A stretch of DNA of 38,568 nt from an uncultured bacterium (GTDB lineage Bacteria > Verrucomicrobiota > Kiritimatiellia > RFP12 > UBA1067): NCBI GenBank assembly GCA_902779865.1, contig CACZDG010000016.1, positions 1-38,568 of the forward strand, in the 5' to 3' direction. Position numbers and translations under genes: made by a program. Positions 1-38,568 of the stretch are shown here, piece after piece. Positions within the stretch are counted from its first letter, which is position 1. Every line of letters begins with the position of its first letter. The notes under the pieces are model-generated. The model did no database searches. It saw only the letters and a list, made by a program, of their open reading frames with translations, and was not told the origin of the DNA.

Positions 1-12
1 GTTTCGCCTACA

Positions 13-21
13 ATTATACCA
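13..21 (-). promoter_or_regulatory. Possible extended -10 promoter reading out of the left edge
   Basis: On the minus strand these bases read TGGTATAAT, the same extended -10 motif found before several genes in this window (1082, 20479, 26829 on the plus strand). No good -35 is visible 17 bp upstream. Transcription would leave the window to the left, so no gene can be assigned. Confidence 0.3.
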
Positions 22-53
22 TATCCGGCGTAGCCGCTGTCGTACTAATTTGA

Positions 54-237
54 TTGAAACTATGGTCATAATGACAGCAAACGACATCGGTAGGATGTGG
101 CGACCGAGCCGGTGGTTTGCAACCGCCGTAGGCTAGGATAGATCATGCAGTGGCACTACATCCCCAACGTCACGTGACATGTGACGGCTTTTCCTGATAA
201 GGGTGGGAGTCAATGCTCCAGTGGGAGGAAGATAAGT
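54..237. other. Gene-free stretch, left part
   Basis: No open frame here has a credible start, ribosome site or recognisable product. The only structure is a small inverted repeat, CGTCAC at 168-173 and GTGACG at 181-186 (7-nt loop, then gcTTTT), too weak to call a terminator with confidence. Confidence 0.4.
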
Positions 238-384
238 TAATATGGCACATTATTTATATTAATGTGGCACAGTATATAGTATATTGTGGCATATTATATA
301 TATTAATGTGCCACATTAATATATATATTGTGCCATAAAAATATAAATAATGTGCCACATTATGTTTATTAATATGCCATATTA
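238..384. repeat. AT-rich dyad array: seven TRTGGCAYA sites at exact 22-bp spacing
   Basis: Seven copies of a 9-bp near-palindrome (TRTG-G-CAYA or its complement) have their central triplets at 244, 266, 288, 310, 332, 354 and 376, exactly 22 bp apart. The first three read GGC and the last four GCC, so the block is one imperfect inverted repeat centred on base 311. Inter-site DNA is almost pure A/T in an otherwise GC-rich window. A 22-bp step is about two helical turns, so all sites lie on roughly one face of the DNA. This suggests a cooperative operator or iteron-like array, or a large cruciform-forming element. No gene lies within 300 bp on either side in this window. Function is inferred, not known. 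Confidence 0.75.
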
Positions 385-484
385 TTCTATTGCACTCCAA
401 ACGCGGATGGTCGAATGTCGTCGTAGTCATCTGCCCGTGATCCTCGGCGGCAGGGAGTGAATGCAGGCCAGGATGACAGTATGT

Positions 485-512
485 GTACGACGGCAAGCGT
501 ACGACAGCAAGG
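485..512 (+). repeat. 28-bp dispersed repeat, copy 1 (two 14-bp units)
   Basis: Two tandem 14-mers, GTACGACGGCAAGC then GTACGACAGCAAGG. Related dimers occur at 21981-22008 and 22862-22889, both inside SPFH protein genes. This copy is intergenic. Confidence 0.6.
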
Positions 513-620
513 AAAGGCAGTACACGGGGCTGAGAATGTGGAACGGAGTGTCCTGCGGCTTCTCTTCAAGGGAAACTAGCCAGCTTATTGGGGGTATTGG
601 ATTAGCGTCTTCCGTATGTT

Positions 621-644
621 GGGACGAGGCGTCCCGTTGAGCCG
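621..644 (+). repeat. GC-rich palindromic dispersed repeat
   Basis: GGGACG-agg-CGTCCC (621-635) followed by GTTGAGCCG. Close relatives lie at 901-922 and 2581-2604, before the ATGs of the LRR gene remnant and the giant LRR gene. It resembles a REP-type element: short, GC-rich, intergenic and palindromic. Confidence 0.55.
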
Positions 645-685
645 TGGCGGGGCAAGCCGCAATTCCCCAAAACCGAATTTTCCAC

Positions 686-714
686 TTGTTTTGAGCTGGG
701 GGATTTGGTATCAT
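686..714 (+). promoter_or_regulatory. Promoter upstream of the truncated LRR gene
   Basis: TTGTTT at 686-691, a 17-bp spacer, then TATCAT at 709-714 preceded by TTTGG. The extended -10 matches others in this window, notably the one before the RNA methyltransferase gene (15225). Transcription would start near 721, giving a leader of roughly 235 nt before the ATG at 958. It may be the original promoter of the LRR gene before the AlbA_2 gene came to lie between them. Confidence 0.5.
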
Positions 715-837
715 TATTGCCAATGACACGCCTTGAATGGCAGATTCCGCGTAGCGGTGAAGCGGAAGGGCGCACGCTCTTCCGAAGGGATGGTTTTGCA
801 GCTTCTGGAAGGCTGCGCTCCATGTGCGGGATGTTTT

Positions 838-858
838 CGGACGCACACAGTGCGTCCG
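838..858 (+). other. Strong hairpin in the leader
   Basis: A perfect 9-bp stem, CGGACGCAC and GTGCGTCCG, closes a 3-nt loop (ACA). No T-run follows, so it is not a typical intrinsic terminator. It lies between the promoter at 686-714 and the ORF remnant at 958 and could be an RNA structure or a REP-like palindrome. Confidence 0.4.
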
Positions 859-895
859 TCAGGACTGAGATGGTCGCGCTCCGTCGCGGCCGCAG

Positions 896-1080
896 GGTGG
901 GGCGAGGCGTCACGCCGAGCCGCAAACGAAAAACAACTTGAAAGGTAAAACGAAAATATGAAAGCGAAACTGATGATGATGGCTGCTGCAGTTGCCGTGG
1001 CGTTTGGCGCGTGGGCCGATACGGAAACGGTCGGCGGCTACACATGGACGTATCAAATCAGTGGCGACACGGCGGAGGTT
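896..1080 (+). repeat. Left direct repeat (5' end of LRR gene, copy A)
   Basis: This stretch repeats at 2577-2802: a GC-rich palindromic repeat, CCGCAAACGA, AACAACTTGAAAGG, the ATG and the first LRR-gene codons. Copy B has an extra stretch in the signal peptide. The copies flank the AlbA_2 gene. Similarity stops just after the codons for GDTAE, where the extended -10 of the AlbA_2 gene begins. Confidence 0.75.
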
Positions 1081-1089
1081 TTGGTATAA
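958..1089 (+). pseudogene. Truncated 5' remnant of a BspA-like LRR surface protein gene
   Basis: Starting from the ATG at 958 (GAAAGG 12 nt upstream) the frame encodes 43 residues: a signal peptide MKAKLMMM...AFGAWA, then the mature start TETVGGYTWTYQISGDTAEV, and stops at 1087. It is nearly the same as the N-terminus of the giant LRR protein (2641) and resembles the LRR protein at 13620, but no LRR follows. The stop codon lies inside the -10 box of the next gene. The gene was therefore cut by insertion or recombination that brought in the AlbA_2 gene. The remnant may still be transcribed from 686-714 but would yield only a short secreted peptide. Confidence 0.65.
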
Positions 1090-1090
1090 T
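1082..1090 (+). promoter_or_regulatory. Extended -10 promoter of the AlbA_2 gene
   Basis: TGG directly precedes a perfect TATAAT at 1085-1090. No -35 is visible. A start near 1097 leaves about 16 nt of leader carrying GAGGTGA (1103-1109) ahead of the TTG codon at 1113. Confidence 0.6.
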
Positions 1091-1112
1091 ATGCGGTGAA
1101 GCGAGGTGAAGA

Positions 1113-2567
1113 TTGCTGTTGAAGGACTACATAGGCGAGGCAACGGCGTACGACAAGAAGCTGATGCTTGAGCGCAAAGATCCTACGAGCTGGCTCAAGA
1201 GCGTGAGCGCGTTCGCCAACACGCAGAGCGGCAAGTTGCTGTTCGGCGTGGCGGACGACGGCACGCTTGTCGGCCTTGCCGATGCACAGGACGATTCCGA
1301 GTTCATAAGCGAAACCATCAAGATGCAGATGGACCCCGTGCCGGAGATTAACCTCTCGATCCATGAAGAGGACGGCAGGCAATTCGTGGTTGTCGAGATA
1401 AAGGCCGGCTCCGAGACGCCGTACTACACTTTAGTCAGGGGCCACCGCGATGCATACATCCGCATCGGCAACGAGAGCGTCAAGGCTAATGCAATTCAGT
1501 TGAAGCGGCTCGTTCTTAAGAGCGAGCGCCAATCGTGGGATTCTCTTACGTCAAAGCATCTGAGGAGTGAAGAATCCTTTGAAGTTCTGCGCTCGATCTA
1601 TCGCAAAAGGACACTGCACAAGTTTGAGGAAAACGATTTCGTGTCTTTTGGCCTTGTTGCTGGCGACGGACATCTTACGAACGCCGGTGCTCTTTTGGCC
1701 GATGGAGCTCCAATCCGGCATTCGCGGGTGTTCTGTACACGATGGAACGGTCTTACCAAAACGCATGGAACATTGGATGCGCTCGATGACGATGAATTCT
1801 CTGGCGGGCTTCTCACTCTCTTGGATGTGGCGAAGGATTTCGTGAAGATCAACTCGAAGTCGCCTTGGAAGAAGCTTAAGAACGGAGATGGCCGTGTCGA
1901 ATATCCGGAATATCCGGCTGACGCTGTCGAGGAGAGCATTGTCAACGCGCTTATTCATCGCGATTATCTCGAAATCGGCAGCGAAGTCCACATCGACATG
2001 TTCGACGACAGACTGGAAGTCTACTCGCCTGGCGGGATGCCAAGTGGGGAGCTGATACAGGATTTGGATGCGCATTATGTCCCATCGACCCGCAGAAACC
2101 CGGTGATAGCCGATCTCTTTCAACGGCTTGACTTAATGGAACGGCGTGGCAGCGGCTTTGGCAAGATAATTGATGCGTACAAGGCAGAAAGCGATAAACG
2201 ATGCATTGACGTCAAGCCGTTTTTCAGGTCCTCTGCAACGGCTTTCTTCGTGATTCTTCCAAATCTTAACTACAGCTTGAAAGCGGCTACGGCTACTACC
2301 GATACTATCACCGATACTATCACCGATACTATCACCGTCCAAGGGCTTGCAACTAGCAAGACTATCCCTGAAATCGTAGGCAAAGACACAGCTAAAGTAT
2401 ATCGTCTTATAAGCCTTGACAACCACATTACGGCGGAAAGAATTGCGGCAAGACTGCGCTTGAGCGTGGCGGGTGTTCGTTACCATCTCGCAAAAATAAA
2501 GAGCGCGAATCTAGTACGATATGTCGGCAATCCAAAGAAGGGTGGCCATTGGGAGGTCGTAAAGTGA
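1113..2567 (+). CDS. AlbA_2 (Schlafen-type) DNA-binding protein with ATPase-like and winged-helix domains
   Basis: A 484-residue protein. Residues about 10-125 match the AlbA_2 / Schlafen fold (LERKDPTSWLKSVSAFANTQ, then LLFGVADDGTLVGL). Residues about 265-370 match the HATPase_c_4 domain usual in this family (EESIVNALIHRDY, GSEVHIDMFDDRLEVYSPGG, RRNPVIADLF, ERRGSGFGKI). Residues about 420-480 look like a winged helix (ITAERIAARLRLSVAGVRYHLAKI). A linker at 396-408 carries TDTI repeats. Such proteins are usually annotated as transcriptional regulators or ATP-binding proteins; the target is unknown. The TTG start is chosen for GAGGTGA 3 nt upstream and the promoter at 1082-1090; a second TTG lies two codons on. 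Direct repeats of an LRR gene 5' end flank it, so it looks like an insertion between two copies and might influence the adjacent surface genes (inference). Confidence 0.85.
   Translation: MLLKDYIGEATAYDKKLMLERKDPTSWLKSVSAFANTQSGKLLFGVADDGTLVGLADAQDDSEFISETIKMQMDPVPEINLSIHEEDGRQFVVVEIKAGSETPYYTLVRGHRDAYIRIGNESVKANAIQLKRLVLKSERQSWDSLTSKHLRSEESFEVLRSIYRKRTLHKFEENDFVSFGLVAGDGHLTNAGALLADGAPIRHSRVFCTRWNGLTKTHGTLDALDDDEFSGGLLTLLDVAKDFVKINSKSPWKKLKNGDGRVEYPEYPADAVEESIVNALIHRDYLEIGSEVHIDMFDDRLEVYSPGGMPSGELIQDLDAHYVPSTRRNPVIADLFQRLDLMERRGSGFGKIIDAYKAESDKRCIDVKPFFRSSATAFFVILPNLNYSLKAATATTDTITDTITDTITVQGLATSKTIPEIVGKDTAKVYRLISLDNHITAERIAARLRLSVAGVRYHLAKIKSANLVRYVGNPKKGGHWEVVK
2298..2337 (+). repeat. 12-bp tandem repeat in the AlbA_2 gene
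   Basis: ACCGATACTATC occurs three times in a row (2298, 2310, 2322) plus a partial copy, encoding TDTI units in the linker between the ATPase-like and winged-helix domains. Being a multiple of three, copy-number change would alter linker length without a frameshift. Confidence 0.8.
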
Positions 2568-2576
2568 GACGGAAAT

Positions 2577-2802
2577 GGTGGGGCGAGGCGTCCCGCCGAG
2601 CCGCAAACGAATGAAACAACTTGAAAGGAAATATGAGAATATGAAAACGGAATTGATGATGATGGTAGGGACGGCTCGCCGAGCCGTCCGCAATATGGCG
2701 TTGTTTGTGGCGGTGGCCGTGGCGTTTGGCGCGTGGGCCGCGACGGAAACGGTCGGCGGCTACACGTGGACATACCAAATCAACGGCGACACGGCTGAGA
2801 TT
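2577..2802 (+). repeat. Right direct repeat (5' end of LRR gene, copy B)
   Basis: Partner of 896-1080. It spans the GC-rich repeat, the AACAACTTGAAAGG ribosome-site region, the ATG at 2641 and the N-terminal codons of the intact giant LRR gene. It differs mainly by an extra palindromic stretch at 2669-2689. Confidence 0.75.
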
Positions 2803-5800
2803 TACAATGGCAGTTATTCTGCCGCCATCTCGCCATCGCCTACTGGCGCCGTGACGATTCCATCCACGCTCGGCGGCAAGCCCGTTACGAGCATCGGGAG
2901 TTATGCGTTCCACGGTTGTAGCGGTCTTACGAGCGTGACGATCCCGGACTCTGTGACGAGCATAGCTTCTTCTGCTTTCTCCGGTTGCAGCGGCCTTACA
3001 AACGTGACGTTGCCAGGAAGGCTCTTGTCTGCGATTTCGTCTGATGGATGGACGTTACTTTCGACTGATACGGACGGCACGAAGGAATACCAATCGGCGT
3101 CAATCGGTAACAGCGCTTCCACTTACATGTCATTGACACTTACTGGCCCGTATGAATTTACATTCAGCTGGAAGGTGTCGAGCGAAAACAACTATGACTA
3201 TCTGCGCTGGTATCTTGACGGGACGGAGAATTCGAAGATCAGTGGAACAGGCGGCACATGGCAGACCGTTTCTGTATCCGTGCCTGTGGGCGAACATACG
3301 ATCAAGTGGACTTATTCTAAAGACAGCAGCGTAAGTAGTGGCAGTGATTGTGGTTGGGTGCGTATTCCAGAGATTACTTGGGGGCGGACGATGTCTGGTT
3401 TGTTCCCAGATTCTTACACCACGCTTCAATCGGTGACGTTGACTGGTACGACAATGGAAATACCCGCCTATGCGTTCTCCGGTTGCAGCGGTCTTACGAG
3501 CGTGACGATCCCGGACAGCGTGACGAGCATCGGGAGTTATGCGTTCTACAATTGCAGCGGCTTGACGAGTGTGACGATACCGGACAGCGTTACGAGCATC
3601 GGGTCTTATGCGTTCTCCGGTTGCAGCGGATTGATGGGTGTGACGATACCGGACAGCGTTACGAGCATCGGTAGTTCTGCGTTCTACAATTGCAGCGGGC
3701 TTACTAGCGTGGTGATACCGAACAGCGTGACGAACATCGGGGATAATGCGTTCTCCGGTTGTAGCGGGCTAACGAGCGTGACGATACCGCAGTATGTGTG
3801 TACTCGCCGTTTGTCCGATGTCTTTGCATCAAGTTATCAGTCTATAACTAACGTCGTGATTCTTGACGGTGTTACGAGCATCGGGAGTTCTGCGTTCTCT
3901 GGCTGCAGCGGCTTGACGAGTGTGACGATCCCGAACAGCGTTACGAGCATTGGTGATTCTGCGTTCTACAATTGCAGCGGCCTTACGAGCGTGGTAATCC
4001 CGAACGGCGTTACGAGCATTGGTGATTCTGCGTTCTCCGGTTGCAGCGGTCTTACGAGCGTGACGATTCCGAATAGCGTTACGAGCATTGGGAGTTCTGC
4101 GTTCTACAATTGTAGCGGTCTTACGAGCGTGGTAATCCCGAACGGCGTTACGAGCATTGGGAGTTCTGCGTTCTCCGGTTGCAGCGGGCTTGAGGAAATC
4201 ACGTTGCCATTCGTTGGTGCGCAGCGCGGCAACACTGGGTCGTCCAACTCTCTCTTCGGCTACATATTCGGCACGTCGTCCTACTCTGGCGGTACGCAGA
4301 CGCTTCAATACTATTCCTCATCCTCATCCTCATACTACTACATACCTTCCAATCTGAAGAAGGTTGTGATCACCGATGAAACAGTTATCGGCTATGGGGC
4401 CTTCTACAATTGCAGCGGCTTGACGAGTGTGACGATTCCCGACAGCGTGACAAGCATCGGTAGTTCTGCATTCTTCGGTTGCAGCGGGTTTACTAGCGTG
4501 ACGATCCCGCGGTATGTGTGTGATCGCCGCTTGTCTGATGTTTTTTCATCAAGTTATCAGTCTATAACTAACGTCGTGATTCTTTATGGCGTTACTAGCA
4601 TTGGATCTTCTGCGTTCTCCAGCTGCAGCGGCTTGACGAGTGTGACGATACCGAACAGCGTTACGAGCATCGGGAGTTCTGCGTTCTCCGGCTGCAGCGG
4701 CTTGACGAGTGTGACAATTCCAAACAGCGTTACGAGTATCGGTAGTTCTGCGTTCTCCGGTTGCAGCGGCTTGCTGTCAATATCGGTTGGTTCGGGGAAT
4801 GCCAATTACAAGTCAATAAATGGGTTATTGCTCTCAAAGGATGGGAAGTCTCTTATACAAGGAGTGAATGGCAATGTTACGATCCCGAACAGCGTTACGA
4901 GCATCGGAAGTTCTGCGTTCTCCGGTTGCAGCGGCTTGACGAGCGTTACGATCCCCGATTCCGTTACGAGCATCGGTAGTTCTGCGTTCTCCGGTTGCAG
5001 CGGCTTGACGAGCGTTACGATCCCCGATTCCGTTACGAGCATCGGTAGTTCTGCGTTCTCCTACTGCAGCGGCTTGACGAGTGTGACGATACCGAACAGC
5101 GTGACGAGCATCGGGAGTTCCGCGTTTTATGGGTGCAGTGGGCTTGAGGAAATCACGTTGCCATTCGTGGGTTCGCAGCGCGGCAACTCTGGATCGTCCA
5201 GCTCTCTCTTCGGTTACATATTCGGCACGTCGTCCTACTCTGGCGGTACGCAGACGCTTCAATATTATTCCTCATCCTCATCCTCATCCCACTACATACC
5301 TTCCAATCTGAAGAAGGTTGTGATCACCGATGAAACAGTTCTCGGATATGGGGCCTTCTACAATTGCAGCGGCTTGACGAGTGTGACAATACCGAACAGT
5401 GTGACGAGCATCGGGAGTTCTGCGTTCTCCGGCTGCAGCGGCTTGACGAGTGTGACGATTCCCGACAGCGTGACAAGCATCGGTAGTTCTGCATTCTCCG
5501 GTTGCAGCGGGTTTACTAGCGTGACGATCCCGCGGTATGTGTGTGATCGCCGCTTGTCTGATATTTTTTCATCAAGTTATCAGTCTATAACTAACGTCGT
5601 GATTCTTGATGGCGTTACTAGCATTGGATCTTCTGCGTTCTCCGGCTGCAGCGGCTTGACGAGTGTGACGATACCGAACAGTGTGACGAGCATCGGGAGT
5701 TCTGTGTTCTCCGACTGCAGCGGTTTGACGAGTGTGACGATACCGAACAGTGTGACGAGCATCGGGAGTTCTGCGTTCTCCGGCTGCAGCGGCTTGACGA

Positions 5801-8800
5801 GTGTGACGATACCGAACCGCGTTACGAGCATCGGGAGTTCTGCGTTTTCCGGTTGCAGCGGTCTTACGAGCGTGACGATTCCGAACAGCGTGACGAGCAT
5901 CGGGAGTTCTGCGTTCTCCGGCTGCAGTGGTCTTACGAGCGTGACGATTCCGAACAGCGTGACGAGCATCGGGAGTTCTGCGTTCTCCGGCTGCAGTGGT
6001 CTTGAGGAAATCACTTTGCCATTCGTGGGTGCGCAGCGCGGCAACACTGGGTCGTCTAACTCACTCTTCGGCTACATATTCGGCGCGTCGTCCTACTCTG
6101 GCGGTACGGAGACGTGTCAATATTATTCCTCATCATCATCCTCATACTACTACATACCTTCCAATCTGGAGAAGGTTGTGATCACCGATGAAACAGTTCT
6201 CGGCTATGGGGCCTTCTATAATTGCAGCGGCTTGACGGACATGACGATTCCGGGCAGCGTAACGCATGTTGAGAGGTCTGCATTCGTCGGCTGTAGCGGC
6301 TTGACGAGAATTGTGCTGGAGGAGGGGATACGGGAGTTGCCAGACGGGCTTTTCGACGGGTGCGACAACATAACGTCGGTGATATGGCCGTCCACGCTCG
6401 TGGAGTTCGGAATCGACGTCCTGCCTCCAAAGATTGTGGAGGCGCTCAATTATGACGAGAACGGCTTTGTCATATACAACAACTGGGTGCTGGACTATCA
6501 GGATCGAGATGCTTCGCTGGTCGTGATTCCGGAGAGCGTTGTAGGTATCGGGCGCGGCGCGTTCTTCGAGATGTTTGATCTTGAGATGGTTGCAATGCCC
6601 GAGTCGCTGAAGTGCATTGCGGCGGGGGCGTTCGAGGGATGCACGTATGTTCAGGAGTTTCAGTTCGGGTCCGGCATGCGGCATGTGGGCGCGTTGGCCT
6701 TCTGGGATTGCACTGCACTTCTGGACGTTTCGTTTGCTGACGGGTTGGAGCACATCGGCACCAACGCATTTGATGGCTGTTGGCAGATGTTGTCCGTACG
6801 GCTGCCGGTGACGGTCACGAACATCGGTGACAATGCGTTCATTGACTGCGAGAACCTGATGGGCGTGACCGTACCGACGCACGTGAAGACTATGAGCGAC
6901 CTCTTTCCCGCCGCCTATTCTCAGATTGAGTCGGTGGAGATCGCCGAAGGGGAGACGACGGTGATGGATGGCATGTTCGCCGGCTGCAGAAACCTGTCCG
7001 GGAATGCGATGCAGACGGACATGTCGATGCTCCTGCCGACGATCACAAACATCGGCGCGCGGGCGTTCCAGAACTGTACGTCGCTTACGGCAATGGCGTT
7101 GCCGGATAGCGTCGTAACGATGGGCGAGTCGGCGTTCGAGGGATGCTCGGGGCTGTGGAACGTGAAGCTTTCACGGAATCTGTCGGTGCTTTCCGCGAAA
7201 ACGTTCAACGGATGCTCCATGCTGGAGTCGATGGTGATTCCGTCAAGCGTCACAAACCTCGGCACGCGCTTCTTCAGCGGCAAGACATATTCCGGAAGCC
7301 AAAACGCGCTATACTATCTCTGCACCAACGCTCCGGCATGCGCCTCCGACGCCTATGCGGCGATTTCCAAAGGCGTCACCACCTACGTCTTGCAGAACTC
7401 TCGCGGATGGGACGGCCGGACTGGTTCACGCACGTTGCCGCAATCATGGAACAGCAATCCGATCAAATACTGGACGCCCGTCCAGTTCGACGTCTTGTTC
7501 AACGCAAATGGCGGCAGGTTCGATCTGCCTGGCGGATCGGCCTCGACTTGGGGCGAGCAGCAGATCAAAGACATGGGCTATGCCCTGCCTTCCACCGAGC
7601 CGGTGCGTCCGGGATGGGCGTTCGAGGGATGGTGGACTGAGGCTGCGGGTGGGGCGCAGGTGAAATATACGACGAAAGTGACGGCGACACGTCCGCACAC
7701 GCTTTATGCGCACTGGCGCTCGTTGGACGAGCGCATGACGGTTTCGTTCAACGCGAACGGCGGCACTGTTGTTTTGCCGGGCACGCAGGATTACGTGCCG
7801 GGACAGACATTCGGGCAGTTCCCCGTGCCGACGCGGCGCGGCTACACGTTCCAGGGATGGTGGACGGAGTCCGTGAACGGCATCCGCATGACGGAGGCGA
7901 CTGCGGTTCCGGCAGCGGACATGGAGTTGTTCGCGCACTGGGAGCCAATCACGTACTACGTGCGCTTCCACGCGAACGGCGGCACGGGGGCGGATGTGGA
8001 CCAGACGTTCGTCTTTGACGAGCGGCAGGCGCTGGACACGCACACGTTCACGCGGACTGGCTTCGCGTTTTCGGGGTGGGCCACCACGCCGAGCGGACAG
8101 GTGCGCTACGCCGAGAACGCCAGCGTAGTGAATCTCGAGGAAACGCAGGACACCGTCGTGGATCTGTATGCCGTGTGGTCTGGCGCTGGCTATTCCATAC
8201 GTTTCGACGCCAATGGCGGCGTTGGCTTCATCGACAACCAGACCATCGCGATCGGCGAGGTGCAGAACCTGTGGCCTTGTCTGTTCACGAGGGCGGGTTA
8301 CTCGTTTGTCGGATGGGCTAAGACCCCTACCGATGCGGCGGCTGGCGTTGTGTCGTACCTCGACTGCGCGGCCGTAAGGAATCTCGTGACTGACAATAGT
8401 TCTACGGTTCCGCTCTACGCGGTGTGGGCCGCCGCCACCCAGACGGTAAGGATTTCGTTCGATGCCAACGGCGGTAGCGTGTCGCCAGCTTTTTGGAACT
8501 GCGTGCCGGGGACGGCGGTTGAGGCGTTCCCGCTCCCGACGCGTCCAGGTTTCACGTTCCAGGGTTGGTACACTTCCGTTGACGGAGGTACGCGGAGGGA
8601 TTCAATTGCCCGCGTCGCGGCGGCGCAGACGTTTTACGCCCATTGGGTGCAGAACGGTTCCGAGCGGTTGCAGGAGATGTCATTCGCCGTGACCTTCAAC
8701 CCGAACGCAGGGGCGATAGGAAATGCGTCATACGCCTCCATCGTCGTCGAGTGGGGAAAACCCACGATGCAGGCTGGTGCGTCCGCAACTAAAACGACGC

Positions 8801-11145
8801 GTAGCGGATACACGCTCGTTGGATGGTATGACACGAATGCGTCTAGCGGCGGCAACATGGTGTTCGACGCGCGCGGGTACGCGGTGAACGGGAAATACTG
8901 GAATGGAGCGTATTCGCCAAAGGTCTCTTCTGCGATTTGGAAGCATGTAGGCAACGTGACCGCATACGCCAGATGGGTCGCCTCCGATCGGTTCAGGGTG
9001 GTGACGTTTGACGCCAACGGCGGAACGATGGCGAGCGCTCCTTACGCATGCGTAGTTGAGCAGGGGAAGTACACGAACCAGGCGGGTGCGTCCGGCACGA
9101 AGGTCGCGCGTGAGGGAGACTACACGCTCATGGGGTGGTACGACACGAACGCGTCGAGCGGCGGAAACATTGTATTCGACGCGCGCGGGTACGCCGTGAA
9201 CGGCAAATATTGGGACGGATCGTATTCGCCGGGCGCATCTTCCGCGAAATGGAAGAACGCCGGTGGCGTGACCGCGTACGCTCGGTGGGCGCAGAACAAG
9301 AGTACTGTCACTCTTAACGCGAACGGCGGGACAGTGAGCGGGGCAGCGACCGTCACTGCGCAGGTCGAGTACGGGAAGTTTACGAGTCAGGCCGCCGCGA
9401 ACAGGACCGTTTCGCGTACGGGCTACACGCTCGTTGGGTGGTACGATACGAACGCGTCGAGCGGCGGCAACATGGTGTTCGACGCGCGCGGATATGCGGT
9501 GAACGGCGTGTATTGGGATGGGGCGTATTCGCCTAAGGTGTCTTCGGCGACATGGAAGTATTCCGGGAATGCGACCGCGTACGCGCGGTGGGTTGCCTCC
9601 AGCCCGTATAGGGTGGTGACGTTCGACGCGAACGGCGGCACGATAGGCAATGCTTCATACACCGCCATCGTGGTGGAGCAGGGTAAGGCCACGATGCAGG
9701 CCGGTGCGTCCGGGACGAAGGCGACGCGCACGGGCTACTCGCTCGTAGGTTGGTACGACACGAACGCATCGAGCGGCGGCAGCATGGTGTTCGACGCGCG
9801 GGGCTACGCAGTAAACGGCAAATACTGGAACGGGTCGTATTCGCCGAAAGTCTCGTCCGCGACTTGGAAGCATGTAGGTAACGTTACCGCATACGCGCGG
9901 TGGGTCAAGACTCCGCCGTACCGCGTTGTGACGTTCGACGCGAACGGCGGAATCGTTTCTAACTCGGCGTACGCGGCAGTGGCTGTCGAGGACGGCAAGA
10001 ATACTATGCAGGCTGGGGCTTCTGGAACACAGGTGGCGCGCTCGGGCTACGTCCTTGTGGGGTGGTTCGACACCACAAACTCCGTCGGTGGCAACGTGGT
10101 GTTCGACGCGCGTGGGTACGCCGTAAACGGTAAATACTGGAACGGGTCTTACGTCCCGAGCAAGTCCGCCGCGACGTGGAAGTACGCCGGGAACGTGGTG
10201 GCGTACGCGCGTTGGGCGCAAAACAAAAGCACTGTGACGCTCAACGCTAACGGTGGAACCGTGAGCGGGCAGGCGACAGTCTCCTTCCAGGTCGAGTACG
10301 GCAAGTACGTTAGCCAGGCCGGTGCAAACAGGACCGTTTCGCGTTCAGGCTACACGCTCCGTGGATGGTACGACGCAAAGAGCGGCGGCAACATGGTCTT
10401 TGACGCGCGTGGCTATGCCGTGAACGGCGTGTACTGGAACGGGTCGTATTCGCCGAGCGTATCCTCCGCCACGTGGAAGGGCACTGGCAACGTGACCGTT
10501 TACGCGCAGTGGGTTGCCACCCCGCCGTACAGGGTGGTGACGTTCGATGCGAACGGCGGCGTTCTTGGAAACGCCTCCTGCAACTGCGTTGTGGAGCAGG
10601 GCAAATACACGAGCCAGGCGGGGGCGTCCGCCATGAATGCGACGCGTTCGGGCTACACGCTTGCGGGGTGGTACGACGCGAAGAGCGGCGGCAACATGGT
10701 GTTTAACGCACAGGGTTATGCCGTGAACGGAACGTACTGGAACGGGTCTTACGTCCCAAGCAAGTCCTCCGCTACGTGGAAGTTTGCCGGTAGCGTGACC
10801 GCATACGCGCGTTGGGTTACTGCGTCTGGCAACATCAGAATGGCGGCTCCGTCCGGGGACATGGAGGATGGCTTCTGGTCTGGTGATATGGTTGAAGCCG
10901 AGGCTCCGTTATTCTTCCAGGGCGAGTTCGAGGGCACGTTCGCGGATGGCGGCGGCAGGTTCATGCTGACGCTGGACGAGGACCTTGAGACGGCGTATTT
11001 CGTTACGTGGACGGATGACGGCGGCGTCGCATGCGAATGCGAGGCGGCGGTTGTCGGAGACGTGCTCATCCTAATTACGGAAACGGGCGAGGTATATCAC
11101 CTCGTCTGGGACAACGGCTGCCTTGTCGCCACACAAGAGGAATAA
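2641..11145 (+). CDS. Giant secreted BspA-type LRR / InlB B-repeat surface protein
   Basis: A 2834-residue protein. The ATG at 2641 is preferred over the in-frame ATG at 2575 because it matches the starts at 958 and 13620 and has GAAAGGAA upstream; the earlier codons would come from the dispersed repeat. A signal peptide ends near FGAWA. LRR_5 (BspA/TpLRR) repeats span about 65-1555, with a beta-sandwich-like insert at about 130-270 (WKVSSENNYDYLRWYLDG). About 30 modules of 23 residues (IPNSVTSIGSSAFSGCSGLTSVT) are nearly identical; later ones diverge. Residues about 1615-2730 hold 12 InlB B-repeat (Flg_new) units with FDANGG and GYTLVGWYDT. The last 90 residues form a domain shared with the next protein. 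Families of this type sit on the surface in adhesion or ligand binding; the ligand here is unknown. Confidence 0.85.
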   Translation: MKTELMMMVGTARRAVRNMALFVAVAVAFGAWAATETVGGYTWTYQINGDTAEIYNGSYSAAISPSPTGAVTIPSTLGGKPVTSIGSYAFHGCSGLTSVTIPDSVTSIASSAFSGCSGLTNVTLPGRLLSAISSDGWTLLSTDTDGTKEYQSASIGNSASTYMSLTLTGPYEFTFSWKVSSENNYDYLRWYLDGTENSKISGTGGTWQTVSVSVPVGEHTIKWTYSKDSSVSSGSDCGWVRIPEITWGRTMSGLFPDSYTTLQSVTLTGTTMEIPAYAFSGCSGLTSVTIPDSVTSIGSYAFYNCSGLTSVTIPDSVTSIGSYAFSGCSGLMGVTIPDSVTSIGSSAFYNCSGLTSVVIPNSVTNIGDNAFSGCSGLTSVTIPQYVCTRRLSDVFASSYQSITNVVILDGVTSIGSSAFSGCSGLTSVTIPNSVTSIGDSAFYNCSGLTSVVIPNGVTSIGDSAFSGCSGLTSVTIPNSVTSIGSSAFYNCSGLTSVVIPNGVTSIGSSAFSGCSGLEEITLPFVGAQRGNTGSSNSLFGYIFGTSSYSGGTQTLQYYSSSSSSYYYIPSNLKKVVITDETVIGYGAFYNCSGLTSVTIPDSVTSIGSSAFFGCSGFTSVTIPRYVCDRRLSDVFSSSYQSITNVVILYGVTSIGSSAFSSCSGLTSVTIPNSVTSIGSSAFSGCSGLTSVTIPNSVTSIGSSAFSGCSGLLSISVGSGNANYKSINGLLLSKDGKSLIQGVNGNVTIPNSVTSIGSSAFSGCSGLTSVTIPDSVTSIGSSAFSGCSGLTSVTIPDSVTSIGSSAFSYCSGLTSVTIPNSVTSIGSSAFYGCSGLEEITLPFVGSQRGNSGSSSSLFGYIFGTSSYSGGTQTLQYYSSSSSSSHYIPSNLKKVVITDETVLGYGAFYNCSGLTSVTIPNSVTSIGSSAFSGCSGLTSVTIPDSVTSIGSSAFSGCSGFTSVTIPRYVCDRRLSDIFSSSYQSITNVVILDGVTSIGSSAFSGCSGLTSVTIPNSVTSIGSSVFSDCSGLTSVTIPNSVTSIGSSAFSGCSGLTSVTIPNRVTSIGSSAFSGCSGLTSVTIPNSVTSIGSSAFSGCSGLTSVTIPNSVTSIGSSAFSGCSGLEEITLPFVGAQRGNTGSSNSLFGYIFGASSYSGGTETCQYYSSSSSSYYYIPSNLEKVVITDETVLGYGAFYNCSGLTDMTIPGSVTHVERSAFVGCSGLTRIVLEEGIRELPDGLFDGCDNITSVIWPSTLVEFGIDVLPPKIVEALNYDENGFVIYNNWVLDYQDRDASLVVIPESVVGIGRGAFFEMFDLEMVAMPESLKCIAAGAFEGCTYVQEFQFGSGMRHVGALAFWDCTALLDVSFADGLEHIGTNAFDGCWQMLSVRLPVTVTNIGDNAFIDCENLMGVTVPTHVKTMSDLFPAAYSQIESVEIAEGETTVMDGMFAGCRNLSGNAMQTDMSMLLPTITNIGARAFQNCTSLTAMALPDSVVTMGESAFEGCSGLWNVKLSRNLSVLSAKTFNGCSMLESMVIPSSVTNLGTRFFSGKTYSGSQNALYYLCTNAPACASDAYAAISKGVTTYVLQNSRGWDGRTGSRTLPQSWNSNPIKYWTPVQFDVLFNANGGRFDLPGGSASTWGEQQIKDMGYALPSTEPVRPGWAFEGWWTEAAGGAQVKYTTKVTATRPHTLYAHWRSLDERMTVSFNANGGTVVLPGTQDYVPGQTFGQFPVPTRRGYTFQGWWTESVNGIRMTEATAVPAADMELFAHWEPITYYVRFHANGGTGADVDQTFVFDERQALDTHTFTRTGFAFSGWATTPSGQVRYAENASVVNLEETQDTVVDLYAVWSGAGYSIRFDANGGVGFIDNQTIAIGEVQNLWPCLFTRAGYSFVGWAKTPTDAAAGVVSYLDCAAVRNLVTDNSSTVPLYAVWAAATQTVRISFDANGGSVSPAFWNCVPGTAVEAFPLPTRPGFTFQGWYTSVDGGTRRDSIARVAAAQTFYAHWVQNGSERLQEMSFAVTFNPNAGAIGNASYASIVVEWGKPTMQAGASATKTTRSGYTLVGWYDTNASSGGNMVFDARGYAVNGKYWNGAYSPKVSSAIWKHVGNVTAYARWVASDRFRVVTFDANGGTMASAPYACVVEQGKYTNQAGASGTKVAREGDYTLMGWYDTNASSGGNIVFDARGYAVNGKYWDGSYSPGASSAKWKNAGGVTAYARWAQNKSTVTLNANGGTVSGAATVTAQVEYGKFTSQAAANRTVSRTGYTLVGWYDTNASSGGNMVFDARGYAVNGVYWDGAYSPKVSSATWKYSGNATAYARWVASSPYRVVTFDANGGTIGNASYTAIVVEQGKATMQAGASGTKATRTGYSLVGWYDTNASSGGSMVFDARGYAVNGKYWNGSYSPKVSSATWKHVGNVTAYARWVKTPPYRVVTFDANGGIVSNSAYAAVAVEDGKNTMQAGASGTQVARSGYVLVGWFDTTNSVGGNVVFDARGYAVNGKYWNGSYVPSKSAATWKYAGNVVAYARWAQNKSTVTLNANGGTVSGQATVSFQVEYGKYVSQAGANRTVSRSGYTLRGWYDAKSGGNMVFDARGYAVNGVYWNGSYSPSVSSATWKGTGNVTVYAQWVATPPYRVVTFDANGGVLGNASCNCVVEQGKYTSQAGASAMNATRSGYTLAGWYDAKSGGNMVFNAQGYAVNGTYWNGSYVPSKSSATWKFAGSVTAYARWVTASGNIRMAAPSGDMEDGFWSGDMVEAEAPLFFQGEFEGTFADGGGRFMLTLDEDLETAYFVTWTDDGGVACECEAAVVGDVLILITETGEVYHLVWDNGCLVATQEE
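2669..2689 (+). repeat. Perfect 9-bp-arm palindrome inside the signal-peptide coding region
   Basis: GGACGGCTC-GCC-GAGCCGTCC, encoding part of GTARRAVR between MKTELMMMV and the hydrophobic core. The truncated copy at 958 lacks this stretch, so it looks like an in-frame insertion. Its left 12 bases recur at 15027-15038. Confidence 0.65.
3480..6310 (+). repeat. Tandem 69-bp LRR repeats with higher-order cassettes
   Basis: About 30 modules of 69 bp are near-identical in DNA, not only in protein. A longer cassette (GLEEITLPFVG..., a serine-rich stretch, IPSNL.KVVITDET) recurs from 4189, 5143 and 6001. Another block (YVC.RRLSD.F.SSYQSITNVVI) recurs near 3790, 4507 and 5527. This implies recent duplication or gene conversion. 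Confidence 0.85.
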
Positions 11146-11149
11146 AGTT

Positions 11150-13582
11150 ATGGAAATGGCCGGAATTCAGACGTGGGCTTGCGGGGCTATTGCATGGCTC
11201 CAGCAGGCGGTGATGTGCCTCGGCATCTGCACGGCGGCGACTCTGTTTGCCGTGCTGGCATTCAGGACGCAAACCGTCCGCAGCGCGGCGGCACGGTTTG
11301 CGGTGATGTGGCGTGGCGCATCGCATCTGGCGCGCTTGGCGGGCATGGCGCTGGTTACCGGCTTTGTCCTCTACGCCGGCACGAAGACCGATCCCTCGCC
11401 GCATGGTTATGTCGTGACGCTCAACGCGAACGGCGGGACGGTGAGCGGTCAGACGACCATCTCATTCCAGGTCGAGAACGGAAGGTACACGAGCCAGGCC
11501 GGCGCGAACAGGACGGTGTCGCGTTCGGGATATTCGCTGGTGGGATGGTACGACACGAGCGCGTCGAGCGGCGGGAACATGGTGTTCGACGCCCGCGGGT
11601 ACGCCGTGAACGGGAAGTACTGGAATGGCGCGTATTCGCCGAAGGTGTCGTCTGCAACGTGGAAGTACGCCGGAAACGTGACGGCGTACGCACGTTGGAC
11701 CAAGACTCCGCCGTACCGCGTTGTGACGTTCGACGCGAATGGCGGTGCTGTCGGCAATGCAGCATACGCCGCCATTGTCGTGGAGAGCGGGAAGTACACG
11801 ATGCAGGCGGGCGCTTCCGGGGTGAAGGCGTCGCGTTCGGGCTATACGCTTGTCGGATGGTACGACACTAACGCCGCAAGCGGCGGCAACATGGTGTTCA
11901 ACGCGCAGGGCTATGCCGTGAACGGCACTTACTGGAACGGGTCTTACGTTCCAAGCAAGTCCTCCGCGACGTGGAAGTACGCGGGGAATGTGACCGCATA
12001 CGCGCGCTGGGCGCAGAACAAGAGCACGGTGACGCTCAACGCTAACGGGGGGAAGGTTAGCGGTGCTGCGACCGTTTCCTTCCCCGTCGAGTACGGCAAG
12101 TACACGAGCCAGGCCGGTGCGAACAGGACGGTGTCGCGTTCGGGCTATACGCTCGTAGGCTGGTTCGACACGAGCGCGTCTAGCGGTGGCAACATGGTGT
12201 TCAATGCGCAGGGCTATGCCGTGAACGGCACTTATTGGAACGGGTCTTACGTTCCAAGCAAGTCTTCCGCGACGTGGAAACACACAGGGAACGCGGTGGC
12301 GTATGCGCGTTGGGCGCAAAACAAGAGTACGGTGACGCTCAACGCGAACGGTGGAACGGTTAGCGGGACTGCGACTGTTTCCTTCTCCGTCGAGTACGGC
12401 AATTACACGAGCCAGGCGGGTGCGAACAGGAATGTTTCGCGTTCGGGCTACGCGCTCGTGGGGTGGTTCGACACCACGAACTCCGTCGGCGGCAACATGG
12501 TCTTCGACGCACGCGGGTACGCCGTGAACGGGAAATACTGGGACGGGGCGTATTCTCCGAAGGTCTCCTCCGCGAAGTGGAAGTACACCGGCAATATGAC
12601 GGCCTACGCGCGGTGGGTGGCGAGCCCGCCGTACCGCGTGGTGACGTTCGACGCTAACGGTGGTGCGATTGGCAATGCGGCTTACGCCGCCGTGGTCGTT
12701 GAAAGCGGGAGGTACACGAATCAGGCCGGGGCTTCGGGGGCGCAGGTGACACGTGCGGGCTACTCTCTCGAGGGGTGGTTCGACACCACGAACTCCGTCG
12801 GCGGCAACATGGTGTTCGACGCGCGCGGGTACGCCGTACACGGGAAGTTCTGGAACGGCGCGTATTCGCCGAAGGTCTCTGCCGCTACGTGGAGATACGC
12901 CGGGAACGTGGTGGCGTACGCGCGTTGGGTCAAGAGTCCGCCTTACTGGGTTGTGACGTTTGACGCGAACGGCGGTAAGATAGAGGACTCGGATTTCGCT
13001 TCCGTGATCGTGGAGAGCGGGAAGTCCACGATGCAGGCAGCTGCTTCAGGGACTTCTGTGACGCGTACGGACTATATGGAATACGTGGACATAGGGTGGT
13101 TCGATACTACAAACTCCGTCGGCGGCAACATGGTGTTCGACGCTAGCGGGTATGCCGTAAACGGGAAGTACTGGGATGGCACCTACGAGCCGGGCAAGAC
13201 CTCCGCGAAGTGGAAGTTCGCCGGAAACGTGACTGTATACGCACGGTGGGTGCGGAGGACGAACAACAATGCTGCGGTATCAGTCAGGAAATCGGCGGGA
13301 GGCTCTTCTTTGGAGGATGGCGAAATGGTGGCGGTCGAGGCGCCGCTGTTCTTCCAGAGCGAGTTCGTGGGCACGTTCGCGGACGATGGCGGCGTGTTCA
13401 TGCTGACGCTTGACGATGGCCTTGCGACTGCGTATCTCGTGACGTGGACGGATGACGGCGGCATGGCGTGCGAATGTGAAGCCGAGGTCGTTGACTGCAC
13501 TCTCGTGCTCACAACTGAATCTGGCGAGGTTTACCACCTCGCCTGGATCGGCGGCAGCCTCGTAGCGTCGCGAGTGGAGTAG
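11150..13582 (+). CDS. Membrane-anchored InlB B-repeat protein, paralogue of the upstream C-terminus
   Basis: An 810-residue protein starting 4 nt after the giant LRR gene. The ATG at 11150 has AGAGGA upstream and is preferred to a TTG at 11123 inside the previous gene. It has no cleavable-looking signal peptide: two hydrophobic segments (about 13-36 and 60-78) suggest an N-terminal membrane anchor. Six B-repeat units follow (LNANGG or FDANGG, GYTLVGWYDT, GGNMVFDARGYAVNG), and the final 90 residues repeat the C-terminal domain of the upstream protein (APLFFQSEFVGTFADDGG, LVTWTDDGGMACECEA). No LRR is present. Close spacing implies co-transcription and possibly a joint surface assembly (inference). 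The ligand is unknown. Confidence 0.8.
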   Translation: MEMAGIQTWACGAIAWLQQAVMCLGICTAATLFAVLAFRTQTVRSAAARFAVMWRGASHLARLAGMALVTGFVLYAGTKTDPSPHGYVVTLNANGGTVSGQTTISFQVENGRYTSQAGANRTVSRSGYSLVGWYDTSASSGGNMVFDARGYAVNGKYWNGAYSPKVSSATWKYAGNVTAYARWTKTPPYRVVTFDANGGAVGNAAYAAIVVESGKYTMQAGASGVKASRSGYTLVGWYDTNAASGGNMVFNAQGYAVNGTYWNGSYVPSKSSATWKYAGNVTAYARWAQNKSTVTLNANGGKVSGAATVSFPVEYGKYTSQAGANRTVSRSGYTLVGWFDTSASSGGNMVFNAQGYAVNGTYWNGSYVPSKSSATWKHTGNAVAYARWAQNKSTVTLNANGGTVSGTATVSFSVEYGNYTSQAGANRNVSRSGYALVGWFDTTNSVGGNMVFDARGYAVNGKYWDGAYSPKVSSAKWKYTGNMTAYARWVASPPYRVVTFDANGGAIGNAAYAAVVVESGRYTNQAGASGAQVTRAGYSLEGWFDTTNSVGGNMVFDARGYAVHGKFWNGAYSPKVSAATWRYAGNVVAYARWVKSPPYWVVTFDANGGKIEDSDFASVIVESGKSTMQAAASGTSVTRTDYMEYVDIGWFDTTNSVGGNMVFDASGYAVNGKYWDGTYEPGKTSAKWKFAGNVTVYARWVRRTNNNAAVSVRKSAGGSSLEDGEMVAVEAPLFFQSEFVGTFADDGGVFMLTLDDGLATAYLVTWTDDGGMACECEAEVVDCTLVLTTESGEVYHLAWIGGSLVASRVE

Positions 13583-13619
13583 CGATTCTCCTTGTTTTTA
13601 CGAGCAGTTAAGGTGTGAT

Positions 13620-14333
13620 ATGAAAAAGGAAATGGCGATATTGACGGCGGCGGTTGCCGTTGTGTCTGGCGTATGGGCCGAGACGCAATATGCCAACGGA
13701 TACATCTGGACTTATCAGATCAATGGAGATGCGGCGGAGATTTGCCAGAATGGCTCGTCTGCAGCCATTTCCCCTTCGCCTGCAGGTGCCGTGGCGGTTC
13801 CTGCCGAGCTTGGCGGCAAACCCGTGACGAGCATTGGGAGAAACGCATTCTACGGTTGCGGCGGCTTGACGGACGTGAAAATCCCGGACAGCGTTACGAC
13901 CATCGGGAGTGAGGCTTTTTTAGGTTGCCGCAGCTTGACGGACGTGGCGATGCCGGATAACGTGACGAGCATCATGTATAGGGCCTTTTCCGGTTGCAGC
14001 GGGCTTACGAGCGTGACGATACCGGCGAGCGTGACGAGCATCGGGAATGGCGCGTTCCGTAACTGTTCCGAACTGACTGGCATAAAGATTCCATCCAGCG
14101 TGGCGAAAGTCGGGAAAGATGCATTTGCCTATTGTGGCGATTCCATTTACGACACCAATTCGATTCCAGGCGTGATGCTGGTTGATGGCTGGGTCGTTGG
14201 CAGTACAGGTTCGCTTTCCGGCGATTTTGGGGACCGGAACTTGATCCAGAACCTGACCCGGAACCTGAGCCAGAACCAGAGCCAGAACCTGATCCGGAAC
14301 CAGAACCTGATCCGATACCAGAGCCTGTCGTAA
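13620..14333 (+). CDS. Small secreted LRR protein, 5' part of a frameshifted gene
   Basis: 237 residues in this frame. The ATG at 13620 has AAGGTG 4 nt upstream. A signal peptide (MKKEMAILTAAVAVVSGVWA) is followed by the clade signature QYANGYIWTYQINGDAAEI and four or five LRR_5 modules (IPDSVTTIGSEAFLGCRSLTDV). After GSTGSLSGDF, near 14223-14232, the frame turns into low-complexity NLIQNLTRN... and stops. In the -1 frame the same bases encode a Pro-Glu/Pro-Asp linker and run into the ORF at 14342. A missing base at the tract TTTTGGGG (14225-14232) would explain this, whether a real mutation, slippage or a homopolymer sequencing error. The intact product would be about 513 residues. Confidence 0.75.
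   Translation: MKKEMAILTAAVAVVSGVWAETQYANGYIWTYQINGDAAEICQNGSSAAISPSPAGAVAVPAELGGKPVTSIGRNAFYGCGGLTDVKIPDSVTTIGSEAFLGCRSLTDVAMPDNVTSIMYRAFSGCSGLTSVTIPASVTSIGNGAFRNCSELTGIKIPSSVAKVGKDAFAYCGDSIYDTNSIPGVMLVDGWVVGSTGSLSGDFGDRNLIQNLTRNLSQNQSQNLIRNQNLIRYQSLS
14236..14333 (+). repeat. Pro-Glu/Pro-Asp linker hexanucleotide repeats
   Basis: Runs of GAACCT, GAGCCA, GATCCG and similar hexamers encode alternating proline and acidic residues in the frame of the downstream ORF. This acidic linker joins the LRR part to the C-terminal domain and shows which frame is coding here. Confidence 0.8.
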
Positions 14334-14341
14334 CGCAGCAA

Positions 14342-15160
14342 GTGTGGACGGTGAATGCCGTTTGTGAATTGGATGCTAGTTTTGCCAAGGCGCAGACCGT
14401 GGATGGAGCGCTGTACAAGGGCGATGTGCTTGCAGGCACCATGCAGGTGAAGGTGGGGAAGATCAGCAAGAAGGGCGTGGTGAGGGTATCCGCTACGGCG
14501 ACGATGTTGATAGATGGCAAGGCGAAGAAGGTCACGGCGAGGGCGGTGAATGTGAACGTGAGAGAGGCGACAGGGAGTGCGGACGCGACGGGGCGTGTCC
14601 ATCCCGTGAAGCTTGCCTTCAAGGTGCCGGTTGGGGAGATGTCGTTTGAGATGGCGGCGGATGGTAAGTTCACGCTGAAGAACGGGTCGTATCTGATGGC
14701 GAAGGCGACGATTGGCAAGGAATTGAAGGGCGGTTCTCGCGGGACGTTCCGGATTGATGGTTTCGATCTAGCCGTTCCCGGTGAGTTGCAGGACGACCTT
14801 TTGCCGAACGAGGAATCGTTCAGCGTCTCCAATGGCAAGTGGGTGTTCGCGAAGGCGGCCACGGTGAAGTGGGCGAAGGATCGTGTGACGAAGGAGTACG
14901 GCCTTGTAGTGGACAACACCAAGGGCAAGACCAATCTTTCCGGGTTGAAGCTCACCTACGCGGCAAAGACCGGTCAGTTCAAGGGGGCGTTCAAGGTGTA
15001 TGCGCTGGCTGGCGGTGGCTCGCCGGGGACGGCTCGCCCCACCAAGAAAAAGCTTGTGAAGTACACGGTGAACGTGATCGGTTTTGTGGTTGATGGCGTC
15101 GGCTACGGCGAGGCGTCGTGCAAGAAACCCGCCGGCACGTGGGCCGTGATGGTGGAATAG
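14342..15160 (+). CDS. C-terminal domain of the frameshifted LRR protein
   Basis: 272 residues from a GTG without a convincing ribosome site. The frame is open upstream to 14186 and covers the Pro-Glu linker, so this is almost certainly the 3' part of the gene starting at 13620. The domain is beta-rich and Lys/Gly-rich (GKISKKGVVRVSATATMLIDGKAKKVTARAV split over two lines of strands, later KGKTNLSGLKLTYAAKTGQFKGAFKVYA). Two related halves suggest an internal duplication. I do not recognise a named family. A short stretch, GGGSPGTARPTKKK, coincides with the dispersed palindrome half at 15027-15038. It may be a surface-sorting or ligand-binding domain, which is a guess from position only. Confidence 0.6.
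   Translation: MWTVNAVCELDASFAKAQTVDGALYKGDVLAGTMQVKVGKISKKGVVRVSATATMLIDGKAKKVTARAVNVNVREATGSADATGRVHPVKLAFKVPVGEMSFEMAADGKFTLKNGSYLMAKATIGKELKGGSRGTFRIDGFDLAVPGELQDDLLPNEESFSVSNGKWVFAKAATVKWAKDRVTKEYGLVVDNTKGKTNLSGLKLTYAAKTGQFKGAFKVYALAGGGSPGTARPTKKKLVKYTVNVIGFVVDGVGYGEASCKKPAGTWAVMVE
15027..15038 (+). repeat. Half copy of the GGACGGCTCGCC palindrome in coding sequence
   Basis: Identical to 2669-2680 and again read in frame as GTAR. It lies between two beta-strand segments of the LRR protein's C-terminal domain. Confidence 0.5.
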
Positions 15161-15201
15161 GGTCGCGACGGGGCGCGTCCCTCACGCTTCGTCAGATTTG
15201 C

Positions 15202-15230
15202 TTGCCTTTGGCGCGGGGATTTGGTATCTT
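15202..15230 (+). promoter_or_regulatory. Promoter of the RNA methyltransferase gene
   Basis: TTGCCT at 15202-15207, a 17-bp spacer, and TATCTT at 15225-15230 preceded by ATTTGG. A start near 15237 leaves only about 11 nt before the ATG at 15248, with AAGG at 15238-15241 as the only ribosome-site candidate. Confidence 0.55.
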
Positions 15231-15247
15231 TTCCGCCAAGGCATTTT

Positions 15248-16492
15248 ATGACAGTCACACTCAAGATCGAGAAAACGGTTTACGGCGGCGACGGACTAGG
15301 GCGTCTCGGCGACGGGCGCGTTGCGTTCGTGCCTGGCGCGTACGCGGGCGAAACCGTCAAGGCGGAGATCGTGGAACAGAAGAAGCGCTACGTCAAGGCG
15401 CGGCTCGTGGGCGTGGAGGAGGCGATACCGGAGCGCCTTGCCGAACCAGGGCCGACAGTGCCGGGCATGGTGTACGCCGATGTTTCATACGACGCCGAAA
15501 TCCGTTTCAAGCAGGACCAGCTTGAAAACTTCCTCTGGAAGGTGGCGCAGACCGTGTTGCCGCTCGAAGTGGTACCGGCGGCGTCTCCGCTCGCTTACCG
15601 CAACAAGGTCGTTTACCACACGGAGCGCCAGCACGGCAAGTGGGTGCTAGGCTACCGCGAGGAGCCGGACCACCGCGTGGTGGACGTTGAGCGCGATCCG
15701 CTGGCGTGTCCCGCGATCAACGCCGCGTTGCCCGCGATCCGCTCCGCCGTGTTCACGCTCCTCACGCAGGGGGCGCGCGCCGTGCGTCAGAGCGCGAAGG
15801 CGGCGGACAACGTTACGATCCGCCACACGGCGCGAGACGGCGTGAAGTGGTGGCTTGGAGAACCGCCCGCGAACATGGAGCTGTGCGAACAGACGGCGGG
15901 GTTGAAGTTCGCCGTGCCGGCGGACGGCTTCTACCAGGTGAATCCGCAGATGGGCGACTTGCTCGTGAAGTCCGTGCGCGACGAATACGTGGCGGGCGTT
16001 GCGGACGCACCGCACGTCCTCGACCTCTACTGTGGCGTAGGTGTGTTCGGCATAAGCTGCGCACGGGCGGCGAAGGAAAAGGCGGTTGGCGATGTGCGTC
16101 TCGTAGGGATAGAGAGCGTGCGCGGCGCAGTGGCGTGCGCGAAGAAAAACGCGGCTGCGCTTGGAATCCCGGCGAACTTCTTCTGCGAGCGCGTGGGCGG
16201 AAGCCTGACGCGCATCAAGGCCGGCGCGCACCACACGGTGATAGTCGATCCGCCGCGTGGCGGGCTTGAATCGAACGTAGCCCCATGGCTCGCGCGTCTT
16301 CCGGCTGCGCGCATACTCTACGTATCGTGCGACCCGGCCACGCTTACGCGCGACCTCGCCACGCTCTCGCGCAACTACGACATCAAGCGCGTCAAGCTCT
16401 TCGACCTTTTCCCGCGCACGGCCAGGTTCGAGACTCTGGTCGTGCTGGAACGCCGCCGGGACGCTTCCCGTGCACCGCGTATCTCAAACTAA
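15248..16492 (+). CDS. TrmA/RlmD-family RNA (uracil-5-) methyltransferase lacking the Fe-S cysteines
   Basis: 414 residues. An N-terminal TRAM domain (about 1-55, EKTVYGGDGLGRLGDGRVAF) is followed by a SAM-dependent methyltransferase. Visible motifs are the SAM loop DLYCGVGVFGI, IVDPPRGGLE, the nucleophile motif YVSCDPATLTRD, and the end motif FPRTARFETLVVLER with the family's general-base Glu. The family methylates uracil C5 in rRNA or tRNA; which RNA cannot be told. The stretch where RlmD carries a CxxxxxCxxC cluster ligand set reads GPTVPGMVYADVSYDAE with no cysteine, so no 4Fe-4S cluster is expected. The ATG at 15248 is chosen over a TTG at 15221 that sits in the promoter. Confidence 0.9.
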   Translation: MTVTLKIEKTVYGGDGLGRLGDGRVAFVPGAYAGETVKAEIVEQKKRYVKARLVGVEEAIPERLAEPGPTVPGMVYADVSYDAEIRFKQDQLENFLWKVAQTVLPLEVVPAASPLAYRNKVVYHTERQHGKWVLGYREEPDHRVVDVERDPLACPAINAALPAIRSAVFTLLTQGARAVRQSAKAADNVTIRHTARDGVKWWLGEPPANMELCEQTAGLKFAVPADGFYQVNPQMGDLLVKSVRDEYVAGVADAPHVLDLYCGVGVFGISCARAAKEKAVGDVRLVGIESVRGAVACAKKNAAALGIPANFFCERVGGSLTRIKAGAHHTVIVDPPRGGLESNVAPWLARLPAARILYVSCDPATLTRDLATLSRNYDIKRVKLFDLFPRTARFETLVVLERRRDASRAPRISN

Positions 16493-16513
16493 CAAACAAT
16501 AAAGGAGAATCAA

Positions 16514-17992
16514 ATGTCTGCAAACCTCTTCACACTCAACCGTCGCTCGTTCGTTGCCGGACTTGGCGCGTTTTCGTTCGGCGCGTACGGCGCAATCGAC
16601 CTTGCGCCGACGACGGACTTCAAAGGCGACGTCAAGGGCCGTCGCCTGAAAATCGCCTCCATCGCCTGCGATCGCATGGGCGGCGGCGCAACCGAGAGCC
16701 TCATCAAGGCCGGATGCGACCTAGTGGCAGTCTGTGACATCAACCCCAAGGCCTTTGACCGTTGGGAGAAGAGGTATCCCGGCATCCCGAAGTTCACCGA
16801 CTACCGCGACATGCTGCGTCTGATGGGCGACAAGTTCGAGGCCGTGCAGATCGGAACTCCCGACCACACCCACGCATACATCGCCATCGACTGCATGAAG
16901 GTGGGCAAGCACGTCTATGTGCAGAAGCCGCTCGCCCGCACTGTCGAGGAGTGCGAGCTCATGCTCAAGACGCAGCTAGAGACCGGCGTCGTGGCGCAGA
17001 TGGGCAACCAGGGACATCCCGGAGTGTGGCGCTACAAGGCGCTGCGCGATGCGGGCTTCTGGGGCGACATCAAGGAAATCTACAGCTGGAGCGACCGTCC
17101 CGTGTGGCCGCAGGGCATGAAGAAGTACGCCAAGGCGGAGCCGCTTCCGAAGGGCTACGCGCCGAACGCCTGGGACTGTTGGTGCGGTCCGAGCGAGGAC
17201 CACGGCTACTCGCCCGCGTACCACACGTTCAAGTGGCGCGGCTGGTGGGCGTATGGGTGCGGCGCGATTGGCGACATGGCGGTACACAACGCTGACCCCG
17301 CGTTCTGGGCGTTTGAACTCGGTCTGCCGATTAAGGTCAAGGCCGACACCTGCGGCGAAGGCCCCGTGTCGATCGCCTATCCGAAGAAGTCCCGCATCGA
17401 AATGACCTTCGCGCCCAACAAGTGGGTCCCGAACGGCATCAAGGTCGTCTGGACCGACGGCGGAATCAAGCCCGACGTTGACGCCGTACCCGGCCTTGCC
17501 GAATATGCTGCGCAGGTCGGTGCGAAAGTGGAGGCTAAGAAGGCCGAGAAGGCAAAGAAGGAAGGCAAGCAGTACGTTGCTCCCGCGAAGATCAATCCCA
17601 TCGTCAACGGCAACGGCCTAATCATCGTGGGCACAAAGGCCACGACCATCGGCGAATCCCATGCCAAGAGGCCCGAGTGCATATCCGGCGACAAGGGCGC
17701 GTTCAATTCCGCGATCAAGCCTGGCGACAAGGCAGCTGGCTACAACCACTACCGCGAGTTCGTCGAGGCATGCCTTGCGAAGGCTCCGGCGCGTTGCGGA
17801 TCGCGTCTCGCGTACGCTGCTCCGCTCACAGAGGCGCTCCTCATAGGCTGCATCGCGCTGCGCTATCCTGGCGAGGAACTTTCCTTCGACCCGAAGAAGA
17901 TGAAGTTCACGAACAAGCCAGAGGCGAACGCCTTCCTCAAGGCACCGAGCCGCGGTGATTGGGACTTTGCGAAACTCATCGCCCGTCGTTGA
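16514..17992 (+). CDS. Tat-exported Gfo/Idh/MocA family oxidoreductase
   Basis: 492 residues with AAAGGAG 6 nt before the ATG. The N-terminus has a twin-arginine motif (NRRSFVAG), so it is probably exported folded through Tat. A Rossmann NAD(P)-binding domain spans about 45-170 (KIASIACDRMGGGATESL, LVAVCDINPKAFDRW, AVQIGTPDHTHAYIAI). The conserved EKP lysine motif appears as VQKPLARTVEE. Family members oxidise or reduce sugars and sugar derivatives; secreted homologues are frequent in PVC bacteria and Bacteroidetes and act on polysaccharide-derived sugars. It starts 21 nt after the methyltransferase gene and lies 17 nt before the MBOAT gene, so it is probably co-transcribed with both. The substrate is unknown. 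Confidence 0.88.
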   Translation: MSANLFTLNRRSFVAGLGAFSFGAYGAIDLAPTTDFKGDVKGRRLKIASIACDRMGGGATESLIKAGCDLVAVCDINPKAFDRWEKRYPGIPKFTDYRDMLRLMGDKFEAVQIGTPDHTHAYIAIDCMKVGKHVYVQKPLARTVEECELMLKTQLETGVVAQMGNQGHPGVWRYKALRDAGFWGDIKEIYSWSDRPVWPQGMKKYAKAEPLPKGYAPNAWDCWCGPSEDHGYSPAYHTFKWRGWWAYGCGAIGDMAVHNADPAFWAFELGLPIKVKADTCGEGPVSIAYPKKSRIEMTFAPNKWVPNGIKVVWTDGGIKPDVDAVPGLAEYAAQVGAKVEAKKAEKAKKEGKQYVAPAKINPIVNGNGLIIVGTKATTIGESHAKRPECISGDKGAFNSAIKPGDKAAGYNHYREFVEACLAKAPARCGSRLAYAAPLTEALLIGCIALRYPGEELSFDPKKMKFTNKPEANAFLKAPSRGDWDFAKLIARR

Positions 17993-18009
17993 GTTTTGCT
18001 TGCCGATTA

Positions 18010-19449
18010 ATGTTATTCAACTCTCCAGAATTCCTACTGTTCCTCCCGCTTGTATTCGCGGGATACTGGTTGCTTGGCTCGCGGCTCCGCTTACAGAACC
18101 TGTTTGTGGTAGCCGCGAGCTACGTGTTCTACGGCTGGTGGGATTGGCGGTTCCTTGCGCTGATCGTCTTCACGAGTGCATGGAGCTGGATCTTTGGTCT
18201 TCTGGAGGCGAACGCCGAACCGCGATCCGCCGCCTCGAAGGCGCGTCTTGCGCTCAGCTGCGTGATAAACCTCGGCATCCTTGGAGCGTTCAAGTACTAC
18301 GACTTCTTTGTCGGACAGGCGGCCGAATTGCTGCGCGCCTGTGGTTTCGAGCCGCACGTCGCGTTTCTGCAGGTGGCCCTGCCGGTGGGCGTGAGCTTCT
18401 ACACATTCCAAGCGCTCAGCTACACGATCGACGTATATCGCAGGCAAATCGCGCCCACGCGCGACCCGATTGCCTTCTTCGCCTTCATTAGCTTCTTCCC
18501 ACAGCTCGTGGCTGGTCCGATCGAGCGCGCAACGAACCTCCTGCCTCAGTTCCTGCGTCCGCGCGCGTTCGACTACGGCGAGGCCGTGCTTGGCTGCCGC
18601 CAGATGCTCTGGGGCTTCTTCAAGAAGTGTGTGGTGGCGGACAACTGTGCGGTGGCTGCAAACTTCCTTCTTAACGACGCTTCTCTCCACAACGGACTCG
18701 GCACATGGCTCGGTGTCTTGCTCTTTACGTTCCAGATCTACGGTGACTTCTCCGGCTACTCGGACATCGCCATCGGATGCTCGCGCCTTTTCGGCATCCG
18801 TCTCATGCGGAACTTCGCCTGTCCCTACTTCGCGCGCGACATCGCGGAGTTCTGGCGTCGCTGGCACATCTCGCTCACCACCTGGTTCCGCGACTACCTC
18901 TACATTCCACTCGGAGGCAGCAGGTGTGGCGCGTGGAAGCGCGTACGCAACACCTTCGTGATTTTCCTCGTCTCAGGCCTCTGGCACGGCGCGAACTGGA
19001 CATTCGTCGCCTGGGGCGCGTTCCACGCCGCGCTGTTCTTGCCACTTCTGCTCGGCGGACGCAACCGCCGCCATCTGGACGTCGTGGCGGAGGACCGCGC
19101 GCTGCCGTCCCTGCGCGAGCTCGGCGAGATGCTGCGCACGTTCTTCTTCGCGCTTCTCGGTTGGGCGCTCTTCCGCGCACAGTCAATCGGCGAGGCTGGC
19201 CGCTGGTTCCGCGACATGGTCGATGTGAGGACGTTCGACGCGCTGCACCATCTGCCGCGCGAGACGTCAATCGCGGCGGTCGCGGTAGCCGTGCTGCTGC
19301 TCGTGGAGTGGTTCAACCGCCGCGAGGCATACGGCTGCGCGCGCCTTCCGCACGTGACATCCCTGCGGTGGGGCGTGTACTTCGTCCTCCTCTGGCTTGT
19401 CGTGTTCTACACGCCTGGCAGCCAGACGTTCATCTATTTCCAGTTCTGA
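18010..19449 (+). CDS. MBOAT family O-acyltransferase (AlgI-like)
   Basis: 479 residues, polytopic. The start MLFNSPEFLLFLPLVFAGYW is the usual beginning of AlgI-type proteins, which fixes the ATG at 18010; no clear Shine-Dalgarno is seen. Diagnostic segments are FISFFPQLVAGPIERA, GFFKKCVVADN, GDFSGYSDIAIGCSRLFG, EFWRRWHISLTTWFRDYLYIPLGG and SGLWHGANWTFVAWG with the invariant active-site histidine. AlgI-type MBOATs move acyl groups (usually acetyl) across the inner membrane for transfer to an extracellular polysaccharide. The next gene encodes the kind of SGNH-like partner these proteins normally need. The acceptor glycan cannot be determined. Confidence 0.92.
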   Translation: MLFNSPEFLLFLPLVFAGYWLLGSRLRLQNLFVVAASYVFYGWWDWRFLALIVFTSAWSWIFGLLEANAEPRSAASKARLALSCVINLGILGAFKYYDFFVGQAAELLRACGFEPHVAFLQVALPVGVSFYTFQALSYTIDVYRRQIAPTRDPIAFFAFISFFPQLVAGPIERATNLLPQFLRPRAFDYGEAVLGCRQMLWGFFKKCVVADNCAVAANFLLNDASLHNGLGTWLGVLLFTFQIYGDFSGYSDIAIGCSRLFGIRLMRNFACPYFARDIAEFWRRWHISLTTWFRDYLYIPLGGSRCGAWKRVRNTFVIFLVSGLWHGANWTFVAWGAFHAALFLPLLLGGRNRRHLDVVAEDRALPSLRELGEMLRTFFFALLGWALFRAQSIGEAGRWFRDMVDVRTFDALHHLPRETSIAAVAVAVLLLVEWFNRREAYGCARLPHVTSLRWGVYFVLLWLVVFYTPGSQTFIYFQF

Positions 19450-19459
19450 GGTGCGTATA

Positions 19460-20401
19460 ATGCGACGATTTTTGAAACGCCTTCTCCAGTTCGCCGCGAT
19501 TCCGACCGTAATCGCGGTTGTGTGGACGGCTTTCGTCGTGGTCATGGAGTACCGCTCCTACGTGGGCGCACTGACGCTCGCGGAGGGCGAGACGATGGTG
19601 GTGTGCGGCGACTCGCAGACGAAGGACGCGCTCGACCCCGCCATCATCCCGGGCCTGCGCAACTTCAGCACGGCCGCCACCACGTGCGACCAGGACGCGA
19701 TGCGGCTAAAGGACGTGCTGGCGGCGAATCCCGGCAAGGTCCGCCGCGTGCTAATTGACGTTTCGCCGCTCAAGATCGGCTACGACATCTCGCGTCCCGT
19801 CTCCGAGCTCAACGCCGCGCGCGTCCATACTTTCATCCACTTCTATCACTTGAAGGAGAACAGGCGTCCGCTTGGATCTGTCCTCTCGCTCTGGCGCGAC
19901 GTGGTGTTCAAGCGCAAGTTCAACGAGTTCCGCAAGTCGATCCTGCGCGGCAAGCGTTGGCAGAGTTCGCTTGTAGGCGGTTTCGATCCTTCTACTGGCG
20001 TTGGATTCGTCTCGCGCAAGTTGCGCAAGATGGCTCGGTCCGACGCGTTGGACAAGGCGGCGCGCGTCAACAGCCGTCCGCCGGCCACTTCGGACCTGCC
20101 GCTGCTCGGCATTCTGGAGAAGCAGGTCAATCTGGCCCGCGCCGCCGGTGCCGAGCCGATAATCACGACGATGCCGCTTTCGGGTCCGCTCCGCGAGGCA
20201 ATTGAGCCAGTGCGTCGCGCGGCGTTCACGCGGGAGGTGGAGGCGCTTGCGCACCGTCTTGGCGTAATCTACCTCAATTATCTCGAACTTGATCTGCCGA
20301 TTGAGTGTTGGCACGATGGCAATCATCTCAATCGTGCTGGCTCTCAAGTGTTCTCGGAACGTTTCGTACGTGATCTCCGGGCACGGAGGACCGGAGCGTG
20401 A
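19460..20401 (+). CDS. SGNH-like (AlgJ/AlgX-type) partner of the MBOAT acyltransferase
   Basis: 313 residues starting 10 nt after the MBOAT gene, with no strong ribosome site, so coupled translation is likely. One N-terminal membrane segment (about 10-30) anchors a periplasmic domain. The first catalytic block reads VVCGDSQTKDAL (Ser in GDS) and the last reads CWHDGNHLNRAGSQVF (Asp and His), as in SGNH hydrolases and in AlgJ/AlgX-type acetyltransferases. Overall similarity to any named member is weak. Role inferred from the pairing: receives acyl groups from the MBOAT protein and transfers them to a glycan in the periplasm. Confidence 0.75.
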   Translation: MRRFLKRLLQFAAIPTVIAVVWTAFVVVMEYRSYVGALTLAEGETMVVCGDSQTKDALDPAIIPGLRNFSTAATTCDQDAMRLKDVLAANPGKVRRVLIDVSPLKIGYDISRPVSELNAARVHTFIHFYHLKENRRPLGSVLSLWRDVVFKRKFNEFRKSILRGKRWQSSLVGGFDPSTGVGFVSRKLRKMARSDALDKAARVNSRPPATSDLPLLGILEKQVNLARAAGAEPIITTMPLSGPLREAIEPVRRAAFTREVEALAHRLGVIYLNYLELDLPIECWHDGNHLNRAGSQVFSERFVRDLRARRTGA

Positions 20402-20478
20402 AGAGCCTGGATTTTCATCTGGGCAACCACCGCGCGTCAACAAGGACGGCGTTTTGTGTGTTTGCGAAATGCCATCTG

Positions 20479-20487
20479 TGGTATAAT
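20479..20487 (+). promoter_or_regulatory. Extended -10 promoter of the SPFH operon
   Basis: TGG followed by TATAAT (20482-20487) with no good -35. A start near 20495 gives a leader of about 25 nt that contains AAAGGAG (20505-20511). Confidence 0.6.
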
Positions 20488-20518
20488 ATCTGCGTCAACG
20501 CAATAAAGGAGAATGACA

Positions 20519-22027
20519 ATGCAGTTAAAAGGACCAATAGTGGCGGTAGCGGTGGCGTTGCTCGCCCTGTTCTCGCTGTGGGTATGGTACGGGTGGCGGA
20601 TAGAGCCGGAAAACGGCCGCATCGCGATTCTGTACAAGAAGACGGGAAAGAACCTCCCGCCAGAGGCGATCCTCGCGCTGGGGCCGGAGTACAAGGGCAT
20701 TCAGGAGGAGGTGCTTCCCGAAGGACGCCATTTCCGCAACCCTTGGACGTGGGAGTGGCGCTACGCGAAGACTGTTGACATCCCCGCCGGAAAGTTCGGC
20801 GTGCTAGTGCGCAAGTTCGGGAAGGATCTTCCGGAGGGAGAGATACTGGCCAAGGAAGGTACGCGCGGCATCTTGCGCGATGTACTCGGCACAGGCAAAC
20901 ACCGCATCAATCCGTACGCCTACGAAGTGAAGCTCTATGACGACATCACGATCAAGCCGGGGTACGTGGGCGTGGTGACGGAACTGACGGGTGACGACAT
21001 ACTCGCGCCCGGCGGCGCCAAGGACGCTGCCACTGGCACGGGCTTCCTCATAAAGCCCGGGGCGAAGGGGGTTTCGCCTCGCATTCTGAAAGAGGGCACG
21101 CACAGGCTCAATCCGTTCGTCTATTCCGTCTCGATCGTGAACATCCAGAGCCAGCGCTTCGAACTGAGCGGCGCGGACGCGATATCGTTCCTCACGCTTG
21201 ACGGCTTCACCGTGAACGCGGAGGGCACGCTTGAGTTCAACCTGGAGATTGACAAGGTGGCGATGCTTTCGCACGAGGTGGGCGATATGGACGACATCCT
21301 CCAAAAGATCGTCCTGCCCGCCGCGCGCGGGTTCTCGCGCATCGAGGGTTCGAAGAAGAGCGCGACGGAGTTCATCGTGGGCGAATCGCGCCAGGCGTTC
21401 CAGAACTCGCTGGAGAAGTACCTCCGGGACGTCTGCAAGCCGTGGGGAGTGTCGCTCAACTCCGTGCTGATACGCGACATCTTCGCGCCGCAGGAGGTTG
21501 CGTCCATCATACGCGCCCGCGAACTCGCGGTGCAGGAAGGACTCAAGATCGAGCAGCAGATCGTCCAGGCGAAGTCGCAGGCGGAGCTTGAGCGGCAGAA
21601 GTCGCTCGCGGAGCAGAACAGCGCGCGCGTCGCCGCCGAGACGGAGTCGATTCAGGCGAAGATCGCCGCAGAGCAGCGCAGCGCCGAGCAGGTGATAGCC
21701 GCCGAGGCGAAGCTAGAGGTCGCGGAGCGTGAACTCAAGGCGGCGCAGGCGGATGCCACCGCGAAGCTGACCGTAGCCGAGGCGGAGCGCAAGGTCGTGG
21801 AGGCGCAGACGAAAGCCGCGGCGGACGTGCTCAAGCAGGAGGTCGCAGCTTATGGCGGCGACGCCGACTACGTGCGCGCGAAGCTCTATGAGAAAGCCGC
21901 GCCGAGGGTGAAGGATGTCGTGACCGGCGATTCGCCGGGCGAGATATTCGGCTTGCCGATTAGGAGTAGCGGGGCGAAGCCAAAGACAACAAGCGTACAA
22001 CAGCAAGGGAAGGGAGGTGCGAAATGA
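20519..22027 (+). CDS. SPFH/band-7 membrane protein A with three N-terminal beta repeats
   Basis: 502 residues. The ATG at 20519 is chosen because AAAGGAG ends 7 nt before it; another ATG at 20513 is too close. One transmembrane segment (about 5-27) is followed by three related modules of roughly 58 residues (from 33, 91 and 148), each with GxxGvv...TGk.LP.G.I and a G.h..NP motif. An SPFH domain covers about 215-350 (ISFLTLDGFTVNAEGTLEFNL, RESR-like GESRQAFQNSLEKYL). A long charged coiled coil runs about 345-450 (EQQIVQAKSQAELERQKS). SPFH proteins form oligomeric membrane cages or microdomains. The gene overlaps the next by 4 nt, an HflK/HflC-like paired arrangement. The C-terminus encodes the 28-bp dispersed repeat. 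Confidence 0.82.
   Translation: MQLKGPIVAVAVALLALFSLWVWYGWRIEPENGRIAILYKKTGKNLPPEAILALGPEYKGIQEEVLPEGRHFRNPWTWEWRYAKTVDIPAGKFGVLVRKFGKDLPEGEILAKEGTRGILRDVLGTGKHRINPYAYEVKLYDDITIKPGYVGVVTELTGDDILAPGGAKDAATGTGFLIKPGAKGVSPRILKEGTHRLNPFVYSVSIVNIQSQRFELSGADAISFLTLDGFTVNAEGTLEFNLEIDKVAMLSHEVGDMDDILQKIVLPAARGFSRIEGSKKSATEFIVGESRQAFQNSLEKYLRDVCKPWGVSLNSVLIRDIFAPQEVASIIRARELAVQEGLKIEQQIVQAKSQAELERQKSLAEQNSARVAAETESIQAKIAAEQRSAEQVIAAEAKLEVAERELKAAQADATAKLTVAEAERKVVEAQTKAAADVLKQEVAAYGGDADYVRAKLYEKAAPRVKDVVTGDSPGEIFGLPIRSSGAKPKTTSVQQQGKGGAK
21981..22008 (+). repeat. 28-bp dispersed repeat, copy 2
   Basis: CAAAGACAACAAGC then GTACAACAGCAAGG, encoding the protein tail KTTSVQQQG. It is followed by the GGAGG ribosome site of the next gene. 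Confidence 0.6.
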
Positions 22028-23796
22028 GAAATCCCATTGGAATTATTGTGGGCGGCGTAATCGCCGTTGCGGTTCTGATCTTCGGTTTCATGTGGACCAC
22101 ATGCCGCGTGTACGTGCCGGAAGGGCAAATGGCGATAGTGACGGCAAAGACGGGTAAGGAGCTTCCGCCCGGACGCATTCTCGCGGAACCGGGCGAGAAG
22201 GGCGTGCAACGCGTTCCGCTCGCTGAGGGACGTCATTTCCTGAATCCAATCAACAACGACTGGAAAATAGTATCGGCAATGACGATTCCAGCCGGCAAGG
22301 TCGGCATCGTCACGTCCAAGACCGGAAAGGAACTCCCTCCCGGCGAGATTATCGCGCCTGACGACGATTACAAGGGCGTATGGCGTCGCGTGCTGGGACC
22401 TGGTACGTACCGGCTCAATCCAGAGGGATACGAGATTGAGGTGAAGGACGCGATCAACATCCCGATCGGCTATGCGGGCGTGGTGACTTCGCTCACTGGC
22501 AAGCCCGCTCCTGAGGGCAAGTTCGCGGGGCCTGGCGAGAAGGGCGTATTTGAGAAAATTCTCCAGCCGGGGCTTTACTACGTGAACACGCGCGCGTATC
22601 AGGTTGACGTGGTGGAAATCGGCATGAACCAGGTGTCCATCGTCGGAAAGAGCGGTACAGTAGTGCTCACCAAGGCGCAATCGACAAGCGCGAACGGCCT
22701 CGCCGAGTTGCAGCAGAACACGCTCTCCTCCCAGATCGCGAAGCGGGCCGACTACATGAACGCGAACGCCGATCTGGGAATCCTGAACGCCCAGGAGGCG
22801 CAAATGAACTTGTCGCATCCACCCGTTGGCTCGTCGGCGGCGCGGGCGAAGAGCGCTCCCAGAAAGACGGCAAGCGTACAACAACAAGGAGGGCGGCAGC
22901 ATGGCTATGGCGCACCTATACCGGCTGCGGCGAAGCCGTCGGTGCAGACGAGCGACTCTGTGGCGTTCGGAATGAACCAGTTCGTGCAGTTCCCGTCCTC
23001 CGACGGCTTCGCGATCATGCTCGACATGACCGTGGAGTTCGAGCTGCTGCCAGAGAACATATCTCGCATCTACATGCTCTACGGCGACCTCCCGGCTGTC
23101 GTTTCCAAGATCATCCTTCCGCAGATTCTCTCCGTCTCGCGCATGAAGGGCTCTGGCTACAAGGCGCGCGAGTTCATCGACGGCGAGGGACGTCAGAAGT
23201 TCCAGAAGGAGATGACGGACGAGCTGGTGAAGATTCTCGGCGAGAAGAAGATACTCGTGCGGAACGCTATCGTGCGTCATGTGGAGGTGCCGGTGGACAT
23301 CCTCAAACCGATTCAGGAGACGAGCGTCGCGAAGGAACGCGATCTCACCAACAAGACGCAGCAGGAGACGGCGAAGAAGCAGGCGCTCCTCAACACGCAG
23401 ATCGCGATGGTGGACCAGTTCAAGCGCGAGACTGAGCAGGAGACGAAGAAACTGGTGGCGACGATTGCCGCGAAAAGGAACAAGGAGGTTGCAGGCATCG
23501 GCGCGGACGCCCAGCTGAAGGTGGCGGAGATCAACCTCAAGTCCGCGCAGATCAAGGCGGACATCGTGCGCACGCAGGGCGAGGCGGAGGCGAAGGCAAA
23601 GTTCCTCGTGGAGAACGAGAAGGCGCTCGGCGCGAAGCGCAGGGCGGACGTATTCGCCTCTCGGTCTTCGCTTGCGGACCTCAAGTTCGTGGAATCGCTT
23701 TCGCCCGATCTCTCGATTCGCGTGCTGCATTCCGGCGAGGGTACGCTCTGGACCGACCTCAAGAATCCATCCATCGCGCTTCCAAAGGCCAAGTGA
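22024..23796 (+). CDS. SPFH/band-7 membrane protein B with three N-terminal beta repeats
   Basis: 590 residues. The ATG overlaps the stop of protein A (ATGA), with GGGAGG upstream, so translation is coupled. It has a transmembrane segment (about 5-25), then three beta modules (from about 34, 91 and 149: GKELPPGRILAEPGEKGVQ, GRHFLNP), matching protein A. The SPFH domain is interrupted by an insert at about 215-310 that carries KTASVQQQGG, encoded by the third copy of the 28-bp repeat. The SPFH part resumes with FVQFPSSDGFAIMLDMTVEFEL and ends in a long coiled coil (about 430-560). A and B probably form a hetero-oligomer (inference from overlap and paralogy). The cellular job is unknown. Confidence 0.82.
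   Translation: MRNPIGIIVGGVIAVAVLIFGFMWTTCRVYVPEGQMAIVTAKTGKELPPGRILAEPGEKGVQRVPLAEGRHFLNPINNDWKIVSAMTIPAGKVGIVTSKTGKELPPGEIIAPDDDYKGVWRRVLGPGTYRLNPEGYEIEVKDAINIPIGYAGVVTSLTGKPAPEGKFAGPGEKGVFEKILQPGLYYVNTRAYQVDVVEIGMNQVSIVGKSGTVVLTKAQSTSANGLAELQQNTLSSQIAKRADYMNANADLGILNAQEAQMNLSHPPVGSSAARAKSAPRKTASVQQQGGRQHGYGAPIPAAAKPSVQTSDSVAFGMNQFVQFPSSDGFAIMLDMTVEFELLPENISRIYMLYGDLPAVVSKIILPQILSVSRMKGSGYKAREFIDGEGRQKFQKEMTDELVKILGEKKILVRNAIVRHVEVPVDILKPIQETSVAKERDLTNKTQQETAKKQALLNTQIAMVDQFKRETEQETKKLVATIAAKRNKEVAGIGADAQLKVAEINLKSAQIKADIVRTQGEAEAKAKFLVENEKALGAKRRADVFASRSSLADLKFVESLSPDLSIRVLHSGEGTLWTDLKNPSIALPKAK
22862..22889 (+). repeat. 28-bp dispersed repeat, copy 3
   Basis: GAAAGACGGCAAGC then GTACAACAACAAGG, inside the SPFH protein B gene at about residues 280-289. 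It sits in a linker-like insert and not at a place equivalent to copy 2. Confidence 0.6.
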
Positions 23797-23818
23797 AACG
23801 GAAGCCGCGTCGGGGCGA

Positions 23819-25087
23819 TTATACGTAAACGTAGTCGTTAAGGACGGGCTGAAGTCCCTCGCCAGTGAGGTCTGCGTACATCTTCGCCAGACTGCGAGCG
23901 TCGCTGATCTCGAACTGTTCGTCGCCTTCTTTCTCGGAAGCTGATTCTTCCCCGTATTTTGACGCATGGTCTCCGATGCCGGTGGAGACGCCGGCGGAGA
24001 CCTTCGTTGCGACGATCTTCGTGATGCCGTTGCGGAATGAGGCGCTTTCGCGCGAGGACACGGTAATCCCCGCAAAGGGCAGGAAGAGTCGGTAGGCGCA
24101 CAGCACTTGGCAAAGTTCGCGCTCTCCGATCTCGCCGGGGCGGACGTCCGCGTGATTCGTTATCGGGCGCAGGCGCGGACACGAAAGGCTTATTTCCGCT
24201 TCGGGGTATTTACGTTGCAGCCAATAGGCGTGAAGTGCCGTGGCGAGTGCATCCTTGCGGAAGTCGGAAAGACCGAGCAGTGCGGAGAAGGCGACGCCGC
24301 GCATTCCTCCCATGAGGGCGCGTTCCTGCGCGTCGAAGCGGTACGGCCACACGCGCTTGTGTCCGAGAAGGTGCAATTTCTCGTACTGCTCCACATCGTA
24401 GGTCTCCTGGAACACCGTCACGTAGTCCGCACCGCGTCCGCGCAGATAGCGGTATTCGTCGGTGTTCATGGGATAAACCTCAAGCCCAACGAGCCGGAAG
24501 TACTTACGAGCGAGCTCGCATGCGTCGCCGATGTACTCCACGCCGCTCACGCTACGGCTCTCGCCCGTGAGAAGGAGGATTTCCTCCATGCCGGACTTTG
24601 CGATGATCTCCATTTCGCGCTCTATTTGCTCCTTGTCGAGTTTCATGCGTCGGATGGGGTTGTAGCAGTTGAAACCGCAATAGACGCAATAGTTCTCGCA
24701 GTGGTTCGCGATGTAGAGGGGCGTGAAGATATAGACGGTGTTGCCGAAGTGGCGAACGGTTTCGGCGCGGGCGCGTTCAGCCATACGTTCGAGGAACGGG
24801 GCGGCGGCAGGGGAGAGAAGCGCCTGCAGGTCGTCGATGGAAATACGGTTATGTTCAAGAGTTCGGCGCACGTCTGCCGCCGTGTAGCGGGACGGATCGT
24901 ACGCCGCCATCGCTGCGCGGACGCGGTCCTTGAGATCTGATTCGATTACCTCCATGCCGGGCAGGTACGCCATTACGTCGGCCCGACACGACGGATCGCG
25001 TTCAAGCTGGTGCTTGCGCGCGAGGGCGGCGGGGGAAAGTCCCGCCGCGTCGAAGATCAGGTCGCTGCGTTTGGGGGCGTTTCCCAT
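23819..25087 (-). CDS. thiH: 2-iminoacetate synthase ThiH (radical SAM)
   Basis: 422 residues. The ATG at 25087 has GAGGTG upstream and lies 10 nt after thiG. The radical SAM cluster motif is CENYCVYCGFNC (CxxxCxxC). ThiH cleaves tyrosine to dehydroglycine (2-iminoacetate) and p-cresol, feeding ThiG for the thiazole of thiamine. Other family features are EILLLTGES, VYPMNTDEY, TVFQETYD and PYRFDAQERAL. It is the last gene of thiSFGH and converges on SPFH protein B with 22 nt between the stop codons and no clear terminator. Length is slightly above the E. coli enzyme. Confidence 0.95.
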   Translation of the reverse strand: MGNAPKRSDLIFDAAGLSPAALARKHQLERDPSCRADVMAYLPGMEVIESDLKDRVRAAMAAYDPSRYTAADVRRTLEHNRISIDDLQALLSPAAAPFLERMAERARAETVRHFGNTVYIFTPLYIANHCENYCVYCGFNCYNPIRRMKLDKEQIEREMEIIAKSGMEEILLLTGESRSVSGVEYIGDACELARKYFRLVGLEVYPMNTDEYRYLRGRGADYVTVFQETYDVEQYEKLHLLGHKRVWPYRFDAQERALMGGMRGVAFSALLGLSDFRKDALATALHAYWLQRKYPEAEISLSCPRLRPITNHADVRPGEIGERELCQVLCAYRLFLPFAGITVSSRESASFRNGITKIVATKVSAGVSTGIGDHASKYGEESASEKEGDEQFEISDARSLAKMYADLTGEGLQPVLNDYVYV

Positions 25088-25097
25088 TTTCAACACC

Positions 25098-25871
25098 TCA
25101 GCGCAGGAAGCCGGTGAGCGGATCGGAGGCGGCGGCGCCGCGCGCAAGGACGCGTCCGAGGCCGGCGCGGTAGGCTTCGCGTCCCGCCTCGATCGCGAGA
25201 CGGAAAGCGCGGGCCATGCGTGGCACGTCGCCGGACGTTGCGAGGGCTGTGTTCGCCATAACGGCGGCGCAGCCCATTTCCATCGCACGACACGCCTGGC
25301 TGGGTGCGCCGATGCCGGCGTCCACGATTATCGGGAGTTCGATTTCGTCGATGAGAATCTGGATGAAGTCCGCCGTGGCGAGTCCCTTGTTCGACCCGAT
25401 GGGCGCGCCAAGCGGCATGATCGCAGCAGCGCCTGCCTTCACCAGGTCGCGCGCCACGTTGAGGTCGGGATACATATACGGCAGCACGGTGAAACCCTCG
25501 GCGGCGAGCTGTTCGGTGGCCTTGATCGTCTCCTGGTTGTCTGGGAGGAGGTATTTCGTATCACGCATGATTTCGATCTTCACGAAGTCGCCGCAGCCGA
25601 GTTCGCGTGCGAGGCGTGCGATGCGCACTGCTTCCTTCGCGTCGCGCGCGCCGGAGGTGTTCGGCAGAAGGGTCACGCCCTTTGGGATGTAGTCGAGGAT
25701 GTTCTCCTTCTCCTGCGTGTTCGCGCGCCTCACGGAAAGCGTGATGATCTGCGCGCCGGCGTCTTCGACCGCCGCCTTCACGAGGCTGAGCGAATATTTG
25801 CCGGAGCCGAGAATGAAGCGCGACGTGAACGCGCTGTCGCCGAGAATCAGTTTGTCTTTGTCTTCAGGCAT
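25098..25871 (-). CDS. thiG: Thiazole synthase ThiG
   Basis: 257 residues, normal for ThiG. It condenses 1-deoxy-D-xylulose 5-phosphate, dehydroglycine and sulfur from ThiS thiocarboxylate into the thiazole phosphate. Recognised by [27 protein letters not shown], the lysine in [10 protein letters not shown] that forms the Schiff base with the sugar phosphate, and the phosphate-binding [14 protein letters not shown] and [17 protein letters not shown] precedes the ATG, and the thiF stop lies 13 nt upstream. Confidence 0.96.
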
Positions 25872-25884
25872 TTCAATTTGTTCC

Positions 25885-26520
25885 TTAGGGTTCGTTCCCC
25901 CCGTCGATAAGACGCAGTATCATCGTCGCCTGGTGCGCCGCGCACACGAGCACGCGCGCCCCGTAGAGACCGATGCCGCTCGCAACGTCCGTCGCGCGGT
26001 CTCCGCATACGTACAGCAGCTTCGCGGCGCGAATGGTGGAGATTTCATTCGCGGAGGCGAGCCCGGACATCCCTGACGCCGCCACCACGGGCTTTGACGG
26101 AAAAGCCTCCATGACGCCGGATACGAGCATTGCCTTCTGTTCGGCGCGGTCGAACGCCTCGCAGACGATGTCGTCGTCCTTCAGCAATCCGGCGATGTTC
26201 TCCGGCGAGATGCGCAGGGTTTCCGCGACGACTTCGCAGAAGGGGTTTATCGCGGCGATGTTCTCGCGCATGGCCTCGGCCTTTGGCTGCCCAACTTGGG
26301 CCACGAGGTATTGCTGGCGGTTGAGGTTGGACGGCTCAACGCGGTCGAAGTCGATGAGGTGCAAGTGTCCCACGCCCGCACGTGCAAGGGCGATGGCGAC
26401 GTTGGAGCCAAGGCCTCCAAGTCCGCACACTGCAACGCGCGCGGCGTCGAACTTCGCCTGCCTCTCCGCACCGTGGCGCGAGACGAGGGCGGCGTGGAAC
26501 GTTTCTCGGTCGGGTGCCAC
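25885..26520 (-). CDS. thiF: ThiS adenylyltransferase ThiF
   Basis: 211 residues from a GTG at 26520. This start is preferred to longer in-frame options because GGGAGG lies 8 nt upstream and the thiS stop is only 1 nt away. It is an E1-like enzyme that adenylates the C-terminal glycine of ThiS. The ATP site reads [21 protein letters not shown], followed by [18 protein letters not shown]. No CxxC zinc pairs are visible, as in the short ThiF group known from Clostridia and others. It lies between thiS and thiG in the operon. A molybdopterin MoeB-type role is less likely in this context. Confidence 0.92.
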
Positions 26521-26521
26521 C

Positions 26522-26716
26522 TCAGCCGCCTCCCATGAAACAGACGATTTCCACTTGGTCGCCGTCGTTAAGAATGGTCTCTGCGTATTTTCCCCTCGGC
26601 ACAATGGCCTCGTTCAGTTCCACCACAATGCGCGTGGCGTCGTATCCGGCGGACGACAGGAAAGCCGCGACCGTCTGGCCTGCGGCATCCAGTTCCTCTC
26701 CGTTGATCTTCAACAT
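26522..26716 (-). CDS. thiS: Sulfur carrier protein ThiS
   Basis: 64 residues, ubiquitin-like fold (MLKINGEELDAAGQTVAAFL, IVVELNEAIVPR). It ends CFMGGG; the terminal glycine becomes the thiocarboxylate that supplies sulfur to ThiG. The usual end is a di-glycine, so this one has an extra Gly. The ATG at 26716 has AAGGA upstream. First gene of thiSFGH. Confidence 0.93.
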   Translation of the reverse strand: MLKINGEELDAAGQTVAAFLSSAGYDATRIVVELNEAIVPRGKYAETILNDGDQVEIVCFMGGG

Positions 26717-26747
26717 CGTGTTGTTCCTTTTCGTCTTTGGGAAAGGT

Positions 26748-26776
26748 AGTATACACCCCATGACGTCATGAGTCAA
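26748..26776 (-). promoter_or_regulatory. Near-consensus promoter of thiSFGH
   Basis: On the minus strand: TTGACT (26776-26771), a 17-bp spacer, then TATACT (26753-26748). The start should fall near 26741, leaving about 25 nt before the thiS ATG, too short for a TPP riboswitch. Confidence 0.75.
26759..26770. promoter_or_regulatory. Perfect palindrome CATGACGTCATG in the thi promoter spacer
   Basis: A 12-bp perfect dyad lies between the -35 and -10 boxes of the thi promoter, where a bound repressor would block RNA polymerase. The regulator is not in this window. Confidence 0.5.
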
Positions 26777-26828
26777 TGCCAATTTGTGTACATTCCTTTA
26801 TATTCCGCAACCAGAAGAAGGATTTTTT

Positions 26829-26837
26829 TGGTATAAT
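26829..26837 (+). promoter_or_regulatory. Extended -10 promoter of metG
   Basis: TGG followed by TATAAT at 26832-26837, preceded by a T-run. A start near 26845 gives a 26-nt leader with AAAGGAG at 26852-26858. No T-box leader fits. Confidence 0.65.
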
Positions 26838-26870
26838 ATACAGCTATCCACAAAGGAGAACTAGATAGAT

Positions 26871-28949
26871 ATGTCAGAGAAACGCCGTATAGTAGTAACG
26901 TCTGCGCTCCCCTACGCGAACGGGGACATCCACCTCGGGCATCTGGTGGAGTATGTCCAGACCGACTTCTGGGTTCGCTTCCAGAAGATGCGCGGGAACG
27001 AGTGTGTTTACGTTTGCGCCGACGATACGCACGGCACGCCGGTCATGATCCGCGCCCGCGCCGAAGGCATCACGCCGGAGGAGCTCATCGCTAGGAGCCA
27101 CGCCGCGCACCTTAAGGACTTCACGGATTTCGAGGTCGCCTTCGACAACTACTACACGACCAACTCTCCCGAGAACAAGGAGCTTTCCGAGCGCATTTTC
27201 TCCGCTGCTGAAAAGGCGGGCTACATATCCGCGAAGAGCTCTCCGCAGCTCTACTGCGAGAAGTGCGGCATGTTCCTGCCTGACCGCTACGTGAAGGGGA
27301 CGTGTCCCAAATGCGGCGCGGAAGGGCAGTATGGCGACAGTTGCGACCACTGCGGCGCAACGTATGGCGCGGAGGAACTCGGCAATCCCGTCTGCACCAC
27401 GTGCGGCGGAACGCCGTCCGTCAAGGACTCCGAACACCTCTACTTCGAGCTTGAGCCGCAGCACGCCTACCTTGAGAAGTGGATTCCCGGCCACACGACG
27501 AGCGACATCTCGAACAAGCTCCTCGAGTGGTTCAAGGAGCCGTTGCGCGGATGGTGCATCTCGCGTGACGCGCCCTACTTCGGCTTTGAGATTCCCGGAC
27601 ATCCCGGCAAGTTCTTCTACGTGTGGGTCGATGCCCCGATCGGATACATCGCGTCGCTTTCCAACTGGTGTGCCGCGCACGACGAGAAGCTGGAAGACTG
27701 GTGGAACAACCCGGATGCTGAGCTTTACCACTTCATCGGCAAGGACATCATCCGCTTCCACTGCCTCTTCTGGCCGGGGATGCTTCACTCCGCTGGGTTC
27801 AAGACGCCCACGAAGGTGTTCGTACACGGGTTCCTCACCGTCAACGGCGAGAAGATGTCCAAGTCCAAGGGCACGTTCGTGAACGCGCGCACGTACCTTG
27901 ACCACCTCCCCGCGAGCGCATTGCGCTACTACTACGCATGCAAGCTCGGCGGCACCACGGACGACATGGACCTCAACCTCCAGGATTTCGTCACGCGCGT
28001 CAACTCGGACATGGTCGGCAAGATTACCAACCTCGCCTCGCGCGGTGCGCAGATGCTGAACAAGAACCTTGAAGGGCGTCTTGGCACGCTCGACGAGGAA
28101 GGGCGCAAACTCGTGGAGTTCGCCCGGTCGCGCGCGGAGGCAATCGCTGCCAACTACGAGGCGCGCCGTTTCTCGCAGGTGCCGGTGGAGGTCACACGCA
28201 TCGCGGACGCGGCCAATGAATACTTCGACCGCCGCGAGCCGTGGAAGACGGTCAAACTGCCAGATGGAGCGGAGGCGACGCGCACAACGCTCACGACGAT
28301 ACTCAACGTGTTCCGCATCATCGCGATCTACCTGCGTCCGATCCTGCCGTCCTACGCGGACAAGGTGGCGGCGCTCTTCGGCGAATCACCGTACGTCTGG
28401 GACGACATCGCGAAGACCGTCGAGAACGGTACCATCGGCGCCTACTCGTACCTTGCCACGCGCATCGACGCGAAGCAGGTGGAGGCGATGGTGGAGAAGG
28501 CCAAGGTGAAGCCCGCCGAGTCAGGCGAAGTCGCACACGAGAGCCGTGCTTCGAAGAACAAGGCGAAATCCACGGGCCACGAATCACGAACCACGGACCA
28601 CGAACCACCGCTCAAGCCCGAAATCGCATTTGCAGACTTCGAGAAGCTCGACCTCCGCGTGGGCGTGGTGCGTTCGTGCGAGATCGTGCCGAAGTCGTCG
28701 AAGCTGCTCAAGTTCGAGCTGGACGCCGGTGCGCTCGGCACGCGCACGATCTTCAGCGGCATACGCGGGGCGTATCCAGACCCTGCGTCGCTCGTGGGCA
28801 AGGAGGTCGTATTCGTCGCGAACCTCGCGCCGCGCAAGATGAGTGTTGGCGTGAGCGAGGGTATGATCCTCTACGCGGGCGAACCTGGAGTTAGCGGCGG
28901 CGTGCTAACCCCGTTCGCCTCGGCCGGTGCCGGAACGCCCGCCACCTGA
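26871..28949 (+). CDS. metG: Methionyl-tRNA synthetase with C-terminal tRNA-binding domain
   Basis: 692 residues; charges tRNA-Met with methionine in the cytoplasm. Class I signatures are YANGDIHLGHLVEY (HIGH motif) and NGEKMSKSKG (KMSKS). The zinc-knuckle insert reads CEKC...CPKC...CDHC...CTTC, the two-zinc form. An anticodon-binding helical domain follows to about residue 550. Residues about 585-680 form the OB-fold tRNA-binding domain (FEKLDLRVGVVRSCEIVPKSSKLL, NLAPRKMSVGVSEGMIL). The linker between them (about 545-582) is rich in HES/TTDHEP and is coded by a heptamer repeat. The ATG is 12 nt after AGGAG, slightly long, but the N-terminus aligns with the family. Confidence 0.96.
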   Translation: MSEKRRIVVTSALPYANGDIHLGHLVEYVQTDFWVRFQKMRGNECVYVCADDTHGTPVMIRARAEGITPEELIARSHAAHLKDFTDFEVAFDNYYTTNSPENKELSERIFSAAEKAGYISAKSSPQLYCEKCGMFLPDRYVKGTCPKCGAEGQYGDSCDHCGATYGAEELGNPVCTTCGGTPSVKDSEHLYFELEPQHAYLEKWIPGHTTSDISNKLLEWFKEPLRGWCISRDAPYFGFEIPGHPGKFFYVWVDAPIGYIASLSNWCAAHDEKLEDWWNNPDAELYHFIGKDIIRFHCLFWPGMLHSAGFKTPTKVFVHGFLTVNGEKMSKSKGTFVNARTYLDHLPASALRYYYACKLGGTTDDMDLNLQDFVTRVNSDMVGKITNLASRGAQMLNKNLEGRLGTLDEEGRKLVEFARSRAEAIAANYEARRFSQVPVEVTRIADAANEYFDRREPWKTVKLPDGAEATRTTLTTILNVFRIIAIYLRPILPSYADKVAALFGESPYVWDDIAKTVENGTIGAYSYLATRIDAKQVEAMVEKAKVKPAESGEVAHESRASKNKAKSTGHESRTTDHEPPLKPEIAFADFEKLDLRVGVVRSCEIVPKSSKLLKFELDAGALGTRTIFSGIRGAYPDPASLVGKEVVFVANLAPRKMSVGVSEGMILYAGEPGVSGGVLTPFASAGAGTPAT
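28571..28608 (+). repeat. Heptamer tandem repeat (CACGAAY-like) in the MetG linker
   Basis: Five consecutive 7-mers: CACGGGC, CACGAAT, CACGAAC, CACGGAC, CACGAAC, then CAC. The unit is not a multiple of three, so the protein reads TGHESRTTDHEP with no peptide period, showing that the repeat originated at DNA level. Confidence 0.75.
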
Positions 28950-28967
28950 CGGTCTCATGGTTTTAGC

Positions 28968-28994
28968 CACAAAGAACGCAAAGAGCTCAAAGAG
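28968..28994 (+). repeat. 9-mer tandem repeat before the lactonase gene
   Basis: CACAAAGAA, CGCAAAGAG and CTCAAAGAG in a row. The last unit supplies the AAAGAGG that can serve as ribosome site for the following gene. Confidence 0.6.
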
Positions 28995-29005
28995 GAATGG
29001 ATGGC

Positions 29006-30193
29006 ATGTTTACGAGGTTTATGACGGTGTCTGCCGTAATTGCGGCAGGAGCGTTCGTCGCGTTTGGCGGCGTAAAGCAGATCGGCTACATCGGCGCGAG
29101 CAGCGGCGCGAAGCCAAACGCCCTGAAGATTGTGGAGGTTGACGCCGATACTGGCGCAATCTCGTACGTGGGGGCGCTTCCTGAGGCGAACACGTCGTAC
29201 ATCGCCGTCAACCGCGCGCGTACGCGCCTGTATTCCTCGTTCGCCGATCCATCGGGAGCGAAGGGCAAGAACGGCGGAGTTGTCGTGTACGCGCTCGATC
29301 CGTCCGGACGCAGGGCGACGCGTCTCGACAGGGTGATGACGGGACGTCCCGCGCCGTGCCACGTTTCCATCTCGCCTGACGAGAAGAAGCTCGTCTTCGC
29401 CGAGTACGGCGAAGGCACAGCAGGTTGGGTGGATTTGAAGGAGGACGGCACGTTCGTGAAGGAAACGCTCGCCGGAGTGGTGTCGGCTGATCCGACCGGT
29501 CCGAACAAGCCGCGCCAGGATCGTCCGCACTGCCACTGCGCCCGCGTTACGCCGGACGGCAAGTACATCTGCATAGTTGACCTCGGAACGGACCGCGTGA
29601 AACTATACTCCGCCAAGGACGGCGCATTCGTGCGCGACGTGATCACAACCCCTGCCGGCGCAGGACCGCGCCACATTGCATTCCATCCGAACGGGAAGTT
29701 CGCCTTCGTGATTTTCGAGCTTGAGAACTACGTGACGAGCTACCGCTACGAGGATGGTAACTTCATCCCCGTCACGCAAAAGAAGCTCACGCCCGAAGAT
29801 TTCACCGCCTTCTCGAAGGCGGCGGCGATAAAGCTTTCCGCCGACGCATCCGAGCTTTACTGCTCGAACAGGGGTCACGAATCGATTGCCGTGTTTTCCG
29901 TGGACGCAGTCACCGGGGACCTTGTGCGTCGCGGTATCGTGAAACTCGACGGGGCGTTCCCGTGGGACTTCGAGGTACTTCCCGGAGGGAAGGTGTTCGC
30001 TGTCGGGTTCCAGAAGGACGGCGTCGTGCGCACGTACCGCTACGATGCGGCCACATGTACGCTCTCGCCCGTTGCCGATCTAAAGGGCATGGGATCGGTG
30101 TTCTGCACCTGTTTCGCCCCGGCAAACCGGCAAACGTCAAATGAAATTAGGGTATTCCACAATCCGCGATTATTTGATATACTAATCACCCCT
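29006..30193 (+). CDS. Exported seven-bladed beta-propeller lactonase (YbhE/Pgl type), stop codon lost
   Basis: The ATG at 29006 is 10 nt after AAAGAGG (another at 28997 is too close). A signal peptide (about 1-25, MFTRFMTVSAVIAAGAFVAF) precedes a lactonase beta-propeller: IGYIGASSG, SYIAVNRARTRLYSSF, PAPCHVSISPDEKKLVFAEYG, CHCARVTPDGKYICIVDLGTDRV, GPRHIAFHPNGKFAFVIFE. Family members hydrolyse 6-phosphogluconolactone or similar lactones; export suggests another substrate or a structural role. Homologues normally end soon after a segment like the one here, VFCTCFAP (near 30118), but no stop appears in frame until 30658. The stop in the neighbouring frame at 30142-30144 would give a natural end. 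The end coordinate given is just before the hisI start and is a judgement. Confidence 0.7.
30176..30183 (+). promoter_or_regulatory. Extended -10 promoter of the hisI-like gene
   Basis: TGA plus TATACT (30178-30183), preceded by TT, resembles the other extended -10 boxes here. A start near 30190 leaves a leader of only about 4 nt before the ATG at 30194, so the transcript would be leaderless. Confidence 0.5.
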
Positions 30194-30658
30194 ATGGACA
30201 AATTGGAAGAGACAAGCGAGCTCCGGCTCGACTTTACGAAACTTGAAAAGGTTGGCGGCCAGGTCACGACTACGCGCGCTTCCGGCGCGTGTGAGTGCGA
30301 CCCAGGCGTGATTCCCGTGGCCGTGCAGAACGCGGACACGAAGGAAGTCATTCTCGTGGCCTACACCAACGAGTTTGCAATGAAGGAGTCGTTCGCGAAG
30401 CGCAAGCTCGTCCTCTGGTCCACGAGCCGCAACAAACTGTGGTTCAAAGGCGAGACCAGCGGCGAAACGTTCGACCTCCTCGAGGCGTACGTCAACTGCG
30501 AGCAGAACTCGCTTCTCTACGTGGTGCGTCCCTGCCGCGGTGGCATCTGCCACACGAAGAACAAGTCGGGCGCGCCGCGAAATTGCTATTACCGGAGGAT
30601 TGACTTCGACACGCTGAAGCTGTCGTTCGTCGATTCCACCGGAAAGGAAACTGTTTAA
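30194..30658 (+). CDS. hisI: HisI-like phosphoribosyl-AMP cyclohydrolase
   Basis: 154 residues if started at the ATG at 30194. HisI hydrolyses phosphoribosyl-AMP in histidine synthesis, in the cytoplasm. Core motifs are IPVAVQNADTKEVILVAYTNE, LVLWSTSRNKLWFKGETSG and CHTKNKSGAPRNCYYRR. Zinc cysteines are present (NCEQN, CHT, NCYY), but the magnesium motif DCDxD reads NCEQN, and the last two cysteines are 11 residues apart where 6 is usual. The frame is open upstream into the exported lactonase, so automatic annotation would call one 553-residue fusion. I regard it as separate because a cytoplasmic enzyme behind a signal peptide makes little sense and because a promoter and ATG sit at the junction. 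Confidence 0.75.
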   Translation: MDKLEETSELRLDFTKLEKVGGQVTTTRASGACECDPGVIPVAVQNADTKEVILVAYTNEFAMKESFAKRKLVLWSTSRNKLWFKGETSGETFDLLEAYVNCEQNSLLYVVRPCRGGICHTKNKSGAPRNCYYRRIDFDTLKLSFVDSTGKETV

Positions 30659-30683
30659 TAAGTAAAGCTGAAAGGTAAAAGAA

Positions 30684-31253
30684 ATGTCGTTTCTCATTGG
30701 ATTCCTGTATGTGGTTGAAGTCATCGTGTGCCTTCTGCTCGCGTTGGCGGTAATGCTCCAGAAGCCGAAGGAAGGCGGCCTTGGCGGCGCGATCGGCGGC
30801 GGCATGGGCGAAGCCGTGTTCGGAGCGGACGCGAGCAACGTCCTCATCAAGGTGACGATTTGGCTTGGCGCGATATTCCTCGCCAATACGCTTCTCCTTG
30901 CGCGTCTGACCTCCACGAGGCACTCGCAGTCCGTTGTTGACCTTTCCGCTCCCACGGAGCAGCAGCAGCCCGCGCAGCCGCAAACGGCTGAACCCGCTGC
31001 GGAACTGCCTCCGCTCGAAGCCCCTGCGAAGGCTCCCGCCGCGAATACGCCTCCGCCTCCCGCGCCTGCGCCTGCGGCGAAGCCCGCTCCTGCACCGGCA
31101 CCTGCGGCAAAGCCCGCTCCTGCACCGGCACCTGCGGCAAAGCCCGCTCCGGCACCGGCTCCTGCGGCAAAGCCCGCTCCTGCACCGGTACCTGCGAAGC
31201 CCGCGCCTGCTCCGGCTCCAGCACCAGCTCCGGCTCCTGTTCCTAAAAAATGA
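30684..31253 (+). CDS. secG: SecG preprotein translocase subunit with a Pro/Ala-rich tail
   Basis: 189 residues with GAAAGG before the ATG. The N-terminal 75 residues are SecG: two transmembrane helices (about 2-24 and 53-72) around LQKPKEGGLGGAIGGGMGEAVFG. SecG assists SecYE in protein export. E. coli SecG is about 110 residues; here residues 85-189 form a flexible tail of PAPAPAAKPA repeats, encoded by 30-bp tandem units. Such a tail could reach away from the membrane, but its role is unknown. The gene overlaps the hemolysin III gene by 4 nt. Confidence 0.92.
   Translation: MSFLIGFLYVVEVIVCLLLALAVMLQKPKEGGLGGAIGGGMGEAVFGADASNVLIKVTIWLGAIFLANTLLLARLTSTRHSQSVVDLSAPTEQQQPAQPQTAEPAAELPPLEAPAKAPAANTPPPPAPAPAAKPAPAPAPAAKPAPAPAPAAKPAPAPAPAAKPAPAPVPAKPAPAPAPAPAPAPVPKK
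31070..31200 (+). repeat. 30-bp tandem repeat in the secG tail
   Basis: About four units of roughly GCGGCAAAGCCCGCTCCTGC plus ACCGGCACCT encode AAKPAPAPAP. Near-identical DNA indicates recent expansion. Confidence 0.8.
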
Positions 31254-31906
31254 CGGTAGCAAGTAAAGGACAGACAGTTGGCGAGGAAATCGCCAACACG
31301 GTCATCCATGTAATCGGGTCGCACCTCGGTGCGGCCATGATTGCTTTATTGGTTTGGCAGGCTGTTCATTCCGGTGTTGACCTTGGTTGGAAAATCGTCT
31401 CGGCCTGCATCTTCGGTTCGTGTGCGATTCTGCTCTATTCCATTTCAAGTGCCTACCACGCTGTCTCCGCTCCGCGAGCGAAGGCCGTTTTGCACATCAT
31501 GGACCATACGGCGATATACTTCCTCATTGCGGGGTCGTACACGCCGTTCTGTCTGGTGACGCTGCGTCCCGACCATCCCGGGCTTGCGTGGACCGTGTTC
31601 GGCATTGAATGGGGCGCGACGCTTGCGGGGGTGTTTTTCAAGATATTCACCACGGGCAGGTTCAGGTACGTATCAACGGCCGCATACATCGTGATGGGAT
31701 GGGTGGCGTTGATTGCGATAGGCCCGCTCGTCCGTGCGCTGAGCGGACTCGGCACCATGTGGCTCGCCCTGGGCGGAGGACTATATACCATTGGCTGCGT
31801 GTTTTACCTGTGGCGAAGTCTTCCCTACCACCATCCCGTATGGCACTTGTTCGTGCTGGCCGGGTCCATCTGCCATTTTTTCTGCATCTTGTGGTATGTG
31901 ATGTGA
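31250..31906 (+). CDS. Hemolysin III / PAQR family integral membrane protein
   Basis: 218 residues with seven likely transmembrane helices. Family signatures are SISSAYH, HIMDHTAIYFLIAGSYTPF and PYHHPVWHLFVLAGSICHFF; the conserved His, Asp and Ser residues are those proposed to bind zinc in PAQR proteins. The family has been linked to hemolysis, lipid and membrane homeostasis; ceramidase-like activity is shown for some eukaryotic members only. The start overlaps the secG stop (ATGA), so translation is coupled. Confidence 0.92.
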   Translation: MTVASKGQTVGEEIANTVIHVIGSHLGAAMIALLVWQAVHSGVDLGWKIVSACIFGSCAILLYSISSAYHAVSAPRAKAVLHIMDHTAIYFLIAGSYTPFCLVTLRPDHPGLAWTVFGIEWGATLAGVFFKIFTTGRFRYVSTAAYIVMGWVALIAIGPLVRALSGLGTMWLALGGGLYTIGCVFYLWRSLPYHHPVWHLFVLAGSICHFFCILWYVM

Positions 31907-31956
31907 GGCGAACGACCTGACTACCATACAATCAACCAAAAGAAGGAGGAAAGTAA

Positions 31957-32811
31957 ATGAACGAAGAAGTGAAGAATCATTCAAGCGCCAAGGCCGTGTG
32001 CGTGTGTGCGTTGCTTGTCGCTGCGGGAATAGCCGGCGGGTTCGCCGTGGGACGCATGACGGGCGGTGCGGTCAAGGAAGAACAGCCGCAGCCAGTTGTG
32101 AAGGAAAAAGTGCAGACTGACGACGCCAAGAAGCTCGCCAAGGCCCAGAAGCGCATAGTGGAGCTTGAGCGCGACCTTGCCGACGCCAAGGCCTCGGCGA
32201 AGCGCGTGAAGGCTCTTGCATTGAAGGCGGAGAACTCCGTCTCCAACCTGTTGGCGAATAGTACGAGTAGCGTGTCGGTGATGACAAACGCCGATGTGGA
32301 GGCCGAGCTGAAGCGGCAACTTCCGGAGGATGCATACCACGAGGCCACGAACGCACTTTCGCGCCTGCGTGCGAAACTTGCGGAGCGGGCGAAGGGCAGG
32401 TACGATTACATTTCAGCGGTGGACGTGTCGCACATGTCCAAGTCAGACCGCGAGAACCACAAGAAGTTCCTCTCCCTGCTGGAGAAGCGCGAGGCCATCA
32501 GGGCAAAGGCGACCGGAATCATCCCCAACCCGGCGGTGCTTCAGGAGCTGGTGGAGCTGGATATGTCCATGCAGAAAGTCGCGAAACAGGAACGCTCCGC
32601 GCTCGTTCGCGAGGTCGTGCGCGAGCTGGGTTACTCCGGCGACGATGTGGATGTCGTGCATGACACGCTCGTGAACGTCTTCGACAGCACTTCGGGCGGC
32701 GGATTGAACAGCCTGTTCGAAGCCGCGTCTGACATGCTACCCGGCGATGGTGATGGCGATGGCGAGCCCAAGGTTAAGGTTGGCGTAGAGACGCACGTCA
32801 TCGGCATGTGA
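31957..32811 (+). CDS. Unknown membrane-anchored coiled-coil protein
   Basis: 284 residues with a strong ribosome site (AAGGAGG, 31943-31949). One hydrophobic segment (about 12-33) suggests an N-terminal membrane anchor with a periplasmic body. Residues about 48-95 form a Lys/Ala/Glu-rich coiled coil (DAKKLAKAQKRIVELERDLADAKA), and 120-215 are mostly helical. The end is acidic and Gly-rich (GDGDGDGEPKV). I recognise no family. The stop overlaps the next gene (TGATG), so the two probably work together or at least are co-translated. Confidence 0.7.
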   Translation: MNEEVKNHSSAKAVCVCALLVAAGIAGGFAVGRMTGGAVKEEQPQPVVKEKVQTDDAKKLAKAQKRIVELERDLADAKASAKRVKALALKAENSVSNLLANSTSSVSVMTNADVEAELKRQLPEDAYHEATNALSRLRAKLAERAKGRYDYISAVDVSHMSKSDRENHKKFLSLLEKREAIRAKATGIIPNPAVLQELVELDMSMQKVAKQERSALVREVVRELGYSGDDVDVVHDTLVNVFDSTSGGGLNSLFEAASDMLPGDGDGDGEPKVKVGVETHVIGM

Positions 32812-33770
32812 TGCGAAGAACGCCCATGGCATTGCATTATCGGAAATTGAGAGCAATTGCAGCTCTCTTTGCGTTTGCTGCAAGCGTGGCGGTTGCCGAG
32901 CCGGTTTGCGACCATAGTCTCGGAGTGCCGCAAGACCACGAGATGTGGCGGCAGACGGTGGAGCTGTGCAGGGGCGTGAAGCTCAGGGCGTACGCGCTGG
33001 ACGAGCCACGGTTGATGAAGGCGTTTGTGGCGCGGATAAACCTTGATGAGCCCGGAATCGGCTTCACCGCCACCGACCGCGACGAGAAGTGGGGCGAGCC
33101 TATGCCCGACTACACGAACAGGATTATGCTGATCCACACGAAACGCGAGACGACGCCCAACTTCATGATGCAGCGCAGGGCGGCGGGCGAACCTGTCGTG
33201 CTGGCGGTGAACGCCACTCCGTGGGGGCCTTGGGACTGCGCGGCGGCGTTTCGTTCCACGTACGCGTCGCTCAGGGGATGGAACGTCTCGCACGGCGTAG
33301 AGCTGTCGCAGTCCAAAAGGCCAAGGAGTGGGGCTCTCTTCGTCGTTTACAAGGATGGCAAGGCGGATATTGCCACGTCCGTTGCGGAAGAACGAGCCAA
33401 GGACGTTGCATTCGCATTCGGCGGGTTCGGCCTCATCATGACGAATAGCGTGCCCACGGCCTACGCGCGCCATCTGAAGAATCAGGCGCCTGCGCAACGT
33501 ACAGCGTTCGGACTCGACGCAAGTCGAAAGACGCTCGTGCTGCTCGTCGTGGATGGCCGTAAGCCGGACTACAGCATCGGTGCCTTCGGGATGGATCTTT
33601 ACGAAATCCTGCGCAGGGAAGGCGTGACGGACGCAGTCAACATGGACGGCGGCGGTTCCTCCACGCTCACCGTTTTTGACGCAAAGTGCGGGAAGCCATG
33701 GACGTTCACCCGTTCAAATCCTCGCCGCAACGCCTTGAACGTCGGGATCACGCTCAAACATTGTGATTGA
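32811..33770 (+). CDS. Secreted phosphodiester glycosidase domain protein (NAGPA / DUF2233-like)
   Basis: 319 residues. The ATG at 32811 overlaps the previous TGA; a GTG at 32808 and an ATG at 32826 are alternatives. A signal peptide ends near SVAVAEP. Residues about 160-318 match the NAGPA domain family: RTAFGLDASRKTLVLLVVDGR, then GMDLYEILRREGVTDAVNMDGGGSSTL with the conserved Asp-Gly-Gly-Gly-Ser segment. Founding members uncover mannose 6-phosphate by removing N-acetylglucosamine; bacterial relatives act on cell-wall or exopolysaccharide phosphodiesters. The substrate here is unknown. The stop codon overlaps the -35 box of the efflux operon. Confidence 0.85.
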   Translation: MRRTPMALHYRKLRAIAALFAFAASVAVAEPVCDHSLGVPQDHEMWRQTVELCRGVKLRAYALDEPRLMKAFVARINLDEPGIGFTATDRDEKWGEPMPDYTNRIMLIHTKRETTPNFMMQRRAAGEPVVLAVNATPWGPWDCAAAFRSTYASLRGWNVSHGVELSQSKRPRSGALFVVYKDGKADIATSVAEERAKDVAFAFGGFGLIMTNSVPTAYARHLKNQAPAQRTAFGLDASRKTLVLLVVDGRKPDYSIGAFGMDLYEILRREGVTDAVNMDGGGSSTLTVFDAKCGKPWTFTRSNPRRNALNVGITLKHCD

Positions 33771-33796
33771 CTTACATACCTACGAGTATGTATAAT
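33767..33796 (+). promoter_or_regulatory. Promoter of the efflux operon
   Basis: TTGACT (33767-33772), an 18-bp spacer, and a perfect TATAAT (33791-33796). The start is expected near 33803, at or beside the ATG at 33804, so the first gene would be translated from an almost leaderless transcript. Confidence 0.75.
33773..33792. promoter_or_regulatory. TetR/AcrR-like operator overlapping the efflux promoter
   Basis: TACATAC-N6-GTATGTA, a perfect 7-bp-arm dyad filling the promoter spacer and touching the -10. The E. coli AcrR site has the same outer arms (TACATAC and GTATGTA) with a wider centre. The repressor gene is not in this window. Confidence 0.6.
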
Positions 33797-33803
33797 GTGC
33801 GCC

Positions 33804-35201
33804 ATGAGTTTCTTTGCAAAAATAGGTTTTGGGGCGGCGGCGCTGCTGTTTGCTTCAGGATGTGAGACGGTTGACCGCGCCCGTCGCGCACAGGCGGAAG
33901 CGGAAGCAGCCGGAAAGGACGAACCCGTCGTACGCGATTCCGTGCGGAACGTGGACTTCAAGGGGTATCGTCTGACTGATTACGTAGCGTGGGCGATGAA
34001 CCACCGCCCGGGCATCGAGGCCGCGTACCTTTCCATCTCGAACGCCGTGCTGGAGCTTTCGCGCGTGACGTCGGACAGGGCCCTGCAAGCGAATCTTTCA
34101 AGCGGGTTTTCGCAGTCCACGGCGAATCGCAACAGCCACTTCTCCGGACACCAGGACCGAGGCAAGTTCACTTCCGATGTTTCCTTCGATCTGCTCATAT
34201 ACGACTTCGGACGCATCGACGCGCAGGAGAGGCAGGCGCGTGAGAACCTCGTTGCGGCGCAGCGCGACCTTGCGGAACAGGAGTTCATTGTGTTCAACGA
34301 CGTCGCGAAGTCGTACTTCACCCTGTTGCAGAACGACGCGCTCCTTGAAGTCGCCCGCACGAACGAGTTCCAGTACGCGGAGCATCTCCGTCAGGCGGAG
34401 TCGTTGTTCGCGGAAGGGGAGGTCAAGAAACTTGACGTGCTGAAGGCGCGCGTGGACCTCTCGGACGCACGGCTCGCGATGATAAACGCATCGAACGACG
34501 TTGTTACGGCGGGTGCAGAGTTCATACGTGCGCTGGGGCTTTCGGTGGATTGCGTGTCGCGCGAGGACGTTGCATCCGTCGCGGACAACGCGCTTGAATC
34601 CTTCCGCCGGGACTTGCCGTCCACCGTTTACGGCGCAGGCGAGGCGCTGGACCTTGCCCGCACCAACGCGCCGTCCCTCAAGGCGTTGCGGGCTAGGTTG
34701 CGCGCGGCGTCCGCAGAGGTGGACTACGCGATCGCCGACCTCTTCCCGACCATTTCCTTTTCGGGCGCGGTCTCGTTCGCGGATCCGGCGTGGAACTGGT
34801 CGTGGGGCTTCAAGGCCTTGCAGAACCTGATCGACGGCTACCGCAAGCGGACGTTGGTTGACGAGGCCGTGGTGGCGCTGGAGCGTTCGCGCGTGGCGTT
34901 GGACGAGGCCGAGCAGAACCTCTCGCGCGACCTTGCCGTGGCCACGGCGACGCGCGACAACGCGAGGGTGTCGTTGGAGACGGCGCGGATAGAGGTGCAG
35001 CAGGCGAAGGAAAACCTCGATACAGTCGTTGAGCAGTATCGCCTCGGCGATGCGTCGCGCATCGACTTCACCGACGCCGCGAGCGGTTTCGCAAGCGCGC
35101 TCGGTGCACGCGTGAAGGCGTTCTACGCGGGCGAGATCGCGGAGGCCGAGTTGATTCGGCTTACGGGCGTAGTGCCGCCGTCAAAGAACAATGGGAAATA
35201 A
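33804..35201 (+). CDS. TolC-family outer-membrane efflux lipoprotein
   Basis: 465 residues from the ATG at 33804; the ATG at 33795 lies inside the -10 box. The lipobox FASGC gives a lipid-anchored N-terminus, as in OprM/NodT-type channels. Two outer-membrane efflux (OEP) repeats are visible: about 60-245 (YRLTDYVAWAMNHRPGIEAAYLSI, LLIYDFGRIDAQERQARENL) and about 285-455 (GEALDLARTNAPSLKALRARL, QYRLGDASRIDFTDA). Long helices match the trimeric alpha-barrel of TolC. It provides the exit duct for the MFP and ABC proteins encoded next, 9 nt downstream. Confidence 0.92.
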   Translation: MSFFAKIGFGAAALLFASGCETVDRARRAQAEAEAAGKDEPVVRDSVRNVDFKGYRLTDYVAWAMNHRPGIEAAYLSISNAVLELSRVTSDRALQANLSSGFSQSTANRNSHFSGHQDRGKFTSDVSFDLLIYDFGRIDAQERQARENLVAAQRDLAEQEFIVFNDVAKSYFTLLQNDALLEVARTNEFQYAEHLRQAESLFAEGEVKKLDVLKARVDLSDARLAMINASNDVVTAGAEFIRALGLSVDCVSREDVASVADNALESFRRDLPSTVYGAGEALDLARTNAPSLKALRARLRAASAEVDYAIADLFPTISFSGAVSFADPAWNWSWGFKALQNLIDGYRKRTLVDEAVVALERSRVALDEAEQNLSRDLAVATATRDNARVSLETARIEVQQAKENLDTVVEQYRLGDASRIDFTDAASGFASALGARVKAFYAGEIAEAELIRLTGVVPPSKNNGK

Positions 35202-35210
35202 GGAGAACGG

Positions 35211-36512
35211 ATGATACGGCAGATATTCAAATGGATTTGGCGGCTTGCATGGCTTGCCGCGCTGGGCTATGCCGGATGGTGGGGTTGGCGTTGGTACGGC
35301 GAACGGACGAAGAAGTCGGAAGAGGTGCGGTACCGCACGGCGCCGGTCGTGCGCATGGACGTGTTCCGCACGGTCGAGGCCACGGGCACGGTGCAGCCGA
35401 TCAAGGAGGTCGAGGTCGGCGCGCAGGTGAACGGCAGGATCGTCAAGCTGTTCGTCGATTACAATTCCGTCGTGACCAACGGGCAGGTGGTGGCCCTCAT
35501 CGACCCGCTAGTCTATGAGGCAAACTACAAGAGCGCACTCGGCGAGCTCCACGCCAACCAGGCCAACGTCAGGAAATGCGAGGCTCAGCTCGTCCTCGCG
35601 GAGAAGACGCTCGTGCGCAAGGAGAAGCTCGCAAAACGCGAGATGGCGCCGGTGGCGGACTACGACTCCGCGTTGGAGGCGCGCGACACGGCAATCGCCT
35701 CCCTCGCCGCCGCGAAGGCGAGCGTGGAGCGGAGCGAGGCGAGCGTGAGCCAGGCGAAGGCAAATCTCGGCTACTGCACGATCGTCTCTCCGGTGGACGG
35801 CGTGGTTATCACCCGTTCCGTGGATGAGGGGCAGACGGTGGTTTCGTCCATGAACGCCGTTCCGCTACTCAAGATCGCCACCGACCTCCGGCGCATCCAG
35901 GTGGAGGCGACGGTGCCTGAGGCGGATATCGGCAATGTGCGCGATGGGCAGGAGGTGTCGTTCGGCGTCGATTCCTACCCTGGCGTGACGTTCAAGGGCG
36001 CGGTCACGCAGGTGCGCATGGCCTCCACCACCACGAGTTCCGTTGTCACGTACCCGGTGATCATCGAGGCGGAGAATCCTTCCGGTAAGCTCTTCCCCGG
36101 CATGACGGCGAACATCTCCATCCACATCGCGGAGTCGCGCAACACACTGGCGGTAACGTCCGCCGCGTTCCGCTACCGTCCCGCCGCGCAGCAGGCGTTC
36201 GGCGGGATGCACGAGCCCAAGGCGAAGGACGCGTCCGGCAAAAAGACGCTGTGGCTGCTTGACGCCAACGGCGCACCTGAAGCCGTCGAGGTGGGCACCG
36301 GACTTTCCGACGGCACGTTCACTGAGATAAAGACGGACGCCGCGCTTGAAGGGCGCGAGGCCGTGTTGGGCGTACAGGCGGCGTTCCCGTTCGGCGCGGC
36401 GGGCGCGGGAGGCCCCACGAATCCGTTCATGCCGAAGCGCCAGATGCGCCAGAACAAGAACAGCGCGAGGCAGGGCGGCGCGGCATCCGCTCCGAAGCCG
36501 CCGGCGAGATGA
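35211..36512 (+). CDS. MacA-like periplasmic adaptor (membrane fusion protein)
   Basis: 433 residues; AAGGAG overlaps the preceding stop. One N-terminal transmembrane helix (about 8-28) precedes a beta-barrel and lipoyl domain (VEATGTVQPIKEVEVGAQVNGRIVKL), a helical hairpin (about 105-180), and the second lipoyl half (LGYCTIVSPVDGVVITRSVDEGQTV). Such adaptors link the inner-membrane transporter to the TolC-type channel. The C-terminus is Gln/Arg/Asn-rich (MPKRQMRQNKNSARQGG). It overlaps the ATPase gene by 4 nt. Confidence 0.93.
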   Translation: MIRQIFKWIWRLAWLAALGYAGWWGWRWYGERTKKSEEVRYRTAPVVRMDVFRTVEATGTVQPIKEVEVGAQVNGRIVKLFVDYNSVVTNGQVVALIDPLVYEANYKSALGELHANQANVRKCEAQLVLAEKTLVRKEKLAKREMAPVADYDSALEARDTAIASLAAAKASVERSEASVSQAKANLGYCTIVSPVDGVVITRSVDEGQTVVSSMNAVPLLKIATDLRRIQVEATVPEADIGNVRDGQEVSFGVDSYPGVTFKGAVTQVRMASTTTSSVVTYPVIIEAENPSGKLFPGMTANISIHIAESRNTLAVTSAAFRYRPAAQQAFGGMHEPKAKDASGKKTLWLLDANGAPEAVEVGTGLSDGTFTEIKTDAALEGREAVLGVQAAFPFGAAGAGGPTNPFMPKRQMRQNKNSARQGGAASAPKPPAR

Positions 36513-37213
36513 CGATGGAACACCTGATCGAGATACGCGACCTGCGGAAGATATACGCGCTGGGCGAAGAGCCCGTAGCGGCGCTGGACGGAGTGTCGCT
36601 CACCATCGAACAGGGCGAGTTTGTGGCGATCATGGGCGCGTCGGGGAGCGGCAAATCGACGATGCTAAACATCCTCGGCTGCCTCGATACGCCCACGAGC
36701 GGCAGCTACCTCCTCGACGGCATAGAGGTGGCCCGCCGCTCTCGCACGGAGCTCGCACGCATCCGCAACCGCAAGCTCGGGTTCGTGTTCCAGAACTTCA
36801 ACCTTCTCGCACGCACGAGTGCGATAGAGAACGTGGAGCTTCCAGACTTCTACCTCAACCGACTTGGACGCGCCGCTCGCCGCGCGCGCGCCCGTTCGCT
36901 GCTTGAGCGCGTGGGGCTTGGCGGACGCGGAACCCATACGCCCGCGCAGCTTTCCGGCGGACAGCAACAGCGCGTGGCCATCGCCCGCGCGCTGATGAAC
37001 GAACCGCCCGTGCTTTTCGCCGACGAGCCCACCGGCAACCTCGACACGAAAAGCTCCATCGAGATCATGAACCTCTTCACCGAGCTCTCCAACGAGGGCA
37101 TCACCATCGTGATGGTCACGCATGAGGACGACATCGCCGCCTACGCGAAGCGCCACCTGTTGATGCGCGACGGACACCTCATCAAGGACGACGGCGCGGG
37201 AGGTGCGGCGTGA
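36509..37213 (+). CDS. MacB/LolD-type ABC transporter ATPase
   Basis: 234 residues. All ABC motifs are intact: Walker [11 protein letters not shown]-loop VFQNFNLL, signature [15 protein letters not shown], Walker [13 protein letters not shown] and the H-loop VTHEDD. It powers the permease encoded downstream. The start overlaps the adaptor stop (ATGA); an ATG two codons later is possible. In E. coli MacB the ATPase and permease are fused, while here they are separate. Confidence 0.96.
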
Positions 37214-38442
37214 ACGTGTTCATGATCTTCCGCGTGGCGGTGCGCGCCATCTGGCGCAACAAGACGCGCAGTTCCCTCACGATGCTCGGCATCATCTTCG
37301 GCATAGCGGCCGTGATCGTGGTGCTCGCTATCGGCAGGGGCGCGTCCCTCAACATGGTCGCCGAGATATCGAAGATGGGCAACAACATGGTGATGATCTT
37401 CTCCGAACAGCGCCACGCCGCCGCAGGAGTGCGCGGTGCGGCCGGAGAAGGGCAGAGCCTAACGGCTTCGGACGGCGACGCCATCCGCCGCGAGCTTTCT
37501 CACCTCGTTCAGGCCGTGACGCCGGAGGTGCGCACGCAGATGCAGGTGGTTTACGCCGAGAAGAACTGGAACACCACCGTCTATGGCTGCTCCACCGAGT
37601 TCAGCACTATCCGCAACTGGGACGTTGTGGCGGGAGACTTCTTCGACGAGATGGAGCAGAAGCAGTGCGCGCGCGTGTGCCTTATCGGGCGCACGGTCGT
37701 CAACAACCTCTTCCCGAATGAGGACCCCGTGGGGCGCACGATCCGCATCGGCAACATGCCGTTCAGGATAAAGGGCGTGATGGGCGTGAAGGGCGTGGGT
37801 GGGTTCGGACAGGACCAGGACGACGCGGTGCTCGCGCCGTACACGACTGTCAAGCGCGTCTTGCAGGCGTCCAAGTTCCCGGACAACGTTCGCCACATAA
37901 AGCTCTCCCTCTACTCGATGGACCAGCTTGAGGAGGCGAAGCGCGAGATCGCAATGTTGTTGCGCCAGCGGCATCGCCTCGCGGACGACGATGACGACGA
38001 CTTCCGCATTATCGACATGGCGGAGATCACATCCACGATGAGCGCCGTCTCCAGCACGATGACAGTGCTTCTCGCGGCGGTGGCGGCGATTTCCCTCCTC
38101 GTTGGCGGTATCGGCATCATGAACATCATGCTCGTCTCTGTCACAGAGCGCATACGTGAGATCGGTCTGCGCATGGCGATTGGCGCCACGCCAGCGAATA
38201 TTTTAGGGCAGTTCATATTGGAGGCCGTAGTGCTTTCAACACTTGGTGGTGCGATTGGCGTGGCCCTTGGCGTGGCCGGCGCGCAGGCGATTGGCAAGCT
38301 TCAGGGGTGGCCGATAATGGTGGAGCCGTCATCGGCCGCTGGTGCGTTCCTGTTCTCCGCGTTCGTGGGAATGTTCTTCGGTTTCTACCCAGCCTGGCGC
38401 GCCAGCCGTCTCAACCCGATCGACTGCCTCCGCTACGAGTGA
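37210..38442 (+). CDS. MacB/FtsX-type ABC transporter permease
   Basis: 410 residues from a GTG overlapping the ATPase stop (GTGA). The typical MacB-type layout is seen: one helix at about 20-42 (RSSLTMLGIIFGIAAVIVVLAIG), a large MacB_PCD periplasmic domain to about 270, and three helices in the FtsX domain (VGGIGIMNIMLVSVTERIREIGLRMAIGA, then FILEAVVLSTLGGAIG and the end FYPAWRASRLNPIDCLRYE). Together with the three upstream genes it forms a tripartite exporter for drugs, peptides or lipids; the substrate is unknown. Confidence 0.95.
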   Translation: MNVFMIFRVAVRAIWRNKTRSSLTMLGIIFGIAAVIVVLAIGRGASLNMVAEISKMGNNMVMIFSEQRHAAAGVRGAAGEGQSLTASDGDAIRRELSHLVQAVTPEVRTQMQVVYAEKNWNTTVYGCSTEFSTIRNWDVVAGDFFDEMEQKQCARVCLIGRTVVNNLFPNEDPVGRTIRIGNMPFRIKGVMGVKGVGGFGQDQDDAVLAPYTTVKRVLQASKFPDNVRHIKLSLYSMDQLEEAKREIAMLLRQRHRLADDDDDDFRIIDMAEITSTMSAVSSTMTVLLAAVAAISLLVGGIGIMNIMLVSVTERIREIGLRMAIGATPANILGQFILEAVVLSTLGGAIGVALGVAGAQAIGKLQGWPIMVEPSSAAGAFLFSAFVGMFFGFYPAWRASRLNPIDCLRYE

Positions 38443-38498
38443 TTCTTCCAAGAATCTAAACTCCCACCGCCGGGGTGCAAAGACTTTTTTCTGCAAGG

Positions 38499-38567
38499 TC
38501 ATGCCGATTTCGTGCAGATTACCTGCTTGAGATTGCGCAACCGCCAGTTGAAGAACTCGTCTAGGCG
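38499..38567 (-). CDS. Possible C-terminal end of a minus-strand gene (partial)
   Basis: In one minus-strand frame the last bases encode RLDEFFNWRLRNLKQVICTKSA and a TGA (38501-38499). Composition is protein-like and the gene would extend beyond the window. The stretch is too short to identify. The 56 bp between it and the permease stop contain GATTCTT-CC-AAGAATC (38441-38456) and a T6 run (38484-38489), but no convincing terminator. Confidence 0.3.
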   Translation of the reverse strand, partial: RLDEFFNWRLRNLKQVICTKSA

Positions 38568-38568
38568 T

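Follow-up and report, generated by a model that had tools for sequence, protein, structure and literature searches.

HU proteins are generally known as non-specific DNA binders. Within the HU-IHF superfamily, the HU-HIG/HU-DNA_bdg domain is best known in Bacteroidetes. Burroughs, Kaur, Zhang and Aravind reportedly described HU-HIG (Cell Cycle 2017) and predicted that it functions in partition and in the recognition of invasive elements. HU-HIG is named in a gene table in an excerpt of PMC11035120, and TDE_2259 of Treponema denticola is discussed as a non-specific HU protein in an excerpt of PMC12724145. TDE_2259 has the same domain pair (PF14848 and PF14734) as proteins considered below; however, the excerpt mentions no upstream array.

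The locus described here lies near the start of the window, i.e., the whole stretch of 38,568 bases that was analysed. It consists of a palindrome array, its flanks, and the end of an HU-like gene:

160..237, plus strand: left flank common to the five own-genome copies (104/780 pairwise differences, 13.3%)
238..384, no strand assigned: array block made up of seven palindromes of 9 bp (TRTGSCAYA) with a step of 22 bp and A+T-rich spacers
241..249, no strand assigned: site 1, TATGGCACA
263..271, no strand assigned: site 2, TGTGGCACA
285..293, no strand assigned: site 3, TGTGGCATA
307..315, no strand assigned: site 4, TGTGCCACA, with the array centre at 311
329..337, no strand assigned: site 5, TGTGCCATA
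351..359, no strand assigned: site 6, TGTGCCACA
373..381, no strand assigned: site 7, TATGCCATA
385..399, plus strand: flank to the right of the array, ending at the deletion junction
398..460, plus strand: HU-like gene remnant, 20 codons QTRMVECRRSHLPVILGGRE, of which the first lies at the junction, followed by a stop

The motif TRTGSCAYA has seven matches in the window against 0.45 expected. All seven lie in the array, their starts (241, 263, 285, 307, 329, 351 and 373) successively offset by exactly 22 bp. Dinucleotide shuffles of the window (100) gave at most three matches, and when the letters of the 147-bp block were shuffled 20,000 times, no shuffle held more than one site. The 22-bp period of the block was confirmed by Tandem Repeats Finder, and its GC content is 22% vs 60% for the window. 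The first-pass annotation had read seven near-palindromes at an exact 22-bp step, which the motif count confirms; no shuffle reached seven. The switching orientation that it also described comes down to which base, G or C, stands unpaired at the centre of a 9-bp palindrome. Since the sites are odd palindromes, this base does not confer true polarity; in a sister array family (the C48 type, see below), it differs in 18/42 comparisons, i.e., it varies freely.

The whole block had further been described as one inverted repeat centred at 311. Such a repeat exists, with 73-nt arms that are 79% complementary, but it is not special. Spacer complementarity is 0.69 about the array middle, 0.65 and 0.68 about two neighbouring mirror centres, and 0.55 and 0.50 on the other side. 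In the copy on contig C57, the middle (0.69) is exceeded by one neighbouring centre (0.71). With neighbouring mirror centres scoring about equally, whole-array mirror symmetry was rejected as a special feature; most of the inverted repeat follows from palindromic sites placed at a constant step in A+T-rich DNA. An Rfam scan of positions 1-3000 gave no match at the gathering threshold, and a tRNA scan of the window found none.

The array type occurs in five copies in its own genome, i.e., the window (C16) and contigs C34, C57, C191, and C21, the latter four with 85-93% identity to the window copy. Comparison with relatives gave a divided answer: a DNA search found the array sequence in none of 59 other genomes, but the taxonomic family widely shares the 22-bp geometry and the adjoining gene family, with palindromes that differ by subfamily. 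Among the five copies, only C57 has an intact gene, its array preceding a reading frame of 263 aa. The window copy ends at 399; the other four continue into a stretch that by eye resembles a promoter; it reads TTATACTCC in both C34 and C57, and C191 and C21 carry a slightly changed version. The 810 nt between two aligned blocks of C57, comprising this stretch, the leader, and most of the gene, are missing from the window. In C34 and C191, the HU-like reading frame is internally deleted, and C21 runs into other DNA ahead of the start codon. Because only the end of the frame survives at 398-460, the window array is taken to be the remainder of an array-plus-gene unit. A promoter scan at C57 returned three weak sites (2.1 expected), each of them on the minus strand; the promoter-like stretch seen by eye was not flagged.

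Site conservation within this array type was looked for across the five copies and was not found. Inner site bases differ in 60/420 comparisons and other positions in 103/1050 (p 0.017, in the direction opposite to conservation), and whole dyads (70/630) do not differ from spacers (97/840). In the array ahead of the intact C57 gene, sites 2, 3, and 4 are altered. The window array type looks young or decaying, the window copy may be a decaying leftover, and no claim is made that this copy is in use. For the window copy alone, a neutral and functionless A+T-rich tandem expansion is possible, with which the behaviour of the sites in its own type agrees. As an account of the arrays in general, we consider neutral expansion highly improbable, since the same step is found with unrelated and partly G+C-rich palindromes ahead of 64/101 genes of one protein family, and since sites and spacers contrast in two array types and across genera.

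Other features of the window were noted in passing. Positions 1-62 are identical in C191 and C34 and end in ATTTGATTGAAAC. As the window contig starts, and the C34 contig stops, exactly at this 62-bp repeat, a longer unresolved repeat may lie past the contig edge. A short interspersed G+C-rich repeat of the GGGGCGAGGCGTCCCGCCGAGCCG type (889-925) has some thirty matches in the genome, several of them near contig ends. Positions 1113-2567 encode a Schlafen-type AlbA_2 protein with HATPase_c_4, followed by a very long reading frame (2575-11145) with BspA-type leucine-rich repeats (1000 residues scanned).

The N-terminal part of the C57 protein matches HU-DNA_bdg (PF14848) with an E of 3.4e-7 and 30.8 bits against a cut-off of 30. 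At E up to 0.01, PF14848 was found in 15 of the 16 array-linked proteins (alignment A1), HU-HIG in 4, and DUF4469 in 3. Other HU-DNA_bdg genes in the window's genome also have upstream arrays, with different palindromes, apart from those on C45 and C18, where no upstream array was found. Two attempts at structural comparison were set aside: a PDB sequence search gave only Ika8 and Ika4 over 42 residues, with no stretch passing alone, and is regarded as spurious, and a structure predicted for one subfamily member on an alignment of three sequences reached a pLDDT of 42, too poor for use.

A profile of the 16 array-bearing proteins (A1) found 129 places in 44 of the 115 genomes of the Kiritimatiellae family. 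Leaving aside 10 places without sequence, 11 genes that came second in a tandem pair (HU-like genes do occur in such pairs), 4 with <250 nt upstream, and 3 with N, the sample comprised 101 upstream regions, each at most 420 nt long, from 39 genomes; a variant count of 104 is these 101 plus the three rows with N. Arrays were scored by self-match at lags 12-40, with a threshold of 0.55 over 88 nt. The top lag was 21-24 in 79 of the 101 regions and exactly 22 in 59. The threshold of at least 0.55 was reached by 67, in 64 of them at lag 21-24 and in three solely at a lag outside this range, while 34 remained <0.55 at every lag and 37 at lag 21-24. Since A1 members were picked from array-bearing genes, genes outside the alignment were counted separately, and 51/87 reached at least 0.55 at lag 21-24. 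The counts of controls reaching 0.55 were 0/108 for coding sequence, 0/51 for 3′ flanks, 0/304 for shuffles, 3/94 (1 at lag 22) for far-upstream controls, and 9/188 (4 at lag 21-24) for tiles, which contain known array copies. Only counts at 0.55 are used as evidence because lags 21-24 at lower scores are common in controls (24/108 coding, most not 22). Seven of the ten places first set aside for lack of sequence were added later and kept outside these counts; the lag-22 score was 0.67 in G298, 0.64 in G285, 0.57 in G305, and 0.48 in G014; in G259, G299 (C3), and G296 (C51:26138), lag 22 was not on top.

Thus, a palindrome array ahead of an HU-superfamily gene is a general architecture in this Kiritimatiellae family of gut bacteria. 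The arrays have 4 to 10 copies, mostly 5-7. Two named examples come from the Kiritimatiellae MAG RGIG1481 (goat abomasum), JAFPUH010000049.1, with five TCGTACGA-type sites of which four are exact, and JAFPUH010000001.1. Outside the family, seven strong PF14848 loci (six f3, one f50) have no array. Nor was one seen at any of nine other f3 places whose upstream sequence reached 150 nt or more (0/9), one of which has its top lag at 22 but scores 0.45; the f3 gene L069 has a weak array (0.57). A class-wide profile search found matches in 57/346 genomes, only in families f1 (44) and f3 (13). Because profile matches are limited to f1 and f3, and the f3 and f50 loci mostly lack arrays, the pairing of array and gene would at present appear to be a feature of one family.

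Several variants of the architecture were observed. The step is 24/23 bp in L034 and 23 bp in L073 instead of 22 bp; the self-match of 0.97 in L073 suggests that this array may be recently expanded or homogenised. In L041, L053, and L094, two alternating palindromes per 22-bp unit (TAGTACTA and TTGTTGCAACAA in L041) are apparent by eye, equivalent to one centre per helical turn. L037, L038, L051, L057, and L060 form a separate well-conserved HU-like subfamily (protein start MQ[KT]RI[KN]IKA) with weak upstream 21-22-bp periodicity (0.43-0.50). In addition, boxes resembling a -10 element (5 of 6 letters) follow 30/66 arrays at variable distance, and, as this distance is not fixed, no fixed promoter geometry is claimed.

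The palindromes themselves range across arrays from TCGTACGA to CGGGCAGGCCCG; subfamilies have different palindromes, some of them partly G+C-rich. On folding the arrays, no more than 10 of 200 column permutations were equally palindromic in 46/66. Over the 66 arrays, operator similarity correlates with protein similarity (Mantel rho 0.197, equalled in 0/1000 permutations), a correlation that is partly common descent.

All four array types examined have further arrays without an intact gene in the same genome, 4-8 arrays per type. The C135 palindrome ATCTAYCGRTAGAT has 23 sites in 4.3 Mb, all inside four 22-bp arrays, and its reversed control has 0. In C71 and C95, which belong to the C135 type, the gene start is kept and is followed by unrelated DNA. 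Across C135, C71, and C95, the ATCTACCGATAGAT-type sites differ at 4/294 positions (1.4%) vs 33/144 (22.9%) for the spacers (p 1.4e-13). The C8 array of this type, which has fewer sites, was excluded from this count, and the left-flank figure of C71, being one base out of register, was not used. The C48 type (GTCWGAC) comprises four seven-position arrays, C48 and the gene-less C154, C38, and C9 with 6, 7, and 6 exact sites, respectively. Here, the six inner bases of GTC.GAC differ in 6/252 comparisons (2.4%) vs 247/630 (39%) for the rest (p 3e-35). A cleaner test than the above correlation of whether motif follows protein comes from three genera with C48-like arrays, in which the inner GTC.GAC sites differ in 2/108 and positions outside in 148/270, a comparison from which G297 was left out because it has only four exact sites, 44 bp apart. 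Hence, conserved sites between drifting spacers are seen both in two types of the window's genome and in the three-genus comparison.

A second genus gives a different picture. In G021, the palindrome SCGCGGTAGAYT of one HU-like gene has 60 strand-hits (palindromic sites count twice) against 3 for the control, all but one within eight arrays with exact 22-bp steps. The eight arrays differ by 11.4% in the core, 13.5% in the spacers, and 71-74% in the flanks, i.e., there is no site-vs-spacer contrast among them. Two of the four array types therefore show this contrast, and the window type and the G021 type are without it. Given flanks that differ to this extent, the G021 arrays sit in unrelated places. 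Two gene-less G021 arrays, L231 and L234, are nearly identical over ~190 nt downstream. This shared stretch indicates that part of the dispersal occurred by duplication of longer pieces.

Copies in unrelated flanks raise the question of mobility. The array and gene could form a small mobile or gene-converting selfish unit, whose gene-less arrays would be dead or non-autonomous and whose binding would serve its own spread. The G021 flanks agree with this, as do the gene pieces left in C34, C191, the window, C71, C95, C68, and C34 of G021. However, no transposase or recombinase was seen in the unit, and relatives of the C57 protein are absent from phages, plasmids, and viral contigs, as are those of the A2 subfamily from viral contigs. 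The gene-less sites are also conserved in two types, which is not expected of dead copies. We consider a selfish element unlikely.

Alternatively, the gene-less arrays could be operators that put unrelated neighbouring genes under the HU-like protein, i.e., a plain transcription-factor network with a dispersed regulon. Neighbours of array-bearing genes were examined by scanning 55/75 reading frames at 20/21 loci (a single frame of the remaining locus went through a separate scan), with 25/46 Pfam families listed. The regulon is favoured by G021, in which the next frame downstream (mechanical calls) is co-directional at each of the six gene-less arrays that lack a gene remnant, 148-533 bp away; these frames encode glutamine synthetase III, ORF6N, a PD-(D/E)XK nuclease, an M50 peptidase, LysR, and one unknown. 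In the window's genome, however, neighbours of gene-less arrays are mixed in direction and kind: the C38 and C8 arrays lie behind the 3′ ends of both neighbouring frames, and the C71 array is flanked on both sides by opposite-strand frames. Furthermore, TATACT, the -10-like box identified by eye in C48 and C135, is altered in the gene-less C154, C38, C9, C71, and C95. Finally, the 55 scanned neighbours of array-bearing genes fall into 46 Pfam families, none with >3 members, so that the array-bearing HU-like gene has no constant partner, tandem HU-like pairs aside; likewise, no family is common to the scanned neighbours of gene-less arrays. A regulon of this kind therefore seems rather unlikely to us.

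A related observation concerns contig C68 (L217, about 90-320), which carries a C48-type leader together with the start and end of the gene; its last site is altered, no array is recognisable, and TATACT is kept. Here, it is the array that is lost and not the promoter-like box. Two further neighbours were noted: an EcoRI-type adenine methylase gene (L011, 3320-4465) near the gene-less array of C191, and an IpgD-type match (L173, 4653-7118; E 7.6e-64) in the second frame downstream of an HU-like gene in G021.

Gene-less arrays lie mostly between reading frames, the exceptions being C34, which is overlapped, and C34 of G021, which is touched by a mechanically called frame. This location, the 4-8 dispersed arrays per protein type, and the conservation of sites in two types are also what chromosome anchoring or segregation would give, with arrays acting like parS or matS and loci being gathered via a bridging HU-like protein. 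A chromosome-partition role for Bacteroidetes HU-superfamily clades was reportedly predicted by Burroughs et al. in 2017. Against anchoring speak the several independent array types per genome, the lack of a partition ATPase among the 25/46 neighbour families listed, and the second genus (G021) without site-against-spacer contrast. With these points on either side, anchoring seems to us about as unlikely as the regulon.

Considering the evidence together, the arrays are probably cooperative, self-specific binding platforms of HU-like proteins, self-regulatory at the gene and acting in trans elsewhere, and the window block would be a stranded cognate array of the C57-type protein. In this model, ~4-10 palindromic sites 5′ of the coding sequence would lie on one helical face, one per two turns. 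Because a 22-bp step corresponds to two helical turns, seven dimers would share one face of the DNA, and the encoded HU-like protein most likely occupies its own array cooperatively, as dimers in a row. A freely varying central base would fit a dimer that contacts two half-sites. We infer the identity of the binder since the gene has its own array, the motif follows the protein, and arrays in trans are conserved. The position of the array suggests that the protein controls its own promoter, and since subfamilies have different palindromes, paralogues in one genome would stay separate. The same protein may occupy the dispersed intergenic arrays too, working in trans as a platform for local chromatin or regulation; for these arrays, we regard local regulation as about as likely as chromosome anchoring. 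The first-pass annotation had listed a cooperative operator or a nucleoid-protein nucleation site among its readings. This part fits, in that arrays of the same geometry precede HU-superfamily genes and recur without a gene with conserved sites, the last in two types. Its alternative, a replication or partition iteron array, gains no support, with no Rep or Par family among the 25/46 families listed for 55/75 neighbours.

More tentatively, and against somewhat longer odds, this HU-superfamily family could comprise mutually separate, sequence-specific chromosome organisers. Each genome would hold several protein types, and each type would have a private palindrome and several phased arrays around the chromosome, one of them at its own gene, in a private-address system that gathers or silences chosen loci. 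If so, this HU branch, in which paralogues have addressed and phased arrays of their own, would offer many naturally matched pairs of protein and DNA from which to work out how the HU fold reads sequence, and would amount to a scheme of chromosome organisation or regulation with several private channels per cell. Each HU-like protein is then predicted to bind its own array and not its neighbour's.

How do these arrays compare with known systems? Tn7-like transposon ends carry 22-bp TnsB sites, but no transposase was found among the listed neighbour families or five scanned window proteins, and a Tn7-like end was rejected. CRISPR arrays have unique spacers of about 30 bp; here, spacers of 8-15 bp recur in register between copies, no cas family is among those listed or in the five window proteins, and this possibility was also discarded. 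Plasmid iterons and the centromeres TubC, parH, and SopC likewise place repeats on one face beside the gene of the binder. However, no replication initiator or partition ATPase is among the neighbours listed here, and gene-less copies lie elsewhere. An iteron replication origin was not supported, as the gene behind the C57 array is HU-like and its protein has no match in the plasmid collection. BldC and other cooperative operator multimers resemble the present case in forming cooperative multimers on regularly spaced repeats, but BldC is MerR-like and acts on direct repeats, and the excerpt of that work mentions no dispersed array families (PMC5859096).

Among the matches listed in searches on PF14848, DUF4469, HU-HIG, HU-like arrays, and Kiritimatiellae repeats (subscription journals and preprints lay outside the search), no such arrays are described, and we found no earlier description of private phased arrays of HU-superfamily genes in the literature searched. 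The closest protein relatives are those of the HU-HIG/HU-DNA_bdg clade (PF18291 and PF14848, with DUF4469, PF14734), whose profiles the linked proteins match and which has several copies in some genomes; the difference lies in the private, helically phased palindromic arrays, of which that literature makes no mention. In organisation, the nearest parallels are ParB-parS and MatP-matS, where one DNA-binding protein similarly has several dispersed palindromic chromosomal sites. As regards parABS, no partition NTPase or other ParA-type family is among the 25/46 Pfam families listed for 55/75 neighbours at 20 loci. In contrast to both systems, the protein here is of HU type, its sites are set in seven-site arrays with a 22-bp step, and one genome holds several private sets of them.
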